Below, one piece after another: positions 1 through 64,000 of a stretch of 64,000 nucleotides of DNA. The notes beneath the pieces are model-generated. The model did no database searches and was not told where the DNA came from. It saw nothing but the letters and a program-made list of their open reading frames with translations. Made by a program: the position numbers and the translations under genes. Within the stretch, counting starts at the first letter, position 1. Each line of letters begins with the position of its first letter. Source of the DNA: Permianibacter fluminis (lineage in GTDB: Bacteria > Pseudomonadota > Gammaproteobacteria > Enterobacterales > Permianibacteraceae); NCBI RefSeq assembly GCF_013179735.1, contig NZ_JABMEG010000001.1, positions 2,790,001 to 2,854,000 of the forward strand. Reading direction: 5' to 3'.

Positions 1-315
1 CTCAACGTTCTGGCATTCGCAAGCACCATTTGGTTGATCGTCTGCTGTGTGCTGGCCTATGGCTTGTCGCGAGCAAATGTCGCTTGGTTCTTTCCTGCGA
101 TGATGCTCACCATCGGCAGTCGCTTTCTGATTTTTCATACGCTCTTTGGCCTCCGACTTTACTGGTTTTGCGGTGGCGCGTTGATTGTTGCCGGCTATCT
201 TTGCGCTGCTTTGCATATGCCGCCTGCGCTGACGGCATTTATTGGTGGCGGGCTGGAAGCGACGTTCGCGGTCTTGCTGCTTGTTACCAGACGGCGGATA
301 GCTGCGGCGGTTTGA
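1..315 (+). CDS. DUF7010-like membrane protein, 5' end cut by the window edge
   Basis: The reading frame is open from base 1 to the TGA at 313-315, so at least 104 C-terminal residues are present and the true start lies outside the window. The visible part holds about three hydrophobic helices (beginning LNVLAFASTIW, FFPAMMLTIGSRFLIF and LYWFCGGALIVAGYL) and ends in a short basic tail. The helix order and the FFPAM..IG.RF pattern recall the DUF7010 family of small multi-helix proteins of unknown function; this assignment is from memory of the family pattern. Nothing suggests an operon downstream, since a palindromic repeat and a gene remnant follow. Confidence 0.55.
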   Translation, partial: LNVLAFASTIWLIVCCVLAYGLSRANVAWFFPAMMLTIGSRFLIFHTLFGLRLYWFCGGALIVAGYLCAALHMPPALTAFIGGGLEATFAVLLLVTRRRIAAAV

Positions 316-336
316 TCATTCAACACTCGTATTGAA

Positions 337-416
337 GTAGGTTGCGCTGAGGCAGGAGGCCCAACAATCCCTTTCGGTCCCGCACCGTGATTGTTGGGGG
401 TTGCAGCTCAATCTAC
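337..416. repeat. Imperfect intergenic inverted repeat (REP/BIME-like)
   Basis: The left arm begins GTAGGTTGCGCTGAGG and runs into CCCAACAATC; the right arm mirrors it as GATTGTTGGG followed by TTGCAGCTCAATCTAC. The inner ten bases of each arm are perfectly complementary and the outer parts match with gaps. The pattern resembles the widespread gammaproteobacterial extragenic element with GTAGGTTGGGCT and CCCAACA arms, in a degenerate copy. Confidence 0.55.
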
Positions 417-432
417 AGGCCTGAGCGATTGA

Positions 433-585
433 GAGGTTACGCTCGGCGCAAGGACCCGAACGGGTAGCGGCCCTCTGAGGGGCGGTGCCACCGCTACCTA
501 TTATCAAGATGAACTGGCGCTGAACGATCCCTTGTTCCGTATTCTCCCTAGCGTGCTCAGCTGGTCACTGGAATATTTCGATTAG
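433..585 (+). pseudogene. Possible 3' remnant of an unknown gene
   Basis: A frame is open from 433 to the TAG at 583-585 and has no convincing start. Its last 32 codons read like a genuine protein C-terminus (TYYQDELALNDPLFRILPS, then a Trp/Tyr-rich end), with an amphipathic helix pattern unlike random translation. It follows directly after an intergenic repeat, which suggests that the rest of the gene was lost there. The family is not recognised. It could also be a chance open frame; 50 codons is too short to decide. Bases 586-731 downstream hold nothing recognisable. Confidence 0.3.
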
Positions 586-731
586 GTGCAGGCGTTCACA
601 CTCCCGCAATTTTCTTGCCCGGGGCTTTCGCCTATCATCATTCCTTGCCAGGATCGGCAGCCAGTTTTGATCGGTGCTCAGTGGTTTCTGCCAGTTCACC
701 ACCCGTTATCTACCAACAAGGATGTTGTCTC

Positions 732-1700
732 ATGCCAGTTTTTGTTTCCCCATCGATTTATCAGTCCGCCTGCTTTCACCTGCCGTCGAAGTCGCCTACA
801 GCAGTCAAGCGGATTTCGCAGCGCTCGCGCCTCATCATGTCGTTCGTCGGTTTGATCATGGGTTCGGCGGTGGCGACCGCTGCCGGCGCTGCAGACAGAT
901 GGGTGCAGGTGCATGCCGATTTCACCTATTCGCGAACCTACAACTTTGCCCGGCAGGAACCGAACTACTCGGAGAAGTCCCAGTTCACCTTCAATATGAA
1001 TGGTGCCGTTGATCAAATGATGTGGCGCATGGACCCTGACAAAGGCGAAAAGTACCCAACGTATAACGTACCGGATGAGATTCCGCTGTCGTTCAAAAAC
1101 TCTGGTAGCCTGGTGCTGAATGCGAGTTTCCAGAGCAGTGACAGAATCGCCAATCGCAACGACTCCGGCAGTGCATCGCTGCGCGGGACGCTCAAAAGCT
1201 GGGATGATTTTCACATCGAGAAGATTTCGCCGGAGAGCATTATCGGCGTCGAACTGTTCGCTCAGGTGTTGATGAAAGCCACGCTTGACGGCAATGTCAG
1301 CAGCACCCTGCCCAAGATGCCGGACAGCCGGGATGGCGATGAAGTGTTTATCTGGACCACGCCGGTGAAGTTTGATCATGACACGAGTACATTCATCAGC
1401 GAAATCCAGTTGCAGGCGCGGACGCCGCTGGGCCCACGACCCGGCAATAATTTCCAAGCCAAACTGTACGACCTGACGGTTGCGGCGACCGAGCTCACCA
1501 CGGCACCACAAATTGGTGGCAGTGCGCTGGCCACCAGGGATGCGACCATTACCGGCAGCACGGACAACTGGACCTTGAAGAGCTCGTTGTCACGCGAGGT
1601 TCCGATCGGCAGTGATCGCGGCAGTTACCAAGAAAGCATGACCATCACCATTCGACCGGTCGCGACCACGCTGAAGGTCCCGCCGAGCCCGGTTGATTAA
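732..1700 (+). CDS. Secreted or periplasmic protein of unknown function
   Basis: 322 codons from an ATG preceded by AAGGA about ten bases upstream. Residues 1-60 contain a basic n-region (PTAVKRISQRSR), a hydrophobic stretch (LIMSFVGLIMGSAVATAAG) and an AXA-like cleavage site before ADRW, so export is expected. An internal ATG at 837 would remove the basic n-region and is less likely. The mature part is rich in Ser, Thr, Asn and alternating hydrophobic residues, as in beta-sandwich or barrel proteins, with no cysteine pairs or catalytic motif that I recognise. It stands alone between the left-edge repeat and an AraC-type regulator. Confidence 0.6.
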   Translation: MPVFVSPSIYQSACFHLPSKSPTAVKRISQRSRLIMSFVGLIMGSAVATAAGAADRWVQVHADFTYSRTYNFARQEPNYSEKSQFTFNMNGAVDQMMWRMDPDKGEKYPTYNVPDEIPLSFKNSGSLVLNASFQSSDRIANRNDSGSASLRGTLKSWDDFHIEKISPESIIGVELFAQVLMKATLDGNVSSTLPKMPDSRDGDEVFIWTTPVKFDHDTSTFISEIQLQARTPLGPRPGNNFQAKLYDLTVAATELTTAPQIGGSALATRDATITGSTDNWTLKSSLSREVPIGSDRGSYQESMTITIRPVATTLKVPPSPVD

Positions 1701-1891
1701 CGGACGCTTGCGCGGCGTATCAAAACGCAAGCTGGCTTCAGCGCGGGTATTCGGTGCAAAATCGATGGACCAATCCATGAGCCTTTGCTTGAAACTCTGC
1801 GCGAAACCAGACCGGCAGGCGCCAGCAGAATGGCCAGGCCATTTCAACCTGATCCAATAGTGCTGGCGCGGCCTGAATCAAAAGAGCCATC

Positions 1892-2380
1892 GTGAGTCAG
1901 GACCCTGAATTGCTGCGCCGCTTGTTGCGCGCCAAAGATTGCATGGACGCCGCCTCGCATGAAGAGTGGCCGGTGCAGCGTTTGGCGCGTGTCAGCCATG
2001 TTTCGGCGGCGCATTTCGCCCGGTCTTTCAAGCAGGCATTCGGGCTGCCGCCGCATCGCTATCTGCTGACCCGACGGATCGAACGCGCCAAAACGCTGCT
2101 GCGCGACACCGACTTGCCGATTACCGACATTGTTTTTCAGACTGGCTGGAGCAGCATGGGCACGTTCGGGCGGGTGTTTCGCGACATCACCGGCGAGAGC
2201 CCGGGTGAGCTGCGCAAGCGCGAGCAGGCCGCCTCGCATGCACTCGACCGGGTGCCGGCCTGTTTTCTCAATGCGGCGCATCGGCCGGATCTCACGATCG
2301 CAGTTTCGGAGAAGCGGCGCCAGCAGACCGACTCTAGGATCGCCAGCGACGAGGCCAAACACACAGAGGAGGAGCCATGA
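1892..2380 (+). CDS. AraC-family helix-turn-helix regulator, DNA-binding domain only
   Basis: 162 codons from a GTG start. Residues 1-110 form a complete AraC/XylS DNA-binding domain with two helix-turn-helix units: the first around LARVSHVSAAHFARSFKQ, the second around ITDIVFQTGW with the family-typical F.R.F....G.SPGELR ending. There is no ligand-binding N-terminal domain; about 50 C-terminal residues are polar and probably disordered. The stop overlaps the start of the next gene by four bases (ATGA), so the two are translationally coupled, and small AraC regulators are often paired with VOC-fold proteins in this way. It probably controls its own operon; the effector is unknown. Confidence 0.85.
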   Translation: MSQDPELLRRLLRAKDCMDAASHEEWPVQRLARVSHVSAAHFARSFKQAFGLPPHRYLLTRRIERAKTLLRDTDLPITDIVFQTGWSSMGTFGRVFRDITGESPGELRKREQAASHALDRVPACFLNAAHRPDLTIAVSEKRRQQTDSRIASDEAKHTEEEP

Positions 2381-2781
2381 GTCAAGGAGTTGGGGTGGTC
2401 GGCTTGTATGTGCGTGATCAGGATGAGGCTGTGCAGTTCTATGTCGACAAGCTCGGGTTTCGCATCCACACCGATGTACGCAATGGCGATTACCGTTGGC
2501 TGACGGTGCAACACCCGGAGCAGCCGTCGTTTCAGCTTGGTTTGTTTACGCCGCAGGCGCCGTTGGTTGATGCCGCAACCGCGCAGACGCTGCGTGAAAT
2601 GGTGGCCAAAGGCGCGATGCCGCCGCTGGTGCTGGTTGTCGATGATTGTCGCGCCGCCTGGGAGCAGATGCGTGCCCGTGGCGTCGAATTCAGCCAGGAA
2701 CCGGTGGCGCGCTATGGTTCGGTCGATGCCAGTTTTCGTGATCCATCCGGCAATGGCTGGAAGCTGATCCAGAACCGGTAA
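2377..2781 (+). CDS. VOC-superfamily (glyoxalase/bleomycin-resistance fold) protein
   Basis: 134 residues, the usual size for a single-domain vicinal oxygen chelate protein built from two beta-alpha-beta-beta-beta modules. The N-terminus VVGLYVRDQDEAVQFYVDKL is the classic first module, and FRDPSGNGWKLIQ near the C-terminus is the classic last strand with its metal-ligand position. The start codon overlaps the AraC-type regulator stop. Members include lactoylglutathione lyases, dioxygenases and drug-binding proteins; the sequence alone does not say which, and the metal ligands here are incomplete compared with true glyoxalase I. Confidence 0.85.
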   Translation: MSQGVGVVGLYVRDQDEAVQFYVDKLGFRIHTDVRNGDYRWLTVQHPEQPSFQLGLFTPQAPLVDAATAQTLREMVAKGAMPPLVLVVDDCRAAWEQMRARGVEFSQEPVARYGSVDASFRDPSGNGWKLIQNR

Positions 2782-2816
2782 GTGCCGGGATAGTGGCGTG
2801 TGTATTTGTGATTGCA

Positions 2817-2869
2817 GTAGGAGCGGGCTTGCCCGCGATTTACAAGATCGCGGGCAAGCCCGCTCCTAC
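2817..2869. repeat. Perfect 23-bp inverted repeat (REP-like hairpin)
   Basis: Arms 2817-2839 and 2847-2869 are perfect reverse complements (GTAGGAGCGGGCTTGCCCG and on), separated by seven bases. Each arm carries the GGAGCGGGCTTGCCCGCG core known from repetitive extragenic palindromes of Pseudomonas and relatives. It sits between two genes on the same strand and could act as a terminator-like or mRNA-stabilising hairpin. No second copy of the core was seen in this window. Confidence 0.85.
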
Positions 2870-2892
2870 AAAGACAGTCTTGGGAGTCGAAT

Positions 2893-3309
2893 ATGAAAAA
2901 TGCAGTTGCAGCCGAAGCTCTGTCAGCGTCTGAGCTGATCGATCAGCGCATCGGCGAACTAGCTGATTGGCGCGGTGAAACCTTGCGCCATATCCGCGAG
3001 CTCATCAAGGACGCTGATCCGGATGTCGTGGAGGAGTGGAAGTGGATGGGCACTCCGGTGTGGTCGCATGACGGCATTATCTGCACCGGCGAGTCTTATA
3101 AAGCGACCGTGAAGCTGACCTTTGCCAAAGGCGCGTCGTTGCCGGACCCAGCCAAGCTGTTCAATTCCAGCCTTGATGGCAATACCCGTCGCGCGATTGA
3201 TCTCCGCGAAGGCGAAGCAATAAACAAGACGGCGTTCAAGGCGCTCATCCGTGCAGCCATCGCCCACAACAGTGCCGGCAAAGCGAAGCCGAAGCGGGCA
3301 AAGCCGTAG
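2893..3309 (+). CDS. DUF1801 (YdhG-like) domain protein
   Basis: 138 residues. The central part (LRELIKDADPDVVEEWKWMG, then PVWSHDGIICTGESYKATVKL with a final NTRRAIDLREGE) follows the DUF1801 fold pattern: a helical N-terminal segment, an alpha/beta core and a C-terminal helix. The last ten residues are a Lys/Arg/Ala/Pro tail. The biochemical role of this family is not established. It is monocistronic, preceded by the palindromic repeat and followed by two intrinsic terminators. Confidence 0.75.
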   Translation: MKNAVAAEALSASELIDQRIGELADWRGETLRHIRELIKDADPDVVEEWKWMGTPVWSHDGIICTGESYKATVKLTFAKGASLPDPAKLFNSSLDGNTRRAIDLREGEAINKTAFKALIRAAIAHNSAGKAKPKRAKP

Positions 3310-3327
3310 TTAAATCGGTTATTGAAG

Positions 3328-3352
3328 AAAAGGCGCATTTTATGCGCCTTTT
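3328..3352. terminator. Intrinsic terminator after the DUF1801 gene
   Basis: AAAAGGCGCA, a short loop of T and A, then TGCGCCTTTTCC form a stem of about ten pairs ending in a T-rich run. The A-rich left side lets it work on both strands. Confidence 0.8.
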
Positions 3353-3388
3353 CCTTTGCCTCCGCCATTAGGTAGCTGATGCACAAAC

Positions 3389-3424
3389 CAAAACCCCATG
3401 CCTTTGCATGGGGTTTTCTTTTTC
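3389..3424. terminator. Second intrinsic terminator
   Basis: AAAACCCCATG, loop CCTTTG, CATGGGGTTTT, then TCTTTTT: a perfect stem followed by a T tract. It lies 37 bases after the first terminator. The remaining part of the 3310-3616 gap (3425-3616) is AT-richer and probably carries the promoter of the following gene, but I could not assign clear -35 and -10 boxes. Confidence 0.8.
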
Positions 3425-3616
3425 CACCGCATTTGTACGCCTCATCGGAATTAGATATATCGGCGTTTGCAGACGAAATTGGCTGACCTGCGTACGAGCC
3501 GAAGCGGACCAGTGCCCCTAGCACAGCCTTTGCTAATATGATTAGTCTCGGTAAGACTCACTTAAGGCCAATGCTCTTATGTTGATTTGAGTTGCGTTCA
3601 CTCGTGGTGCCGGGGT

Positions 3617-4591
3617 ATGCCAATGCGGTGCGACAAAAGCAATGCAGTGCGGAAACTGGTCGACCAGCACGGCGCTGCGACACACGCGGTCTGCGCATTG
3701 GTGCTGGCAGGTACGTTGGGGGGCAATGCAGAGGCGGCCGAAACCATCGATTTTGTGGCCGAGCACCTATTAGAGGTGCCGATGGATACGCGTTACCTTG
3801 CACTGCCGCAGCGACCATTCCTTGGACAAGCCCCAGAAACTCGCCTGCAACTAGGCTATGCCCATCTGCAAGCCGATACCTTGGCGAACTCTGTGCCGAT
3901 GCTGGCGATTCAGCGCTTTCAGCCGCTGTCTGACGATACGGCCCTGTTATTCAGCGGCTTCTATGACCAATACAATTTCAGCGGCAACACGGTGCGCGGT
4001 GAGCTGGATCCCTACTATGTCGAGTCGGGACCGTTCCCCGAACGGTTCATGGTGGATATCACCGATGTGTCCGGTGACGGAGCACACTACGGGGTGTCCG
4101 TTGCGTACAGCAAGCGATTGTATTCCTACTTCCATGGTCAAGTCGGCGTCACACTCGAGCGCATGAAGATTCGGTCGTTTGAGGTGGCATTTACGACCGT
4201 CGACCTGCCAACCAATTTCAGCGGAAATGTGGATTACGCCGCAACATACGACGTCGTAGCGCCATTTCTGTCATTCGACTGGGAGCCCAGGGAAGTGCTT
4301 GACGGCTGGTTGCACAGTGGCCGCATCATTTTGGTCTGGCCGCAACCGCATAAAGGTTTTGTCGGACGTATTTCGGGGCCCGATTTCGATCTGGCCGGCG
4401 ACACCGATCAGGCAGGCAACGGCAAGCATATTCCCGATGCTTTCCTTGGCTTTAGTTATTCCGTTGAGCATCAAGCATCCGGTTGGCGTTTTGATATTGG
4501 CGCGTTGCTGCACACCTATTTGCTGGAACCTACCGCACACAAAGATGTGGGCAGTCCGATTTTTATCACGGTCACCGTGCCCTTCGATTGA
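3617..4591 (+). CDS. Exported beta-barrel-like protein of unknown function
   Basis: 324 codons from ATG 3617 (ATG 3623 is an equal alternative; a longer TTG start at 3587 is less likely). A basic n-region and ATHAVCALVLAGTLGGNAEAA give a signal peptide with cleavage near residue 45. The mature chain shows repeated amphipathic strands with aromatic ends (ETRLQLGYAHL, TALLFSGFYDQYNFSG, WRFDIGALLHTYLL) and finishes with VTVPFD, close to the terminal-Phe signature of outer membrane barrels. It resembles the DUF6268-type group of uncharacterised outer membrane proteins only in general architecture. It is convergent with the sensor kinase gene, with about 30 bases between the stops. Confidence 0.6.
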   Translation: MPMRCDKSNAVRKLVDQHGAATHAVCALVLAGTLGGNAEAAETIDFVAEHLLEVPMDTRYLALPQRPFLGQAPETRLQLGYAHLQADTLANSVPMLAIQRFQPLSDDTALLFSGFYDQYNFSGNTVRGELDPYYVESGPFPERFMVDITDVSGDGAHYGVSVAYSKRLYSYFHGQVGVTLERMKIRSFEVAFTTVDLPTNFSGNVDYAATYDVVAPFLSFDWEPREVLDGWLHSGRIILVWPQPHKGFVGRISGPDFDLAGDTDQAGNGKHIPDAFLGFSYSVEHQASGWRFDIGALLHTYLLEPTAHKDVGSPIFITVTVPFD

Positions 4592-4623
4592 ACGGGCTGT
4601 GTCTCGCTTGCCGTGATGCAAAA

Positions 4624-5901
4624 TCAGGGCGTGTCTACGCGCAAGATCAGCGAAACCGTTGTGCCTTTCCCGACGGCACTATCAACTCTAAGGTGCCAAC
4701 CTAGCCGCGCTGCAATGCGCTGGATGATGTACAGACCGTAGCCGGCCGTAGCCTTCCACGGATGGGATGGCAGTGCGCTCAGCTGGTTGAGGGTGGCAGC
4801 CGGCATGCCGGGACCGACATCGGTGACGCTGAAAATGCCGCGGCACAAGCTGATATCGATGGGGCCCGACTGGCCATGTTGAATCGCGTTCCGAAGAATG
4901 TTGCCCAACGCAATGCTCACCAAGCGCGCAGGGCCGTGCACCTGGGTCGCATCGAGTCTACCAATGCGGATTTGCTGATGCTCATTCAGCAGGTGCTCAT
5001 GATCGCTCACCAGATTTTCGATCAATTTGTCGACGCGGCAACTCTCGTACTCGGCGCTTTCTTTTTCGTCTTCACGGGCCAAAAACAGCAGAACGGTCAA
5101 GGTGGCATTGGCGTCATTGGCGGCACGCACAATGCGATCAAGCGGACGTCTGAGGTGATCCGGCATATCCTCGCGGTTATTGAGCACGTCATTGGCGCCA
5201 CTGATAACTGCAATGGGGGTTCGTAATTCGTGGCCAACGGCAGCAAGAAACTCCTTTTCCCGATGCAACAAGCCGTTGATGCGGGCGACATAACCATCAA
5301 TTGCGGCCGCGATCTGCGCCGTTTCCAGGTCCGCGCGTTGATGCCCGATAATGGGGCCCGTTTCGTCGGGATCACGAGCGGCCACTTCCGTCGCCAAGGC
5401 AAGAATGGGGGTCGACAATCGGCTGGCCAACCAGTAGGCCAATGCCGTCAACAGCAATAGCATCGTCGCGACGCCCATCATGCCCCAGTACTGAAAGGCC
5501 TTTTCATCCGCTTCGAGTTGGGTGATATCGAACGCCAGGTAGATCCGCCCTTGCGCGTCATCCTGCACCAGCACAGCCCACAGGCGATTATCCAGCGTGA
5601 CATCATCATGAAAACCCGGCCGCAGACGCAAGATTTCAGTCGGGACCGGAATCGTTGGCGCGCCGGCTGCAGGCGCCACGTAGGTTCGCACCCGCTTGCC
5701 TGGCGTCGCATCCGGACCGAGTTGGCGCAGTGTCTCCAACTGCTCCAGTTCGATCTCCAACATAGTGTTCCAGATGGACTCTTCCACCCGTTCATTAAAA
5801 CCCTGACCGATCGCAACGACGACCAGCAGTACGGCGAACGCAAAAACTGCGAAAGCCAGCGTAGCGCGTTGGCGGAAGCTGGAGAGCGGCAGCTTAATCA
5901 T
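4624..5901 (-). CDS. Sensor histidine kinase of a two-component system
   Basis: 425 residues with a transmembrane helix at about 13-33, a periplasmic loop to about 137, a second helix at about 139-160, a short linker, and a HisKA/HATPase core. The H-box is FLAAVGHELRTP with phosphoacceptor His224; the N-box NILRNAIQHG is at 334-343, G1 (DVGPGMP) at 361-367 and G2 (GYGLYI) at 388-393. The start overlaps the response-regulator stop by eight bases, so both are made from one mRNA. The signal is unknown. Its periplasmic domain and its position opposite an envelope-modification cluster suggest that it senses a cell-surface condition. Confidence 0.9.
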   Translation of the reverse strand: MIKLPLSSFRQRATLAFAVFAFAVLLVVVAIGQGFNERVEESIWNTMLEIELEQLETLRQLGPDATPGKRVRTYVAPAAGAPTIPVPTEILRLRPGFHDDVTLDNRLWAVLVQDDAQGRIYLAFDITQLEADEKAFQYWGMMGVATMLLLLTALAYWLASRLSTPILALATEVAARDPDETGPIIGHQRADLETAQIAAAIDGYVARINGLLHREKEFLAAVGHELRTPIAVISGANDVLNNREDMPDHLRRPLDRIVRAANDANATLTVLLFLAREDEKESAEYESCRVDKLIENLVSDHEHLLNEHQQIRIGRLDATQVHGPARLVSIALGNILRNAIQHGQSGPIDISLCRGIFSVTDVGPGMPAATLNQLSALPSHPWKATAGYGLYIIQRIAARLGWHLRVDSAVGKGTTVSLILRVDTP

Positions 5902-6574
5902 CGGCAGCTATCCGGTAGCCTTCACGGTGCAGCGTTTTGATCAGTGCCGGCTGAAAATCGTGATCAACGGCGCGGCGCAGGGCATATAGATGGGCACGCA
6001 ACACGTCACCATCCGGCGGGGCCTCGCCCCAGACCTCTTGAATCAAGCGCTCACGCGTGACGACACGGGGTGACTCCCGCATGAGCAAGGCCAGCAACCG
6101 CCGACCAACCGGTGTCAGGACAATCGGCGTACCTGCCCGGTTGGCCCGTAGCGTTTCGGTGTCGAATTCCAGATCGCCCACCTTGAGGACCGGGTCGATG
6201 ATGCCGGAGTGACGACGCCGTCGGACCAACGCCTGCATCCGCACTTCCAATTCCGCCAGCGCGAACGGCTTGGTCAGGTAGTCATCAGCACCGACCCCAA
6301 AGCCCAGCAGCTTGTCATCCAGGGTGTCTTTGGCAGTCAGCATCACCACCGGCGTGTCCTTGCGCGCTTCGCGCCGTAACCGTTCGCAGAGGGTCAAGCC
6401 ATCGATTCCCGGCAAACCCAGATCCATCACGATGACATCGAAGTCCTCACATGCAGCCAAATGCAGTCCCGTGATGCCATCGGGAGCCGTTTGCGTTTGG
6501 TGACCGCGAGCTGACAGGAACTCAACGACGTTGGCTGACAGATCGCGATTGTCTTCGATAACGAGTGCTTTCAC
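5894..6574 (-). CDS. OmpR/PhoB-family response regulator
   Basis: 226 residues from a GTG start (VKALVIEDN), preceded by AGAGG eleven bases upstream; an upstream in-frame ATG would add 55 residues unlike the family and is rejected. The receiver domain has the acidic pocket E-D at 7-8, phosphoacceptor Asp51 in VMDLGLPGIDG and Lys102 in TKPF. The C-terminal half is a winged-helix trans_reg_C domain (LTPVGRRLLALLMR through LKTLHREGYRI-like strands). It pairs with the kinase encoded immediately downstream. Three half-sites spaced 11 bp upstream (6740-6767) are the natural candidate for its binding site. Confidence 0.92.
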   Translation of the reverse strand: MKALVIEDNRDLSANVVEFLSARGHQTQTAPDGITGLHLAACEDFDVIVMDLGLPGIDGLTLCERLRREARKDTPVVMLTAKDTLDDKLLGFGVGADDYLTKPFALAELEVRMQALVRRRRHSGIIDPVLKVGDLEFDTETLRANRAGTPIVLTPVGRRLLALLMRESPRVVTRERLIQEVWGEAPPDGDVLRAHLYALRRAVDHDFQPALIKTLHREGYRIAADD

Positions 6575-6739
6575 GGGCAGGACATGACCTCTTCGGAACG
6601 ATTCATCATGCGCACAATCACCGTAAAACTCAACGATGCCTCGCTGCAGGAAGGTGGGTAACGCCACGCTGCTCGCACTGCTGTCAGTAGCGTGGCGACA
6701 CCGCAGTGCGTAACCGGATAGGCGCGGCGGGTCGCCCAA

Positions 6740-6767
6740 ATGTCAATGAACTGTCAACGGCATGTGA
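6740..6767. promoter_or_regulatory. Candidate response-regulator operator with 11-bp direct repeats
   Basis: TGTCAA at 6740-6745, TGTCAA at 6751-6756 and TGTGAG at 6762-6767 recur at exactly 11 bp, the head-to-tail spacing bound by OmpR/PhoB-type winged-helix dimers. The site lies in the 315-bp divergent gap (6575-6889) between the response regulator and the phosphotransferase gene. The rest of that gap shows no other recognisable feature. That it is bound by the regulator encoded next to it is inference. Confidence 0.55.
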
Positions 6768-6889
6768 GCGTTATGGCAATGGCAGATGAAGTTTAGTCCT
6801 GTTAAGAAAACACCCAGACCAATCAGGCAATCATTCCGGTCGTAGCAGCGCTGCCGTGGGGCAGCCGGACGATGAGGGAGTGGCGATAG

Positions 6890-8896
6890 GTGGTTAGCAG
6901 CATTCAGCAATTTCAGGTTCCGGTTCGACTACGAGGGGTGGCGTTCAGAGTACTGGCATTCATCGCCATTGCGACGGCGCTCCGACTGGTGCTGTTCTTT
7001 ACCCACCTCGACCAGTTCAATCTGCCGATCACTCAGTTCTTCAAGAGCATGCTGACCGGACTTCGCTTTGATGTCGCTGTTGCGCTGTTGGTCGTGCTGC
7101 CTTACGCCTTGTCGATCTTACTGCTGCCAGCACGGCCAGCGCCTGCACGCTGGCGGCTGGGTCTACGCCAATTTGCCAACTTTGTGTTTCTGTTCGTGGT
7201 GTTGTATCTGACGGTGGTTGAGTTCTTCTTCTTCGACGAATTCAATGCCCGTTTCAATTTTGTCGCCGTCGATTACCTGCTGTTTCCCCATGAAGTGTTC
7301 GTCAACATATGGGATAGCTATCCCGTTGGCTGGGCACTGCTGCTGACGACTGTGGTGACCTACCTGCTGCATCGAGTGAGCTGGCCGACGCTGCTTCAGG
7401 CCTGGCGGAGCCCTTTGGTGCCGCGGCAGCGCGCGATCTGGCTAGGTTGCTATCTGATGCTGGCTGGCGCCGCGTTCTTTTCCATCAACATCAGTACCGC
7501 ACAGATCTCGTCCAATAGGGTCGCCAATGAGCTGGCCCTGAATGGCTACTACAGTTTCGGCTACTCGTTCGTCAGTAACGAAGTGAACTTCCGCGACAAT
7601 TACCGGCACTTGTCCGAGGCAGAGGCGCTCGAACGGACGCGCAACCAAATTGCCTTGCCACACGACGAATGGCTGAACAACGGCATGTCGGTTGACCGAC
7701 ATATCACCGTCAACGGTCAGCCGCGTCCCTTGAATGTCGTGCTCATTTTGGAAGAGAGTTTTGGCTCGGAGTTTAGCGGCTTGCTGCACCCTGAGCAGGG
7801 CGCCGGCGTCACACCGGAGTTCGACAAAGTCGCCAAACAAAGCCTGCTGTACAGCCATATCTACGCCAGCGGCAATCGGACAGTGCGGGCGTTGGAGGCC
7901 ACGCTAACCAGCTTCGTGCCAATTCCGGGACAGTCCATTGTCAAACGGCCGGGCGGCGAAAATGTTTTCTCGTTACCGGCATTACTGAAAGCGAAAGGCT
8001 ATCAGACCCGCTTCATTTACGGCGGCATGGGCTATTTCGACAATATGGCGCATTTTGCCCTGAGCAATGGATTTCAGTCGGCAGTTGATCAGACTGACTT
8101 CCAATCGGACGAAGTTTCCTTCACGACCATTTGGGGCGTCTGCGACGAGGATCTGTTCAATCGCTCGCTCAAGGAGCTGGATCAGCTCGCCACCCAATCG
8201 GAACCGTTCTTTACCACCATCCTAACGGTATCCAACCACAAACCGTATTTGTATCCCGAAGGTCGGATTGCTGAGGACCCCAAGCTGCAACGCCGGCGTC
8301 ACGCTGTCAAGTATGCCGATTTTGCGCTCGGCAAATTCCTGCATGACGCTCAGCAGCATGCGTGGTTCGACAATACGCTGTTCGTGATGCTGGGAGATCA
8401 CGGTGCTCGCGTTTATGGTGAGCAGGAAATTCCGATTTCGTCCTACGAAATTCCGGTTGCATTCTATGCGCCAAAACACATCGCGCCCGCACAGGATGAC
8501 CGACTCGGCGCCCAGATTGATATCGCGCCAACGATCATGGGCCTGCTCAATCTGGATTATAACAGCGCGTTCTTTGGCCGGGATTTGGCGCGCATCGACG
8601 ATACCAATCGCTATGCCTTGCTGTCGCACAACCGCGATGTGGCATTGCTGCGCGACAGCATGATGGTGGTGCTCGGAATTAAAGGCAGTGCCCATTTGTG
8701 GCAGGTGCTCAATCGCGAAGGAGAGACGACGCAGCTACCGCTAAACGACGGCAACACCTTGTTGCGTGACACCATCGCGATGTATCAGACCGGCTATGAA
8801 CTGTTCAGTCTCGGTCATTGGCGACCGTTGCCCCAGGTAGCACTCGCACCGGGGCAAATGCAGGTGCACACCACGCTTGCGGCAACCAGCCAATGA
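6890..8896 (+). CDS. LTA-synthase-like sulfatase-fold phosphotransferase (membrane)
   Basis: 668 codons from a GTG start. Five hydrophobic helices fill about residues 15-200, followed by a periplasmic sulfatase/alkaline-phosphatase-fold domain. Metal and catalytic signatures are visible: LILEESFGSEF (first metal ligand), GNRTVRALE with the candidate Thr nucleophile, and MLGDHGARVYGE (Asp-His metal ligands). This is the layout of LtaS and OpgB (MdoB), which move glycerophosphate from phosphatidylglycerol onto an envelope acceptor. A Gram-negative would more likely decorate periplasmic glucans or a lipid than make lipoteichoic acid; the acceptor is unknown. The stop overlaps the next start by four bases. 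Confidence 0.85.
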   Translation: MVSSIQQFQVPVRLRGVAFRVLAFIAIATALRLVLFFTHLDQFNLPITQFFKSMLTGLRFDVAVALLVVLPYALSILLLPARPAPARWRLGLRQFANFVFLFVVLYLTVVEFFFFDEFNARFNFVAVDYLLFPHEVFVNIWDSYPVGWALLLTTVVTYLLHRVSWPTLLQAWRSPLVPRQRAIWLGCYLMLAGAAFFSINISTAQISSNRVANELALNGYYSFGYSFVSNEVNFRDNYRHLSEAEALERTRNQIALPHDEWLNNGMSVDRHITVNGQPRPLNVVLILEESFGSEFSGLLHPEQGAGVTPEFDKVAKQSLLYSHIYASGNRTVRALEATLTSFVPIPGQSIVKRPGGENVFSLPALLKAKGYQTRFIYGGMGYFDNMAHFALSNGFQSAVDQTDFQSDEVSFTTIWGVCDEDLFNRSLKELDQLATQSEPFFTTILTVSNHKPYLYPEGRIAEDPKLQRRRHAVKYADFALGKFLHDAQQHAWFDNTLFVMLGDHGARVYGEQEIPISSYEIPVAFYAPKHIAPAQDDRLGAQIDIAPTIMGLLNLDYNSAFFGRDLARIDDTNRYALLSHNRDVALLRDSMMVVLGIKGSAHLWQVLNREGETTQLPLNDGNTLLRDTIAMYQTGYELFSLGHWRPLPQVALAPGQMQVHTTLAATSQ

Positions 8897-10632
8897 CGGC
8901 CTGCCTCAATCTGTCGTGCTACCGCAATCGCGGTGGTGCTTGTGTCATGCCCGCCGCATTGCTGCTTTCGCTGCTAGCGCTAGCAAGGCCGGTCGCTGCG
9001 GAAGACGTGCTTCTGGCACATGGCTGTGTGGTCGCCCCGGCAACGGATCCGGAGCAAGCGGCACGCTGGGAAAGCGAAGGCCTGCCGGTGGGTAACGTCG
9101 ATATCAACATGGCGCCGATTTTCGACGAAGCCAATCCGGATGAAAACAATTGGCTGTTTCGCGGGATCAACGCCATTCACATCGATACCGATCCGGATGT
9201 GGTCCGCGAGGACTTGCTGTTTCAGGAAGGCGAGCCGTTCTCCGCGCAAAAGCTGGAGGAGTCCGAGCGCGTGCTGAGAACGCGGGGCTATCTGCGCAAT
9301 CCCCGCATCGTTCCAGTCGGCGACTGCGCCGAGAAGGTGGACTTGCAGGTGCAGGCCAGAGAAGTGTGGACTTTGGTGCCCGAGCTTGGCTACGCCCACA
9401 AGGGCGGGCAAACCACGACGCGGTTCGGCATCAAAGACAAGAATTTTCTCGGTACTGGCAAGTCGGTCGCGTTCCAGCACGAAAACGATCCGGAGCGATC
9501 CAGTGATGTGCTGTCCTACAAGGACGTCAACTTCACCGATCTGCGCGCCATTCTTGACGTCGAATACGGTGATACCAGCGATGGTCAGTACTACCAGTTC
9601 GATCTCGGTCGGCCGTTCTTCTCACTGGATACCGAATGGTCGGCCGGCGCCCATGCGTTCGACTCAACGCGGATTGACTCCGTCTATGTGGCGGGTGATG
9701 TCATTCAAGAGTTTCAACAACATGAGCAGAACTATGAACTCTCGTATGGCTGGTCTGAGGGACTGGTAGCCGGTGCCACGTCACGCTGGCGGGTCGGGGT
9801 GCATGCGGAGCAGCACACGTTTGATCGTTCACCCGACACCGTGGCGCTGCCGCCATTGCCGCTGAACCGAGAACTGCAGTATCCCTGGGTCGGCTATCAG
9901 TACATCGACGACCAGTTCATCACGGCACGCAATGTCAACCAAATTGGCATCGTTGAGGATCTAAATACCGGCTGGGACGTGGACGTGCGCCTGGGCTATG
10001 CCAAGGCCTCCGCGTTGACTGCCGAACCGTTGTCACAGGTGACAGCCTTCAATGACACCGCAGTCATGATGTCAATCACGGCTCGCCGAAACCTCTTGTT
10101 CTCTGACGACAAAATCTTCGGTTTTTCATTTGGCTTCGATGGCCAGTACCAGGACAGCGGTTTGCAAAACTCGGTCGCCGATCTGCTGGCGCAATACCAT
10201 CACGGCGATTTCAGCACGCACCAGTTCTATGCCGGTCTGCAGCTGAGTCAAGGCTGGAACTTGCCTGTCGATCGCTTGCTGTATCTCGGCGGAGACAATG
10301 GTCTACGGGGTTATCCCCGCAATTATCAAGCAGGTGATCAGCGCGCGCTGTTGACTCTGGAAGAGCGATTTTATCTGAAGGAAGAGTGGCTCAGCCTCGC
10401 TGATGTCGGTGCCGCCGTGTTCTATGACGTTGGCCGTGCGACCGGATTGTCAGATCAACCCAACGAGTGGTTGCAGGACATTGGCTTTGGCTTGCGCCTG
10501 TCACCCACGCGCACCGGAGCACATCGCAGCGGCCGCAACTCGGTCCTGCATCTGGATGTTGCGGTGCCGTTGGGTGCGCCATCGGATGTCGGTCGCTGGC
10601 AATGGCTGGTGCAAGTCAAAGAGAGCTTTTGA
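8893..10632 (+). CDS. Omp85-family outer membrane barrel with POTRA-like region
   Basis: 579 residues starting at an ATG that overlaps the upstream TGA. A signal peptide (ALLLSLLALARPVAAEDV) ends near residue 36. A region of about 80 residues after it (WLFRGINAIHIDTDPDV, LEESERVLRTRGYLRNPRI) matches a POTRA domain, and the rest is a 16-strand-type barrel with the Omp85 signature GGDNGLRGYP in the lumen-loop position and a terminal Phe (VQVKESF). With one POTRA it is shorter than BamA or TamA. The operon position beside a periplasmic phosphotransferase suggests transport or insertion of an envelope lipid or protein, but this is inference. Confidence 0.85.
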   Translation: MTACLNLSCYRNRGGACVMPAALLLSLLALARPVAAEDVLLAHGCVVAPATDPEQAARWESEGLPVGNVDINMAPIFDEANPDENNWLFRGINAIHIDTDPDVVREDLLFQEGEPFSAQKLEESERVLRTRGYLRNPRIVPVGDCAEKVDLQVQAREVWTLVPELGYAHKGGQTTTRFGIKDKNFLGTGKSVAFQHENDPERSSDVLSYKDVNFTDLRAILDVEYGDTSDGQYYQFDLGRPFFSLDTEWSAGAHAFDSTRIDSVYVAGDVIQEFQQHEQNYELSYGWSEGLVAGATSRWRVGVHAEQHTFDRSPDTVALPPLPLNRELQYPWVGYQYIDDQFITARNVNQIGIVEDLNTGWDVDVRLGYAKASALTAEPLSQVTAFNDTAVMMSITARRNLLFSDDKIFGFSFGFDGQYQDSGLQNSVADLLAQYHHGDFSTHQFYAGLQLSQGWNLPVDRLLYLGGDNGLRGYPRNYQAGDQRALLTLEERFYLKEEWLSLADVGAAVFYDVGRATGLSDQPNEWLQDIGFGLRLSPTRTGAHRSGRNSVLHLDVAVPLGAPSDVGRWQWLVQVKESF

Positions 10633-10749
10633 GCGTGGCTGGTTTGATGGCGTGGCCGCTGAGTCGCCGGAGTGCCTGCCGTCAGCACCGACGGGCAGCG
10701 CGATCTGCTGACGCAGCTATGACACGACCCATCACTGCGTGAGGATCTC

Positions 10750-11529
10750 ATGACCAACTCGGCATTGCCCCGAGGTTCATTCAGTCGAGTTGGCGCGCAT
10801 TACCGCGCGCTGCTGCTGATCACCATGTTGCTAACCGGCTGTACCACATTGCCCGATGCTGCCCGTTGGCAAGAAACGGCCTGGCACAGTGCCAACGATC
10901 CCGCCGTTTGGGCGCCATTGCTCGCGGCCGTTGTAGTGCTGCCCTATGACAACGACATGTCGACCAAGGCCAGCACGGACACGCCGCTGTTTGGCAGCAA
11001 AGAGTCCGCCAAGCGCTATAGCAATCGCACGCAAGACGGACTGATAGCACTGGCCATTGCCAGTGCCGCCGGTTGCGCGTTGACCGATGAAACCGACGAT
11101 GCCGGTTCACATCAGGCGGCGGCCACCGCATTCGGCTTGCTTGGTTCGGGTGCAGCGTCAAGTCTGCTGAAATTAACGACCAATCGGGAACGCCCGGATC
11201 ACGGTAGCCATAACGCCTTTCCCTCCGGGCATGCAAGCTCGGCGTTCGCGTCCGCCAGCCTGATCAGCGCCACCCTGCGCCACTGCGGTTGGCTCGACCG
11301 ACAGCACTGGCTGGCCGATACGCTGTTGTATGGCTCCGCTACGGCCGTCAGCTGGGCCCGTGTCGAAGCCGGCGTGCATTACCCCAGCGACGTGCTGGCC
11401 GGCGCTGCATTGGGCAATTTTTTTGCCCGCTGGGCCAGTCAGCTGTGGCTCGGTGACGACGGTCACAACAGCGTGCTGGTGAGGCCAGATGAACACGGCT
11501 TGGTGCTGCAGTGGAGCTATCACTTTTGA
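10750..11529 (+). CDS. PAP2-family phosphatase, predicted lipoprotein
   Basis: 259 residues. The N-terminus has a lipobox (LLITMLLTGCTTL), so the protein is probably lipid-anchored in the periplasm. The three PAP2 catalytic motifs are present: K-L-T-T-N-R-E-R-P, then FPSGHASSAF, then ARVEAGVHYPSDVLAG, giving the Arg, His and Asp needed for dephosphorylating lipid phosphates such as phosphatidate or undecaprenyl pyrophosphate. It ends in WSYHF, an aromatic C-terminus. It lies between the intact Omp85 gene and a decayed copy of that gene's 3' end. Substrate unknown. Confidence 0.88.
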   Translation: MTNSALPRGSFSRVGAHYRALLLITMLLTGCTTLPDAARWQETAWHSANDPAVWAPLLAAVVVLPYDNDMSTKASTDTPLFGSKESAKRYSNRTQDGLIALAIASAAGCALTDETDDAGSHQAAATAFGLLGSGAASSLLKLTTNRERPDHGSHNAFPSGHASSAFASASLISATLRHCGWLDRQHWLADTLLYGSATAVSWARVEAGVHYPSDVLAGAALGNFFARWASQLWLGDDGHNSVLVRPDEHGLVLQWSYHF

Positions 11530-11582
11530 CGCAGCGAATGATTGGCTGCGTAACCGGGTTAGCAGGTTTCCCCAACGGATGC

Positions 11583-11725
11583 ATGGGCTTTGGCTTGCGT
11601 CTGTTGCCCACTCGCACCGGAGCGGCCGCAACTCGGTTTTGTTTCTGGATGTGGCCGTGTCGATTGGCGCGCCCTCTGATGTGGGTCGCCGGCACTGGCT
11701 GGTGCAAGTGAAAGAGAACCTCTAA
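11583..11725 (+). pseudogene. Decayed copy of the 3' end of the neighbouring Omp85 gene
   Basis: Aligned by eye with 10482-10632, about four in five positions are identical, from GGCTTTGGCTTGCG through GGCTGGTGCAAGT and to the stop (TGA there, TAA here). A ten-base deletion after GCACCGGAGC shifts the frame, so the first part reads GFGLRLLPTRTG and the rest SGRNSVLFLDVAV through LVQVKENL in another frame. No upstream barrel sequence survives. The TAA ends two bases before the next gene, whose ribosome-binding site (AAAGAGAA) lies inside the remnant. Confidence 0.85.
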
Positions 11726-11727
11726 CC

Positions 11728-12708
11728 ATGCGTGCTTCAACACTGCTTATCGCGCGCCGGCTCGCGATAGCTTTGCTGGCTTTTTTTCTGCTGCTCGTTG
11801 GTGCGTTTGTCTATTTAGGGCAAACTCCACCGGGCAAACTATCCAATGATTTTGAGCAGCCCGAGCGCATTAGTTTTCTGGCTATCGGCGACCAAGGGAG
11901 TGGGCAGCTGCCGCAGCGTCGCGTCGCCGCCGCCATGGCGGATGCCGCCGAAGCCGACCCTAACGTCCGATTTTGTTTGCTACTCGGCGACAACTTCTAC
12001 GGGCACGGTGTGACATCCGTTACCGATTGGCAATGGCGCTGGAAATTTGAGTCGGTGTATTCGGCAGTCGCCTTGTGGACGTTGCCGTTTTACTCGGTGC
12101 TGGGCAATCACGATTATCTGGGCAATGTGCAAGCGCAGTTGGATTACAGCCAGCAGGGACAAGGTAGCAATCGTTTTCGGCTACCGGCACGACAATACAT
12201 TCGTGATTTCGGCCAAGCTGCCGGTCGACCTTTAGTCCGAATTGCCTTCATCGATACCAATGACACTGCCAACGACTTTGCCGCGGCTCGAGCGCTGATC
12301 AAGCAAGCGTTCTCGGCGACGCCGTCCGAGCCGCTGTGGCGGATCGTGGTAGCACATCACCCGATACGGACATTCGGCCGTTATCGCGATGATACGGAGC
12401 TACGTAAAGCACTTCTGCCGGACTTGATTGCGGCGAAAGTCCAACTCTACCTCTCGGGTCACGACCACAACCTGCAGCTAATCGCAGCACCCAATGAGCC
12501 CGTCTTTGCGATCAGCGGTGGCGGTGGCGCCGGGCTGTATCCGAAAACGGGCGCCGACACGTCGCTGCGCTACTTCAATGCCGCTCATGGCTACCTGAAG
12601 GTCGACGTCTCTGCGAGCGGCATTCACTTGGGCCTGCATCCCCTGAGTGGCGAGCCCGCTTACGACTTTGCTATTCCGCGGGCGGATGCCCATGCGGGCA
12701 ACTACTGA
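11728..12708 (+). CDS. Tartrate-resistant acid-phosphatase-like metallophosphatase
   Basis: 326 residues with an N-terminal membrane anchor or signal (about 9-30). The calcineurin-like metal-binding blocks appear in order: IGDQGSG, LLGDNFYGHG, VLGNHDYLGN, VVAHHPIRTF and LSGHDHNLQL, which together give the two-metal site of purple acid phosphatases; the block spacing matches the ACP5 subgroup. The protein probably removes phosphate from an envelope or extracytoplasmic substrate. It starts two bases after the Omp85 remnant and is followed by the COG4705 gene, so it likely belongs to the same transcript. Confidence 0.88.
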   Translation: MRASTLLIARRLAIALLAFFLLLVGAFVYLGQTPPGKLSNDFEQPERISFLAIGDQGSGQLPQRRVAAAMADAAEADPNVRFCLLLGDNFYGHGVTSVTDWQWRWKFESVYSAVALWTLPFYSVLGNHDYLGNVQAQLDYSQQGQGSNRFRLPARQYIRDFGQAAGRPLVRIAFIDTNDTANDFAAARALIKQAFSATPSEPLWRIVVAHHPIRTFGRYRDDTELRKALLPDLIAAKVQLYLSGHDHNLQLIAAPNEPVFAISGGGGAGLYPKTGADTSLRYFNAAHGYLKVDVSASGIHLGLHPLSGEPAYDFAIPRADAHAGNY

Positions 12709-12796
12709 ACGAGAACGAGAGGTCTGCGTGCGGCGCCGCCCGTTCGCTACCGCACTCAATGAATCATTGCTTGCAAGAACAAATAGGAGAAATGAC

Positions 12797-13582
12797 GTGT
12801 CAGCCACAATAAACCCGGCAATCACGCCGCGCGAACTGCTGAATAAGGTGCCGGAAGTCACGATTTACTTCTGGATCATCAAAATCATGGCCACAACCGT
12901 CGGCGAAACGGGCGCCGACTTTCTGATTTTCAACCTGCGGTTCGGGCTAGAAAACACCTCTTACTTGATGAGCGCACTGCTTGCTGTCGTCGTCCTGTCG
13001 CAAATTCTGGTCAAGCAATACATTCCGTGGCTCTACTGGCTGGCGGTGGTCATGGTCAGTATCGTTGGCACTCTCATTACCGACAATCTCACCGACAATT
13101 TTGCGGTCCGGCTGGAGGTCACCACCGTCGTCTTCAGTCTTGCCCTGATCGCGACTTTCGCCACGTGGTATGTCAGTCAACGCACGCTGTCGATTCAAAC
13201 CATCTTCACCACCAAGCGAGAGAGCTTCTATTGGTTGGCGATTCTGTTGACGTTTGCCCTCGGTACCGCTGCCGGTGATTTGGCCTCGGAAAGCTGGCGG
13301 TTGGGCTATGGCGTGGCCGGACTGATATTTGCCGGGCTTATCGCGGTCACCGTCATTGCGCACTTCGTCTTCAAGATCAATTCGGTGCTGACGTTTTGGC
13401 TCGCTTACATTCTGACGAGACCACTCGGCGCCTCCATTGGTGATTTTCTATCACAACCCCGAAGCAATGGTGGCTTAGGGTTTGGCACCATTTACACCAG
13501 CGCCGTCTTTCTCCTCGTGATCGTGGCGCTCGTCGGTTATTTAACGGTCAAGCAACGCCAGCTGGCTGTCGAACATGGATAG
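12797..13582 (+). CDS. COG4705-like multi-helix membrane protein
   Basis: 261 codons from a GTG start with AGGAGA six bases upstream; a longer frame from 12647 would overlap the preceding gene and is rejected. The N-terminus LLNKVPEVTIYFWIIKIMATTVGETGADF and the later LTFWLAYILTRPLGASIGDF are the repeated hallmark segments of COG4705 proteins, which hold two similar halves of about four helices. Eight hydrophobic helices are visible. Function is unestablished. The gene closes the run of envelope genes and ends 11 bases before the convergent MFS gene. Confidence 0.8.
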   Translation: MSATINPAITPRELLNKVPEVTIYFWIIKIMATTVGETGADFLIFNLRFGLENTSYLMSALLAVVVLSQILVKQYIPWLYWLAVVMVSIVGTLITDNLTDNFAVRLEVTTVVFSLALIATFATWYVSQRTLSIQTIFTTKRESFYWLAILLTFALGTAAGDLASESWRLGYGVAGLIFAGLIAVTVIAHFVFKINSVLTFWLAYILTRPLGASIGDFLSQPRSNGGLGFGTIYTSAVFLLVIVALVGYLTVKQRQLAVEHG

Positions 13583-13593
13583 ACGTTGTTGAG

Positions 13594-14802
13594 CTAGTCG
13601 ATATGGCGACCATTGAATGGGATTCGACCCAGCGCAACCAATGTCACGGCGCTTAACAAAGCTCCCGCATAGAACGTAAAGGCAGCTCCCACGTGATCCC
13701 ATAGCAGTCCGGCCAGGACACTGGCAATGAGCATGGCGATGCCGCTGACCAGATTGAAACAGCCAAAGGCCGTGCCGCGCAGATCCGCGGGTGCGGTATC
13801 CGCAATTATGGTCGCCAGCAAACCTTGCGTGATACCCATGTGAGCGCCCCACAGCGCGACGCCGAGCAATACGGTGCCGCAATGCACGCTCGTAGCGAGC
13901 ACCAAATCGGAGGCGATCAGGACGACTAACCCCCACGCCAGCAAGGTGCCATGACTCACGCGATCGGACAGCTTTCCAAACGGATAGCTCGACGCGGCGT
14001 AGACCACATTCATGGCGACCATGACCAGCGGTACCAGTGCAGTGGCCATACCGCTTTGCTGGGCGCGCAAAACCAAAAAAGCCTCACTGAAGCGGGCCAA
14101 GGTGAAGAGCGCGCCAATACCGACCACCCACCAATAGCGATGGTCAAGCCGTTGCAGGTTTTCTCGTCGGATCGGGTTGCTGCGTTTGCCTTCCTGATGA
14201 CGCGCGGGTTCGCGTACGCCGAACCCGAGCAGCGCCACGGCGAGCATGGCCGGGATCACTGCGACCCAGAAGACTTTGCGGAAGTCGTTGGCCCATAGCA
14301 GCATCAGGGCGACGGCGAGCAGCGGGCCAACAAAGGCACCGACCGTATCCAGTGACTGCCGCAGACCAAACGCCGCACCACGCATATGGGTGGGTGCAAT
14401 ATCCGCGACCAATGCGTCTCGTGGGGCGCCGCGAATACCTTTACCGACCCTGTCCAGCAACCGGGCAGTCAACACCAGGCCTGGCACCGTGGCCAAAGCA
14501 AACAGCGGTTTGGTGATGGCCGCCAAGGCATATCCGAACAGGGCTAGCCCTTTGCGCCGGCCCAGGTAATCACTCAAGGCGCCAGAAAACACTTTGACGA
14601 TCAGTGCGGTGGATTCCGCCAGCCCTTCAATAAGACCGATCGTGAGAGCACTCGCGCCGAGTGTGCCGACCAGAAACAGCGGCAGCAAACTGTGAATCAT
14701 CTCTGAGGAGATATCCATCAGCATGCTGACGAAGCCCAATACCCAAATCCCCGCCGGCAGGTGTCTCGGTGTCCTTCCGTTTTCTGACTCTCGCATGCTC
14801 AT
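13594..14802 (-). CDS. MFS transporter
   Basis: 402 codons from ATG 14802 (an upstream non-ATG start would add 15 residues; ATG 14796 is an alternative). Twelve hydrophobic helices are spread over the chain. The loop 2-3 signature appears as GALSDYLGRRKGLALFG and is partly repeated in the second half (YPFGKLSDRVSHGT), as expected for a major facilitator. The helix 4-5 region KGIRGAPRDALVADI is typical of a subgroup of uncharacterised drug/metabolite MFS proteins. Substrate unknown. It is the last ordinary chromosomal gene before the accessory region. Confidence 0.85.
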   Translation of the reverse strand: MSMRESENGRTPRHLPAGIWVLGFVSMLMDISSEMIHSLLPLFLVGTLGASALTIGLIEGLAESTALIVKVFSGALSDYLGRRKGLALFGYALAAITKPLFALATVPGLVLTARLLDRVGKGIRGAPRDALVADIAPTHMRGAAFGLRQSLDTVGAFVGPLLAVALMLLWANDFRKVFWVAVIPAMLAVALLGFGVREPARHQEGKRSNPIRRENLQRLDHRYWWVVGIGALFTLARFSEAFLVLRAQQSGMATALVPLVMVAMNVVYAASSYPFGKLSDRVSHGTLLAWGLVVLIASDLVLATSVHCGTVLLGVALWGAHMGITQGLLATIIADTAPADLRGTAFGCFNLVSGIAMLIASVLAGLLWDHVGAAFTFYAGALLSAVTLVALGRIPFNGRHID

Positions 14803-15415
14803 CACGTCCAGTTTTAGCTCGCTCAATGCCCTAATTTGCAAAATCAAAAGACGAGTTGTTTGGCTGCGACGCCAAAGTCTTACATAAGGTTCTTCCGGCC
14901 GCTGTACGCATGATTGGCTGTTCGGCCACGGTTGGCTAGCTAACCACCCCGCAGCGCAGTCAGCATTTGATTGCAGCTATCTCCGGTCGCCCTGTCACTG
15001 GTATCCGGTTTCGATCGTCATCGCTCGCCGGTCACGCTGGCAATTTGGCCCGGGCCTACAAAAAAACCAATTTTCTCGATTACTATCAAATGGATAGGGT
15101 ATTTTTTGCAATACTTAGCCACCTTTGACGGCAAGGCGGTCCAACGGCGACCGAACGGTTGGAACCTACAAATCGTTGGCGGTAAGTTCAGCCTGTGACT
15201 AGCCTCTGGCTATTTGTGCTGCCCATGTAACAAGTGAGCTCGACGATTCGCAACAACGGTAGTCAGAGAATCGCGGTTGGCATCTACTACCGGCACCGAA
15301 TCAAGCTGGTATCGCAGAGGTACCTAAGAGCTTGGCCGGAGGCAGTTGCTCGGATACCGACAACCCTTCTTCTATTACTTACGCTGTTAGGCACCATCAT
15401 TCTCAAGGGCTGACC
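14803..15415. other. 613-bp gap at the left edge of the accessory region
   Basis: No convincing gene was found. The part around 15050-15115 is markedly AT-rich (runs of A and T around a TTTTTTGCAATAC segment), unlike the flanks. Short open frames such as 14971-15198 lack a ribosome-binding site. No tRNA, integrase or direct repeat that would define an attachment site was recognised. Confidence 0.4.
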
Positions 15416-16072
15416 ATGAACTCATCTCAGGTAGCGGATCCCCAGGCGATCTGTGAAGACTTCCTTGTCAAAGGGAAACGCCACAACATTGAGCAAAGGA
15501 TTCTTGTTAGTGAGAATGTCGTCGCAGACCGACTGCTAGCCCGCGGGCTTGAACTAAAAGATGCCTACGATGAGTTGTACAACAAGCTCCATAGACATCC
15601 CAATGCACTCCAGGACTTTCTCAAGCTAATATTGAGCGCCACTGCATTTTGGAATCCTGCGGCGGCAAACATGTCACGTGCTGCGCGTGACGAGCTCGTG
15701 AAAATCAACGAGCAGATCGCGAAGAAAGCGGCCGATCTGGCAGCCCTGCTGGAACAGCGGTCAGTGCTAAACAATACGTCAGGTTTCTGGAGCGAAACAC
15801 ACTTCCATGTTGGCGATGTGATCAAAGCTGCATCCCGCCGCAACCAGCTATTTGACATCTACCTCAAAGAGCACCTAGATACCCTGATTGGCCGTTTTGA
15901 CCCTAAGTACTGGCCCACGCTGAGTGAGTTCCTGAATGAGCTGGCGACAAACGCCGAACAAGGGGATGTTGCAGCCACGGATCCGTTGACGGCAGCCGCC
16001 ACCCATGCGGCGCGACCGTCCCTAGCCGATTTCCTCAAGGCCTTGTTCGCATCCATAGAAGAGAACAGATAA
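15416..16072 (+). CDS. Unknown helical protein, perhaps prematurely stopped
   Basis: 218 codons from ATG 15416. The chain is mostly helical and polar, with a heptad-like region (ELVKINEQIAKKAADLAAL, then LEQRSV) that could form a coiled coil, and no signal peptide, membrane helix or known motif. After the TAA at 16070-16072 the same frame stays open for another 50 codons to 16225 and still reads like protein (RLPKDFRLTDRSLASLV, LEPDDMIDESYVKRL). Either a nonsense mutation shortened the gene or the extra segment is chance. Base composition is closer to AT than the housekeeping genes here. The next gene begins 56 bases after the second stop. Confidence 0.6.
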   Translation: MNSSQVADPQAICEDFLVKGKRHNIEQRILVSENVVADRLLARGLELKDAYDELYNKLHRHPNALQDFLKLILSATAFWNPAAANMSRAARDELVKINEQIAKKAADLAALLEQRSVLNNTSGFWSETHFHVGDVIKAASRRNQLFDIYLKEHLDTLIGRFDPKYWPTLSEFLNELATNAEQGDVAATDPLTAAATHAARPSLADFLKALFASIEENR

Positions 16073-16280
16073 GCCAACTTCGGACGACTCCCAAAAGACT
16101 TCAGGCTCACAGACAGATCGTTGGCTTCGCTAGTAAACTGCGCATTAGATCTGGAACCTGATGACATGATTGACGAGTCGTATGTGAAACGACTTCGTCA
16201 ACGTGAACGCAATGAAACCAAGTAAGTACACGCGGCAACATGTTGTTCAAGGGATTGCTTAATATCAAAAGGAATCACAG

Positions 16281-17327
16281 ATGGCCTCTCATGTTTACCT
16301 ACCAACCTTGAAATGGATGAAAGCGGAGAAAGATACGCTGCTCAATTTGGCGGTTTCGGTCAAAGCCAATCTCTTGCCTTTGCTGGAGCTGCGCAAGTCG
16401 GAACGTGTGCCGAATTTCATAGCGGAGTGGGAGCGGTATTGGAAGCAGCCGGCGTTGTTCGATTGCGCCACAGTCGAAGGTGAGTTATCAGAAGTCCGTG
16501 AGGCAGCCTTGCTGCATGTTATGCAGAACCTTGGGCCTCACGCTGCGTTGCTGGGTCCGGTAGTCAATCCGGAGCGCATCAAGCATTTGCCAGCCCCTTT
16601 GCTGGCTTTGCTGCGAGCGCACCAAGGACCAATGGCAGTCCGGTTGCGTATCAAAGCGATGTTGACCAGCCAGCAAGAAGAGGCGGCTTTTTCCGCCTGC
16701 GCAGGATTAAATCGCATCCCGGCGGCCATGACACTGGTCGTGGATATGTGTGAGACACCGCAGCTGACGGATGCCGAACAAAATGCACTCGTTGCTGCGC
16801 TTCAGCGTCTGCAGCAACAGGGGTGGCAACAGGTGTATCTGCTGTCCGGCGCCTATCCCATCGACTCCCGGCAAATGCGCGTCGGTCGCAATGAAGTGGT
16901 GCGAACGGACTGGCAGCTATGGCAAACCCTCATTCAAAAACGGGGTCTCACGAACGTGTACTATGGTGACTACGGTATCGTGTCGCCGAAATGGGATGAA
17001 GACGATGCGATACGGCGCGGCAAAATCAATTATCGCTACGCCGCAGCGAAGCACTGGATCGTCTACCGCAGTGATTCCGATGGCGGTACGGCTGGCAATG
17101 AGTTGGCACAGCTGCTGACGCTGGAAAGCGATTTCCGTTGCGCTGCCTTTAGTTGGGGCGATGACCGAATCGAGCAACGAGCGGACAATACGAGCGGAAA
17201 ATTCAAATTGGGCTGCGGCAACAAAACGCAGCATATTGCCGAAGGGATGAATCACCACCTTACGCAGGTAGTGGATCAGCTCTTACCGGCGTCCGGTTCA
17301 GCAAGCAGCGGCGCACCAGCTCTTTGA
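16281..17327 (+). CDS. Beta-family protein (sce7725-like)
   Basis: 348 residues. The opening YLPTLKWMKAEKDTLLNLA and LPLLELRKSE follow the start of the Beta protein family (PF14350, named after a phage T4 protein), whose members begin Y.P.LK.K.GE..AL and I.PL.E. Members are found in phages and next to defence genes; their activity is unknown. The C-terminal stretch of about 20 residues after QVVDQLLP is low in complexity. Its 3' end overlaps the convergent sce7726-like gene by 68 bases. Sce7725 and sce7726 family proteins are named as a neighbouring pair, so this pair probably acts together despite the opposite orientation. Confidence 0.75.
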   Translation: MASHVYLPTLKWMKAEKDTLLNLAVSVKANLLPLLELRKSERVPNFIAEWERYWKQPALFDCATVEGELSEVREAALLHVMQNLGPHAALLGPVVNPERIKHLPAPLLALLRAHQGPMAVRLRIKAMLTSQQEEAAFSACAGLNRIPAAMTLVVDMCETPQLTDAEQNALVAALQRLQQQGWQQVYLLSGAYPIDSRQMRVGRNEVVRTDWQLWQTLIQKRGLTNVYYGDYGIVSPKWDEDDAIRRGKINYRYAAAKHWIVYRSDSDGGTAGNELAQLLTLESDFRCAAFSWGDDRIEQRADNTSGKFKLGCGNKTQHIAEGMNHHLTQVVDQLLPASGSASSGAPAL

Positions 17328-17823
17328 GATCCGCCACCATCAATTTTTCTGCCAACAGTTCGTGCAGGCGGTACAGCGGCAGACGGGTGGCGCGTGTCTC
17401 TTCCAACGCCAGCAAGTTGGGCTGAATCTCCTCGCGCTCGAGCAGTTGGGCCAAGGCCAGCGGCGAAAAGCCCGGATTGGCATGTGGGGAGCGCTGCCAG
17501 GTAAGACGCTCATGGGTTTCATCCACGATCATCACGCCCCACCAGTCCGGGATCAGGTCCAGCGCTGCGTCCAGATGCCGAACGGCCGTCACCAAGGTGA
17601 CGTGGTCAAAGACGCGTCCGTACTGCCAGCCTTGCTTGACCAGGCGCTGAAGCGTGTCGCGTGAGCTTTTGATCTCGTAGCAATCCAGGTGACCGTAGAC
17701 AGCCACCACATCGGCTCGAACCACTCCGCGGCCTAGTCGCAGCTCTTCCAGCACCACCGGTGAGGGGCGCACGCTGCTTTGCAGCTGCTGGCACAAGGCC
17801 GTGCGGATGGCATGCTCTCGCAT
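17260..17823 (-). CDS. sce7726-family protein with PD-(D/E)XK-like core
   Basis: 187 residues. The N-terminal half matches the sce7726 family: IRTAL at 6-10, Glu27, VRADVVAVYGHLDCYEIKS with Asp38 and Glu50-x-Lys52, then LQRLVKQGWQYGRVFDHVTLV and IPDWWGVMIV. The E...D...E-x-K order is that of PD-(D/E)XK nucleases, so a nuclease role is a reasonable inference but not shown. It is transcribed leftward from a gap shared with the HTH gene and overlaps the Beta-family gene at its 3' end, which could couple their expression through antisense transcripts. Confidence 0.8.
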   Translation of the reverse strand: MREHAIRTALCQQLQSSVRPSPVVLEELRLGRGVVRADVVAVYGHLDCYEIKSSRDTLQRLVKQGWQYGRVFDHVTLVTAVRHLDAALDLIPDWWGVMIVDETHERLTWQRSPHANPGFSPLALAQLLEREEIQPNLLALEETRATRLPLYRLHELLAEKLMVADLKELVRRCLLNRTPVRADPLPA

Positions 17824-17889
17824 ATCGCGTTTCCCCTCGTTGAACGGGCCGGCACTTTACTTGAAAGCAGGTTACTCCTACTATAGACG

Positions 17890-18104
17890 TTATGCAATTA
17901 TGCGAAAGGTAGTTTATGAGCGCATACCGACCAGCGGCCGTCCTGGTGGCGGAAATACGGCAAGCTCTAGCCGCCAAAGGGCCGCTCAATACCTTGCGTA
18001 TTGCCAGGGAAACAGCGTTAACGCAGTCCAATGTGCATCGCTGTCTGCGCGGTCAGCCCAAGCGGGTCGGCAAGACGCTGCTCGCTTTATGCATTTATGC
18101 GAAA
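17890..18104 (+). repeat. Pair of near-identical 18-bp elements at the HTH gene
   Basis: Positions 17890-17907 and 18087-18104 match in 17 of 18 bases (TTATGCAATTATGCGAAA and TTATGCATTTATGCGAAA). Each copy holds two TTATGC half-sites spaced eight bases apart. The first lies in the promoter region just upstream of the HTH start and the second inside its coding sequence, an arrangement used by autoregulators that bind upstream and internal operators. Confidence 0.5.
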
Positions 18105-18290
18105 ATAGACCCAGCAATGGATAAGCTTACCGCCGCCAATAACGCCACTTTGATGCATGCACTCGAACAAGTCTGGGATGGCAGCGAGCAACACGCGCGC
18201 TCGCTGGCCCGCTTGCTGATTGCGGCCAGCAACGCCGCGCTGCCACAATCCCGCCCCAATCCCAGACACCGAGCCGGAGCGGCCCCATGA
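17916..18290 (+). CDS. Small HTH protein, first gene of a peptidase/PIN operon
   Basis: 124 residues. The segment LNTLRIARETALTQSNVHRCLRG (about 24-46) fits a helix-turn-helix of the XRE/Cro or replication-regulator kind, followed by a second helical block and a disordered Pro/Arg/Ala tail. The stop overlaps the ImmA/IrrE-like gene by four bases (ATGA). Candidate operators lie upstream and within the gene. XRE-type regulators commonly precede ImmA/IrrE peptidases, which cleave or inactivate such repressors; by analogy this protein may be the repressor of the operon and the peptidase substrate. Confidence 0.65.
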   Translation: MSAYRPAAVLVAEIRQALAAKGPLNTLRIARETALTQSNVHRCLRGQPKRVGKTLLALCIYAKIDPAMDKLTAANNATLMHALEQVWDGSEQHARSLARLLIAASNAALPQSRPNPRHRAGAAP

Positions 18291-19327
18291 CAGCCACCAC
18301 CGTTCCGCCCCTGACGCCGACGCAGCTTTATCAGCAGCTGCAAAAGCAAGGGTTTCCACGCAGCTTCGTTGAGCGCCTGCTTCCCGACTGGTGGGATGAC
18401 AGCCTGCTGAAGACGACGAGCGGCTTGCTGGAGCTGGCCGTCATTTTGCGTCGTCGCACCGCCGCCGAACTGCAAATCGGCACCGACGGCCGGGTCACCC
18501 TGTCCCCGCCCGGGCAACCGATGCGATTCAAGAAGCGCAGCACGACCGGTGAGCACGATCTGCATGTGGCCAGTCAGCTGGCGTTAGCCATCGCGCGAAT
18601 TGCCGTTACCGCTGCGCCTCGTTATCGGCCGTTGCCCTCCGACGCCATTGCCTTACGCAATGCGGCGCTGGCTTGCTCCAAGCGGCCAGCGCTGGATTTT
18701 GTTGGGCTCATTTCCTATTGCTGGCAAAGCGGCGTGCCGGTGTTGTTCCTCAAAAATTTACCCGCCAATCGCCGCCGAATGGCGGGGGTCGCCTTACGGG
18801 TCCAGCAACGCCCCGTGATTGTGCTTGGTTATCAGGACGCCAACCCCTCCAAGCAACTGTTTGTGCTCGCGCATGAGCTTGGTCATCTGCAGCTCGGCCA
18901 TGTCGCCGATGATCAGCTGCTACTGGATGAGCGCATGGACCAAATTGAAGCCTCCTTGCGCGACGGCGAGAACGATAAAGACGAAATCGCTGCCGATGCG
19001 TATGCCTTTGAGCTGCTTCGTGGTGCCGCTGCCGATCTGATTGCGCAATTGCCCGCCACAGGCACCGCGAGCGCACTCGCTTTAACGGCCCTGCAGCTGG
19101 AAAAACACCATGGTGTTGATGCCGGCCATCTGCTCTGGTCGTATGCCTACACCAGCAAGGATTGGGCACGCGCCAATATGGCGGTCGATTTCTTGCCCAT
19201 GCGAAAAACCACCGCATTTGAGGTGCTCGAAGCAACTCAACGTGAAGCGATACAGCAAGCGCTGCTGCCGCCGGAAGAGTTGAACTATCTGCTCACGATG
19301 CAAGGGTTCTCCTTCGCCAAGGACTAA
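18287..19327 (+). CDS. ImmA/IrrE-type zinc metallopeptidase
   Basis: 346 residues. The gluzincin signature AHELGHLQLGH supplies His196, catalytic Glu197 and His200, and DEIAADAYAFELL supplies the third ligand Glu233 with the A-D-x-x-A pattern of the ImmA/IrrE (COG2856) family. The N-terminal 130 residues hold helical segments of unknown role, and about 90 residues follow the peptidase core. Known members cleave phage or ICE repressors, DdrO in Deinococcus, or act in toxin-antitoxin modules. It overlaps the HTH gene upstream and is followed six bases later by the PIN-like gene. Confidence 0.88.
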   Translation: MTATTVPPLTPTQLYQQLQKQGFPRSFVERLLPDWWDDSLLKTTSGLLELAVILRRRTAAELQIGTDGRVTLSPPGQPMRFKKRSTTGEHDLHVASQLALAIARIAVTAAPRYRPLPSDAIALRNAALACSKRPALDFVGLISYCWQSGVPVLFLKNLPANRRRMAGVALRVQQRPVIVLGYQDANPSKQLFVLAHELGHLQLGHVADDQLLLDERMDQIEASLRDGENDKDEIAADAYAFELLRGAAADLIAQLPATGTASALALTALQLEKHHGVDAGHLLWSYAYTSKDWARANMAVDFLPMRKTTAFEVLEATQREAIQQALLPPEELNYLLTMQGFSFAKD

Positions 19328-19333
19328 GGCGCG

Positions 19334-19957
19334 ATGCTGTTGCTGGATAACGATGCGGCGACCAAATTGGCTCGGTACGATCTGTTGGCCGAGCTGCTTA
19401 TCGCATTTCGTGTCGGCTGGGCCGACATCTATCTCCTTGACTCGCTGAAATACCGCTTCCATTTGACGGATGCTCTGCACGCGGAGCGTCTACTCGGGTC
19501 GTCGGGGGCTGTACAGCGGGTCCAGCAATTGGTTGCGCAGACGCAGCCGCTCATCCTGTCAACGGCCACTGTCACCGAAACTATGAACTTGCTAAATGCA
19601 ATCGATGATCCCGGTATTGATGCCGGGGAACAGGTGTTGTTCGCCTATCTCGCTGCAGATCCTGACAGCACGCTGATCACCGGTGACAAGAACGCCATTC
19701 GGGCGCTGGCCCGGCATACCTACCATCCAGCTATTGCGAGCTGCCAGGGCCGCATCATTTGTTTGGAACAAGCAGTGAAGACAATTGCCCTGCGCGGCAC
19801 TGTAGCTGCGTTATGCAGCAAGCTGCAGGCCGATTCAGCGGCCGACAAAGCCGTTGCAATTTGCGCTCGCCAACCATCGAGTTTCCTCGACTGCATGGAC
19901 AGCTATATCGCGGCGCTACGCGCTTCAGCGGGCGGTTTATTGTGCCCAGACATCTGA
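19334..19957 (+). CDS. PIN-like nuclease domain protein
   Basis: 207 residues. The start MLLLDNDAATKL places Asp5 as in PIN strand 1; IDAGEQVLFAYL gives Asp96 and Glu99 in the E-x-x-A helix position, and LITGDKNAIRAL gives Asp118 in the T-x-D strand of PIN nucleases. Together these form a plausible acidic metal site. The C-terminal 80 residues are divergent. PIN domains are often RNase toxins, and pairs of DUF4411 PIN proteins with ImmA/IrrE peptidases are known; this one is not obviously DUF4411. The tight spacing (six bases) to the peptidase gene argues for a joint role. Confidence 0.7.
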   Translation: MLLLDNDAATKLARYDLLAELLIAFRVGWADIYLLDSLKYRFHLTDALHAERLLGSSGAVQRVQQLVAQTQPLILSTATVTETMNLLNAIDDPGIDAGEQVLFAYLAADPDSTLITGDKNAIRALARHTYHPAIASCQGRIICLEQAVKTIALRGTVAALCSKLQADSAADKAVAICARQPSSFLDCMDSYIAALRASAGGLLCPDI

Positions 19958-20042
19958 CCGTGCGCGCACCGGTGAAAATGCCGCCCGAGACTGGGAACGC
20001 GTAACGAGGTGATCGGACAGGACGAGCAGTTCTGGCACTGGC

Positions 20043-20768
20043 TCAATAATCCAGTAACTCATTAGCCACTTGTGCGGCCCTAACCACCGCTTTGGGGTCG
20101 GCGACCAGGAGTTCGTGAGGACGTGCACCATTCAAATAACCATTTGGTGCATAGAACCAGAATGAGATCGCCCAGCCCGTTGCCCCTTTCGGGAATGATT
20201 CGATGATCTGCTTCACTTCAGGACGGATAGAGCCAGTGACTGGATCAAACTGATAGCCGGGAAACATTTCCGTCTCGCCAACGCTGACGGCAAACAGTTC
20301 ATTTTTTCCTCTCCGATCTGCAATCACTTCGCCAGCTAGTGAAGCAGAAAACCCCATCCGTATGGCAACACCTTCGCGGTCCAAATGCTCAATGTTGGAG
20401 AGAATACGGTAGCGGCGCTCTGCGCCGAGCAGGAGTTGTCTTGCGGTACCGCCCTGCAACAGTCCGGGATTGGCAACCAAGTCGGCGATAACTCGCTCCC
20501 GCGACTCTGCCAAAGAACGAGTCGTTGCACGGAGAACTCGCAGCGCTGCTCTCAACGCCGGGAGTTTGGAGATCCATGAAGCGGCATCTTGATTAGCATT
20601 CAACTCTAGCATCCACCGTTCGCAATCTGCGAGGTAGCCCTCTTGGCCAATAAAACAGGCTGCCTCTTGCTGCAAAACAGCATAGACATCGGCATCATCC
20701 AGCAAGAGTGACGATGGGCATAATCCAAGACTGTCGTCATCTGAAGATTGGCACTTATCACTAGGCAT
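20043..20768 (-). CDS. HTH plus MbcA/ParS-type antitoxin-like protein
   Basis: 241 residues. The region LLGAERRYRILSNIEHLDREG then IRMGFSASLAGEVIADRRG looks like the helix-turn-helix of the MbcA/ParS/Xre group, and FPGYQFDPVTGSIRPEV, then WAISFWFYAPNGYLNGARP and DPKAVVRAAQ match the DUF2384 toxin-binding domain closely. Such proteins normally neutralise RES-domain NAD-degrading toxins encoded next to them. No RES domain was recognised in the neighbours. An N-terminal extension of about 80 helical residues precedes the HTH. A TTGACG box with a 17-base spacer lies upstream. Confidence 0.72.
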   Translation of the reverse strand: MPSDKCQSSDDDSLGLCPSSLLLDDADVYAVLQQEAACFIGQEGYLADCERWMLELNANQDAASWISKLPALRAALRVLRATTRSLAESRERVIADLVANPGLLQGGTARQLLLGAERRYRILSNIEHLDREGVAIRMGFSASLAGEVIADRRGKNELFAVSVGETEMFPGYQFDPVTGSIRPEVKQIIESFPKGATGWAISFWFYAPNGYLNGARPHELLVADPKAVVRAAQVANELLDY

Positions 20769-20871
20769 GGCAGATACCCTCGGTGACTACGACTCAACTT
20801 ACTCGGGCTAGTGTCGCTATCGGGAAAAAGCGTCAAGCCGAATTTGTCCTGTAACAGTCATTCGCATAAAT

Positions 20872-21603
20872 TCAGCCATCTGTGTCGGCCTCGGTACTGA
20901 CCCCGGGGTACCCAGCAGGCAGTCCCTGTGAGAAAATCACGACTCGCAACACCTTATCCGGCGAGAGATGTACCCAATCCGGAAACGTTGAGTCGATCAG
21001 CATCAGCAGCTCCGGCAAATCGGACTGTAGCATCGGAAGCTGACGCAAGCCTTCCTGTATCATACGATAGCCACGCAACGCCATGCTACGCAGCTCTAAG
21101 GAGCTAATCAGCTCGGACTCCCAGACGAAGAGCAATAGTGTGGCTAAGCCATCGAAATTACCCAGTGCCGCCAGCTGATGGATCAACACGTTTGTCACAT
21201 CTGCACGTTGCCATTTACCCACATTCAATGAGCAAGGCACGAACAGCAGATCCCGCAACTGTGGCTGTGCCAACAGCAGATCATTGATTTCCGCTTGGCT
21301 GTTTGGCTTGGTGCGAATGACGTGCCACAAGAAATGCTCGTGCCATTGCGCCGTCCCTGGTACCTCTGCCTCGACCCGAAGCACTTTTTCGGGCCTCGGG
21401 TTGTTTAACCCTTCCTTGTAGTTCTTCCACTTGCGGCTCCAATCGGTTTTGGAGTCATGCCGGTATATCTGCTCACCATCAAACCTTGCCTGCAAACCCC
21501 GGTCATCCAGTCCGGTGGCCAGTGATACCGCGCGATACCAGATTTTTGCTCGTAGCGTTTCCAGAGGCAGCCGGACTGGTCGTCCACGGGTCTTCTTGGT
21601 CAT
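20872..21603 (-). CDS. Unknown protein next to a perfect palindromic operator
   Basis: 243 residues of no recognised family. The basic start MTKKTRGRPVRLPLETLRAK resembles DNA-binding tails (AT-hook-like RGRP), followed by WYRAVSLATGLDDRGLQARF and WSRKWKNYKEGLNNPRP, which could be a recognition helix region, then a leucine-rich helical part to the C-terminus. No catalytic motif was seen. Its start codon lies 11 bases from a perfect 13-bp inverted repeat shared with the divergent small HTH gene. It could be a regulator or the effector of a two-gene module; I have no basis to choose. Confidence 0.6.
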   Translation of the reverse strand: MTKKTRGRPVRLPLETLRAKIWYRAVSLATGLDDRGLQARFDGEQIYRHDSKTDWSRKWKNYKEGLNNPRPEKVLRVEAEVPGTAQWHEHFLWHVIRTKPNSQAEINDLLLAQPQLRDLLFVPCSLNVGKWQRADVTNVLIHQLAALGNFDGLATLLLFVWESELISSLELRSMALRGYRMIQEGLRQLPMLQSDLPELLMLIDSTFPDWVHLSPDKVLRVVIFSQGLPAGYPGVSTEADTDG

Positions 21604-21613
21604 CCCATCCTCG

Positions 21614-21642
21614 CGGTAAAGAAATTCCGAATTTCTTTACCG
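21614..21642. promoter_or_regulatory. Perfect 13-bp inverted repeat, candidate divergent operator
   Basis: CGGTAAAGAAATT (21614-21626), spacer CCG, AATTTCTTTACCG (21630-21642). The two arms are exact reverse complements. The site lies in the 99-bp gap between two divergent genes, 11 bases from the start at 21603 and 60 bases from the start at 21703. There is no T tract, so a terminator is unlikely. Confidence 0.75.
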
Positions 21643-21702
21643 GTTGTATCAGATCTCGGAGCTGTACGACTATCCCGATATCTGCATTAAGGAGAAACGT
21701 CC

Positions 21703-21966
21703 GTGACAGACGATACCCTACAAGACATCGACGTATTAAAGCGGGACTTGGCGAGGCGCTATGGCGAGCTCATTAGTGGCGACGATTTACGCAAACACTT
21801 GGGCTACGCGAGTCCGGCCGCGTTCCGGCAAGCCATCTGTCGTGGCGTGGTACCCATTCCCGTGTTCACATTGCCGAATCGCCGAGGCCGCTATGCGTGG
21901 GTGCGCGATTTGGTGAATTGGTTGATCCAGGTTCGGAATGAAACCCGTGTGACCAAGCGTGACTGA
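21703..21966 (+). CDS. Small AlpA-like DNA-binding protein
   Basis: 87 codons from a GTG start with AAGGAG eight bases upstream. The centre, ISGDDLRKHLGYASPAAFRQA, then VPIPVFTLPNRRGRYAWVRDLVNWL, has the winged-HTH plus beta-hairpin pattern of AlpA/PrtN/excisionase-like regulators, in which the strand with N.RGR.AW contacts DNA. Such proteins switch mobile elements or regulate neighbouring operons. It is divergent from the unknown gene and separated from it by the palindrome. The 3' side is a hairpin-rich gap before a transposase. Confidence 0.65.
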   Translation: MTDDTLQDIDVLKRDLARRYGELISGDDLRKHLGYASPAAFRQAICRGVVPIPVFTLPNRRGRYAWVRDLVNWLIQVRNETRVTKRD

Positions 21967-22050
21967 GAGAAATTTCGTAAGCGAATAAGAGAGAGAAATC
22001 ATGAACAGCAGCTAGCGACCGCGAGATTTTGGGGCGCCAGAAAGCACAAC

Positions 22051-22200
22051 GCCCGGCCCCTTTGGCGAGAGGTCGGGCGCGAACTGCGGAAAAGCCAAGC
22101 AGCTTTCGGACCGTAGTTTCCGTGTGAGCGAGCAACTTGTCAAGGCCTGAGCAATGTCGTCAGGCCTCACGGCAGGATGCTGCTCCCGTGCGCCCTGCCG
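22051..22200. other. Three consecutive hairpins upstream of the transposase
   Basis: In the 21967-22280 gap three stems follow each other: GCCCGGCC / GGTCGGGC (22051-22058 with 22071-22078, one wobble), AGGCCTGA / TCAGGCCT (22143-22150 with 22160-22167) and CGGCAGG / CCTGCCG (22170-22176 with 22194-22200). None has a clear T tract. They could shield the transposase from read-through transcription or belong to the element end. No gene was found in this gap. Confidence 0.5.
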
Positions 22201-22280
22201 CTGGCCTCCGCCGGCAGGATGGTCTGCATCACCGCTGATAGTGACGCAGGCCGTAACCGTGGCACAGATACGGGAACGGG

Positions 22281-23426
22281 ATGGCACAGCATTATCTGCT
22301 GTCTGCCAAGGCACGGGATTTTTCGCTTCGCGATATCGACAAAATGAGCGAAGACGATGCGTGGTGGCGGTTCGTCGAGAGCCGCTGGGGTGGACGTGAT
22401 CAACAAGGGTGCCCAGGATGCGGCGTCTTTGACCGCCATTACGCCATTCGTACCCGCAAACAATGGCGTTGCAAGCATTGCACACGCACGTTCAGCGTTA
22501 CCTCGGGCACAGTGTTTGCCGATCGCAAACTCAGCTTTAAAGACATTCTTCGCGCGGATTTTCTCTTTGCCGCATCCGCGAAAGGAATCTCGCATGTTGC
22601 ACTGGCCACGCAGATGGGCGTGGCTTACAAAACAGCAATGGTTTTGGCCCATAAACTGCGCGAAGCCCTTTACCATTCCCGAGACACCTCGCCCTTGAGT
22701 GGTGAGATCCACATCGATGGCGGCCATTTCGGCGGCAAACCGAGGCGGCCGCGGGTTCGCAACAGAAAGCCGTCTACGGAGGAACTTCAGGCTCATATTA
22801 TGGGGAGGCGGCGTAAAGGAAAAAATGCGCAGCCAGACTTACCTGAAATGTCAATGGAATCCGAACGCCACCCGAAAAATGGACAGCACCGCAAACGGGT
22901 TGGTTTGAGCAAGTTGAATCAGAGAAAAAAGGAGAACCGAAGAATCGTCTTCGTGCTGCGAGAGATTCACCCGGAGCCCGGTCACGGAGCGCAACGCACC
23001 AGGGTATCCGTCGGCCTCAGTGAGAATGAGAAGAATGCGATGGCACTTGCCCAGCGCTATATAGCGCCTGGGAGCACGGTGCATTCGGATGAAAACCCGG
23101 CCTATTTCCGCTTTGATGGCTTGTACACACACCGCACGGTTGAGCATTCCAAGGAATACGCAACCGAGGATGGTATCCATCAGAACCAGGCGGAATCGTA
23201 TTTTTCTCGGCTTCGGCGCTACGAGTACGGGGTCGGTCACCAGATCCGCAAACGATACTTGGCGCTCTATGCAAATGAAATGGCGTGGCGAGAGGATTAT
23301 CGTCGCCATAGCGTTGGTGTACGATTCAACAAGTTGCTTCAGCAAACACTACAGGTTGGCTATTCGAAGTGGTGGCGCGGCTATTGGCAAGGATACAAAC
23401 TGCCAGAAGAGCTCCTCATGGACTAG
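22281..23426 (+). mobile_element. IS1595-family transposase
   Basis: 381 residues. The N-terminus has a zinc ribbon (CPGCGVFDRHYAIRTRKQWR then CKHC with TFSVTSGTVF), as in the ISXO2/IS1595 transposase group. The catalytic DDE/DDN-type core is visible as EIHIDGGHFGGK, VHSDENPAYF and HQNQAESYFSRLRR. It seems full length, so the element may be active. Terminal inverted repeats were not resolved: GGCGCC motifs at 22033 and 23450 are partly similar but no target duplication flanks them. It ends 19 bases before the stop of the convergent gene and marks the right part of the accessory region. Confidence 0.88.
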
Positions 23427-23445
23427 TTTCGGTCTATCGCTCACT

Positions 23446-23973
23446 TCAGGGCGCCTTAAACTGCCAATAGGGGTCCCGAAGACCCTCCCTACCGTTCAAT
23501 CGCGTTACTTTCCCATCTCGTAGAAGGTTCCGCAACCTGTGGCGAATGGCCTTGCGAAATTCGACGAATTCGACTTCCGAAAACTCAACGCCTTCGTTGT
23601 GTATAACAAAAGTGGCAATTTCGAGCACTTTAAAAGCCTTTTCCTTGTCGGATGCCAAACACATATAGATTGCTCGGGTCATCCTGCCCCACGCCAATAA
23701 GCGTGAGTTTAGAATTGGTTTGATCGGTTGCACCATCGTTGGGTCGACCGGTATCTCGTAGAGCGAGATGGTGTGGTCGATCACCTCCAGGTCCTTCTTC
23801 AGACGCTGCGCTTTTTCTGCCAGTACGGCGAATGTTTGGAGCTTGTCCTCTATGTAAGCGATTTTTCCGGACAGACGGGCTCGCTTATCCAAAAGCCAGA
23901 AGAGTGTTGGGGGAGTTCGAGTTCGCATAATGATGGGGAGGTTAACGAAACCCTCCCCAAACATCATGTGCAA
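23446..23973 (-). CDS. Unknown coiled-coil protein
   Basis: 175 codons from ATG 23973; ATG 23928 (MRTRTPPTLFWLL) would give 160 residues and is also possible. The first half contains LSGKIAYIEDKLQTFAVLA and AQRLKKDLEVIDHTISL, a likely coiled coil; the second half has short helices and ends in a Gly/Arg-rich segment (RNLLRDGKVTRLNGREG) before WQFKAP, which looks like a winged-helix wing. No family recognised. The gene sits between the transposase and the ordinary chromosomal genes and may be part of the mobile region. Convergent with the transposase. Confidence 0.6.
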   Translation of the reverse strand: MHMMFGEGFVNLPIIMRTRTPPTLFWLLDKRARLSGKIAYIEDKLQTFAVLAEKAQRLKKDLEVIDHTISLYEIPVDPTMVQPIKPILNSRLLAWGRMTRAIYMCLASDKEKAFKVLEIATFVIHNEGVEFSEVEFVEFRKAIRHRLRNLLRDGKVTRLNGREGLRDPYWQFKAP

Positions 23974-24101
23974 CAGCTACCTAATGGCGTTTGCCTCGGC
24001 AGTGGCACGCCCTCGCTGCGCAAAAGGCTCGGGTATACTTTGGCCGATTTTCGCCATCCCCGCCGTCACTGCCAGTCACCTTTGCCAAGGAAGCCCATCC
24101 T

Positions 24102-24836
24102 ATGCGCAGTTTTCTCCGCTGCTTCGTTGTTTTGATGTTGCTGAGTTTCTTCATTGAGGCTCAGGCGCAAGTTCGGGTTCTGGTGTATGGCGATTCCAAT
24201 ACCTGGGGCTGGACACCGGGTTACAGCGGCGGTGCATTTAAGCGCTACAGTGATGGCGAGCGCTGGGCGGGTGTCATGAGTGCCAGTCTGGGCGCAGACT
24301 ATTCGGTCACGGTAAACGGTGTGGTGGCGCGCACGCTCAATGCCGATCTGCCGGAGGGTGCCGGGCAGCTCAGCGGTGAAGATGAAAACGGCCGCAAACG
24401 GTTGGCGCTGGCATTGGCGGAGGCGGGCCCAGTCAATGTTGTCATTGTGGCCTTGGGAACCAATGATTTGCTCGATGAGCTGCAGCGGAATCCTGATGCC
24501 ATTGCGGCCGATCTGCGTCTTATCGCTGAGATTATTGATAAAGGCACCGAGCCCGCTGCGGCGCCGCTACGAAAACGCTTTGTTGTGGTCGCGCCGCCAG
24601 CGTTGGCTGACACCAGCCATTCCATTTTCAGCGATAGCTTCAGTCCTGCAGCGATCACGAAATCACAGCAGCTGGCGGCTGCATTTGCAGTCGTCGGCAA
24701 AGAACTGCAGATTGAGGTCATTGATGCCGGCCAAATCATTCGAACCGACGGTTCGGACGGTGTCCATTTTTCCAAAGATGCTCATGCCAAGCTCGGACAG
24801 GCAATGGCCGCAGAGCTGAAGCGGATTCTTCAGTAA
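24102..24836 (+). CDS. Exported SGNH hydrolase (arylesterase/acyltransferase-like)
   Basis: 244 codons from ATG 24102, with CCAAGGA upstream; an in-frame extension to 23991 is not supported. A signal peptide (LRCFVVLMLLSFFIEAQAQ) ends near residue 22. The four SGNH blocks are present: VLVYGDSNTWGWTP with the Ser nucleophile, a conserved Gly in NGVVARTLN, VVIVALGTNDLLDE, and DGVHFSKDAH with the catalytic Asp-His. The WGWTP and ARTLN features are close to the mycobacterial perhydrolase MsAcT and related arylesterases. It is probably periplasmic; substrate unknown. Confidence 0.88.
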   Translation: MRSFLRCFVVLMLLSFFIEAQAQVRVLVYGDSNTWGWTPGYSGGAFKRYSDGERWAGVMSASLGADYSVTVNGVVARTLNADLPEGAGQLSGEDENGRKRLALALAEAGPVNVVIVALGTNDLLDELQRNPDAIAADLRLIAEIIDKGTEPAAAPLRKRFVVVAPPALADTSHSIFSDSFSPAAITKSQQLAAAFAVVGKELQIEVIDAGQIIRTDGSDGVHFSKDAHAKLGQAMAAELKRILQ

Positions 24837-24926
24837 CCGACCAGTGCCAGCCATTAGGGCAACTGCAAATCGAAGGTTGTTGCTACTCGGCGTAGTGGAT
24901 TGACGAAAGTCTGAAAGGGAATAGCC

Positions 24927-25835
24927 ATGACCAAAACGGTTTCCGTGCAGCGGGTGAAAGCCGGGCTGCTAGACGTTGCTTATCTTGACAGCGGTGCAAC
25001 CGATGGCGTGCCGGTTGTGCTACTGCATGGATTTCCCTATGACATTCATGCTTTTGCGGCGGTGACGCCGATTTTGCTGGCGCAGGGTTGCCGCGTTATC
25101 ACGCCGTATTTGCGCGGGTATGGTCCGACCCGGTTTCTGTCGGATGACACCATGCGCTCTGGGCAACAGGCAGCGCTGGCGCAGGATCTTCATGCGCTGA
25201 TGAATGCGCTGGCCATTCCACGCGCGATTGTTGCCGGCTATGACTGGGGTGGCCGGGCGGCCTGCATTGCGGCGGCACTGTGGCCGGAGCGCGTCATTGG
25301 TCTGGTGTCGGATGGCTACACGATTCAGCATATTGCTGGCGCCGCCAAGCCGCTGCCGCCGGAAGAGGAATTCCGCTACTGGTATCAGTATTACTTTCAC
25401 ACTGAGCGCGGCCGTGCCGGTCTTGAAACGTATCGGCGGGAATTGTGTCGACTGCTGTGGCAGTTGTGGTCACCAGACTGGCGTTTTGATGAACCGACTT
25501 TTGCCCAAACGGCGGCCGCATTTGATAACCCGGATTTTGTCGAGGTGGTGATTCATTCTTATCGGCATCGCTTTGGTTTGGTGCCCGGCGATGCGGCTTA
25601 CGCGGAGCTTGAGCGGCAGCTTGCCAAACAGCCGTTGATATCGGTGCCGACCATTCTTGTGCAAGGCGCTGGTGATGGCGTCGCAGCACCTGTCGAGGCC
25701 AGCGTTGACCAGCCGTTTTTTACCGGCTTTTATGAAAACCGCATTTTGCCGGCGGTGGGACACAACCTGCCGCAGGAAGCGCCGCAGGCGTTTGCGGATG
25801 CTGTCTTGTCATTGCTGCGATTGCGCGAGCGCTGA
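24927..25835 (+). CDS. Alpha/beta hydrolase (epoxide-hydrolase-like)
   Basis: 302 residues. The oxyanion segment LLHGFPYDIHAF, the nucleophile elbow AGYDWGGRAA with an Asp in place of Ser, and the C-terminal AVGHNLPQEAP with the catalytic His are visible. An Asp nucleophile is the mark of epoxide hydrolases and haloalkane dehalogenases, and DWGG is their standard elbow. There is no signal peptide, so it is cytoplasmic. The gene stands alone, with AAAGGGA upstream of the ATG. Bases 25836-25970 hold nothing notable. Confidence 0.88.
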   Translation: MTKTVSVQRVKAGLLDVAYLDSGATDGVPVVLLHGFPYDIHAFAAVTPILLAQGCRVITPYLRGYGPTRFLSDDTMRSGQQAALAQDLHALMNALAIPRAIVAGYDWGGRAACIAAALWPERVIGLVSDGYTIQHIAGAAKPLPPEEEFRYWYQYYFHTERGRAGLETYRRELCRLLWQLWSPDWRFDEPTFAQTAAAFDNPDFVEVVIHSYRHRFGLVPGDAAYAELERQLAKQPLISVPTILVQGAGDGVAAPVEASVDQPFFTGFYENRILPAVGHNLPQEAPQAFADAVLSLLRLRER

Positions 25836-25970
25836 TGCGACCAAACCTGCGCTGACGCCATCGGGATTTTTGCACGAATCTGAAACGGGTCTGACCGCTG
25901 GTTCAAACCTGAAATCAAGACGCAATTTCAGCGCTACAACGCCACGTTCTTGCGGCGATAGGGCTCACAC

Positions 25971-27251
25971 TTACCAGCTGAACCGTATCGCGATTTGCAG
26001 GCTGTGTTCGCTTTGCTCTGCGGCGTCGCCAAAATAGTGGCGAGCAGGGCGCTTGGACTGGATGGTCATGGCTTCTGTCAGCAGCAGACAGTTCGGATCA
26101 ATCTGCCATTGCCAAGCCAGCGTGCCGGCGCTGCCATCTTCATTGTTGTCGTCGTCGGGTGTTTCATCGTCATCGGTGACGGAAAAATCATCGTAGCGCA
26201 GGCTGAAACGATGCTGGTGCCATTGCCGGGCGAATGAAACAAAGCCGGCGGCAAATCGGTTGTCGATCATCCGGTTGCGATGCCGGCCAAATTCGGTGTG
26301 GCCATCCAGCCACTGCAGCAACACGGTCCAATCGGTCGATGGCTGCCATTTCAGGCTGAGTTGATCAAACTCCGTATACCACGCCCATTGACCCTCTTCG
26401 AATGCCAGCGGATCGCCGCGATTGTCGTAATGGCTCAACGCGATGCGGATGCCACCACGATGTTGCCAATGCAAGCTGGCGTAATAACCGTAACGCTGAT
26501 CAATTTCTGTAAAAGGGCTGCCGTATGCTTCCTGACTGCGGAACGAGCCGTTTTCGGTCAAAGCCGGCAGCGCCGCAAATTCGGTTTCTTCGCCCCAACC
26601 ATATTGCCGATCGTGCAGCGCCCAGCCGCGCCATGACAGCAAACCTCCGGCCGGATCGTTACAGCAAAACACCGCGAGCGTGATGCCGAGGTCGTGATCG
26701 CTGCCGCTGCGTTGGCCGAGCCAGTCACCGTTCCATTCGATGCCTGTCGTGCGCACTTCTTCGCCCAGCCAGGTGTTGATGGCGCTGCTGCTCAGGAAAC
26801 CTTGCGGTTGCCACAGCGCTTCCGAATTTTCCAGTGACAGTGGCGCGTAGAACAAACCGGCGCGCCACTGATTGCGCCAAGCCGAGTCGGGAATCGGCCG
26901 GTACCGAAGAAAGGCTTCGGTCAACGCCACGGGCTTTTCGCTGCTCGGGTAACGGAGTACGGAGAGATTGAATTGCCACGCACTTAGATCCAGACCGGAC
27001 TGTGTCAGCGCATCGAGATCCCAGCGCGCTTGCAGGCCAAGAAACCCGCTCGGTTGCTGCTCATCGTCCGGGCTCTTGCCGAGCTCACCCTCAAGAGGGT
27101 TGCCGGCGCTGCGGCCGGTCAGCGCGCGCAATTCTCCAACCAGTAGGGTTTCACCGCGACTCGCAGCGGGCGCCAGCAGCGCAGTCAGGATCAGCGCGAG
27201 CCGGGGCAGACGTTGGCCTTGGATGGAAGAGCGGGCGCAAACAGGGGACAT
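25971..27251 (-). CDS. Porin-like outer membrane protein of unknown function
   Basis: 426 residues with a signal peptide (RLPRLALILTALLAPAASRG) cleaved near residue 33. The mature chain alternates short strands with aromatic girdles (SAWQFNLSVLRYPS, NQWRAGLFYAPLSLEN, HRFSLRYDDFSVTDDDE) and ends in LQIAIRFSW, a typical barrel C-terminus with a terminal aromatic. An Asp-rich loop (DDDETPDDDNNEDG) could bind cations. I do not recognise a named family; it looks like the porin-type proteins often annotated as hypothetical. It is divergent from metE and separated from the MetJ boxes by about 190 bases. Confidence 0.6.
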   Translation of the reverse strand: MSPVCARSSIQGQRLPRLALILTALLAPAASRGETLLVGELRALTGRSAGNPLEGELGKSPDDEQQPSGFLGLQARWDLDALTQSGLDLSAWQFNLSVLRYPSSEKPVALTEAFLRYRPIPDSAWRNQWRAGLFYAPLSLENSEALWQPQGFLSSSAINTWLGEEVRTTGIEWNGDWLGQRSGSDHDLGITLAVFCCNDPAGGLLSWRGWALHDRQYGWGEETEFAALPALTENGSFRSQEAYGSPFTEIDQRYGYYASLHWQHRGGIRIALSHYDNRGDPLAFEEGQWAWYTEFDQLSLKWQPSTDWTVLLQWLDGHTEFGRHRNRMIDNRFAAGFVSFARQWHQHRFSLRYDDFSVTDDDETPDDDNNEDGSAGTLAWQWQIDPNCLLLTEAMTIQSKRPARHYFGDAAEQSEHSLQIAIRFSW

Positions 27252-27432
27252 GGGGGCAGCCTGAACGAAGCCTGTGCGGGAACGGCGGGTGCGAGCTTCA
27301 GTATAGGTGCGGTTTTGCTGCGTTTCGGTACCGATATGCCAGCTCCGGCCGGCCGTGCCGGTTACGACTTCGGCTCGGTGCTGCCATGAGTGAGCTAAGG
27401 CGAGCTTATTTCTCTAGGGATGGATTAAAGGC

Positions 27433-27495
27433 TTGACGGATAGACGGCTAAACATCTAAAGTCTGCTCATTGCAGTTTTGGACGTCTAAACAGCC
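27433..27495 (+). promoter_or_regulatory. metE promoter with MetJ boxes
   Basis: A sigma70-like promoter (TTGACG 27433-27438, 18-base spacer, TAAAGT 27457-27462) is overlain by three consecutive 8-mers related to the MetJ consensus AGACGTCT: AGACGGCT, AAACATCT and AAAGTCTG (27442-27465). Two further 8-mers, GGACGTCT and AAACAGCC, lie at 27480-27495. MetJ dimers bind such tandem 8-mers cooperatively, so metE is expected to be repressed when S-adenosylmethionine is plentiful. metJ itself is encoded at 47046. Confidence 0.85.
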
Positions 27496-27510
27496 AAAAG
27501 GGCCTGAATC

Positions 27511-29817
27511 ATGTCCGTCGCTCATTCTCTCGGTTTTCCTCGTATCGGCCTTAAGCGCGAGCTTAAGACCGCCCTTGAAAAGTACTGGCGCGGTGAACTC
27601 AGCCGTGTCGATCTGGACGCCTGCGCTCGTGCACTACGGGCCGCACATTGGCAGCTGCAGGCGGACGCTGGGGTTCAACTGTTGCCGGTCGGGGACTTTT
27701 CTTATTACGACCACGTGCTCGATACCTCCTTTTTGTTTGGCGTGATCCCGGAGCGCTTTGTTAGCGGGGTTGGTGATCACCAGGACACCACCGATCTGGA
27801 TTTGTATTTCCGCGCCGCTCGCGGCCGTGCGCCGACTGGTGCCGACGCCCCGGCTTGCGAAATGACCAAGTGGTTCGACAGCAATTACCACTACATCGTG
27901 CCGGAGTTCAGCAAGGGCCAAACGTTCACGCTGAACAGCGAACGCCTGATAAGCCAAATTCAGGAAGCGCAGGCGCTCGGCCACAAGGTCAAGCCGGTAT
28001 TGCTGGGCCCGGTGAGCTATCTCTATCTGGGCAAAGCGCGAGATGGCAGCAACAAACTGGAACTTCTGCCAAAGCTGTTGCTGCAATATCAAAAACTGAT
28101 TCAGCAACTGGAAGCACTGAAGCTGGAATGGCTGCAGCTGGATGAGCCGATTCTGGTGCTGGATCTGGATCAAGCCTGGCAGGATGCTTTCCGTTACGCC
28201 TACAAAAATCTGCAGGACTATAAACTGCAGCTCTTGCTCGCCACCTATTTTGGCAGTGTCAAAGACAATCTGGCCTTGATCAAAGAGCTCGCGGTCGATG
28301 GTCTGCATGTTGATGCCGTGCGCGGCGCTGCCGATCTCGACGCCATCATCGAGGCGTGGCCGAAAGAGCGGGTGCTGTCACTTGGTGTGGTCGATGGCCG
28401 CAATATCTGGCGTACCGATTTGCGCGCCGCCTTGCTGCCGCTGACCAAAGCCCAGCAGAAATTCAATGGCCGCGTGTGGGTGGCAAGCAGTTCATCGCTG
28501 CTGCATACGCCGGTGGATCTGGATGCCGAAACCCGGTTGGATCCGGAACTGCGCAGCTGGCTGGCGTTCGCCAAACAAAAAACGCGTGAAATTGCCGTGC
28601 TGTCGAAAGCACTCAATGAAGGCGTATTGGCGGTCGATGCCGAATTGACCGCCAGTGATCGCAGCGTAGCCAGCCGGCGCTCGTCCACCCGCATTCACAA
28701 ACCGGCAGTGAAAGCCCGGTTGTCTGCCATCACCAAAGCCGACAGTCAGCGCAAGTCGGCGTATGCCAAACGAGCAGTGGTACAGCATGGCACCTTGAAT
28801 TTGCCTTTGTTTCCGACCACCACCATCGGCTCGTTTCCGCAAACCGCCGATATTCGCGGCTTGCGTGCCGGCTTCAAGAAAGGCGCCATCACCGAGCCGG
28901 AATACGTGAGCGGTATCAAGGCCCAGATTGCCGACCATGTCAAACGCCAGGAAGCGCTCGATATCGATGTGCTGGTGCATGGCGAGGCAGAGCGCAACGA
29001 CATGGTCGAGTACTTCGGCGAACAGCTGGAAGGCTTTGCCTTTACCGAGAATGGCTGGGTGCAAAGCTATGGTTCGCGCTGCGTCAAGCCGCCAATTATT
29101 TACGGTGATGTGTCGCGGCCGAAGCCGATCACCGTTGGCTGGACGACCTATGCACAATCACTGACGAACAAACCTTTGAAAGGCATGTTGACCGGCCCGA
29201 TCACGATTCTGTGCTGGTCATTCACCCGCAACGATCTGTCGCGCAAAGAGCAGGCCGAGCAGATTGCGCTGGCGCTGCGTGACGAAGTGCAGGATCTGGA
29301 AAAGGCCGGTACCCGGATCATCCAGATTGATGAGCCGGCGATACGAGAAGGTCTGCCACTGAAAAAGGCCGAGCAGCCGGCCTATCTGGACTGGGCAGTG
29401 ACTGCCTTCCGGTTGTGTACGGCCGGTGTCAGCGATGGCACCCAGATCCACACCCATATGTGCTATTCCGAATTCAACGAAATCATCGATTCCATTGCCG
29501 CGCTCGACGCTGACGTCATCACCATTGAAACCTCGCGTTCGAACATGGAGCTGCTGGAGGCGTTCGAGAAGTTCAGTTATCCCAATGAGATCGGCCCCGG
29601 CGTCTACGACATTCATTCGCCGATTGTGCCGGGCGTGGCGCAAATCGAAGCCTTGATCGAAAAGGCGGCGCAGTACATTCCGCGTGAACGGCTCTGGATC
29701 AATCCGGATTGCGGCCTGAAAACCCGGCAGTGGCCGGAGACTGAAGCGGCCTTGGCCAATCTGGTGCAAGCAGCCAAGAACCTGCGCGCCAAGTATGGCC
29801 GGGCAGCTGCAGCGTAA
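27511..29817 (+). CDS. metE: Cobalamin-independent methionine synthase
   Basis: 768 residues, close to the usual 750-760. It transfers the methyl group of 5-methyltetrahydropteroyltri-glutamate to homocysteine in the cytoplasm. The N-terminal domain begins [20 protein letters not shown], the MetE hallmark. The C-terminal catalytic barrel has [14 protein letters not shown], and the zinc ligands sit in [11 protein letters not shown] (His and Cys) and in [11 protein letters not shown] (second Cys). AAAAGGG precedes the ATG. It is followed 77 bases later by metF, which supplies the methyl donor, so both may share the MetJ-controlled promoter. No cobalamin-dependent metH is in the window. Confidence 0.98.
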
Positions 29818-29894
29818 ATCATTCGACATCACTCCCGCGAGACAGCAGCTATAACGGTGTCAGCGGGAATAAAAAACATACAGAAGAGAACACC

Positions 29895-30887
29895 ATGGCC
29901 CTGCACGCCGCCCGACTGTTGGAAAACCTGAATCGCCAATGGGAGCAAGTGGAAGAACACTTGCAGGTGTCGTTCGAGTTCTTTCCGCCGAACACGCCGG
30001 AAATGGCCGATACCTTGTGGCAGTCGGTGCTCAAGCTGCAGCGGTTCAAACCGAAGTTTGTCTCGGTAACCTATGGCGCCAATGCGTCCACCCGGGATCG
30101 TACCCATGCGGTGATCGAACGGCTGAAAACCGAAACCGAATTGACGCCGGTGCCGCACCTGACTTGTATTGATACCAAACGGGAAGAGATTGCCGAAATT
30201 GTCGCGCGTTACCGCCAGCTCGGTGTCAATCGCATTGTCGCGCTGCGCGGTGATTTGCCGGCCGGGCACACCAGCACCGGTGGCGATTTCCGTTACGCCG
30301 TCGATTTGGTCAAGTATCTGCGCGAACTCGGCGTCGAACAGCTCAGTGTCGCGGCTTATCCGGAAGTGCATCCGGAGGCGCGTAGTGCCCGTGCCGATTT
30401 GGACAACCTGAAAGCGAAAGTCGATGCCGGCGCCAGCCACATCATCACCCAGTTTTTCTTTGATAACTGCGCTTTCTTGCGCTTCCGCGACCGCTGCCAT
30501 TCGGCCGGCATCAACGTTCCGATTACCCCGGGCATTCTGCCGGTGGCCAACTTCCGCCAGTTGGAGCGCTTTGCCGGCGGCTGCGGCACCAGCATCCCGA
30601 GTTGGCTGGCCCGGCTTTACGAAGGCCTCGACGATGACCCGGATACCCGCAAGCTGATCGGCGCCAGCGTCGCGCTGGAACAGGTCAAGCTGCTTATTGG
30701 CGAAGGCATCCAGGATTTCCACTTCTACACCCTGAACCGGGCTGAGCTGACTTACGCGGTTTGCCATGCCTTGGGGCTGGGTGGCCACCGGCTGCCACAG
30801 CCGAAATCGCCATTGCCCGACCCACAGGAACGTGGGAAATGCCAGGTGGCGCCGGGAGCGCCGCTGGCGAAGGTAGCAGGGCTTTAA
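29895..30887 (+). CDS. metF: 5,10-methylenetetrahydrofolate reductase
   Basis: 330 residues; the family is usually about 295, and the excess is a C-terminal tail rich in Pro, Gly and Ala after HALGLGG. It is an FAD enzyme that reduces methylene-tetrahydrofolate to the methyl donor used by MetE. Signatures include VSFEFFPPNTPEM near the N-terminus (catalytic Glu), FVSVTYGANASTRDRT, RIVALRGDLP, ASHIITQFFFD and FHFYTLNRAELT. It follows metE on the same strand with AGAAGAGA as ribosome-binding site. The intervening 77 bases contain no clear MetJ box or terminator, so read-through from metE is likely. Confidence 0.97.
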   Translation: MALHAARLLENLNRQWEQVEEHLQVSFEFFPPNTPEMADTLWQSVLKLQRFKPKFVSVTYGANASTRDRTHAVIERLKTETELTPVPHLTCIDTKREEIAEIVARYRQLGVNRIVALRGDLPAGHTSTGGDFRYAVDLVKYLRELGVEQLSVAAYPEVHPEARSARADLDNLKAKVDAGASHIITQFFFDNCAFLRFRDRCHSAGINVPITPGILPVANFRQLERFAGGCGTSIPSWLARLYEGLDDDPDTRKLIGASVALEQVKLLIGEGIQDFHFYTLNRAELTYAVCHALGLGGHRLPQPKSPLPDPQERGKCQVAPGAPLAKVAGL

Positions 30888-31014
30888 TTTTCTGCCGCAG
30901 TGAAGAAAACTGCACCTCAGGGGTAAAGCAGGGCATGGGACCGCATTGCCGGTCCAGATAAGCCCGGGTTCAAGTGAACCTCGGCCACTGCCCACTCGCG
31001 CTGAGGGAGTCATC

Positions 31015-31773
31015 ATGAGCAACAACCGTTTTGCCAGCATGTTCGTCACATTTCTAGTCGGGCTGCTGGCCGTCGCTTTTGTCTACATTGTCGTTATACA
31101 ACCGCTTTGGCAACAGAACAACGGTGGCCCGTTGGTGATGCGCACCTATGCGGTCTCGGCTGATTACGCCGACGAAGTCCGTAGTGCCTTGCAAAACGCC
31201 ATGCTGACCGGTGAAGAAGGCAAGGCCATCGGCCGGGTCAGTCTGGCGCCGAATGGCCAGTTGATCGTGACTGCCCCAAACTCCATGCAGAAGGGCGTCG
31301 AGTCCCTGTTGAACGATATCGCCGGCTTTTCGCCAGGTGCCACGCCGTCGGTGAAGTTCGAGGCTTGGTTTGTTACAGCGATAAATGCCGACAAAACGGA
31401 TAACTCATCGATACCAGCGCTTCAGGAAGTGCTTCCGGCACTAGACGCTATCACCGAGGTGCAAGGTAATCAGCAGTTCAAGCTGCTGGAAAAAATTACA
31501 GTGCATGTCAGAACCGGGCAGAGCAGCACGGTGTCCAGCGCGAACGGAATTTTTGAAGTCAATCCCAGTGTCCGTCGTGGTGCAAATGAGCAAAAACTGA
31601 TCTCGGCGGAACTGAAATTCCAGATGCGCGGTCCGGAAAGCCTGCGTACCGAAACGGAATTGAAGTCGGGTGAGTTGCTGGTGCTGGGGCAGACTTCGAA
31701 TCACCAGCTTGTTGGCGACCGAGGCGTGCCTTCGGAACAGCGGCTGTATTACATCGTGCGCGCCACGCTCTGA
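31015..31773 (+). CDS. Membrane-anchored secretin-like domain protein
   Basis: 252 codons from ATG 31015 with GAGGGA upstream; an in-frame extension to 30946 is rejected. One transmembrane helix (about residues 8-30) anchors the protein, with the rest in the periplasm. The body, beginning MRTYAVSADYADEVRSALQN, looks like a secretin N-type ring-building domain, and the end (SLRTETELKSGELLVLGQTSN) recalls the conserved strand of bacterial secretins, but the chain is far too short for a full secretin channel. It is followed 12 bases later by an ECF sigma factor gene, so it may be part of a sigma-controlled stress module. Function not known. Confidence 0.65.
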   Translation: MSNNRFASMFVTFLVGLLAVAFVYIVVIQPLWQQNNGGPLVMRTYAVSADYADEVRSALQNAMLTGEEGKAIGRVSLAPNGQLIVTAPNSMQKGVESLLNDIAGFSPGATPSVKFEAWFVTAINADKTDNSSIPALQEVLPALDAITEVQGNQQFKLLEKITVHVRTGQSSTVSSANGIFEVNPSVRRGANEQKLISAELKFQMRGPESLRTETELKSGELLVLGQTSNHQLVGDRGVPSEQRLYYIVRATL

Positions 31774-31785
31774 TTTGCCGACAAG

Positions 31786-32364
31786 ATGACCACGGATATC
31801 GGCCTTACCGAGGTCGACTGGGCAGCGTTGTATCAGCGGCTTGAAAAGCCTCTGTACAACGCGGCTTATCGCTATATTTGGCAACGACTGGATGCCCAAG
31901 ATCTGGTGCAGGAAGCGTTTCTGCAGCTGTGGCAACGGCGTGCGCAGATTTCCTTAGAGACGGCCGATCGCTATCTCTGGGTGACGACGCTGAATCTGGC
32001 ACGCAAGCGCCGACGTTGGCGTTCGCTGCGACAGTTCTTGTCTATTGACAGTCTGCAAATGGATGACGTGCATCGCGATGGCATTCCGGAATTGCTGGCG
32101 GCAACGCCGTCACCGGAGCAACAACTGCAAGATGGTCAGCAAGATCAGCGCTTGCTCGATGCCATCGATGCACTTTCGGAAAAACTACGCAGCGTCTTGT
32201 TGCTGACAGAGTTCAGCGAGTTGCCCTACGAGGTCGTCGCGCAGATGCTAGAAATTCCCGCCGGCACAGTGGCTTCGCGCCGGCATCTGGCATTGAAAAA
32301 ATTACGGACAACGCTGGCCGATATGGATTATTCCTTCGTGACGGGAGCGCCGGGCCATGACTGA
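31786..32364 (+). CDS. ECF-type RNA polymerase sigma factor
   Basis: 192 residues. Region 2 is visible as LYNAAYRYIWQRLDAQDLVQ then EAFLQLWQRR (the D-A-x-D-L-V-Q-E-A-F core-binding motif), and region 4 as DALSEKLRSVLLLTEFSELP then YEVVAQMLEIPAGTVASR with the helix-turn-helix that reads the -35 box. No region 3 is present, as in extracytoplasmic-function sigmas. The end overlaps the following small membrane-protein gene by eight bases, the usual arrangement with an anti-sigma factor. The target promoters are unknown. Confidence 0.9.
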   Translation: MTTDIGLTEVDWAALYQRLEKPLYNAAYRYIWQRLDAQDLVQEAFLQLWQRRAQISLETADRYLWVTTLNLARKRRRWRSLRQFLSIDSLQMDDVHRDGIPELLAATPSPEQQLQDGQQDQRLLDAIDALSEKLRSVLLLTEFSELPYEVVAQMLEIPAGTVASRRHLALKKLRTTLADMDYSFVTGAPGHD

Positions 32365-32737
32365 TCGTCAACCGAATTTTCTGCCGGAACTGAGTCCGCC
32401 TGCAGGTGGCTTGGCGCGCTTGCGCGCGCGCCGTGACGAGTTGCAGCGCCCGGTACTTGAACGGTGGCTGCGGCAGTTCAACCGCGCTGGGGTCAAAGCC
32501 TATGCACCATTGCTGGCCGGTGCCTGTACCGCGTTGATGCTGGTGCTCTGGTGGCCGCAAAGACTGCCGTCAACGCTGGCAACGGACCGCTTGCTCGGCG
32601 CGAAAAGTGCGGGGGAGCGTGTACGGGTACTCGATGCCATGATGGCGACGCAGCAGCTGCCATCCAGCCAATCGGGCGTCCGTCTGTACTGGACTGAAAG
32701 CTTGCAGCACGAGGTTGCTGAAACCCGGTCACCGTGA
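32357..32737 (+). CDS. Small single-helix membrane protein, possible anti-sigma factor
   Basis: 126 residues. A polar cytoplasmic start (about 50 residues, with LARLRARRDELQRPVLERWL) precedes one hydrophobic helix (KAYAPLLAGACTALMLVLWW, about 48-67), then a short periplasmic part. That topology and the eight-base overlap with the sigma gene fit an anti-sigma factor, but no zinc-binding anti-sigma HXXXCXXC motif is present, so the call rests on position and topology. Confidence 0.55.
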   Translation: MTDRQPNFLPELSPPAGGLARLRARRDELQRPVLERWLRQFNRAGVKAYAPLLAGACTALMLVLWWPQRLPSTLATDRLLGAKSAGERVRVLDAMMATQQLPSSQSGVRLYWTESLQHEVAETRSP

Positions 32738-32845
32738 GCTCAGGCCGGTAAACCGCCATCCGCCAAGGTGCTGGCGGTCGAAAGTGGTCATCCCGAAACC
32801 GGTCCAGTAAACTGACCGCCGTTTCCCGCCGGACAGGGCCGTACC

Positions 32846-33496
32846 GTGCCGTTACTTGATTTCATCCTGCATATCGATGCTCACCTGATCGAACTGGCCG
32901 CTCAATACGGCATCTGGATCTACGCGATTCTGTTTCTGATCGTCTTCGCCGAAACCGGCTTGGTCGTCACGCCGTTTTTGCCCGGGGACTCACTGCTGTT
33001 TGCGCTCGGCGCGATGGGCGCCATCGGCGCCATTGATCCGCTGATGGTGGCCGCCGTGGTGGTCGTGGCTGCATTTTGCGGTGACAACAGCAATTATTTC
33101 ATCGGCCGTTTCTTCGGCCATAAACTGTTCAGCAACAGTCAGTCCCGCATTTTCCGGAAAGAGTATCTGGATAAAACCCACGCGTTTTACGCGAAATACG
33201 GCGCCCCGACCGTCGTCATCGCGCGCTTTGTTCCGTTCGTGCGTACCTTCGCGCCTTTTGTTGCTGGTATGGGCGAGATGCCTTATGTCAAATACATCAG
33301 CTTCAGCTTGCTCGGTTCGTTGCTGTGGACCGCTGCATGCGTTGGCGCCGGCTATTTTTTCGGCAATATTCCGGTCGTGAAGGAACACTTTTCGCTGGTG
33401 GTTATCGCGCTGGTATTGCTACCGGGCATCCCGGCAGTAGTGACGGTACTCAAGCATTGGTGGTCCGGGCGACAAACGGGCAAAGTCGCGCGTTAG
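32846..33496 (+). CDS. DedA-family membrane protein
   Basis: 216 codons from a GTG start. The VTT/SNARE-assoc domain is complete: an N-terminal amphipathic start (FILHIDAHLIELAAQYG), the conserved ETGLVVTPFLPGDSLLFALG segment, GDNSNYFIGRFFG, and the signature IARFVPFVRTFAPFVAGM. DedA proteins act as lipid flippases/scramblases (undecaprenyl phosphate or phosphatidylethanolamine recycling) and support envelope integrity. The gene lies just before the alpha-2-macroglobulin/pbpC pair, separated by 96 bases; whether they are cotranscribed is unclear. Confidence 0.93.
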   Translation: MPLLDFILHIDAHLIELAAQYGIWIYAILFLIVFAETGLVVTPFLPGDSLLFALGAMGAIGAIDPLMVAAVVVVAAFCGDNSNYFIGRFFGHKLFSNSQSRIFRKEYLDKTHAFYAKYGAPTVVIARFVPFVRTFAPFVAGMGEMPYVKYISFSLLGSLLWTAACVGAGYFFGNIPVVKEHFSLVVIALVLLPGIPAVVTVLKHWWSGRQTGKVAR

Positions 33497-33592
33497 CCCC
33501 CCGCATCATTATTCAGATTGCTGTTGGCGCCGGGCATCGCTGGAACAGGAGATGCTTGAGCTTACCACCGGATTTATCAAGGAGGATTTTTT

Positions 33593-36500
33593 GTGCTGCG
33601 CTCCCTCGCTTTCAGTTTGCTGATTTTTGCCAACGGCGCAGTTCTGGCCGCCGTAGACTCGGCCATGCCGGCACCGCAAGGGCCATTGACCGTCGTCCGG
33701 TTCACGCCATCAGGTGCAGACGTAAAAACCGTCCGCGAAATCGTATTCACATTTGATCGCGACGTGGTACCACTTGGCCGCATGGAGCGCGAAGCGGCCG
33801 AAATTCCGGTCAAAATTAGTCCCGAAGTTGCCTGTCAATGGCGCTGGCTGTCGCGCAACTCACTGGCCTGTTTGCTGAATGAGCAGGCAGCCTTGACACC
33901 TGCGACGCGCTATTCCATCGAAATGGCCCCTGGGCTAAAGGATGAATCAGGCGCAACCTTGGCGATGCCGTATCAGAACAGTTTTGTCACTGAACGGCCA
34001 GCGATCAGCTATCCCGGATTTAAGAATTGGCTGGGCCCTGATGTTCCGGTGATCCGACTGTCCTTCAATCAGCCGGTTACCAAACAGTCGGTCCAGAGCA
34101 GCATGGTGTTGTCTGGCGATGTGCCGTTTGAGCTTGCAGCTGATCCGGAGCTGCGCGAGGATCCGGTTTTGCTACCGTTGCCAGGTGAACCGGTCGTGTT
34201 GATCAATCGGAACCCGGGCGCACGCGCAGGTGACGACAAACCCAGCGTCACGCATGGTGAAGAAGCGCGCCGGAACTGGTTGCTTACGCCAAGCAAGGCA
34301 CTCGGGCTTGATCGAAGCATTACGCTGAAAGTCCGGCCTGGCCTACAGTCTGCACTTGGTGCAGAGCGTGGCGTTGAGGATCGGGTCGTCATTCAATTCG
34401 ATACGTTTCCCGAGTTTCGCTTTCTGGGTGTCAAATGCGAAGACAGCAAGGTTCGTGATGAGCGAACCATTGTCGTTGCTCAGGCACGAAATCTGGACGG
34501 TCAATTTCGCTGTGACCCACTGCACCGCGTCGGTCTTGAGTTTTCAGCACCGGTACCGATTGATGATTTCAAAGGTCAAGTCAAGTTGACACCGGATCTG
34601 GCTGGTAACCGTGTTGATTATGACCCGTGGCAGGACACCAACCGCTATTCTCGCCTGCGTTCGCCACATCAGCGTGGCCGCACTTACACAGTGTGGTTCC
34701 CGGAAGTCCTCAAGGCGTATCAGCGCTACGATTTGGTCAATGCCCCCAACACACTGAAGGATGAATTTGGCCGGTCGATCGAGTCGGGTATCAGCATGGT
34801 TTTTCAGACTGATCACCGGGAACCAAGAGTCGTTTTCGAACGTCGCCATTCCGTGTTGGAGTCGAAACAGGAGACCGAGCTGCCGATTGTTGTGACAAAT
34901 CTGAAGACGCTGGATTTGGATTACAGCATTCTGACCGCTGACGGGGTCAAAACTCGGGAACGAAAATCCATTCCGGTTCCAAATGTCGAGGACGTCGCTT
35001 TCACGATGCCACTGGGCATTCGGCAATTGATGGACGGTCATGACAGTGCTGTGATGAGTGGTTCCATTGATACCACGCCCAGTACGTTTAGCGACTACGA
35101 TCGCTATTTCTTCAGCCAGATCACGCCATGGCAGGTGCATGTCAAGCTCGGCCATTTCAGCAGTTTGGCGTGGGTCGTGGATATGACCACCGGCTTGCCG
35201 GTACCGGATGCAAAGGTCCAGGTACATCTTGGTAGCTATCGAGGTCTGGAACCGGCACCGGCATTGCTCGCTGAAGCGGTCACCAATCACGATGGGGTTG
35301 CCTTGTTGCCAGGTTCGGAGACGCTGGATCCGCGTCTGCAGTACATGTGGCCGAATGAGAACTCGGATCGATTAATGGTCCGCGTTCGCAAAGGTCAAGC
35401 GCTGGCATTGTTACCGCTGGATTGGAATTACGTGGTTGATGGTTCCGTTTATTCCGGCGGTGGTGGCAGCTATGGTTACGGCGCCGATGAAGACGGCGAT
35501 GGTGAATATTTTGGCGGCGGCGTCAGCCCCGAGCGGCGCAAACAATATCATCACATTCGCGCCTGGGGCGCGACTGCACAAGGCATATACCGCGTTGGCG
35601 ATACCGTTCAGTACAAAATTTACGTCCGCGGTCACGATAATCGCCAGTTTGTTCCTGCACCGGCGGCGACCTACACGTTAGAAGTCTTCGATCCGATGAA
35701 CAAAAGCTTGTTCAAACAATCGGATATCACGTTGAATGAATTTGGTGCGGTCGACGGTGAGTTCGCGGTGCCCGGAAATGCGCCAGTCGGTTGGTATGAA
35801 TTTCGGCTCAAGGCCAGTTATACCGACAAGCAATGGCGTCCGCTGCGGGTATTGGTTAGCGATTTTACCCCAGCGGCCTTTCGTGTCAGCCAAGAGTTGA
35901 ACGCCGAACAATATCGGCCTGGCGACGAGCTCAGTGTCGCAAGCCACGCTCGGCTGCATGCTGGCGGCCCCTATGGCGAGGCGGGGATTCGGGTCTCGGT
36001 CAGTCTGCGTCCCAGCAGCATGACACCGAAAGATCCGGCTTTGTCGCGATTTGAGTTTGACTGGAACACCGGCGTTCGTGACAAACAGGATCTGCAACAG
36101 GTCCAGGAATCCCTGGATGCCCAAGGTGACCACAATACTCATATCGTGTTGCCGGACAGCAATATTCTGGTTGGCCGCTTGACTGTTGAAAGCGCAGTCC
36201 GTGATGACCGCGGCAAATATGTTGCACAACAAGCGGGGGCTCGTTTTGTTGCGCGTGACCGATTTGTCGGTTTGAAAGCGGACGGTTGGTATTTCACCAG
36301 CGGTAAGCCAGCAAAGGTGCAGTACGCGGTGATCGATGACGAGGCGAAAACCGTCGCGGGTAGCAAGGTAACGCTAAAAATCGAGCATCTGTTTACAACG
36401 GCGGCACGGGTCAAGGGCGCTGGCAATGCGTACCTGACGCAGTATCAGCGTGACTGGCGTGAAGTCAGTCAGTGTCAGGGAATGTCGGGGTTGACCGCCA

Positions 36501-39490
36501 GCGTCTGTGAATTCACGCCGGATGAACCGGGTGAGTACCGTATTCGTGGTCAGGTGCAGGACAGCAAAGGCCGTCAGCATGAGAGCGTGTTGCAGAGCTG
36601 GGCGACCGGCCGTGGCTATGTGCTGTGGGAAACGCCGAATAACAACAGCTTGCCGGTAATCGCCCAGACCGAGCGTTACGAGATTGGGCAGAAGGCCCGC
36701 TTTTTGGTCAAGAACCCTTTCCCGGGTGCCACCGCATTGATCACGGTTGAGCGTTACGGCGTGCTGCGCAGCTTTGTTCAGGTGCTCGAAGACAGTATGC
36801 CGGTGATTGAGATCCCGCTGCTGCCCGATGATGTGCCTGGCGTTTACGTCTCCATCATGGTGATGTCGCCACGGGTCGACAAGCCGCTCGAGGATGGTCA
36901 AGTCGATCTCGGTAAGCCGTCATTCAAAATGGCTTATCAGCGAATCGATGTTGTTGACCCATATAAACAAGTGCATGTTGCTGTTGCAACGGACAGGAAG
37001 GAATACAAGCCGCGCGAGAAAGCAAAGGTGTCAGTGGCGGTGACGCCGCGTCACGGCAAACTCACCGAAAAGGTTGAACTGGCTGTGGCCGTGCTTGACG
37101 AGTCGGTGTTCGATTTATTGCAGGGTGGCGACAAGACGTTTGATCCCTATCGTGGCTTCTATCAGCTGGAAGGCCTCGATCTGCAAAACTACAACCTGCT
37201 GATGCGGCTGGTTGGCCGGCAGAAGTTCGAAAAGAAAGGGGCGAGTCCGGGTGGCGATGGCGGTGCCAGTCTCGATCTGCGGACGATATTCAAATATGTC
37301 AGCTACTGGAATCCTTCCTTGCCGGTCGATGCCAGCGGCAAGGCGACATTTGAACTGGATTTGCCTGACAATTTGACCGGTTGGCGGGTTCTGGCGATGG
37401 CGGTGACGCCAAGTGATGAGATGGGACTGGGTGTCCACAGTTTCAGCGTCAACAAGCTGACTGAACTCCGGCCTGTGATGCCAAACCAGATCTCCGAGGG
37501 CGATCAATTTCGGGCCGGCTTTACTGTCATGAACCGTAGCGACGTTCGCCGGGACCTGCGCGTGGTAGTGAAAGCGCAAGGTGCCATGGCGGAACCTGTC
37601 AGCACGACACTGACCATCAGTGCCGATCCCTACAAACGCTTGCCAATCTGGCTACCGGTCAAGAGCAGCGGTGACGGTGAAATTCGATTTACCGTTCAAG
37701 CAGGTGACAACAAGGATCAGGACGGCTTGGTTCATGTGGTGCCAGTCAAGAAGCGGCGATCGCTATTGACCGCAGCAAACTATGGCACGACCAATGAAGC
37801 CCTGATCCGTGAGCCCGTGCAGATCCCGACCGGCATTTACCCTGACGCCGGTAATCTCGGTATGGTGGTTTCGCCATCGGTGTTGGGCAATGTCGATGGG
37901 GCAATCCGTTATGTGCGCGATTATCCGTACTGGTGTTGGGAGCAACGGCTCAGCAAGGCGTTGCTGGCATCGCAGTATCTCGGCTTGCGTGACTATTTCT
38001 CCGCAGATTTGCAGTGGCCGGATGCTGCCGGCCTGCCGCAGCGCATGCTGGATGATGCGGCCTCATTTCAGGCGCCAAATGGCGGGATGGTATTTTGGAT
38101 TGCCCAGGATCAGTATGTCAGCCCTTATCTGAGTGCCTACACGGCGCTCAGCTTCAATTGGTTGCGCGCGGCAGGCCACAAGGTTCCGGTACGGGTCGAG
38201 GCGCGTCTGCACGATTACCTCAAGCAATTGCTGCGGCAGGATCTGTTCCCGACGTTCTACAGTGCCGGCATGGCTTCATCCGTGCGGGCCGTGGCGCTGG
38301 CAGCGCTTGCTGACCAACGGGGTATCACGCTGGATGATTTGCGACGCTATCGATCTGCCTTGCCACAAATGGATCTGTTCGGTAAGGCGCATTACCTGCA
38401 AGCCGCCAGCAAGGTGGTCGGCGCGGATGATCTGGTTGCCGAGTCGCTGCAGATGATCCTGGGACAGGCCAGTCAAAGTGGTGGCAAATTCCAGTTCAAC
38501 GAACGCTGGGATGACAGTTACTCCCAAATTCTGGCAACACCCTTGCGTTCCAACTGTGCGGTATTGACTGCCGTCACCGCACTTGGCGAGCAGAAGCAGT
38601 GGGCAAAAATGATAGGCAATATGCCGTTCCAGATGGTCCGCGCCATTACCCAGGCGCGTGGCAGCCGCACCCATTGGGAAAATACCCAGGAAAATGTTTT
38701 TTGCTTGCAGAGTTTGCGGCAGTACAGCCAGATATATGAAGCCGTAAAACCGGACATGGAGATCACGGTAGCTGTCGACAATCAGGTCATCGGTAGCAAC
38801 CGTTTCTCGGCGCTACGCGATCCGATGACTAGTCATAGTCGACCGTTGCAAGCGGATGACGTGGGTCAGCGGCGTGAGCTGGTACTGAACAAGAGCGGAC
38901 CTGGCCGGGTCTATTACAGCAGTCGTTTGCAATATGCCCCGACAGTGGAGAGCAGCGAGCGAATCAACGCCGGTATGGATATTCGTCGCGAGTACAGTGT
39001 TGAACGCGAGAACGGCTGGCAACTGCTGCAGTCGCCCATGCAGATTGCGCGGGGTGAGCTGGTCCGGGTTGACTTGTACTTGTCGGTACCTACCGCACGC
39101 CACTTTGTTGTGGTTGATGACCCGGTTGCAGGCGGTTTGGAGCCAGTGAACCGCGATTTGGCGACGGCGTCTGGAGTGGATGCCGACAAGGGAGAGTTCA
39201 AGGCTGCTGCCGGTTCGTGGTGGTTCCAGTATGGTGATTGGCGGCATTATTCAGCATCACTGTGGAGTTTCTATCACAAGGAACTGCGATTTGATTCTGC
39301 ACGGTTTTATGCCGATTACCTGCCGCCAGGTAACTACCACCTTTCTTACACCGCGCAAGCGATTGCCGAGGGTGAATTCAGGGCTGCACCCACGCATGTC
39401 GAGGAAATGTACGACCCGGATGTGTTTGGCAAGTCCCTGCCTGCAGAACTGAATGTCGTAAGTGATGAGGCGGTCAATGCAGCGCATTGA
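33593..39490 (+). CDS. Bacterial alpha-2-macroglobulin (periplasmic protease trap)
   Basis: 1965 residues from a GTG start with AAGGAGG seven bases upstream. A signal peptide (LRSLAFSLLIFANGAVLAA) is present without an obvious lipobox, unlike E. coli YfhM. The chain contains the macroglobulin (MG) repeats, the MG2-type segment YKIYVRGHDNRQF, the A2M domain with YVSYWNPSLPVDASGKATF and LPDNLTGWRVLAMAV, and a thioester segment YPYWCWEQRLSK (Cys1448-Trp-Glu-Gln1451), matching the C-x-E-Q thioester of trapping members. It likely captures attacking proteases in the periplasm. It overlaps pbpC by 14 bases, as in many Proteobacteria, where the pair is thought to guard and repair the wall. A Gly-rich insert around 620-640 is of unknown use. 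Confidence 0.95.
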   Translation: MLRSLAFSLLIFANGAVLAAVDSAMPAPQGPLTVVRFTPSGADVKTVREIVFTFDRDVVPLGRMEREAAEIPVKISPEVACQWRWLSRNSLACLLNEQAALTPATRYSIEMAPGLKDESGATLAMPYQNSFVTERPAISYPGFKNWLGPDVPVIRLSFNQPVTKQSVQSSMVLSGDVPFELAADPELREDPVLLPLPGEPVVLINRNPGARAGDDKPSVTHGEEARRNWLLTPSKALGLDRSITLKVRPGLQSALGAERGVEDRVVIQFDTFPEFRFLGVKCEDSKVRDERTIVVAQARNLDGQFRCDPLHRVGLEFSAPVPIDDFKGQVKLTPDLAGNRVDYDPWQDTNRYSRLRSPHQRGRTYTVWFPEVLKAYQRYDLVNAPNTLKDEFGRSIESGISMVFQTDHREPRVVFERRHSVLESKQETELPIVVTNLKTLDLDYSILTADGVKTRERKSIPVPNVEDVAFTMPLGIRQLMDGHDSAVMSGSIDTTPSTFSDYDRYFFSQITPWQVHVKLGHFSSLAWVVDMTTGLPVPDAKVQVHLGSYRGLEPAPALLAEAVTNHDGVALLPGSETLDPRLQYMWPNENSDRLMVRVRKGQALALLPLDWNYVVDGSVYSGGGGSYGYGADEDGDGEYFGGGVSPERRKQYHHIRAWGATAQGIYRVGDTVQYKIYVRGHDNRQFVPAPAATYTLEVFDPMNKSLFKQSDITLNEFGAVDGEFAVPGNAPVGWYEFRLKASYTDKQWRPLRVLVSDFTPAAFRVSQELNAEQYRPGDELSVASHARLHAGGPYGEAGIRVSVSLRPSSMTPKDPALSRFEFDWNTGVRDKQDLQQVQESLDAQGDHNTHIVLPDSNILVGRLTVESAVRDDRGKYVAQQAGARFVARDRFVGLKADGWYFTSGKPAKVQYAVIDDEAKTVAGSKVTLKIEHLFTTAARVKGAGNAYLTQYQRDWREVSQCQGMSGLTASVCEFTPDEPGEYRIRGQVQDSKGRQHESVLQSWATGRGYVLWETPNNNSLPVIAQTERYEIGQKARFLVKNPFPGATALITVERYGVLRSFVQVLEDSMPVIEIPLLPDDVPGVYVSIMVMSPRVDKPLEDGQVDLGKPSFKMAYQRIDVVDPYKQVHVAVATDRKEYKPREKAKVSVAVTPRHGKLTEKVELAVAVLDESVFDLLQGGDKTFDPYRGFYQLEGLDLQNYNLLMRLVGRQKFEKKGASPGGDGGASLDLRTIFKYVSYWNPSLPVDASGKATFELDLPDNLTGWRVLAMAVTPSDEMGLGVHSFSVNKLTELRPVMPNQISEGDQFRAGFTVMNRSDVRRDLRVVVKAQGAMAEPVSTTLTISADPYKRLPIWLPVKSSGDGEIRFTVQAGDNKDQDGLVHVVPVKKRRSLLTAANYGTTNEALIREPVQIPTGIYPDAGNLGMVVSPSVLGNVDGAIRYVRDYPYWCWEQRLSKALLASQYLGLRDYFSADLQWPDAAGLPQRMLDDAASFQAPNGGMVFWIAQDQYVSPYLSAYTALSFNWLRAAGHKVPVRVEARLHDYLKQLLRQDLFPTFYSAGMASSVRAVALAALADQRGITLDDLRRYRSALPQMDLFGKAHYLQAASKVVGADDLVAESLQMILGQASQSGGKFQFNERWDDSYSQILATPLRSNCAVLTAVTALGEQKQWAKMIGNMPFQMVRAITQARGSRTHWENTQENVFCLQSLRQYSQIYEAVKPDMEITVAVDNQVIGSNRFSALRDPMTSHSRPLQADDVGQRRELVLNKSGPGRVYYSSRLQYAPTVESSERINAGMDIRREYSVERENGWQLLQSPMQIARGELVRVDLYLSVPTARHFVVVDDPVAGGLEPVNRDLATASGVDADKGEFKAAAGSWWFQYGDWRHYSASLWSFYHKELRFDSARFYADYLPPGNYHLSYTAQAIAEGEFRAAPTHVEEMYDPDVFGKSLPAELNVVSDEAVNAAH

Positions 39491-41690
39491 CGCGAGTCGG
39501 TGGTGGCGGCGGTGTATGGCGGTCATCCGACAACGTCCTGTTGCAGTCGTGCTGGCCGTGCTGGTCAGCGCGTTGCTGCTGTTGACTGTTTTGACGTGGC
39601 AGGCAACTCAGCCGTTGCCCAGCCTTCAACAGGTAGTGCAGCGTACCGAAGGAGTAACGCTGCTGGACCGGAATGGTCGACGCTTGCTGGCAGCGTCCGG
39701 TGATGGTTGGAACGTGCAGGAGCAAGTGGGCCTGCACGATATCCCGCCAATTCTGGCCAATGCGTTTCTGGTCGCCGAGGACCAGCGGTTCTTTACTCAT
39801 GCCGGTGTTGATTGGTTGGCGCGCTCGGCCGCGCTATGGCAGAACGTTGCAGCCGGTCGGAAAGTGCGCGGCGCCAGCACGATTAGCGAGCAGGTGGTAC
39901 GGCTTCTGCACCCTCGTCCGAGAACGATGTGGTCACGCTGGCTGGAAGGGTTTGAAGCGACAGCGTTGGAGCGGCAAGAAAGCAAGCATTCCATTCTCGA
40001 GTTCTATTTGAATCAGGTTCCCTATGCGCATGAGCGCCGAGGTGTCAGACAAGCTGCCGAGTACTATTTCGATCGTGATTTGGCAACACTGAACCTGAAG
40101 GAGATGCTGGCGTTGGCGGTGCTGGTGCGGGCGCCAGCGAGTCTGGATCTCAGAAAGAGCAATCAGACAACAGAAGCGGCAATACAGCGATTGGCCAAGA
40201 GAATGTTGGTGAACAACATGCTTGACCGGACCGCTTGGCAAAATCAGGCGGATGTGCCGCTCCAGCTTCTCGCGCCGAAAGTGCCGCAGTTGGCTCATCA
40301 TTTTGTGCAATATGTTAGGCAACAGTTGCCTAATGCGAAGGGCGTCCTTCAAACCACACTGGATTCGAGCTTGCAAGCCAATATCCAGGCGCTGCTGGAT
40401 GCCCGACTGGCTGATTTGAAAACGCTGCGTGTTCACAATGGCGCCGTGCTGGTTGCTGATCATGAACGGGGTGAAATTCTGGCTTGGGTTGTCAGCGGTA
40501 ATTTGTCGGCAACGACGCCTGGCGCGTTTTACGATGCCGTATTGGTTCCTCGGCAACCGGGTTCGACTTTGAAACCGTTCATTTATGCCACTGCCATGGA
40601 GCATGGCTGGACGGCCGCAACCTTGGTCAAAGATGAGCCATTGCAGCAAGCGGTCGGACGCGGTTTGCATCAATACCGAAATTACAGTCGCATCCATTAC
40701 GGTGACATCAGTGTCCGGGAGGCGCTGGCCAACTCGCTGAACGTGCCGGCCGTCAAAGCCCTGCAGGCGGTTGGGGCAGCCGAAGTCTTGGAACGTTTGC
40801 GAGCCGTTGGCATGTCGTCATTGGCTCTGGATGCAGCCGTATATGGTGATGGACTTGCACTCGGCAATGGCGAGGTCAGCCTGTTGCAGCTCGTGGCAGC
40901 ATACAGCGCCATGGCGGAGCGCGGAGTATACCGACCATTGCGGTTTTATCTCGGCATGTCGGCGCCCGAACAACCGGTATTTGAACCGGAAATCAGTAGC
41001 CTGATTGCCAATATTCTGGCCGACAATGATGCCAGGCAGCTTGAGTTTGGTACCGGCAATTCTCTGAATTTTGCCGTTCAGACAGCGGTCAAGACTGGCA
41101 CTTCGAATGACTACCGTGATGCGTGGTTGCTGGCGTTTGATTCACGCTATACGGTTGGGGTTTGGTTTGGCAACCTCGACCGGCGGCCGATGCTGGATGT
41201 GACGGGTTCCATTGGCCCCGCGCTTTTGGCCCGCGCCATTTTTTCCGAGCTCAATCGGCAACATGATTCAAAACCTTTGTGGTTGAGCCCCAAACTGATC
41301 AAAGCCCCGGTTTGCTTGACGAAATCGACAGACAGCAATTGTACTTATCGTGATGAGTGGTTCGTGGCCGGCACACAGCCAGTATCCGCCGCGACACCCT
41401 TGCAGCACAAAACTGAAGCGGCATTGCATTTTTTGCAACCGACCGACTACCTGGATATGGCGATGGATCCGCGCATACCTGATGATCTGGAGCGCTTTCA
41501 TTTTGAACTAGCCGGCGTCAATGGCGCCAAAAAAATTCGCTGGAAACTGAATGATGCGCTGTTGGCGGAGACGAAGGTCGCAACGTATCTTTGGCCCATG
41601 CGGCGTGGTCAGTACGCGCTGCAGGCCGAAGTCAGCTTTGTCGATGGCAAGTCACGGTTGATCGGGCCGATTCATTTTACGGTGAAATAG
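39477..41690 (+). CDS. pbpC: Penicillin-binding protein 1C, bifunctional peptidoglycan synthase
   Basis: 737 codons from ATG 39477, chosen because GAGG lies six bases upstream; GTG 39462 and ATG 39465 are alternatives. A cytoplasmic basic start and one membrane helix (VAVVLAVLVSALLLLTVL) lead to a GT51 glycosyltransferase domain (AEDQRFFTHAGVDW with the catalytic Glu, GASTISEQVVRLL), then a transpeptidase domain with the SxxK serine in PGSTLKPF, SLN in ANSLNVPAV and KTGTSNDYRD. The C-terminal BiPBP_C domain is present. The start overlaps the macroglobulin gene, so the two proteins are translationally coupled. Confidence 0.95.
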   Translation: MQRIDASRWWRRCMAVIRQRPVAVVLAVLVSALLLLTVLTWQATQPLPSLQQVVQRTEGVTLLDRNGRRLLAASGDGWNVQEQVGLHDIPPILANAFLVAEDQRFFTHAGVDWLARSAALWQNVAAGRKVRGASTISEQVVRLLHPRPRTMWSRWLEGFEATALERQESKHSILEFYLNQVPYAHERRGVRQAAEYYFDRDLATLNLKEMLALAVLVRAPASLDLRKSNQTTEAAIQRLAKRMLVNNMLDRTAWQNQADVPLQLLAPKVPQLAHHFVQYVRQQLPNAKGVLQTTLDSSLQANIQALLDARLADLKTLRVHNGAVLVADHERGEILAWVVSGNLSATTPGAFYDAVLVPRQPGSTLKPFIYATAMEHGWTAATLVKDEPLQQAVGRGLHQYRNYSRIHYGDISVREALANSLNVPAVKALQAVGAAEVLERLRAVGMSSLALDAAVYGDGLALGNGEVSLLQLVAAYSAMAERGVYRPLRFYLGMSAPEQPVFEPEISSLIANILADNDARQLEFGTGNSLNFAVQTAVKTGTSNDYRDAWLLAFDSRYTVGVWFGNLDRRPMLDVTGSIGPALLARAIFSELNRQHDSKPLWLSPKLIKAPVCLTKSTDSNCTYRDEWFVAGTQPVSAATPLQHKTEAALHFLQPTDYLDMAMDPRIPDDLERFHFELAGVNGAKKIRWKLNDALLAETKVATYLWPMRRGQYALQAEVSFVDGKSRLIGPIHFTVK

Positions 41691-41764
41691 CGACAGGAGG
41701 CCGGTCACCGTCAGGCTTTAGCCAATATCAATGGATGATCGAGCTGACGTTCGCTATTCGTTGA

Positions 41765-42076
41765 TCAGTCGAAGTGGCAGACGTAGTGCAGCGTTTCAAT
41801 CGTTTCAATTTCAAAACTGCTGTTGCCGGGTACGGTGAACGACTGGCCGCCTTCATAGGTTTTGGCTTGTGATTCACCTGCCAGTTTGACCGTGCAGCTG
41901 CCTTTCAAGAGTTCCATCACTTCCGGTGCGCCGGTATTGAAGGTCAGGGAAGATGGCAAGATGACGCCGACCGATTTGCGGCTGCCGTCGGCCAGCGTCA
42001 GCGTATGCGAGATGCATTTGCCTTCGAAATAGACATTGGCTTCTTTGTTGACTGTCACATTGTTGAACTGCGTCAT
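41765..42076 (-). CDS. ppnP: Pyrimidine/purine nucleoside phosphorylase PpnP
   Basis: 103 residues against about 94 in E. coli. The cupin-like fold is recognisable from NVYFEGKCISHTLTLADGS, then GVILPSSLTFNTGAPEVMEL and the end YEGGQSFTVPGNSSFEI with YVCHFD. PpnP (formerly YaiE/DUF1255) cleaves nucleosides phosphorolytically with broad base preference. It lies 28 bases downstream of metB on the same strand and might be read through from the met operon, though it has no known methionine role. Confidence 0.93.
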   Translation of the reverse strand: MTQFNNVTVNKEANVYFEGKCISHTLTLADGSRKSVGVILPSSLTFNTGAPEVMELLKGSCTVKLAGESQAKTYEGGQSFTVPGNSSFEIETIETLHYVCHFD

Positions 42077-42104
42077 CGATGTTTTTCCTGTCCGGATACC
42101 TGTA

Positions 42105-43292
42105 TCAACCGTTCACCACTTCCAGTGCCGGCGTTTCCAGCACGGCGTCCAGCGCATCTTCCAGTGCGCCGCACAGATCTTCGGCGTCTTCAATGCCGAC
42201 CGACACCCGCAATAGCGTATCGCTGATGCCGGCGCGTCGGCGTGCTTCCGGGTCCATGGCCAGATGGGTCATGCTGGCAGGGTGCGCAATCAGACTTTCG
42301 ACGCCGCCCAGTGATTCGGCCAGCGAGAAGTGTTGCAAGTTATCGAGCAGTGTCCGGACTTGATGTTCGCCGCCATGCAATTCGAAGCTGAGCATGGCGC
42401 CGAAATCACTTTGCTGACGTTTGGCGATGTCATGGCCCGGATGGTTCGGCAGCCCCGGGTAATACACTTTCTTCACGGCCCGGTGATTGGTCAGCACTTC
42501 GATGACGGCTTCGGTGTTGGCCAGATGCACCGACAGCCGCGCTTCCAGCGTGCGCAATCCGCGCAAGGCCAGATAGGAGTCGAAGGGCGAAGCGGTCAGG
42601 CCCAGACAGTTGGCCCAGAACACCAGCTTTTCGTGCAGCTCTCGGGTTTTGGCAATGGCGGCGCCGCCGACTACATCACTGTGACCGTTGATGTATTTGG
42701 TGGTCGAGTGCACGACGATGTCGGCACCCAGTGCAATCGGCTGTTGCAGTGCTGGCGACAGGAAGGTGTTGTCGACCACCACCAAGGCGCCGACCGCGTG
42801 TGCAGCGTCGGCGAGTTTCTGGATATCGGCAATGCGCAGCAACGGATTGCTCGGCGTTTCGATCCACAGCAGTTTCGGCTTGCGTTCGGCAATCAGTTGA
42901 TAGATGCCATCGTCATACTGATTGTGAAACTCGGCGTTGACCACACCACGCTCTTTCAACCGGAACAGCAGACGGTAGCTGCCACCGTAGCAATCGTGCG
43001 GGGCAATCACCAGATCGTCCGGCTTCAGCAGTTGCAACACCAGCGTAATCGCCGCCATGCCGGTGGCGGTGATGACGCCGCCAGCACCGCCTTCCAGATC
43101 GGCCAGCGCTTCGCCCAACAGATCGCGGGTCGGGTTGCCGGAGCGGGTGTAATCGTAGGCCGGTTTCTGGCCGTACTCGGTGAAGGCGAAATTGGTCGAA
43201 AGATAAATCGGCGGAATCACTGCGTTGTGATTCTTGTCGGTTTCAATCCCGGCGCGGACGAGGCGGGTAGCGGGGCGACAGCGTTTGCTCAT
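42105..43292 (-). CDS. metB: Cystathionine gamma-synthase
   Basis: 395 residues, a trans-sulfuration PLP enzyme that joins an O-acylhomoserine with cysteine. VIPPIYLSTNFAF, YDYTRSGNPTRDLL, IAPHDCYGGSYRLL, VVDNTFLSPALQQP and the Schiff-base region VVHSTTKYINGHSDVVGG (PLP lysine) all follow E. coli MetB closely, and SLAESLGGVESLI and SDTLLRVSVGIED complete the match. It lies 42 bases after metL in the MetJ-controlled run metX-metL-metB. Some relatives use O-acetylhomoserine and sulfide directly; the MetB-like CYGGSYRL stretch favours cystathionine formation. Confidence 0.95.
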   Translation of the reverse strand: MSKRCRPATRLVRAGIETDKNHNAVIPPIYLSTNFAFTEYGQKPAYDYTRSGNPTRDLLGEALADLEGGAGGVITATGMAAITLVLQLLKPDDLVIAPHDCYGGSYRLLFRLKERGVVNAEFHNQYDDGIYQLIAERKPKLLWIETPSNPLLRIADIQKLADAAHAVGALVVVDNTFLSPALQQPIALGADIVVHSTTKYINGHSDVVGGAAIAKTRELHEKLVFWANCLGLTASPFDSYLALRGLRTLEARLSVHLANTEAVIEVLTNHRAVKKVYYPGLPNHPGHDIAKRQQSDFGAMLSFELHGGEHQVRTLLDNLQHFSLAESLGGVESLIAHPASMTHLAMDPEARRRAGISDTLLRVSVGIEDAEDLCGALEDALDAVLETPALEVVNG

Positions 43293-43334
43293 TTTTGTAA
43301 TTCCTGTAAGCGTAATTTGGGTAGCGGTTCTAGC

Positions 43335-45710
43335 TCAGGCGGCGGCCGCCAGCGCCGCAGCACGGTGCAAATGCGCTTGGGTATCGCGTGCGGCGAGCGC
43401 TTGTGCGGCGGACAGCACGTCGGCAAACACGCCGGCGCTGGTGACCGCAACGCCAGCACCGGGACCGGACACCGTCAGCGGAATGTCGCGGTACAACTGC
43501 GAGTGATAGATAACGGCATTCTCGGTGCCGCGCAGACGGTGAAACGGCGACTCGGCATCAATCTGGCGCAGTCCGACCCGGGCTTTGCCATCGGCATATT
43601 CCGCGACATACGCCAACCGCTTGCCCGCCGCGCGCGCAGCGGTCACCTGGTTTTGCCAATAGTCATTGAACACGGACAACGGTTGACTGGCCGCTTGGTC
43701 AACCGGCACCAATGCTTGTAATTCGATCGCGTCGCGCTCAAGCGCAATGCCGCAGGTACGCAGCAGGATCAACAGTTTGCGGGCGACATCTTCGCCACCC
43801 AGATCCAGCAGCGGATTCGGCTCGGCATAACCAAGCCGGACCGCTTCGCTCACGGCATGATCGAACGGCACATCTTGCTGAACTTGATCCAGGACATAAC
43901 CGAGCGTGCCGGACAACACCGCCTGGATGCGATCCGGCCTATCGCCGGCGCGCTGCAGATCCAGCAACGGCCGCAGTACCGGTAATGCCGCAGCAACAGT
44001 GGTTTCGTACAAATACGGCGCCGCGCTGTGTCGCGATAGCGTTTGCAGCAGCGCGAACCGTTGTTGCAGATCGGCGTTGGCGATCTTGTTCGGCGTGACC
44101 ACGGCAATACCCGCTTGCAACAGCGGTTCGTAGAGTGCGGCGACATGGGCGCTGGCCGAGGCGTCCACCACGATCAAACGGGAGAATTGCTGAGCCAGCA
44201 GCTCCTGCACCAAGCGGGTTGCCGGATCGGTGACATCCGGTTCACTTGCCAGTGCGTGGATGCTGGCATCGGCGCTGCTTTCCTGTTGGCTGCACCAATG
44301 GATTTGCCGGGAGTTGCAGATGGCGACGACCCGCAGGCCAGCGTGATGACGCAATCCGAGATCGCTTTTCAGCGTGGCCTGCTGCTGCCGCAACAGTTGC
44401 AGGGTTTGCCGGCCAATGCGGCCGCTGGCGCCGATGATGGCAACGGCAATGTCGTTGTCGGCCGGATACAGGCAGGTATGGGCAAGTCGGGCGAAGACAT
44501 CGAGATCGGCAATGGCCAGCGTAAACGCCAGCACCCGTTCGCGTTCGAGCAAGCGATGTGCATGCAGCACCACACCGGCGTGGCTGGCGCGTTGCTGCAA
44601 TTGCTCCAGCACTTGCGCCGGTGTCTGTTTGTCGGCAACAAAAACGGTAGCGACCGCCAGATCAGGCGTCTGGCTGTGCCAGCGGTTCAACGCCAACGGC
44701 AGCGGGGTTTGTTTGCTCAGCGTGGCCGACGTCGGCGGCAGCCAGCACGCGACAAACGCCTGCTCACGAGCGCGGTAATTGGGATCAATGGTCGTGCCGA
44801 TCACGCTGCCGCTTGCTGCGTTGCTGGGCTCAGCATCCAGTCGGCGCAACTGCAGTGGCAAGCGCCGTTCCAGCAAGGGGGCCAGGCTACGCGGATGCAA
44901 GACGCCGGCGCCGCATTGCGCCAGCAAGCTGGCATCTTCGAGCGCCAGCACCGGCACCGTATCGGCGTTCGGGACATAGTCCGGGTCGGCACTCAGAATG
45001 CCGGCGGTGTCGCCAATGATCTCCAGTGAATCGCCGGCATAGGCGGTGACCAGCGCCGCGCTGTAATCCGAGGCATTGCGGCCGAGCAGGGTAGTGCGGC
45101 CCTGACTGTCGGCGCCGCAAAAGCCGGTGACAACGCGCAGACTTTGCTGCCAGTAAGCCGGTGGCAGGCTGGCAAATGCGCGCAGGGTTTGTTCGGTATT
45201 GACGGTGCCGCTGAGCGCATTGTCATCCGTGCGGATCAATTGCTCCGATGCCAGCCAATCGGCTGCCACGCCCGAGCTGCGCAGCAGCGCGGCCAGCAAT
45301 TGCGCCGACAGTTTTTCGCCCAGTCCGGCCAGCGCGGCGGTGGCATGGTTTTCACCGGGCGTGCGCACCAGCACCTGCAAGCTTTCTTCGCCGAGCAATT
45401 GCAACTGACGATAGCCAGCGGTCAGCGTCAACTGCTCGCGGTCGTTCAACAACGCTTTGCCCAGATCCAGATGGCGCTGGATCAATTGCTGCAAACCCAG
45501 AATGGCCGATTGGGTTTGTTCCGCCGCCAGCGAACCCAGCGTCAGCAGCGTGTCGGTGCTGCCGCGGGTCGCCGATACCACAGCGATGACCGGCTGTTGT
45601 TGCAAGCGAAAATGCAGATGGCTGGCGACGCGGCGCAGCGCATTGGCGTCGGTCAGCACACTGCCGCCGAATTTGAGTACAGCGATGGTGGTTTGATTAC
45701 GGGTAGTCAT
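43335..45710 (-). CDS. metL: Bifunctional aspartate kinase / homoserine dehydrogenase II
   Basis: 791 residues against 810 in E. coli MetL. The N-terminal kinase starts VLKFGGSVLTDANALRRVAS and contains LLGRNASDYSAALVTAYA (aspartate and phosphate binding). A linker follows, then the homoserine dehydrogenase with IIGASGRIGRQTLQLL (dinucleotide-binding loop), VTPNKIANADL, PYLYETTVAAALPVL and LGGEDVARKLLIL. It commits aspartate to the methionine/threonine branch and reduces the semialdehyde to homoserine. The ATG overlaps the metX stop by four bases (ATGA), so metX and metL are coupled, and both fall under the shared MetJ operator. Regulatory ACT pockets look degenerate, as in MetL, which is repressed by methionine rather than feedback-inhibited. 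Confidence 0.96.
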   Translation of the reverse strand: MTTRNQTTIAVLKFGGSVLTDANALRRVASHLHFRLQQQPVIAVVSATRGSTDTLLTLGSLAAEQTQSAILGLQQLIQRHLDLGKALLNDREQLTLTAGYRQLQLLGEESLQVLVRTPGENHATAALAGLGEKLSAQLLAALLRSSGVAADWLASEQLIRTDDNALSGTVNTEQTLRAFASLPPAYWQQSLRVVTGFCGADSQGRTTLLGRNASDYSAALVTAYAGDSLEIIGDTAGILSADPDYVPNADTVPVLALEDASLLAQCGAGVLHPRSLAPLLERRLPLQLRRLDAEPSNAASGSVIGTTIDPNYRAREQAFVACWLPPTSATLSKQTPLPLALNRWHSQTPDLAVATVFVADKQTPAQVLEQLQQRASHAGVVLHAHRLLERERVLAFTLAIADLDVFARLAHTCLYPADNDIAVAIIGASGRIGRQTLQLLRQQQATLKSDLGLRHHAGLRVVAICNSRQIHWCSQQESSADASIHALASEPDVTDPATRLVQELLAQQFSRLIVVDASASAHVAALYEPLLQAGIAVVTPNKIANADLQQRFALLQTLSRHSAAPYLYETTVAAALPVLRPLLDLQRAGDRPDRIQAVLSGTLGYVLDQVQQDVPFDHAVSEAVRLGYAEPNPLLDLGGEDVARKLLILLRTCGIALERDAIELQALVPVDQAASQPLSVFNDYWQNQVTAARAAGKRLAYVAEYADGKARVGLRQIDAESPFHRLRGTENAVIYHSQLYRDIPLTVSGPGAGVAVTSAGVFADVLSAAQALAARDTQAHLHRAAALAAAA

Positions 45711-46879
45711 GAATGCAGTTCCGAATGACGGGTGTTGTCCATGTCGCCGGCAGCAAGGCGCAGCGCTGCGTTACCGTTAACCGGTGTCGCGGCGAGCAAG
45801 GGCTGGGCGGCAAGAAAGGGTATGAGCGCATTGGCGACGGCGTCGGTTTCGGTCAGGAAACCATCGTGGCCGTGCCGGCTCGCGATAATCACGTGCTGCG
45901 CATTCGGAAGGTGGCGCGCGATCTCGCGCTGTTCCGCCACCGGATAGAGTTGGTCGGTATCAAGGCTGATCACCAGCGTGGGTTGATGAAGGGTTTGCAG
46001 CGCGGCAGCAACGCCACCGCGGTCGCGACCGATGTCGTGACTGTTCATGCATTCGGTCAAGCGGATGTAACTGTTGGCGTCAAAGCGCTGTACGAATTTG
46101 TCGCCCTGATAATCGAGATAATCGAGCACGGCAAAATTTTTGTGTTCGCCGCTGTGGCGACCAAAACGCGCCCGCAATTCGCTGTCGCAGCGATAGGTCA
46201 GGAATGCCAGCTCGCGCGCCAGTGCCAAACCGCGCACCGGACCGCTGCCCGGCAGATAGAAGCCGTCGTTGAACGCCGGATCGAGCCGGATGGCGGCGCG
46301 CTGGCATTCGCTGGCGGCAATGGCCTGGGCGGAATGCGCGGCCGTGGTGCCGATCAACACCAGTGACTGAACCCAGTCGGGATGCTGCAGGGCAAACTCC
46401 TGCGCAATCATGCCGCCAAGCGACGGGCCGATGACGGCGCGCAGTTGCTGCACACCGAGGCTGCGCAAGAGCCGGCTCTGAGCGGCAACTTGATCGCGAA
46501 TGCTGATGCGCGGGAAGCGGGCCTGCCAGGGCTGGCCGTCATCGGGATGCGCGCTCAGCGGGCCGCTGCTGCCGTAGCAGGAGCCGAGCAGATTGATGCA
46601 GACAATGAAATCGCGGGCCGGGTCCAGTGGCTTGCCCGTGCCGAGCAGCTCCGGCCACCACAGCTCCAGATCCGCACCACCAGACAGGGCATGGATGACC
46701 AGCACGGCATTGGTCCCGGCCCGGTTCAACGAACCCCAGCTACGCCAGGCCAGTTCCAGCGGCGCCAGCCGTTCGCCATTTTCCAGCGTCAGTCCGGCCG
46801 CGTCTTGCCAGAGGCGGACCTCGGGCGACAGCACGGTTCGGCTGGGCGGGTTGGCAAATTGGCGGGCGTGGACGGACAT
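45707..46879 (-). CDS. metX: Homoserine O-acyltransferase (MetX type)
   Basis: 390 residues of the alpha/beta-hydrolase fold. LIHALSGGADLELWWPELLG, CINLLGSCYGSSGP and the nucleophile elbow AVIGPSLGGMIAQEFAL give the family, with Asp and His of the triad in TDQLYPVAEQREI and SRHGHDGFLTE. It activates homoserine with acetyl- or succinyl-CoA; MetX proteins of gammaproteobacteria can be succinyltransferases, and I cannot tell which from sequence alone. The ATG at 46879 has no recognisable Shine-Dalgarno and is only five bases from a MetJ box, implying a 5' leader of about 24 bases. Coupled to metL. Confidence 0.95.
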   Translation of the reverse strand: MSVHARQFANPPSRTVLSPEVRLWQDAAGLTLENGERLAPLELAWRSWGSLNRAGTNAVLVIHALSGGADLELWWPELLGTGKPLDPARDFIVCINLLGSCYGSSGPLSAHPDDGQPWQARFPRISIRDQVAAQSRLLRSLGVQQLRAVIGPSLGGMIAQEFALQHPDWVQSLVLIGTTAAHSAQAIAASECQRAAIRLDPAFNDGFYLPGSGPVRGLALARELAFLTYRCDSELRARFGRHSGEHKNFAVLDYLDYQGDKFVQRFDANSYIRLTECMNSHDIGRDRGGVAAALQTLHQPTLVISLDTDQLYPVAEQREIARHLPNAQHVIIASRHGHDGFLTETDAVANALIPFLAAQPLLAATPVNGNAALRLAAGDMDNTRHSELHS

Positions 46880-46883
46880 GTTT

Positions 46884-46940
46884 GGACGTCTAAACGTTTG
46901 GACGTGCCGATAATATAGACGGCTAAATGTCTATACAAGC
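46884..46940 (-). promoter_or_regulatory. metX promoter and shared MetJ operator
   Basis: On the minus strand -35 TTGTAT (46938-46933) and -10 TATTAT (46915-46910) are 17 bases apart, and the spacer holds AGACGGCT and AAATGTCT (46917-46932), two tandem MetJ 8-mers. A second cluster, GGACGTCT, AAACGTTT and GGACGTGC (46884-46907), lies on the transcription start and leader, ending five bases before the metX ATG. MetJ bound here would block both polymerase and initiation. metJ starts 106 bases to the right, so it can be autoregulated through the same site. Confidence 0.85.
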
Positions 46941-47045
46941 CTTTTGTCCGGAAAAGCCCGCATATGAAGAAAGGTGATAGGTTTGACAGCCACCCGGCCG
47001 GCTGAGTACCTTTGCCGCCGAAACTCAGGGCGTCTGGAGTGAAAG

Positions 47046-47300
47046 ATGTCTGTACAGCCTGAAGATGAAGAATTCATCGATCCGTACATTGAACACGGCA
47101 AGAAGAAAGAGAAGGTCAAGAAGATCACCGTCTCGATTCCGCTGCATGTGCTGAAGTTGCTGACCGACGAGCGCACCCGCCGTCAGGTCAACAACCTGCG
47201 CCACGCGACCAACTCGGAACTGCTCTGCGAGGCCTTTCTGCATTCCTACACCGGGCAACCGCTGCCCAGTGACGAGGAGTTGCGCAAGCCGCGCAAGTGA
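47046..47300 (+). CDS. metJ: Methionine repressor MetJ (short form)
   Basis: 84 residues against about 105 in E. coli. The ribbon-helix-helix DNA-binding core is highly conserved: [20 protein letters not shown], then [20 protein letters not shown] and [17 protein letters not shown]. The chain stops at DEELRKPRK, so the last twenty or so residues of the enteric protein, including its C-terminal helix, are absent. It binds S-adenosylmethionine and represses tandem AGACGTCT boxes such as those at metE and metX. A TTGACA box (46983) with an 18-base spacer to TACCTT lies upstream, and GGAG precedes the ATG. The shared gap makes autoregulation likely. Confidence 0.95.
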
Positions 47301-47310
47301 TCACCGTAAA

Positions 47311-47346
47311 GAAAAAGGCCGGGATTTCCCGGCCTTTTTCTTTTTT
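47311..47346. terminator. Intrinsic terminator after metJ
   Basis: GAAAAAGGCCGGG, loop ATTT, CCCGGCCTTTTTC, then TTTTTT: a strong GC stem with A and T tracts on both sides, so it can act on both strands for the convergent membrane-protein gene. Confidence 0.92.
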
Positions 47347-47362
47347 CATCGTTCCAAATGTT

Positions 47363-47785
47363 CTATTTCGGCCGCGCCGATTGCCGTTTCGCAAACTCGA
47401 ATTCAGCCAACCAAAGTGCCAATCCGGCCATTGCGCCTGAACCCAAATAGTTTATGGAGTCGTACAGGCTCGCATGGTGCCAGCGAGCCGAATCAAATGG
47501 CCCGGCTAGCGAGTACCAGAATGGGGCTGCTATCAGCGCCCCTCCCAGCATGTAGTGCCACCATCGTTGAAAGCCGACTCGCTTGAACAGCAGCAGTGTC
47601 GGCAATCCGAGCAATATGGAAAAGATTACTGCCGTTGGTATGGCGAACAGCCAAACCCATCCCAAACCACAGACAGCATCGGAGCCTTGCAGCATCAAGA
47701 CACCACAGCCGCCAGAGGTCGCCATCACAACACCAGCGACAGCGGACACGGCTAGCTGACCAAGCAATTTTTCCATGTGTCCCAT
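47363..47785 (-). CDS. Small multi-helix membrane protein of unknown function
   Basis: 140 codons from ATG 47785 (ATG 47776 is equally possible); an open frame running further upstream into ppsR is rejected. Four hydrophobic segments are visible (LLGQLAVSAVAGVVMATSGG, VWLFAIPTAVIFSILLGLP, WWHYMLGGALIAAPFWYS, NYLGSGAMAGLALWLAEF). No family recognised. It starts eight bases after the ppsR stop on the same strand, so it is probably the second gene of that transcript. Confidence 0.6.
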   Translation of the reverse strand: MGHMEKLLGQLAVSAVAGVVMATSGGCGVLMLQGSDAVCGLGWVWLFAIPTAVIFSILLGLPTLLLFKRVGFQRWWHYMLGGALIAAPFWYSLAGPFDSARWHHASLYDSINYLGSGAMAGLALWLAEFEFAKRQSARPK

Positions 47786-47793
47786 GCTGGCTC

Positions 47794-48612
47794 TCAGTAT
47801 TGGTGCCGCTTCAGCCCGGTCGCGGCCAGAATCTTGGTGGCGATTTCCTCGACCGAGCGGCTGGTGGTGTCCAGCCACGGAATATTCAGATGCTGGTACA
47901 GCCGCTCGACGGCGGCGACTTCCAGCCGGCACTGCTCAATGGAGGCGTAGCGGCTGTTGGCCCGGCGCTCGGTGCGGATTTGCTGTAGCCGCTCCGGGTT
48001 GATGGTCAGCCCGAACAGCTTGTGCCGGTGCGGCTTGAGCGGCTTCGGCAGGCCTTCGTTGTCCAGATCTTCCTCGGTTATCGGGTAGTTGGCGGCCCGG
48101 ATGCCGAATTGCATGGCCAGATACAGCGAGGTCGGGGTTTTGCCGGAGCGGGACACGCCAACCAGGATGAGATCGGCCTGCTCGTAGTACTTGGTGACGG
48201 CGCCGTCATCATTGCTGAGGGCAAAGTTGACCGCCTCGATGCGGGTTTCGTACTGGCTGACGTTCTCTGCCGAGTGGGCTTTGCCGACCCGGTACTGGCA
48301 TTTGACGCCGAGGGTCTGCTCGATGCTCGGGACAAAGGTCTGGAACAGGTCCAGCACCACGCCGCGGCTCTCGCGGATGACCGCCCGCAGTTCGGGCCGT
48401 ACCATCGTATCGAATATCAGCGGCGGCTCGCCGTCATGGTCGGCGGCGGCATTGATGCGGGCAACCGCATCGCGGGCGGTGGCCTCGTTGTCGATGAACG
48501 GCAGGGTAGTCTCGGCGAAGTCGACCCCGTCAAACTGGGACAGCAAGGCCTGACCCAGCATCTCGGCCGTGATACCGGTCCGATCGGAAATAAAAAATAC
48601 GCTACGTTTCAT
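47794..48612 (-). CDS. ppsR: PEP synthase regulatory kinase/pyrophosphorylase
   Basis: 272 codons from ATG 48612 ([20 protein letters not shown]), the standard DUF299 start; upstream open frame is discarded. The nucleotide loop [15 protein letters not shown] and the [11 protein letters not shown] segment are diagnostic. PpsR inactivates PpsA by ADP-dependent phosphorylation of a threonine next to its catalytic histidine and reactivates it by phosphorolysis. Divergent from ppsA with 141 bases between start codons, the common arrangement. Confidence 0.95.
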
Positions 48613-48753
48613 CGCGGGGGGCTCTTTTGCGGGCGCTTCCGTTACAATAGCGGCCCTTTTTTGACCGCGCTCGGCTCTTCCTTTTGGCGCGGCAGTGTAC
48701 CACCCGGCTGCGCAATTCATGAACAGCGGGCCAACCTGACAGGAGTGACGGCA

Positions 48754-51126
48754 TTGGCTGAGCAAGTGCTTTGGTATGAACACCTCGGAATGCACGATGT
48801 AGATCGGGTCGGCGGCAAGAATGCCTCACTCGGCGAGATGATCAGCCACCTGTCGGGTGCCGGTGTCCGGGTGCCGGGCGGCTTTGCCACCACCGCGCAA
48901 GCGTTCCGCGATTTTCTGGAGCAGTCGGGTCTCAATGCCCGCATTCAGGCTGAACTGAAAGCGCTGGATGTCGACAACGTGCAAGCGTTGATGGAAACCG
49001 GCAAAAAAATCCGCCGCTGGGTGGTTGAAACGCCGTTCCTGCCGGAACTCGAAAAAGCCATCACCCAGGCCTACCTGAAATTGAAAGGCAACAGCAACGA
49101 CGAATTCGCCGTTGCCGTTCGCTCCTCGGCGACCGCCGAAGACATGCCAGACGCCTCGTTTGCCGGCCAGCAAGAAACTTTCCTGAACGTGCGTGGCATG
49201 GCCAACGTGATGTTGGCGGTCAAGGAAGTGTTCGCCTCGCTGTTCAATGATCGCGCCATCGCTTATCGCGTGCACAAAGGCTACGAGCACGCTGGCGTTG
49301 CCCTGTCGGCCGGTATTCAGCGCATGGCGCGTTCGGATATCGGTGCCTCGGGCGTCATGTTCACGCTTGATACCGAGTCGGGTTTTGATGATGTGGTGTT
49401 CATCACCTCGTCTTACGGCCTCGGTGAAACCGTGGTCCAGGGCGCGGTCAACCCGGACGAATTTTACGTTCATAAGCCGACGCTGAAATTGAACAAGCCG
49501 GCCGTGCTGCGTCGCAATCTGGGCGCGAAAGCGATCAAGATGGTGTACACCGGCCAGACCGAGCACGGCAAAACCGTCAAGCTGGTTGATGTTTCGAACG
49601 CCGAGCGGCGTACGTTCTCGCTGACCGACGCCGAAGTCGAAGAGTTGGCCCGGCAAGCGCTGATCATTGAAAAGCATTATCAGCGGCCGATGGATATCGA
49701 ATGGGCCAAAGACGGTTCCGATGGCAACCTGTACATCGTGCAGGCGCGCCCGGAAACGGTGAAGTCGCGCGATGACAGCCGCGTCATCGAGCGTTACATG
49801 CTCAAGAGCAAAGGCCGCGTCGTCACCGAAGGTCGCGCCATTGGTCAGCGTATCGGCAAAGGCCCGGCCCGGGTCATTACCGATATTTCGCAAATTGCCC
49901 GCGTTCAGGTTGGCGATGTGCTGGTCACTGACATGACGGACCCGGATTGGGAACCGGTCATGAAGAAAGCCGCCGCGATTGTCACCAATCGTGGTGGCCG
50001 TACCTGCCACGCGGCGATTATCGCCCGTGAGCTCGGCATTCCGGCCGTGGTTGGCTGTGGCGATGCCACCGACCATATCAAGGAAGGCGACAACGTCACC
50101 GTGTCCTGCGCCGAAGGTGATACCGGTTTTGTTTATCAAGGTCTGCACGAGTTCGACATTCATCGCGCCGAAGTCAGCGACATGCCGAAGCTGAAGTTCA
50201 AGATCATGATGAACGTCGGCGATCCGGACAAGGCGTTCAGTTTTTCGCGGCTGCCGCATCACGGTGTCGGTCTGGCCCGGTTGGAATTCATCATCAACCG
50301 GATGATCGGCGTGCACCCGAAGGCGCTGATCCATTTCGACAGCCTGCATGACGCCGCGTTGAAGGAAAACATCTCGGCCCGTATCGCCGGCTACAAGTCG
50401 CCGACCGATTTCTTCGTCGAGAAACTGGCCGAAGGCATTTCGTCGATTGCGGCGGCGTTCTATCCGGAGCGGGTCATTGTCCGGATGTCGGATTTTAAAT
50501 CGAACGAATACGCCAACCTGATCGGCGGCAAGCTGTACGAGCCGCACGAAGAAAACCCGATGATCGGTTTCCGTGGCGCCTCGCGTTACATCTCGGCCGA
50601 TTTCCGCGAATGCTTTGCGCTGGAATGCAAGGCGTTCAAGAAAGTCCGTGACGAGATGGGCCTGACCAACGTTGAAGTCATGATTCCGTTTGTCCGCACG
50701 CTGGATGAGGCCAAGAAGGTCACCGATCTGCTGGCCGAACATGGCCTGAAGCGTGGCGAGAACGGCCTGAAAGTCATCATGATGTGCGAATTGCCGTCGA
50801 ACGCCCTGATGGCCGACGAATTCCTGCAGTATTTCGATGGCTTCTCGATCGGCTCCAACGACATGACCCAGTTGACGCTGGGTCTGGATCGCGATTCCGG
50901 CATCATTGCGCATCTGTTCGATGAGCGGGATCCGGCGGTCAAGAAGTTGTTGGCGATGGCCATCTCGGCCTGCAAGCGCAACAACAAATACATCGGCATC
51001 TGCGGCCAGGGCCCTTCCGATCACCCGGATTTGGCGCAGTGGCTGATGGAGCAGGGCATTGATTCGGTGTCGCTGAACCCGGATTCCGTACTCGAAACCT
51101 GGCTGTTCCTGGCCGGCAAGAAGTGA
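48754..51126 (+). CDS. ppsA: Phosphoenolpyruvate synthase
   Basis: 790 codons. TTG 48754 is chosen because AGGAG lies eight bases upstream and the sequence then opens [20 protein letters not shown], matching the usual PpsA start; GTG 48745 would overlap the ribosome-binding site. The N-terminal ATP-grasp domain has [17 protein letters not shown] and [20 protein letters not shown], the swivelling domain has [20 protein letters not shown] with the catalytic His, and the C-terminal barrel has [17 protein letters not shown] and [11 protein letters not shown] with the catalytic Cys. It makes PEP from pyruvate and ATP for gluconeogenesis. The Thr next to the His is the expected PpsR target. A terminator follows. 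Confidence 0.97.
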
Positions 51127-51243
51127 CCGCGTTCCGCGCTGTCATCCCCGCAAATGCAGGGAGCCAGTTTGGCTGATACAGCGCGGTCATCACGGTAAAA
51201 TACGGAAAGCCAGTGCGATCCGGTAGTTGGGCAAATGTGCGAA

Positions 51244-51270
51244 AGGCGGAACTTCGGGTCCGCCTTTTTC
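51244..51270 (+). terminator. Intrinsic terminator after ppsA
   Basis: AGGCGGA, loop ACTTCGGG, TCCGCCT, then TTTTC. The stem lies 118 bases after the ppsA stop and just before the exporter gene. Confidence 0.75.
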
Positions 51271-51313
51271 ATTGTTGGCAAAGACGGGCACTGATGGTCA
51301 GTTTGGAGACTTC

Positions 51314-52171
51314 ATGAAATTGCTGCAGCGGGTACCGCCCATAGTTCTGGTGCTGGTTTCAATTTTCAGCGTTCAGGCCGGTGCCGCTTTCGCCAAGCAT
51401 CTTTTTGTCTATTTTGGTCCGCTGGGCACGGTTTTCTTGCGGGTGTTTCTGGCGGCGCTGGTGCTGTTACTCTGGGCGCGACCGCGCTGGCGTGAGATGT
51501 CGGCGGCGGGTTGGCGCACCACACTGATGTTCGCGACCGTGCTCGGCGGCATGAACGCGACCTATTACTTGTCGCTGGAGCGTCTGCCACTCGGTCTGGC
51601 GGTGACGATAGAATTCATTGGCCCCTTGTCGGTCGCGCTCTGGCAAAGTCACCGTTTGCTCGATGTGATCTGGGTCATTTTGGCCGCTGCCGGTATCGCG
51701 TTGTTGAATCCATTTTCCGGCGCGTTGGATCCCATCGGCATCGGTTTGGCGCTGGCGGCGGGCTTTTGCTGGGGCGCCTATATTGTGCTCGGTCAGCGCA
51801 TGAGCGGCAGCTCCTTGCCGGGTCAGCAAGGTCTGGCGTTGGCCATGGCGGCCGCGGCGCTGGTACTGGTGCCGTTTGGTGCAGTTGCGGCAGCGCCAGT
51901 CGTCAGCAACGGCTGGTGGCTGCTGGCGGCCGTTGCCGTTGCGCTACTGTCGTCGGTCGTACCGTATTCGCTGGAGATTGAAGCGCTGCGCCGGATGCCG
52001 ACCCGTGTCTTCGGCATTCTGATGAGCCTGGAGCCGGCGGTTGCCGCGATGATGGGCTTGCTGATTCTGGGCGAAGCGCTGGGCCTGAACCAGATTGTCG
52101 CGATTGCGCTGGTGATGTTGGCCAGCTACGGTGCCATGCGGTACGCCAAACCGGTTGACCACCCGGGTTGA
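51314..52171 (+). CDS. RhtA-like EamA-family exporter
   Basis: 285 codons from ATG 51314 with GGAGAC directly upstream. Ten hydrophobic helices form two EamA halves. The order VFLRVFLAALVLLLWARPRW, LGGMNATYYLSLERLPLGLA, TIEFIGPLSVALW and VVPYSLEIEALRRMPTRVFG, then LMSLEPAVAAMMGLL, parallels E. coli RhtA, which exports threonine and homoserine. Transport of these amino acids is the best guess, given that MetL makes homoserine, but EamA specificity is hard to predict. No shared operator with the met genes was seen. Confidence 0.8.
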   Translation: MKLLQRVPPIVLVLVSIFSVQAGAAFAKHLFVYFGPLGTVFLRVFLAALVLLLWARPRWREMSAAGWRTTLMFATVLGGMNATYYLSLERLPLGLAVTIEFIGPLSVALWQSHRLLDVIWVILAAAGIALLNPFSGALDPIGIGLALAAGFCWGAYIVLGQRMSGSSLPGQQGLALAMAAAALVLVPFGAVAAAPVVSNGWWLLAAVAVALLSSVVPYSLEIEALRRMPTRVFGILMSLEPAVAAMMGLLILGEALGLNQIVAIALVMLASYGAMRYAKPVDHPG

Positions 52172-52297
52172 TTACCCGCGTGGCGCGCAACGGCTGAACC
52201 GTTGCGCGGGCAGATGTGGTAAAACCAAGTCTGCTTGGCGATGGCGACAAGCCGATGCGTCGTCAAAGGTACGGAACAGAAGGGAACGGAGACAATC

Positions 52298-52558
52298 ATG
52301 AATTCATTACTGATCAATCGAAAAACCATTCTTGCTGTTGCCGTGCTGAGTCTGGTACTCGCCGCCTGCAGCAAGAAAGAAGAGCATGAGCCGTCTGCGA
52401 TCGAACAGGCAGGACAAGAACTCGGTCACGCAGCCGCGCAGGATCTGAAAGAAGAAATCAATCAAGCCAAGGATGTCGGCGAACAAGCCCAGCAAGCCGC
52501 TGAGAATCTCGACAAGCAAATTGACGAGCAGACAACGACGGAAGAAGAAAAACCTTAA
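52298..52558 (+). CDS. Small polar lipoprotein
   Basis: 86 residues from ATG 52298 with a good GGAGA upstream. The signal ends in a lipobox LVLAACS, so the mature protein is lipidated at the Cys near residue 24. The rest is acidic and helical (KKEEHEPSAIEQAGQELGH, LKEEINQAKDVGEQAQQA), ending in a Glu-rich tail. It resembles many small lipoproteins of no known function. It lies 21 bases before ydiJ; cotranscription is possible. Confidence 0.7.
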   Translation: MNSLLINRKTILAVAVLSLVLAACSKKEEHEPSAIEQAGQELGHAAAQDLKEEINQAKDVGEQAQQAAENLDKQIDEQTTTEEEKP

Positions 52559-52579
52559 CCCGGAACATTCGTTGCCATC

Positions 52580-55500
52580 ATGACTGTTGCTGTCCCTGTC
52601 TTGCAGGAGAACCCGGTTCTTGAGCCGGTCTATCGGGCCTATGTCGAGGCGCTGAACGCCAGCGGCTTCGCTGGCATCATCGCCACCGACTATGCCACCC
52701 GTCTGGTCCACGCCACCGACAACAGCGTTTATCAGCTGCTGCCGCAGGCGGTCTTGTTTCCGCGCGATGAAGCCGATGTCAGCAAGATTTTTCAGCTGGC
52801 GGACAAGGCCGAATTTCATTCGGTGCAGTTTGCGCCGCGCGGTGGCGGCACCGGGACCAATGGCCAGTCGCTGACCACCGGCATCGTGATCGACGTGTCG
52901 CGCTTTCAGAATCGCATTCTGGAGCTGAACGTCAACGAGGGCTGGGTACGGGTCCAGCCCGGCGTGATTCTGGATCAGTTGCAAGATCTGCTGAATCCGC
53001 AGGGATTTTTCTTTGCGCCCGAGCTGTCGCCGTCAAACCGCGCAACGCTGGGCGGCATGGCCAATACCGATGCCTGCGGCAAAGGTTCGCGCCTGTATGG
53101 TCGCACTGGTGATCATGTCTTGGCGCTGCGTGTGGTGCTGAACAACGGCGACGTGCTCGACAGCGCACGACTGGAAGCCAACGATTTTTTTGCCAGAAAG
53201 CACCAGCCGGGTCGGGAAGGGGAAATTTACCGGCTGGTTGATGAAGCCTGCCGGCACGCGCCGGTGCATCCGGGCGCCAGTCGGCTGGGTCGTTTCATCA
53301 CGGCTTACAACCTCTGGCATGTCGTCAATGAGAAAACCGGCAGCTTCTCGCTCAATCCGCTGCTCTGTGGCTCAGAAGGTACGTTGGCTCTGGTCACCGA
53401 GCTCAAGCTGAAAATCACGCCGCTGCCGAGCCAGAAAGCGCTGTTTGCCATTCGCTACAAATCTTTCGATGCTGCGCTGGCGGCCGCTCAGGATTTGCTC
53501 AAGCATCAGCCTTCGGCCATCGAAACGGTGGATGACAAGATCCTGACGCTGGCGAAAGACGACATCATCTTTCCCAAGGTCAAACCGTATCTTGGCGATA
53601 ATCAGGACTTCAGTGGAAATGCCATCAATCTGGTCGAATTCGTCGGCGACAACGCCAGTGAATTTGCCAGTCGCGCCGAGCAGCTGAAGGCCGAACTGCC
53701 AAGCGCACCCGGCGTCATCAGTTTTCATTTCACCACCGATAAAGCCGCGCAAGCCGCGTTATGGGATTTGCGCAAAAAAGGTGTTGGGCTGCTTGGCAAC
53801 GCCAAGGGCAAGCGTCGTCCGATTCCATTCGTCGAAGACACCGCAGTGCCGCCGGAGAATCTGGCGGCGTATATTCGCGAGTTCCGCGAACTGCTGGATG
53901 GTCACGGGCTGAGTTACGGCATGTTTGGTCATGTCGATGTCGGTTGCCTGCATGTTCGCCCGGCGCTGAATCTGCGCACGGAAGATGACGAAGCAACGTT
54001 CCGGAAAATTTCCGATGCGGTCTATGCGCTGGTCAAGAAGTACGGCGGCGTCATGTGGTCGGAACATGGCAAGGGTTTTCGCTCCTGGTATGGTCCGGAG
54101 TTTCATGGCGAGGACATCTATCGGCGGATGCGGCAGGTCAAAACTGCATTTGATCCGCGCAACCAGTTCAATCCGGGCAAGATCTGCGCGCCGCTGAAGC
54201 ACGAGAACACGCTGTACGAACCGTTCAAGCAGACCCGTGGTGAGCTGGATCGGCAAATTTCGGTCAGTGCTGAAACCGACGCACCTGGCGCACTCTACTG
54301 TAACGGCAATGGCCAATGCTTTGATTACCGGATGGACAGCGTCATGTGTCCGTCCTACAAGGCAACGGGGGATCGTCGGCACTCGCCGAAAGGTCGTTCG
54401 GGCCTGATGCGGGAATGGTTGCGGCAGGCATCCAATGCGGGCGTGCAATTGCAGCCTGTCTCACTGTCGGCAGCGGAAAAACTCAAGCGCGAGTGGCGGC
54501 GGCTGCCTTTGCTGAAAACCGCTGACGATTTTTCTCATCAGGTCAATGAGGCCATGTCGGGCTGCCTGGGTTGCAAGGCTTGCAACAGCCAGTGCCCGAT
54601 CAAGGTTGATGTGCCGAGTCAGAAGTCGTTGTTCCTGCATCACTACCATCGCCGCTATCCGCGGCCGCTGCGCGATTACCTGCTGACCAGCATGGAGTCG
54701 TGGGCACCGATAGCCGGTGTTGTCCCGCACATCAGCAATGTGTTGCTGCTCAATCCGCTCAGTCGCTTGCTGGCACGCTGGACGATGCGCCTGCAGGCGC
54801 TGCCGCGTTTTGCCAGTCGCAATGTTTACGATCTGCTGCGGGCGCGCAAAGCACGCCGTTTCAATGCCAAGGAATTGTCGCGGCTGTCGCCGGATCAGCG
54901 TTCGCACACGGTGCTACTGCTGCAGGATGCGTTTACCAGTTTCTTTGATACCGATGCTCTCGCCAGTGCCGTGCGTTTGTTGGAGCGGCTCGGCAAGCGG
55001 GTCGTGATTCTGCCATTTCAGCCGCTCGGCAAAGCCGAGCATGTCAAAGGCCGGTTGCCGGAATTCATTCAGCGGGCGCAGGCCGCCGTCAAGCAGATGC
55101 GCGAACTGGCCGAGCTGAAGCTGCCGGTGATCAGCGTCGAGTCGACTCAGGCCTTGCTGTTCCGTCAGGAATATCCCATGCATGTCGATTGCAGCGGCAT
55201 CGCCAAGGTGCAGACGCTGGCGGAATACCTGGCCTCGGTTGATGATGCGCTGCCAGTCAAACGTCAGCCGATTGTGCATCTGTTCTCTCACTGCACCGAG
55301 AAAACCCAGTTGGCCGAAAGCGCCGGTCAGTGGCAGCGGATATTCAAACGCTTTGGCGTCGAGCTGCGGCCGGTCAACACCGGCTGCTGCGGCATGGCCG
55401 GAAGCTATGGTCACGAACGGGAGCATGATCAGGAATCCCGTTTGCTGTTTGAACAGAGCTGGTCCGATTCATTGAGCCAGGCCCGTGGCAAGGGCTTGGT

Positions 55501-55597
55501 CTGCGCCACCGGTTTTTCCTGTCGGGAGCAGACCCACCGTTTGGGGGCCGAGCGAGTGCCGGACCCGGCCACCATTTTGCTGGCGCTGCTGTCTTGA
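52580..55597 (+). CDS. ydiJ: D-2-hydroxyglutarate dehydrogenase, FAD and Fe-S (YdiJ)
   Basis: 1005 residues, close to E. coli YdiJ (1018). The N-terminal FAD-binding PCMH/vanillyl-oxidase domain has FAPRGGGTGTNGQSLTTG, then SNRATLGGMANTDACGKGS and LCGSEGTLALVTELKL. The C-terminal part contains a ferredoxin-type cluster CLGCKACNSQCPIKVD and a CCG domain ending in NTGCCGMAGSYGHEREHD. YdiJ oxidises D-2-hydroxyglutarate made as a by-product of serine and other metabolism and passes electrons onward. No partner gene is adjacent; the acyl-CoA ligase follows after 53 bases. Confidence 0.93.
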   Translation: MTVAVPVLQENPVLEPVYRAYVEALNASGFAGIIATDYATRLVHATDNSVYQLLPQAVLFPRDEADVSKIFQLADKAEFHSVQFAPRGGGTGTNGQSLTTGIVIDVSRFQNRILELNVNEGWVRVQPGVILDQLQDLLNPQGFFFAPELSPSNRATLGGMANTDACGKGSRLYGRTGDHVLALRVVLNNGDVLDSARLEANDFFARKHQPGREGEIYRLVDEACRHAPVHPGASRLGRFITAYNLWHVVNEKTGSFSLNPLLCGSEGTLALVTELKLKITPLPSQKALFAIRYKSFDAALAAAQDLLKHQPSAIETVDDKILTLAKDDIIFPKVKPYLGDNQDFSGNAINLVEFVGDNASEFASRAEQLKAELPSAPGVISFHFTTDKAAQAALWDLRKKGVGLLGNAKGKRRPIPFVEDTAVPPENLAAYIREFRELLDGHGLSYGMFGHVDVGCLHVRPALNLRTEDDEATFRKISDAVYALVKKYGGVMWSEHGKGFRSWYGPEFHGEDIYRRMRQVKTAFDPRNQFNPGKICAPLKHENTLYEPFKQTRGELDRQISVSAETDAPGALYCNGNGQCFDYRMDSVMCPSYKATGDRRHSPKGRSGLMREWLRQASNAGVQLQPVSLSAAEKLKREWRRLPLLKTADDFSHQVNEAMSGCLGCKACNSQCPIKVDVPSQKSLFLHHYHRRYPRPLRDYLLTSMESWAPIAGVVPHISNVLLLNPLSRLLARWTMRLQALPRFASRNVYDLLRARKARRFNAKELSRLSPDQRSHTVLLLQDAFTSFFDTDALASAVRLLERLGKRVVILPFQPLGKAEHVKGRLPEFIQRAQAAVKQMRELAELKLPVISVESTQALLFRQEYPMHVDCSGIAKVQTLAEYLASVDDALPVKRQPIVHLFSHCTEKTQLAESAGQWQRIFKRFGVELRPVNTGCCGMAGSYGHEREHDQESRLLFEQSWSDSLSQARGKGLVCATGFSCREQTHRLGAERVPDPATILLALLS

Positions 55598-55650
55598 TAG
55601 CGAGCCAAAACCGCTGCTTGTATTTGTTGTGATGCCATTGGAGCCAATAC

Positions 55651-57324
55651 GTGGTCGACGCCATAAACCAGAACAATAGTCGCCCCTTGATGCTGGATCG
55701 TTTTCTGCAACAGGTTTACGCCGAGCCGGATGCGGTGTTTCTGACCCAGCCGCAACAGGGCATTCGGCGCAATATCACCTGGCGCGAAGCGCACCACGAA
55801 GTGGCGCGGGTTGCTACCTATCTGCGCAAGTATCCACGTGGCAGCCACATCGCCATCTATTCGCTGAATTGCGCGCACTGGCTGCTTGCGGATCTCGCCA
55901 TCTGGTTGGCCGGCCATGTCAGCGTGCCGGTCTATCCCACGGCAGGCAAGGAGGCGATCCAGCAGGTGCTGGAGCACAGCGATGCGGTCGCAGTATTGGT
56001 CGGCAAGCTGTATGACTATGCAGAAAAAGCCGATGCGATTCCGGCTGGCATGGAGCAGATTGCCATGCATCAGCCACGCGAAGGCATGCTGGAATGGGAT
56101 GAAATTGTCCGGCGCGAACTGCCGCTGCTGAATCCGGAATTGCCGACCGCCGATACGCTTGCCACCATTGTTTACACGTCGGGTACAACCGGCGAAGCCA
56201 AAGGCGTGATGATCACGTTTGGCATCATGCGCCATGCCGCGGTCAGCCTATTGGAATGGGTCAATATCGTCACGCCGCAGCAGTTGTTCTCCTATCTGCC
56301 GTTGGCGCACGTGGCGGAACGTCTGGTCATTGAATGCGTGGGTCTCTACAGCGGCAGTCATATTCATTTTGCCGAATCGCTGGACTCGTTCCCGCGCGAT
56401 CTGCGCGCCGCCTCGCCAACCATTTTTCTGGCGGTGCCGCGTATCTGGCTCAAGTTCCAGCAAGGTATCGAGGCGAAAATTCCGGCCCGTACCTTTGACC
56501 GCTTGCTGTCGCTGCCGGTGGTCGGTCGCGCTTTTGCGATGATGATCCGGCGCGGCCTGGGTTTGCACCGGACCCGAATTGCCATCAGCGGCGCCGCGGC
56601 CTTATCAGCCGATTTGGTGCGTTGGTATGAACGGTTGGGCATTCGCATCTGCGAAGGCTACGGCATGACGGAAACCTTTGGCTTTTCGCATGGCTCGCAT
56701 CCGGATCGGCGCCGGCAGGGTCATGTCGGTGAATGCTATTCGAGTGCCGACATAAAACTGGCCGACGACGGTGAGATTCTGTTGCGCAATCCCTGTTTGA
56801 TGACCGGCTATTACAAGGCGCCGGAACTGACCGCTCAGGTCATCGAAGACGGCTGGCTGCACACCGGCGATTTGGGCGAGCAGAGCGCCGATGGTTTGTT
56901 GAAACTGACCGGCCGCAAGAAAGAGATTTTCAAAACCTCGAAAGGCAAATATGTGGCGCCGTCACCCATTGAGGCCCGGCTGGAATTGCTGGCTGGTGTC
57001 GAGCAGCTGTGCGTGCTCGGTGCAGACATGGCCCAGCCGGTAGCACTGGCGGTGTTGCAGCAGGTGGCGGAGGAAGCCAGAGCGCAAATCGAAGCACGAT
57101 TGCAGCAAGCCTTGCAGCAGATCAATGCCAGCCTCGATAGTCATGAACAGCTGGCGCGCATCATAGTAGTATTTGAACAATGGACGACCGACAATGGTCT
57201 GATGACGCCGACCCTGAAACTTCGTCGGCATGAAATCGAGCGTCGTTATGCCCAACTGGTTGCTTCCTGTCAGAGTCTGACGGCACCGGTCAATTGGGCC
57301 GACAGGGTGACCGGCGTACACTAG
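55651..57324 (+). CDS. AMP-forming acyl-CoA synthetase (long-chain type)
   Basis: 557 codons from a GTG start with GGAG seven bases upstream. The adenylation signatures are YTSGTTGEAKGVM (P-loop), GYGMTETFGFSH, WLHTGDLGEQ and TGRKKEIFKTSKGKYVAP, giving the catalytic Lys region. The helix ISGAAALSADLVRWYERLG and the preceding VPRIWLKFQQGIE match the long-chain FadD/FACL subgroup. It activates a fatty or aromatic acid to its CoA thioester in two steps. The substrate is not defined and no beta-oxidation gene is nearby. Confidence 0.9.
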   Translation: MVDAINQNNSRPLMLDRFLQQVYAEPDAVFLTQPQQGIRRNITWREAHHEVARVATYLRKYPRGSHIAIYSLNCAHWLLADLAIWLAGHVSVPVYPTAGKEAIQQVLEHSDAVAVLVGKLYDYAEKADAIPAGMEQIAMHQPREGMLEWDEIVRRELPLLNPELPTADTLATIVYTSGTTGEAKGVMITFGIMRHAAVSLLEWVNIVTPQQLFSYLPLAHVAERLVIECVGLYSGSHIHFAESLDSFPRDLRAASPTIFLAVPRIWLKFQQGIEAKIPARTFDRLLSLPVVGRAFAMMIRRGLGLHRTRIAISGAAALSADLVRWYERLGIRICEGYGMTETFGFSHGSHPDRRRQGHVGECYSSADIKLADDGEILLRNPCLMTGYYKAPELTAQVIEDGWLHTGDLGEQSADGLLKLTGRKKEIFKTSKGKYVAPSPIEARLELLAGVEQLCVLGADMAQPVALAVLQQVAEEARAQIEARLQQALQQINASLDSHEQLARIIVVFEQWTTDNGLMTPTLKLRRHEIERRYAQLVASCQSLTAPVNWADRVTGVH

Positions 57325-57367
57325 GCAATTGTCGCAGTTCACCACGCTAACGCATGTCAGGTGCAAT

Positions 57368-57853
57368 ATGAGCGGATTTAGTCATCTCGATGAGCAAGGC
57401 CGTATCCGCATGGTCGATGTCGGCGATAAACCGGTAACCGATCGGCTGGCGGTTGCCGTTGCCGAAGTGCATATGCTGCCGGCAACACTGGCGGCACTGG
57501 CGGCAGGCGAGTTGCCGAAAGGCAATGTCCTGACCACGGCACATGTGGCCGGAGTGATGGCGGCCAAGCGCTGCGCCGAACTGATTCCGCTCTGTCACAG
57601 CTTGCCGCTGTCTGGTGTCGATTTGTCATTTCAGCTGGATACGGATCGCCATTGCGTGGTCATCCGCGCGAGTTGCCATGTTCGTGCCAACACTGGCGTT
57701 GAAATGGAAGCCTTGACCGCGGCCAGTGTCGCCGCATTGACCATTTACGATATGTGCAAAGCCATCGACAAGCATATGCGCATTGATGGTGTTCGCGTGG
57801 TCGAGAAGCGCGGCGGCCGTTCCGGCGATTTTGTTGCAAGTGACAAGGCATAG
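57368..57853 (+). CDS. moaC: Cyclic pyranopterin monophosphate synthase
   Basis: 161 residues from ATG 57368. FSHLDEQGRIRMVDVGDKP, then LIPLCHSLPLSGVDLSF and MCKAIDKHMRIDGVRVVEK match MoaC throughout, including the catalytic Asp and Lys positions (AIDK). It converts the MoaA product to cyclic pyranopterin monophosphate in molybdenum cofactor synthesis. moaD and moaE follow on the same strand; moaA is not in the window. Confidence 0.96.
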   Translation: MSGFSHLDEQGRIRMVDVGDKPVTDRLAVAVAEVHMLPATLAALAAGELPKGNVLTTAHVAGVMAAKRCAELIPLCHSLPLSGVDLSFQLDTDRHCVVIRASCHVRANTGVEMEALTAASVAALTIYDMCKAIDKHMRIDGVRVVEKRGGRSGDFVASDKA

Positions 57854-57915
57854 CATGCAATCAAGCACGCGGATCAATCAGATCCGGTGCTGAAGCCTGG
57901 CAAGAGGACGGATGA

Positions 57916-58170
57916 ATGCTGCGGGTGCTTTTTTTTGGCAGTTTGGCTGAGCAGGTCGGTGTTGCCGAGTTGCAGCTCGACTGGGTGGCCGACTGGCGAA
58001 CTGTGCACGATGTGATGGCTGGATTGCACGTCAGTCATTCCAATGTGGCTAAGCAACTGGATCTGCGGCGCGGCCTCATGATTGCGGTCAATCAGCGGCT
58101 CGGCAAAATTTCCAGCCCGATTGCGGACGATGATGAACTCGCTTTTCTGCCGCCGGTCACGGGGGGCTGA
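57916..58170 (+). CDS. moaD: Molybdopterin synthase sulfur carrier
   Basis: 84 residues of the ubiquitin fold ending in the obligatory Gly-Gly (FLPPVTGG), which is adenylated and thiocarboxylated to donate sulfur. GAGGA precedes the ATG. MLRVLFFGSLAEQVG is the usual start. The stop is two bases before moaE, with which it forms the molybdopterin synthase heterotetramer. Confidence 0.95.
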   Translation: MLRVLFFGSLAEQVGVAELQLDWVADWRTVHDVMAGLHVSHSNVAKQLDLRRGLMIAVNQRLGKISSPIADDDELAFLPPVTGG

Positions 58171-58172
58171 AC

Positions 58173-58652
58173 ATGGCCGAGCACTGTCCCGTCCACGTAG
58201 CCGTTCATGACGCCGATTTTGATGCGGGCGCCCTGACCAAAACCCTTTATCAGCAAGCTGGCGCGGTTGGCGCCGTGGCGACCTTTGTCGGTCTTGTCCG
58301 TACCGATGATGAGGTGCAGGCGCTGTGCCTGCAGCATTATCCGGGCATGACCGAGCACAGCATGCAGCTGCTGGCAGACGAGGCTAGCGCCCGTTGGCCC
58401 TTGCTGGGCGTTGTGCTGGTGCATCGCGTTGGCCGGTTGTTGCCGGGCGAGCAAATTGTCTATGTCGGCGTTGCCAGCAGCCACCGCCGGGAAGCGTTGA
58501 CCGCTTGCGCATATCTCGCTGATCAATTGAAGACGCGCGCCGTGTTGTGGAAGCAGGAGCAGCGCGCAGACGGCAGTCGCTGGCTGGAACCGACGTCGGC
58601 CGATAACGCATCGGTTGCGGCCTGGCAGCAAGCAGAGCCGCCAGCGCAATGA
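58173..58652 (+). CDS. moaE: Molybdopterin synthase catalytic subunit
   Basis: 159 residues. GAVATFVGLVRTDDEVQALC, LQHYPGMTEHSMQLLADEA, VVLVHRVGRLLPGEQIVYVG and the C-terminal KTRAVLWKQEQ with the active-site lysines identify MoaE. It builds the dithiolene of molybdopterin with MoaD. The stop overlaps the rlmC start by four bases, so a tRNA-unrelated rRNA methyltransferase is translated right after it. Confidence 0.96.
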   Translation: MAEHCPVHVAVHDADFDAGALTKTLYQQAGAVGAVATFVGLVRTDDEVQALCLQHYPGMTEHSMQLLADEASARWPLLGVVLVHRVGRLLPGEQIVYVGVASSHRREALTACAYLADQLKTRAVLWKQEQRADGSRWLEPTSADNASVAAWQQAEPPAQ

Positions 58653-59806
58653 CGCTGCCACTCGCCATTGCCTGTGCCGATTATCAATCCGCGCGCTGCC
58701 GTTCCTGTGGCTGGCTTGAATTACCCTATCCAGAACAATTGCAGCGCAAGGACGCCGAGCTGCGCCAGTTATTGGCGTCGCAAGTGGGCGAGCAAACCGA
58801 TTGGCTACCTGCCGTTGCCAGTCCACTGGCGCAGTTTCGCAACCGCGCCAAAATGGTGATCAGCGGCACCGCCGCCGATCCGGTTCTTGGCATTATTGAC
58901 GAGCAGGGTAGCGGGGTGGATTTGCAAGCCTGTCCGCTTTATCCGCAGCCGTTGCGGCCGGTATTCACGGCGCTGATTGATTTCATCCGGTTGGCGAATC
59001 TTGAGCCTTACCGCATCAGTGAGCGCCGCGGTGAGCTGAAATATCTGCTGATCAACCGCAGCCATGCCGATGGCGGCATCATGCTGCGCTTTGTCCTGCG
59101 CTCACGTGCCTGTCTCGACATCATCCGCAAGCATTTACCGGTCTTGCGGGCGCAGTTACCGCAGCTCAAGGTGGCGTCGGTCAACCTGCAGCCGCTGCAC
59201 ATGGCGGTGCTGGAAGGCGATCAGGAGATCATGCTGACCGAGCAACAGGAATTGTACGATCAGCTCAATGATGTGCCGCTGTACTTGCGGCCCAAGAGTT
59301 TTTTCCAGACCAATCCGGCGGTGGCCGCCCAGTTGTACGCGCGCGTGCGGCAGTGGGCCCGCGAGTTGCCGCTGAAATCGGTATGGGATCTGTTCTGTGG
59401 CGTTGGCGGTTTTGGTCTGCATTGTGTCGACAAGGACATTGCCCTGACCGGCATCGAGCGAGAAGCCGAGGCCATTGCCTGTGCCGAGCGCTCGGCGCGG
59501 GAAATGGGTCTGACTCAGGTCCGTTTTGCCGCGCTCGATGCCGCAGGATTTGTCGACGGCGAAGCGAGCGCACCGGATCTGGTGCTGGTCAATCCGCCGC
59601 GCCGCGGCATCGGCCCTGATATTTGCCGCTGGCTGCAGGCGACGGCGCCGCAACATCTAATTTATTCCAGTTGCAATGCCGAATCACTGGCACGCGATCT
59701 GGCCCTGCTGCCGAACTATCAACTGCAGCGGGTACAGCTCTTCGATATGTTCCCGCATACCAGCCACTACGAAACCCTGGTGCAGCTTCGACTTGCCAAG
59801 CGCTGA
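58649..59806 (+). CDS. rlmC: 23S rRNA (uracil-747-C5)-methyltransferase
   Basis: 385 residues. CADYQSARCRSCGWLELPYP holds the iron-sulfur cysteines; FRNRAKMVISGTAADPVLG, RPKSFFQTNPAVAAQLYA and WDLFCGVGGFGLHC (SAM-binding) follow E. coli RlmC (RumB) closely. The catalytic Cys is in IYSSCNAESLARDL, preceded by LVNPPRRGIG. RlmC makes m5U747 in 23S rRNA. It is coupled to moaE by an ATGA overlap, a pairing with no evident functional reason. Confidence 0.95.
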   Translation: MTLPLAIACADYQSARCRSCGWLELPYPEQLQRKDAELRQLLASQVGEQTDWLPAVASPLAQFRNRAKMVISGTAADPVLGIIDEQGSGVDLQACPLYPQPLRPVFTALIDFIRLANLEPYRISERRGELKYLLINRSHADGGIMLRFVLRSRACLDIIRKHLPVLRAQLPQLKVASVNLQPLHMAVLEGDQEIMLTEQQELYDQLNDVPLYLRPKSFFQTNPAVAAQLYARVRQWARELPLKSVWDLFCGVGGFGLHCVDKDIALTGIEREAEAIACAERSAREMGLTQVRFAALDAAGFVDGEASAPDLVLVNPPRRGIGPDICRWLQATAPQHLIYSSCNAESLARDLALLPNYQLQRVQLFDMFPHTSHYETLVQLRLAKR

Positions 59807-59879
59807 GTTTTTTCAGGTACGATGATCCGGTAACCGCTCGTATTAGCGGCGACGAACATCCGGCTCTGGACAAGCGCGT

Positions 59880-60842
59880 ATGGAAAACGGTCTTGGCTTT
59901 GATCTGAAAGCATTGGAAGTTTTTGCGGCGATTGTCGAAACCGGCGGCATGACGGCGGCCGGGCAACGACTTGGCATCACCCAGTCGTCGGTGTCACAAA
60001 CGCTGGCCGCACTGGAACAATCGCTGAAAGTGCAGTTGCTGGACCGGTCATTGCGACCGCCAGTGCTGACGCCGTTGGGTCGGGAGTTTTATGCTCGCGC
60101 CAGCTTGCTGTTGGCGCAGGCGCAGGCCGTCAGCCGCGAATTTCGCCAGCCGCAAGCCACGCCGTTGGCATTGGTTCGCATCGCATTGGTCGATTCGCTC
60201 GCCACCAGTATCGGTGTCGATCTGATCAATGCCGTCAAATTTCGCGCGGCGCACTGGTCCATGATTACCGGTCAATCGCATCGTCATGCCGAGTTGCTGC
60301 GCAATCGCGAAGCCGACATCATCATGTCGGATGACAGCCCGGCCGCGCACGTCGATTGGTATCAGCTGCGCCTGTTGCGGGAACCGTTCGTGCTGGTCCT
60401 GCCGCGGCAATTCAATGGTCCGCTGAATAGCCTGAAGCAATTGGCCGGCGCGCTCGACTTTGTTCGCTACAGTCAGGGCACGGTCATTGGTCAGCGTATC
60501 GAAGCGCAATTGCAGAGCTGGAATATCCGGCCGCCACTGCGCTTGCAGCTCGACAATTCCTACGCCATTTTTTCCCTGGTCAAGGCCGGTGCCGGCTTTG
60601 CCATCACGACGCCGCTGTGCCTGCTGCAAAGTGGTCTCGGCGGTAACGACGTGCAGTTTTTTCCGATCCCCGAAGGCGAGTTTTACCGCGAGTTGACCCT
60701 GACGGCGCGGCAGCATGAGCTCGGCAGTTTGCCGCGAGAGCTGGCGGAAGACAGCGTGGCCTTGTTGCGGCAGCGGATGTTGCCGGCCTTGCAGGAACAC
60801 ATGCCCTGGCTGCTGCCGAGCCTGCGCCTGGGCCCCGGTTGA
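59880..60842 (+). CDS. LysR-family transcriptional regulator
   Basis: 320 residues. The N-terminal winged HTH (LKALEVFAAIVETGGMTAAG, then LGITQSSVSQTLAALEQSLK) is canonical, with a linker helix and a substrate-binding domain from about residue 90. The start is preceded by an unusual stretch (59807-59879) without obvious operator. The target may be the divergently or downstream placed ethanolamine-type genes, since LysR proteins often control neighbours, but the 328-bp gap makes this uncertain. Confidence 0.88.
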   Translation: MENGLGFDLKALEVFAAIVETGGMTAAGQRLGITQSSVSQTLAALEQSLKVQLLDRSLRPPVLTPLGREFYARASLLLAQAQAVSREFRQPQATPLALVRIALVDSLATSIGVDLINAVKFRAAHWSMITGQSHRHAELLRNREADIIMSDDSPAAHVDWYQLRLLREPFVLVLPRQFNGPLNSLKQLAGALDFVRYSQGTVIGQRIEAQLQSWNIRPPLRLQLDNSYAIFSLVKAGAGFAITTPLCLLQSGLGGNDVQFFPIPEGEFYRELTLTARQHELGSLPRELAEDSVALLRQRMLPALQEHMPWLLPSLRLGPG

Positions 60843-60866
60843 GCGGGTTCGAACCTGCGCCGGGGA
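60834..60866. other. GC-rich hairpin at the end of the LysR gene
   Basis: CCCCGG (60834-60839) pairs with CCGGGG (60861-60866) around a nested GGGTTCGAACC palindrome. No T tract follows, so it is at most a weak terminator. The rest of the gap 60867-61170 shows no recognisable gene or operator. Confidence 0.5.
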
Positions 60867-61170
60867 TGATGTCCACCGCCATGGCCCTCGTGCTGGCCAA
60901 GCCGGATCAATTAGCTAGACTGATATTCAGGATTAGCCGTTCAGATACTGCTTGCCAGTCTGGAGGGGCTGTTTCCATAGTCTACCGGCGGCGCAGGGAG
61001 TGACTTGTCACAGGTCAGCATTCCCCGCAGATGCGATCGCAGTTTGTGGCGTAGCTTGAGCCCCTATTTATGGCTGTAAGCACGAACCGATAACGATAAA
61101 GCGATCCGATGCGTGGCTGCGCACGTTGTTCTTTGCCACCGTCTGATCCCGTATCAGTACGGAGGCTGTC

Positions 61171-62688
61171 ATGGCAGACCAGCAACAATCTGATCAACAA
61201 AAGCACGGCAGCGTCAGCTACCGCAAAAAAGATTCCTCGTATTTTGAAAAGCGCGGTCTGCGCCGCTATGCCGGTGTCTGGTCGTTGTGGGCGCTTGGAG
61301 TGGGCGCGGTGATCTCGGGCCATTTTTCCGGCTGGAATCTGGGTTTCGCGTCCGGCGGTTTTGGTGGCATGTTGATCGCTACGGTGCTCATTACCATCAT
61401 GTATCTCGGCCTTTGTTTCAGCATTGCCGAAATGTCGCCGGCCTTGCCGCACACCGGTGGCGCCTATTCGTTTGCCCGCACCGCGATGGGGCCGTGGGGT
61501 GGCTTCATTACTGGCCTGGCCGAAAATATCGAATTTGTCCTGACGCCGGCGGTCATCGTATTTTTCATCGGTTCCTATCTCGGCAGCATTTTTGAAACAG
61601 CGCCATCGTTCCAGCCGGTCTGGTGGGTCGGTTGCTATGTGGTGTTTGTCGGCCTGAATTTGATTGCCGTTGAGCTTTCGTTCCGCGTTTCGCTGGTCGT
61701 GACGTTGATGGCGCTGGCGGTGCTGGCCCTGTATTGGGTCAGTGCGCTGCCGGTGGCAAATTTCAGCGAGCAAGCGCTGAACATCGGCGTTGGTCCGGAT
61801 GGCAAAGCCGTACTGCTGGAAGGCGGTGGTGGTGACTGGCTGCCATTTGGTTTGGCCGGCGCCTTGGGCTGTCTGCCTTTTGCTGTGTGGTTGTTCCTGG
61901 CCATTGAGCAGCTGCCATTGGCCGCAGAAGAAAGCATCGACCCGAAACGCGATATGCCGAAAGGACTCATTCTCGGCATTTTCACCCTGATTTTCTCCGC
62001 TTTCATGATCCTGTTCCTGAATACCAGCGTGGCGCCGGGTGCGTTTGGTTTGTCGACCTCCGGTGAACCGTTGCTGGATGGCTTCCGGACCATATATGGC
62101 AGTGAGATTGCCAAGGTGCTGTCACTGTTTGCGGTGATCGGACTGATCGCCAGTTTCCACACCATCATCTTTGCCTATGGCCGGCAGATTTATTCGCTGT
62201 CACGGGCCGGCTATCTGCCCGAGTTTCTGTCGCTGACTCATGGCAGTCGCAAAACGCCGCACGTCGCGCTGATTACCGGCGCCATCATGGGTCTGACCGT
62301 CCTGATGATCACATGGTCGATTGCCGGGGAAGCGGGTGGGGCATTCATTGGCGGCACTTTGCTGAACATGGCGGTATTTGGCGCGATGTTCTCCTACATG
62401 ATGCAGTCTGCCTCGTTCATTCGTTTGCGCAGCAAGTTCCCGCACATCGAGCGGCCGTATCGCAGTCCTTTGGGCGTTGTTGGTGCCGCTCTGACGTTTG
62501 TCATTGCCGGTGTCACTGTGTACTTCCAGTTGCTGGACCCGGTCTATCAGAAAGGGGTCTATGGCGCCGCCATCTGGTATGCACTCGGGATCAGTTATTT
62601 CGCGCTGTTTGGCCGGCATCGGCTGGTGCTGTCGCCGGAAGAGAAATTTGCGCTGTCCGGCGGCAAGGCCGCTTACGAGCAGCATTGA
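61171..62688 (+). CDS. Ethanolamine permease-like APC transporter
   Basis: 505 residues with twelve hydrophobic helices. The N-terminus YRKKDSSYFEKRGLRRYAGV and WSLWALGVGAVISGHFSGWN, with EMSPALPHTGGAYSFARTA, IEQLPLAAEESIDPKRDMPK and FAYGRQIYSLSRAGYLPEFL, closely match the Eat ethanolamine permease group (TIGR00908). It would import ethanolamine or a related amine by proton symport. GGAGG precedes the ATG. The next gene is a glutamine-synthetase-like ligase, a common partner in amine and ethanolamine glutamylation. Confidence 0.85.
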   Translation: MADQQQSDQQKHGSVSYRKKDSSYFEKRGLRRYAGVWSLWALGVGAVISGHFSGWNLGFASGGFGGMLIATVLITIMYLGLCFSIAEMSPALPHTGGAYSFARTAMGPWGGFITGLAENIEFVLTPAVIVFFIGSYLGSIFETAPSFQPVWWVGCYVVFVGLNLIAVELSFRVSLVVTLMALAVLALYWVSALPVANFSEQALNIGVGPDGKAVLLEGGGGDWLPFGLAGALGCLPFAVWLFLAIEQLPLAAEESIDPKRDMPKGLILGIFTLIFSAFMILFLNTSVAPGAFGLSTSGEPLLDGFRTIYGSEIAKVLSLFAVIGLIASFHTIIFAYGRQIYSLSRAGYLPEFLSLTHGSRKTPHVALITGAIMGLTVLMITWSIAGEAGGAFIGGTLLNMAVFGAMFSYMMQSASFIRLRSKFPHIERPYRSPLGVVGAALTFVIAGVTVYFQLLDPVYQKGVYGAAIWYALGISYFALFGRHRLVLSPEEKFALSGGKAAYEQH

Positions 62689-62733
62689 GCCGATTGGAGT
62701 TTATCACGACTGTGGTTTGATAAGACGGGTTTT

Positions 62734-62775
62734 CACTGAAACAGGGTTTCATTGAAAAAGTTGCTCACTGAAACG
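62734..62775. repeat. Three direct repeats with a 16-bp period
   Basis: TCACTGAAAC (62734-62743), TCATTGAAAA (62750-62759) and TCACTGAAAC (62766-62775) recur at exactly 16 bp. The first and last copies are identical. They lie in the gap between the permease and the ligase genes and could be regulator half-sites. Confidence 0.6.
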
Positions 62776-62790
62776 GTTCTTGCCTGACCG

Positions 62791-62813
62791 GCGGGGCAAT
62801 GGTTGCCCCGCCA
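62791..62813 (+). promoter_or_regulatory. Perfect 10-bp hairpin directly before the ligase ribosome-binding site
   Basis: GGCGGGGCAA, loop TGG, TTGCCCCGCC. The stem ends three bases before the GGAG (62817-62820) of the ligase gene. No T tract follows. It may protect or limit translation of the downstream gene, or act as a processing stem in a common transcript. Confidence 0.7.
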
Positions 62814-62824
62814 CTGGAGCTCGC

Positions 62825-64000
62825 ATGCAAGCAAAGGATGTCAAAACCAAAGCCGACGCGATCAAGCTGGTGGAAGAGCGCGGTCTGAGTCATGTCAAGG
62901 TAGGTGTCGTTGATATCGACGGTATCCTGCGTGGCAAATACCTGATCAAGGACAAGTTCATTTCCGCGCTCGATTCCGGCTTCGGTTTTTGCGATGTCGT
63001 GCTCGGCTGGGACAGCAACGACCAACTCTACGACAACGTCAAGTTCACTGGCTGGCATACCGCCTATCCCGATGCGATGGTCAGGATCCTGCCGCATACC
63101 TGCCGCGAGCTGCCATTCGAGGACACGCTGTTTTTCCTCTGCGAGTTCGACGGCGCGGGAGAAGCTATTTGTCCGCGGGCACAGTTGCAGCGGGTACTGA
63201 AGAAAGCCGATGCCATGGGCTTCGATGCGCTGGCAGCATTGGAGTATGAGTTCTTTGTTTTTGATGAAACCCCGCAATCGGTGCGCGAAAAGGGCTATCG
63301 CAACCTGCAGCCATGGACGCCGGGCTTCTTCGGCTATTCGGTCATGCGCAGTTCGGTCAATGCTGAGTTCTATCACGAGCTGATGACGGTCTTTCAGCAG
63401 ATGGACATTCCGATTGAAGGCCTGCATACCGAAACCGGTCCCGGCGTGCTGGAAGCGGCATTGCAGGTTGATCTTGCCGAACGCATGGGTGACAAAGCGG
63501 CGTTGTTCAAGACCTTTTGCAAAGTGCTGGCCCAGCGCAACGGCCTGATGGCGACGTTCATGGCCAAGTGGTCGAATCAATATCCCGGTCAGAGCGGCCA
63601 TATCCACGTCAGTTTGCTTGACAAGAAGACCGGCAAGTCGGCGTTTTATGACGCGGGTGCCGAGCACAAACAAAGTCTGCTGGCGCGCCAGTTTCTCGCC
63701 GGCGTGCAGCGCCTGTTGCCGGAATGGCTGGTGTTGTACGCGCAAACGGTCAACAGCTATTCGCGCTTGATTCCCGGCTTCTGGGCGCCGACCGATGCGA
63801 CCTGGGGCATTGAAAATCGCACGACCGCGCTCCGGGTCATTCCGGGTTCGGACAAATCGCAGCGGCTGGAAGTGCGCATCGGATCGGCAGACGCCAATCC
63901 CTATATCGCGTTGGCGGCCGCGCTCGGCTCTGGACTCCACGGAATTGAACAGGGTTGGGAACCGGAGCCGATTGTTCGAGGCAACGCTTACGCCATGCAA
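62825..64000 (+). CDS. Glutamine synthetase family ligase, 3' end outside the window
   Basis: The frame is open from ATG 62825 to the last base, 392 codons so far. The fold signatures are VKVGVVDIDGILRGKYL (Gln synthetase beta-grasp), LEYEFFVFDE (metal Glu), HTETGPGVLEAAL, GQSGHIHVSL and RTTALRVIPGSDKSQRLEVR with ANPYIALAAALGSG (ATP and glutamate pockets). It resembles the PuuA/GlnA3-GlnA4 group that glutamylates polyamines or ethanolamine rather than ammonia. Next to the ethanolamine-type permease, a gamma-glutamylethanolamine or related route is plausible, but substrate is inferred. GGAG lies four bases upstream. Confidence 0.9.
   Translation, partial: MQAKDVKTKADAIKLVEERGLSHVKVGVVDIDGILRGKYLIKDKFISALDSGFGFCDVVLGWDSNDQLYDNVKFTGWHTAYPDAMVRILPHTCRELPFEDTLFFLCEFDGAGEAICPRAQLQRVLKKADAMGFDALAALEYEFFVFDETPQSVREKGYRNLQPWTPGFFGYSVMRSSVNAEFYHELMTVFQQMDIPIEGLHTETGPGVLEAALQVDLAERMGDKAALFKTFCKVLAQRNGLMATFMAKWSNQYPGQSGHIHVSLLDKKTGKSAFYDAGAEHKQSLLARQFLAGVQRLLPEWLVLYAQTVNSYSRLIPGFWAPTDATWGIENRTTALRVIPGSDKSQRLEVRIGSADANPYIALAAALGSGLHGIEQGWEPEPIVRGNAYAMQ

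Follow-up and report, generated by a model that had tools for sequence, protein, structure and literature searches.

A convergent and overlapping beta-cII gene pair of the gop-beta-cII / PD-lambda-2 kind in Permianibacter fluminis, with a predicted PD-(D/E)XK nuclease

Two separately named anti-phage systems are the closest described relatives of the gene pair studied here. The gop-beta-cII genes of P4 confer protection against lambda and P1; in the available text of that report, gop is toxic without beta, the toxin is gop and not cII, and the genes are called non-essential (PMC9122126). PD-lambda-2 is described, in the available part of its report, as consisting of A (HigB-like), B (an Xre-peptidase) and C, the last being kin to a P4 antitoxin and required for the defence against lambda-vir (PMC9519451). 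The P4 record NC_001609 places gop at 247-648 (+), beta at 651-1718 (+) and cII at 1746-2540 (-), so that beta and cII are convergent with a 27-nt gap; their products are named 'beta family protein' and 'sce7726 family protein', respectively.

We analysed a stretch of 64,000 nucleotides of P. fluminis (contig NZ_JABMEG010000001.1, positions 2,790,001 to 2,854,000), referred to as the window; the features of the locus are collected in Table 1. A first-pass annotation of the window had reported two convergent open reading frames with a 68-base overlap, and their coordinates were found to be exact. The beta protein matched PF14350 over residues 6-331 (161.7 bits, cut-off 27), and the sce7726-like protein, hereafter cII, matched NF033832 over residues 1-178 (134.1 bits, cut-off 70). 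The latter also matched the MmcB-like family PF06319 weakly (22.3 bits, cut-off 22), over residues 23-114 only.

Table 1. Features of the beta-cII locus (positions in the window)
Feature	Coordinates	Strand	Description
beta	16281..17327	+	348 aa; Beta_protein family PF14350; predicted TIM barrel; relative of P4 beta and PD-lambda-2 C
cII / sce7726 family	17260..17823	-	187 aa; NF033832; predicted PD-(D/E)XK nuclease domain plus C-terminal helices; P4 cII relative
Tail-to-tail overlap	17260..17327	both	68 nt; encodes beta residues 328-348 and cII residues 167-187
HTH protein	17916..18290	+	124 aa; HTH_26 / HTH_IclR matches weak and under cut-off; opens the adjacent module
M78 (ImmA/IrrE-like) peptidase	18287..19327	+	346 aa; weak PD-Lambda-2_B match, 1.7e-5
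PIN-like protein	19334..19957	+	207 aa; phrog_15597; paired with M78 in other prophages
Two genes of unknown family	20043..20768 and 20872..21603	-	in repeated block; no Pfam/NCBIfam match over cut-off, no PADLOC/PHROG match at 0.1
IS1595-family transposase	22281..23426	+	within repeated block, at its end region
Repeated block	16267..23991		7.7 kb; second copy in the same genome, L003 9416-17127

Both proteins are related to components of the two described systems. Among the PADLOC profiles, the window beta matched PD-Lambda-2_C at 9.9e-24 and the P4 'beta' profile more weakly, at 7.5e-8, while cII matched 'cll' at 2.6e-17. Compared with gop-beta-cII of P4, the window has homologues of beta and cII in the same convergent order, but it lacks gop, its coding ends overlap where those of P4 are separate, and its beta is nearer to the PD-lambda-2 C models than to the P4 beta model. 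When the open frames of at least 60 aa from the surveyed loci (including window positions 14001-24500) were searched by phmmer with P4 gop, none matched except that of P4 itself. The pair most likely functions in the manner of gop-beta-cII, but as gop was sought and not found, we do not file it as a full member. The likeness to PD-lambda-2 lies in beta, a homologue of component C, and in a nearby M78 peptidase gene. However, we looked in the window for a HigB-like A gene and an Xre-M78 fusion B gene directly upstream of beta and found neither; the M78 here is a separate gene downstream of cII. The pair is for this reason not filed as PD-lambda-2 either. Judged from the sequences, the pair is for the most part accounted for as one more form of a defence locus of known kind, and it is not an undescribed family.

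Intermediate arrangements were also observed. In one locus (L016, 3769-6940), a HigB-like A, an Xre-M78 B, beta and an overlapping convergent cII stand together, possibly as a four-gene form of PD-lambda-2. The loci of E. coli strain C and strain PS2Canimalfeces3 (L226, L227), on the other hand, have PD-lambda-2 A, B and beta with no cII, from which it follows that beta can work without cII.

The claim of the first-pass annotation that the Beta and sce7726 families are a recurrent pair, for which a neighbourhood survey had been set as the check, held up well. Among 369 genomes of the window's class, sce7726 was present in 8, beta in 8 and both in 5, where 0.17 would be expected (P 5.5e-8). A survey of 180 cII loci drew on viral contigs, with 80 kept out of 135 confirmed relatives, on named genomes, with 80 kept out of 154, and on plasmid, phage and other genome loci; it was drawn up with cII queries and so says nothing on beta without cII. 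A beta open frame was found in 168 of the 180 loci, convergent with cII in every one of the 168, and the coding ends overlapped in 163. The facing orientation, which had been put forward as a departure from the usual arrangement, is in fact the rule. A chance meeting of independent families is ruled out by the co-occurrence and the orientation.

The exceptions are few. The surveyed beta-cII loci without a coding overlap are L063, L069, L017, P4 and L146, but in L069 the gap is apparent only: its cII is broken up into two frames, and beta shares 26 nt with the second. Beta was not detected at 12 cII loci: L036, L037 and L050 end at a contig edge, L011-L013 carry a longer sce7726 type (292-309 aa) with the catalytic positions kept, and L022, L030, L079, L084, L151 and L179 have room for a beta that was not found. 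Near copies being numerous, we clustered cII at 70% identity; among the resulting 85 clusters, beta was present in 76, convergent in all 76 and overlapping in 72, with a median overlap of 47 nt. A search with the PF14350 family yielded 22 further beta loci (L191-L212), of which L198 and L199 are one frame, and L191, L192, L193 and L196 had already been sampled in the cII survey. There, cII was detected in 12 and not in 10; it was convergent in 12/12 and overlapping in 10/12, with an overlap of only 4 nt in L203. The coding ends stay separate in P4-type relatives (the gap of P4, abutting ends in L017, a 5-nt gap in L202), so the overlap is not essential; those of L196 likewise abut. Another locus (L218, G046 contig 224) bears a tandem array of several beta genes, with short M78 genes lying upstream; cII was not detected there.

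Both beta-cII pairs of the window's own genome are convergent and overlapping. The distance matrices of beta and cII correlate (r 0.59, against a maximum of 0.16 in 2000 permutations), and a pair at least 95% identical to that of L020 occurs in 93 of 5426 complete E. coli genomes. The overlap is found over a wide taxonomic range; the titles of the records that bear it name Pseudomonadota, Bacillota, Actinomycetota, Chloroflexota (Anaerolineales), Acidobacteriota (Bryobacterales), Gastranaerophilales and a Spirochaetales assembly, several of them being metagenome bins.

The length of the overlap is 2 mod 3 in 65 of the 72 overlapping clusters and 0 mod 3 in the other 7. In the available text of a study of 58 genomes, the same phase accounts for 49% of the convergent overlaps of at least 5 nt (PMC2174442); the 65 of 72 seen here exceeds this value (P 1e-13), though the clusters share ancestry and are not independent. 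In a beta tree of 82 rows, 7 of the 8 rows with the second phase fell into one group (SH-aLRT 98), and shuffled labels never needed so few changes. The tree was quick and midpoint-rooted, with several long branches, including that of the own genome's other beta (L003), and was used for phase inheritance only. On this sequence evidence, the overlap phase is inherited.

As a measure of constraint within the overlap, we counted third-base changes at four-fold degenerate sites, taking only codons with an unchanged amino acid. For beta, 44/264 such sites were changed in the overlap against 1982/4287 elsewhere, the overlap being lower in 31 of 33 disjoint pairs; for cII, the values were 36/224 and 1322/2863 (lower in 37 of 41 disjoint pairs). 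The overlap sites of both genes hence change about a third as often as the others. The edge is sharp: among disjoint pairs of equal overlap length, 40/240 sites were changed in the beta overlap against 31/87 in the preceding ten codons (28 pairs), and 24/201 against 60/155 for cII (34 pairs). The two copies in the window's own genome differ in the same direction (beta, 2/13 against 39/144; cII, 0/12 against 14/89). Constraint of the four-fold sites in both genes, with such an edge, indicates that both frames are real.

The shared DNA also encodes conserved protein features. R177 of cII, which lies within the overlap, is invariant in the alignment of 50/50 relatives, and 65 of 72 clusters have a cII motif R..W within or at the overlap, where the opposite strand encodes the end of the last beta helix. 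The same motif is kept in cII proteins without beta (L030, L079, L151, L179) and therefore serves cII itself. An overlap of disposable tails was rejected as the sole reading, as the last predicted helices of both proteins extend into it. At the Trp positions, the window copy deviates: V180 replaces the Trp of this cII motif, conserved in 94% of the cII relatives, and H318 replaces one conserved in 98% of the beta relatives. Given these two losses, the window copy may be divergent or weakened.

The AlphaFold2 model of cII (pLDDT 93.9) resembles PD-(D/E)XK proteins over residues 1-116. Its best match was 3dnx (SPO1766; Z 11.6, 3.4 A rmsd, 132 aligned), followed by PaqCI endonuclease (Z 9.7), Can2 (Z 9.0) and EndoMS (Z 8.7), among rows that were mostly nucleases of the PD-(D/E)XK fold; Foldseek gave no match to the cII model with E below 0.001. 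Residues D38, E50 and K52 are invariant in 18/18 and 50/50 aligned relatives, and likewise E27, D56, R60 and Q64. We take E27, D38, E50-x-K52 and Q64 to be the acidic/lysine catalytic set of PD-(D/E)XK nucleases. The earlier description of the sce7726-like protein as PD-(D/E)XK-like thus agrees with the modelled fold and the invariant catalytic positions, and cII is a predicted PD-(D/E)XK nuclease whose activity, we infer, would be metal-dependent. With PaqCI, Can2/Cdn1, EndoMS and SPO1766, it has the predicted core fold and the catalytic positions in common; it differs from them in an added C-terminal helical part (residues about 117-180) and in its convergent partner gene.

The beta model is a TIM barrel (pLDDT 87.9). 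Foldseek returned two matches at E <=0.001, and a second structure aligner gave Z of at least 8 for 731 of 1000 chains (best 12.1), the matches listed being barrel enzymes with no single closest one. A sequence search of solved structures gave nothing significant for beta (best E 0.48) or for cII. Four residues of beta (D61, D155, R208 and D230) show 86-100% conservation among 50 sequences and are located at strand ends, where the active sites of TIM barrels lie. From the model, a role of beta as an enzyme or ligand binder, despite its 'antitoxin' label, is worth testing.

Downstream of cII in the window, and running divergently from it, are the HTH, M78 and PIN-like genes. The last of these presumably encodes a PIN protein, an assignment made from a motif only. 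The M78 protein reached 1.3e-15 against the PD-lambda-2 B profile after iteration. M78 and PIN-like genes are adjacent and in the same order in P2-like prophage records, between the replication endonuclease and portal genes, but there they occur without beta or cII; the pair also stands without beta or cII in 8/8 viral relatives. We therefore treated HTH-M78-PIN-like as a separate module, and its M78-PIN-like part may itself be a toxin-antitoxin or defence cargo. A viral scan with the PIN-like protein alone confirmed no relatives, and a search for M78 in phage records gave no match. Among the 76 beta clusters, an M78 of the PD-lambda-2 B kind was directly upstream of beta in 18, elsewhere in 4 and not found in 52, with no room for one in 2; the window locus counts here as lacking it, although its M78 sits downstream of cII. 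Of the 38 viral clusters, 33 yielded no M78 relative near beta, which makes cII the most obvious effector candidate there. The passenger genes around beta-cII vary between loci.

The repeated block holds beta, cII, the HTH, M78 and PIN-like genes, the two genes of unknown family and the IS1595 transposase, and its two copies are 76-90% identical, depending on the stretch. Its left edge lies 14 nt before the beta ATG, and beta must therefore depend on different upstream DNA at the two sites. Terminal repeats of IS1595 were not found at the block; a lone 11-mer inverted match was unconvincing. The block is probably mobile.

Taken together, we favour, at a probability of about 0.6, the reading that the window carries a convergent beta-cII pair of the gop-beta-cII / PD-lambda-2 kind on this repeated, probably mobile block, in which cII would act as an effector nuclease, with beta controlling it or serving as a sensor; the overlap would be an evolutionary lock, and the whole would serve in defence. 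The predicted nuclease would act in a metal-dependent manner on invading or host DNA. The beta barrel, with the active-site-like cluster described above, would restrain cII or a neighbouring toxin, or sense infection, and release from beta would lead to abortive infection. Both proteins need the last helix encoded by the shared DNA, so no clean breakpoint would separate the genes, and beta and cII would travel together. The overlap is most simply such a lock, with a secondary effect on expression via convergent transcription being possible.

That a gene-calling error or a chance open frame accounts for the overlap is scarcely conceivable. Ordinary genomes do have convergent overlaps, 58 of them in E. 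coli in the available text of PMC2174442; against this, both strands here encode conserved families, the phase is conserved, synonymous change drops sharply in both genes, and conserved residues of both proteins lie in the shared DNA or at its edge. Antisense coupling of the two genes, which had been suggested from the window, is possible. In its strongest form the overlap itself would be the control device: the transcripts would have complementary 3' ends, and read-through or lost termination, for example by phage antitermination, would produce antisense RNA or polymerase collisions that shift the beta:cII ratio and trigger the effector. We regard this form as unlikely. The orientation is kept across beta proteins only ~20% identical, also in loci that lack a coding overlap (P4, L017, L202), both known relatives act on lambda according to the available texts (PMC9122126, PMC9519451), and no terminator-like hairpin is listed inside the window overlap. 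However, the terminator and promoter scan of the window was at or below chance and says little (7 terminators found overall against 5.4 +- 2.4 in shuffles), dual coding alone explains the constraint, and P4 has an annotated putative terminator between beta and cII.

It is possible, though rather doubtful, that all five genes from beta to PIN-like form one rearranged PD-lambda-2-like system, to which the HTH-M78-PIN genes downstream of cII supply toxin and peptidase. The repeated block contains all five, the window M78 matches the B profile, and an M78 gene is directly upstream of beta not only in the 18 of 76 clusters but in 17 of the 22 family-search loci (two of which are one frame). The two genomic copies, however, amount to one event, and M78-PIN-like stands alone in the viral relatives and P2-like prophages mentioned above. 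We consider it quite improbable that beta-cII is a moron of phages or plasmids that serves DNA processing or repair, kept for the element's own replication and not for defence. The weak MmcB-like match, the presence of EndoMS among the fold matches of cII and the many copies on phage genomes and viral contigs are in keeping with such a role, but gop-beta-cII and PD-lambda-2 are anti-phage by experiment, and the P4 genes are called non-essential, as far as the available texts go (PMC9122126, PMC9519451).

The suggestion that the pair might belong to an undescribed nuclease system survives in part. It does not extend to the genes themselves: in the available texts, P4 beta and cII are part of an anti-phage system already in print, and PD-lambda-2 C is kin to beta (PMC9122126, PMC9519451). 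The convergent, dual-coded overlap, by contrast, is nearly universal and spans gop-beta-cII and PD-lambda-2, and we found no description of this in the available texts on sce7726/sce7725, the beta family, gop-beta-cII, P4, PD-lambda-2 or convergent overlaps and termination; the original P4 paper (Ghisotti 1990), outside that scope, may mention it. A bolder proposal, which we hold to be speculative and on balance improbable, is that beta and cII form an anti-phage nuclease unit of two genes that stands by itself, predates both named systems and is common to them, and in which beta would be an enzyme or ligand sensor and no plain antitoxin. The dual-coded tail would then have been kept across phyla since the antisense layout sets the effector:inhibitor ratio and senses disturbed termination in infection.

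The beta-cII core links gop-beta-cII to PD-lambda-2, two defence systems that go by different names, with the predicted cII nuclease as a candidate effector. It is also an unusually clear case of an antisense, dual-coded overlap maintained over wide bacterial distances, and with it the long-standing question of whether bacterial convergent overlaps do anything becomes testable.

Follow-up and report, generated by a model that had tools for sequence, protein, structure and literature searches.

Several described defence and toxin-antitoxin systems share parts with a five-gene locus in the Permianibacter fluminis genome, analysed here within a 64 kb stretch of DNA (the window). PD-λ-2 (Vassallo et al. 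2022, PMC9519451) has in common with it a β protein, a toxin-like protein and a controller that bears an ImmA peptidase domain; its component C, the β protein, is required for defence and dispensable for neutralisation, and overexpression of its HTH-peptidase protein is toxic whereas that of its HigB-like protein is not (PMC9519451). In P4 gop-β-cII (Rousset et al. 2022, PMC9122126), β is followed by a convergent cII/sce7726 gene (locus L016), as at the window locus, and the β-sce7726 pair functions without ImmA; relatives of β have been found experimentally to be anti-phage (PMC9519451, PMC9122126). RosmerTA (RmrT/RmrA) resembles the locus in combining an ImmA-domain controller with diverse toxins, NetFlax predicts PIN partners for controllers of this type (PMC10440598), and both point to ImmA silencing the toxin by binding. 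A three-component system of an HTH protein, a COG2856 peptidase and a PIN or RelE protein was predicted by Makarova et al. 2009 (PMC2701414). In CapH-CapP, the peptidase CapP cuts the HTH repressor (PMC13373217), and ssDNA is the activating signal for both CapP and PprI (PMC10904395, PMC13373217).

The window locus differs from each of these systems in composition or layout. Relative to PD-λ-2, PIN stands in the toxin slot in place of HigB, HTH and ImmA are two separate proteins rather than a fusion, and β-sce7726 precedes the divergent promoter instead of following the toxin operon, while the PD-λ-2 of locus L135 converges on sce7726 as the window locus does. The window β matches the PADLOC model of component C, but the HigB-like model PD-Lambda-2_A matches none of the window proteins scanned, in contrast to those of L135 and L138. 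P4 gop-β-cII has neither ImmA nor PIN, its cII is longer (264 aa) than the window sce7726, and no gop-like gene was found at the window locus, a phmmer search with P4 gop matching P4 only. RmrA carries an N-terminal HTH and the ImmA domain in one protein, whereas the window HTH has its own gene. The systems of Makarova et al. unite the three types of protein seen here and likewise envisage a toxin under peptidase control, but are predictions only, are mainly HTH-peptidase fusions and lack β and sce7726. CapH-CapP resembles the window HTH and ImmA, the latter having a CapP-like fold, but regulates a separate immune operon, whereas the window-family peptidase adjoins PIN, usually without an HTH partner. 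VapC of VapBC shares its PIN fold and conserved acidic site with the window PIN, but the latter has a C-terminal helical extension and no Pfam PIN match, and PIN proteins of its family have ImmA upstream, at all untruncated loci, in place of the small DNA-binding antitoxin VapB. The β, cII and ImmA systems are already known separately, and the locus can be read as a system of the PD-λ-2 / P4 gop-β-cII type armed with PIN. An earlier note on this DNA knew of peptidase-PIN pairs but not of this exact HTH-ImmA-PIN set; the idea behind it dates from the 2009 prediction. A search of the open-access literature returned no paper that describes the five genes as a set or this PIN family.

Organization of the locus

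The four genes of the earlier note lie exactly where it had placed them, with an ATGA overlap between the HTH and ImmA genes (18287-18290) and a six-base gap between ImmA and PIN (19328-19333), and a fifth gene, β, joins them (Table 1). β converges on sce7726, their 3′ ends overlapping by 68 bp, and sce7726 is in turn divergent from the HTH-ImmA-PIN operon (17916-19957, + strand). The divergent gene, previously described as nuclease-like, belongs to the sce7726 family. A unit of three genes alone was rejected: HTH, ImmA and PIN do form a conserved unit, with the order kept in other families, but the proposed set was incomplete in missing β and in leaving out sce7726, both of which are part of it.

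Table 1. Features of the five-gene locus and its divergent region, numbered from the first nucleotide of the window
Feature	Position	Strand	Evidence
β-family protein (Pfam Beta_protein; P4 β / PD-λ-2 component C), 348 aa	16281..17327	+	PF14350 E 4.4e-47; PADLOC PD-Lambda-2_C E 9.9e-24
sce7726-family protein (P4 cII relative), probable PD-(D/E)XK nuclease, 187 aa	17260..17823	-	NF033832 E 4.9e-39; PADLOC cll E 2.6e-17
Divergent intergenic (promoter/operator) region, 92 bp between starts	17824..17915	.	Comparison with copy 2
Operator candidate TTATGCAATTATGCG, 11 nt 5′ of HTH start codon	17890..17904	+	Pattern scan of 64 kb
HTH-family protein, 124 aa, probable autorepressor	17916..18290	+	HTH_26 E 0.017 (below cut-off); alignment of 11 loci
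Second operator-like site TTATGCATTTATGCG, within HTH gene	18087..18101	+	Pattern scan of 64 kb
ImmA/IrrE metallopeptidase, 346 aa	18287..19327	+	PF06114 E 4.9e-6; AlphaFold model
PIN-fold protein, 207 aa, probable RNase toxin	19334..19957	+	AlphaFold model; conserved acidic residues

The sce7726 protein additionally has an MmcB-like Pfam match (E 1.2e-4), and its residues D38, E50 and K52 are invariant as far as P4 cII. They form a D...ExK motif, as expected of PD-(D/E)XK nucleases. Among PDB sequences, the sce7726 profile matched nothing but a viral fusion protein, which is unrelated and was regarded as a chance hit, and searches with profiles of PIN, β and HTH yielded no usable match.

For the HTH protein, described earlier as a possible repressor, all Pfam HTH matches are sub-threshold, but it belongs to a conserved family that could be aligned across 11 loci. 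The divergent region is near-identical in the second copy of the locus described below, save beside the operator-like site; a consensus scan of the region found no sigma-70-type promoter, and neither an Rfam family nor tandem repeats were found. The pattern TTATGCANTTATGCG, defined post hoc from sequence already inspected, matches the 64 kb at two places when up to two mismatches are allowed, just before the HTH start and within the HTH gene. Because 8 of 100 shuffles of the window gave at least two matches at the same tolerance, this count carries little weight, and exactness and conservation count instead. A TTATGC half-site lies 5′ of the HTH start in all six five-gene loci, and at a similar distance from it in L003, L019, L020, L021 and L023; the operator candidate is conserved in two lineages, and in L023 it is a perfect palindrome, GCATAATTA-GT-TAATTATGC. 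All six loci also have a tandem TTATGC repeat at the equivalent position inside the HTH gene, which may reflect conserved L-C-x-Y-A codons rather than an operator. Judged from sequence, the TTATGC sites are a lead for HTH autoregulation through a putative operator.

The ImmA peptidase and the PIN protein

The ImmA/IrrE assignment, previously made from the sequence alone, was confirmed by a Pfam match above the cut-off and by the modelled structure. The protein comprises an N-terminal helical LPxWW domain followed by a catalytic domain at approximately 117-307, and retains the active-site residues H196-E197-H200 (HExxH) and E233, the motif and E233 being invariant in an alignment of 41 relatives. 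Residues 117-307 of the AlphaFold model (pLDDT 86.3) match CapP and IrrE, with CapP as the nearest solved structure (7t5t; Z 9.7 over 166 residues, rmsd 5.4) and with an HMM match at E 6.2e-5. For the LPxWW domain, structure comparison of the model found no known fold. The PADLOC models of RmrA align with nothing beyond the catalytic stretch (best E 1.1e-5), and the PD-Lambda-2_B match is limited to residues 146-277 with E 1.7e-5, versus 4e-155 for L135.

The PIN-like identity likewise stands: the top structural matches of the AlphaFold model (pLDDT 94.8) are VapC chains, with Z up to 9.8 over approximately 123 residues and a Foldseek probability of 1.0. Acidic residues D5, D96, E99 and D118 are conserved among 42 relatives, and neither the window PIN nor any of those relatives has a Pfam match. 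No PADLOC model, those of RmrT included, matches it, but RmrT toxins are diverse and PIN partners are among those predicted (PMC10440598). From its modelled fold and acidic site, the protein is probably a VapC-like RNase toxin; no experiments on members of the family were found in the open-access literature. Glu197 of ImmA and Asp5 and Asp118 of PIN, singled out earlier as residues to mutate, all fall among the conserved positions.

Conservation, distribution and genomic setting

The order and orientation of the five genes are kept in four Alteromonadaceae assemblies (L019, L020, L021 and L023) at approximately 27-37% identity, with β in the same place in each. Further, window positions 16250-23991 are duplicated approximately 156 kb away in the same genome at 86.8% identity. 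Omega between the copies is 0.093 for β, 0.14 for sce7726, 0.12 for HTH, 0.067 for ImmA and 0.21 for PIN, and neither copy has a stop codon in any of the five genes, indicating that both are kept by selection. The conserved order in other families, together with an intact second copy under purifying selection, argues that the association is more than chance. No convincing terminal inverted repeats were found at the ends of the duplicated block, which is therefore not called a transposon.

Searches seeded on PIN alone returned 62 loci (43 genome and 19 viral), and ImmA is directly upstream of PIN in 61 of them, with gaps mostly of -8 to +8 bp; in the exception, L026, PIN starts 63 bases from a contig edge and the upstream sequence is cut off. 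Plasmid, E. coli and own-genome loci brought the total to 76, which fall into 46 clusters when grouped at 85% identity and are spread over Proteobacteria, Cyanobacteria, Chloroflexota, Acidobacteriota, Myxococcota and Rhodothermota. An HTH gene is present in 11 only, the other 65 being ImmA-PIN pairs. All five genes occur in six loci, both own-genome copies included, and their PIN proteins form one group in the tree (support 89/80), on long branches and in two lineages only. Another genome of the same order as the host carries a bare, chromosomal ImmA-PIN pair. There was no close match to ImmA or PIN in 50,697 annotated phage records, yet prophages carry both.

Between the P2-prophage genes gpA and gpQ, a known hotspot of anti-phage systems (Rousset et al., PMC9122126), sit 24 ImmA-PIN pairs. 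Elsewhere such pairs adjoin type III restriction-modification genes (Methylococcales) or type ISP genes (cyanobacteria), and in Rhizobiales, Pseudomonas and Holophagaceae they lie beside genes for a BpsA-like methyltransferase, a P-loop kinase and an unknown protein. Efflux or redox genes share the islands in which the second copy of this genome and the copies of Alteromonas reside. A glutamate dehydrogenase gene adjoins the Alteromonas cassette, and a search with it returned homologues.

The surroundings of β were surveyed in two sets of genomes, one of 197 and one of 369, which yielded 13 informative, unrelated loci; viral contigs scanned with β contained no relatives. ImmA is part of the β module in 12 of these 13 loci and sce7726 in nine, usually convergent with β. 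The toxin-like neighbour varies: HigB in L135 and L138, which are true PD-λ-2, small membrane or secreted proteins in L096, L098, L139 and L140, GNAT-like proteins in L102 and, weakly, L101, and DUF6932 in L136. On a plasmid, L143 combines ImmA, β and sce7726 with a gene annotated as an HTH regulator, and β-sce7726 pairs stand alone in L134 and L144. The β tree places P4 among the membrane-protein loci and joins the β proteins of the window and of Alteromonas to L100 (support 85/96), a locus with the same divergent HTH-ImmA layout but without PIN.

Proposed mechanism and alternative readings

The cassette is probably an as yet undescribed form of anti-viral defence or toxin-antitoxin system, and the reading preferred here, given a probability of roughly 0.5, is a five-gene toxin-antitoxin-like anti-phage cassette. 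PIN would be its VapC-like RNase effector and the co-translated ImmA its obligate controller, holding PIN silent in resting cells, most likely as an antitoxin or partner as in RosmerTA and PD-λ-2. In the HTH-bearing subgroup, HTH would supply an extra layer by repressing the divergent promoter (of its own gene, ImmA-PIN and sce7726) through the TTATGC operator. Upon infection or DNA damage ImmA would probably cut HTH or change its own hold on PIN, a step proposed because ImmA most resembles the ssDNA-activated, HTH-cutting CapP/IrrE, and by analogy with CapP an ssDNA-triggered cut is plausible in that subgroup; cutting of HTH would raise expression, and freed PIN would stop translation. β and sce7726 would act as accessories for phage defence, unnecessary for toxin control. 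Counted in favour of the cassette were the conserved order of the five genes and the selection on both copies, the coupling of ImmA to PIN, the modelled folds of both proteins, the occurrence of ImmA-PIN at the P2 hotspot and beside restriction-modification genes, the conserved operator candidate, the presence of HigB beside β in two loci, of ImmA beside β in 12 of 13 and of convergent sce7726 in nine, and the defence-specific need for β in PD-λ-2 (PMC9519451). Counted against it were the sub-threshold HTH matches, the restriction to two lineages on long branches, the post hoc operator and the P4 β-sce7726 pair working without ImmA (PMC9122126). Since the PD-λ-2 peptidase protein is itself toxic, the roles of ImmA and PIN could be reversed.

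The earlier note had placed the switch in HTH itself, a repressor or antitoxin whose cutting by ImmA upon infection or damage would alone release PIN, as in CapH-CapP. The overlap of the HTH and ImmA genes, the closeness of ImmA to CapP and IrrE by sequence and fold, the ssDNA activation of CapP and PprI (PMC10904395, PMC13373217) and the operator-like sites close to the HTH start are all consistent with this. However, 65 of the 76 PIN loci have ImmA without an HTH-family gene, so PIN must be controlled there without HTH; this makes the HTH switch unlikely as the core logic, and HTH as a general target of ImmA was rejected on the same count. As most loci are without HTH and all keep ImmA beside PIN, the core is ImmA-PIN, and repressor cutting is an added layer at most.

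Occurrence of ImmA-PIN pairs on plasmids and prophages, the island setting of the cassette beside efflux or redox genes in copy 2 and in Alteromonas, and retention of two diverged copies in one genome could alternatively indicate an addiction module that mainly stabilises mobile islands, with defence secondary. This appears rather improbable given the enrichment of ImmA-PIN in the P2 gpA-gpQ hotspot and beside restriction-modification genes, the experimental anti-phage activity of β relatives (PMC9519451, PMC9122126) and the single chromosomal ImmA-PIN pair of L142. Least probable is that β-sce7726 and HTH-ImmA-PIN are independent modules and neighbours by chance: each is found alone, as ImmA-PIN pairs and as the β-sce7726 of L134 and L144, but the five-gene order is identical in two families and in both own-genome copies, some ImmA accompanies β almost everywhere, and the window and Alteromonas β proteins group with L100 and its divergent HTH-ImmA layout.

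Implications

A broader possibility, advanced tentatively and at somewhat less than even odds, is that β, sce7726 and ImmA form a general, unrecognised defence core with exchangeable toxins (HigB as in PD-λ-2, P4 gop-like small membrane proteins, acetyltransferase-like proteins or PIN), of which P4 gop-β-cII would be a reduced member and in which infection would be sensed by β/sce7726. The locus links P4 gop-β-cII and PD-λ-2, two anti-phage systems described apart, through shared β, sce7726 and ImmA components, and if the general-core reading is true, the window version would represent a new Pfam-less family of PIN RNases under a divergent HTH-controlled promoter. The analysis also adds a widespread PIN family lacking Pfam matches, always accompanied by a peptidase and present in E. 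coli prophages, whose two-gene ImmA-PIN loci, having no repressor, allow ImmA as a repressor cutter to be told apart from ImmA as an antitoxin.

Divergence along the duplicated block

The two copies of the duplicated block, one in the window and one at locus L003 of the same genome, were compared gene by gene, and dS between them was strongly uneven along the block. The gene β and the HTH, ImmA and PIN genes gave values of approximately 0.44-0.49, sce7726 gave 0.20, the next two genes 0.12-0.16 and the IS1595 transposase 1.25. This unevenness suggests that the block has a mosaic history. Beyond the cassette, the block holds two more genes and a palindrome; the first of these genes has a weak match to an MbcA/ParS-like C-terminus (E 0.073), and the perfect 14+14 palindrome GAATTTCTTTACCG lies directly upstream of the second in both copies. 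The gene directly upstream of β, without known family, lies outside the block and is absent beside copy 2.

Module features and loci
Locus	Coordinates	Feature
Window	16250-23991	Duplicated block
L003	5898-13627	Duplicated block, copy 2
Window	20043-21603, 21614-21642	Two further genes and palindrome
Window	15332-16072	Gene upstream of β
L140	4596-8163	Tandem ImmA-β duplication
L100	2568-7594	Divergent β-sce7726-HTH-ImmA
L029, L030, L031, L035, L036, L042, L046		ImmA-PIN, then type III mod (Methylococcales)
L005, L007, L010, L011, L028, L033, L040, L051		BpsA_C-type methyltransferase beside ImmA-PIN

Variation among related modules

In the β-ImmA-sce7726 modules of loci L101 and L102, the toxin position is occupied by a GNAT-like protein, an assignment that is clear in L102 and weak in L101. 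At L100, another downstream gene replaces PIN and a second ImmA gene adjoins β. At L140, one genome carries an ImmA-β pair duplicated in tandem, with no sce7726 nearby.

In Methylococcales, a type III restriction-modification mod gene lies closely 3' of the ImmA-PIN pair, with res mostly present too. A BpsA_C-type methyltransferase and an uncharacterised protein, usually accompanied by a P-loop kinase, repeatedly adjoin ImmA-PIN in Rhizobiales, Pseudomonas and Holophagaceae, and this group is possibly a further defence module.
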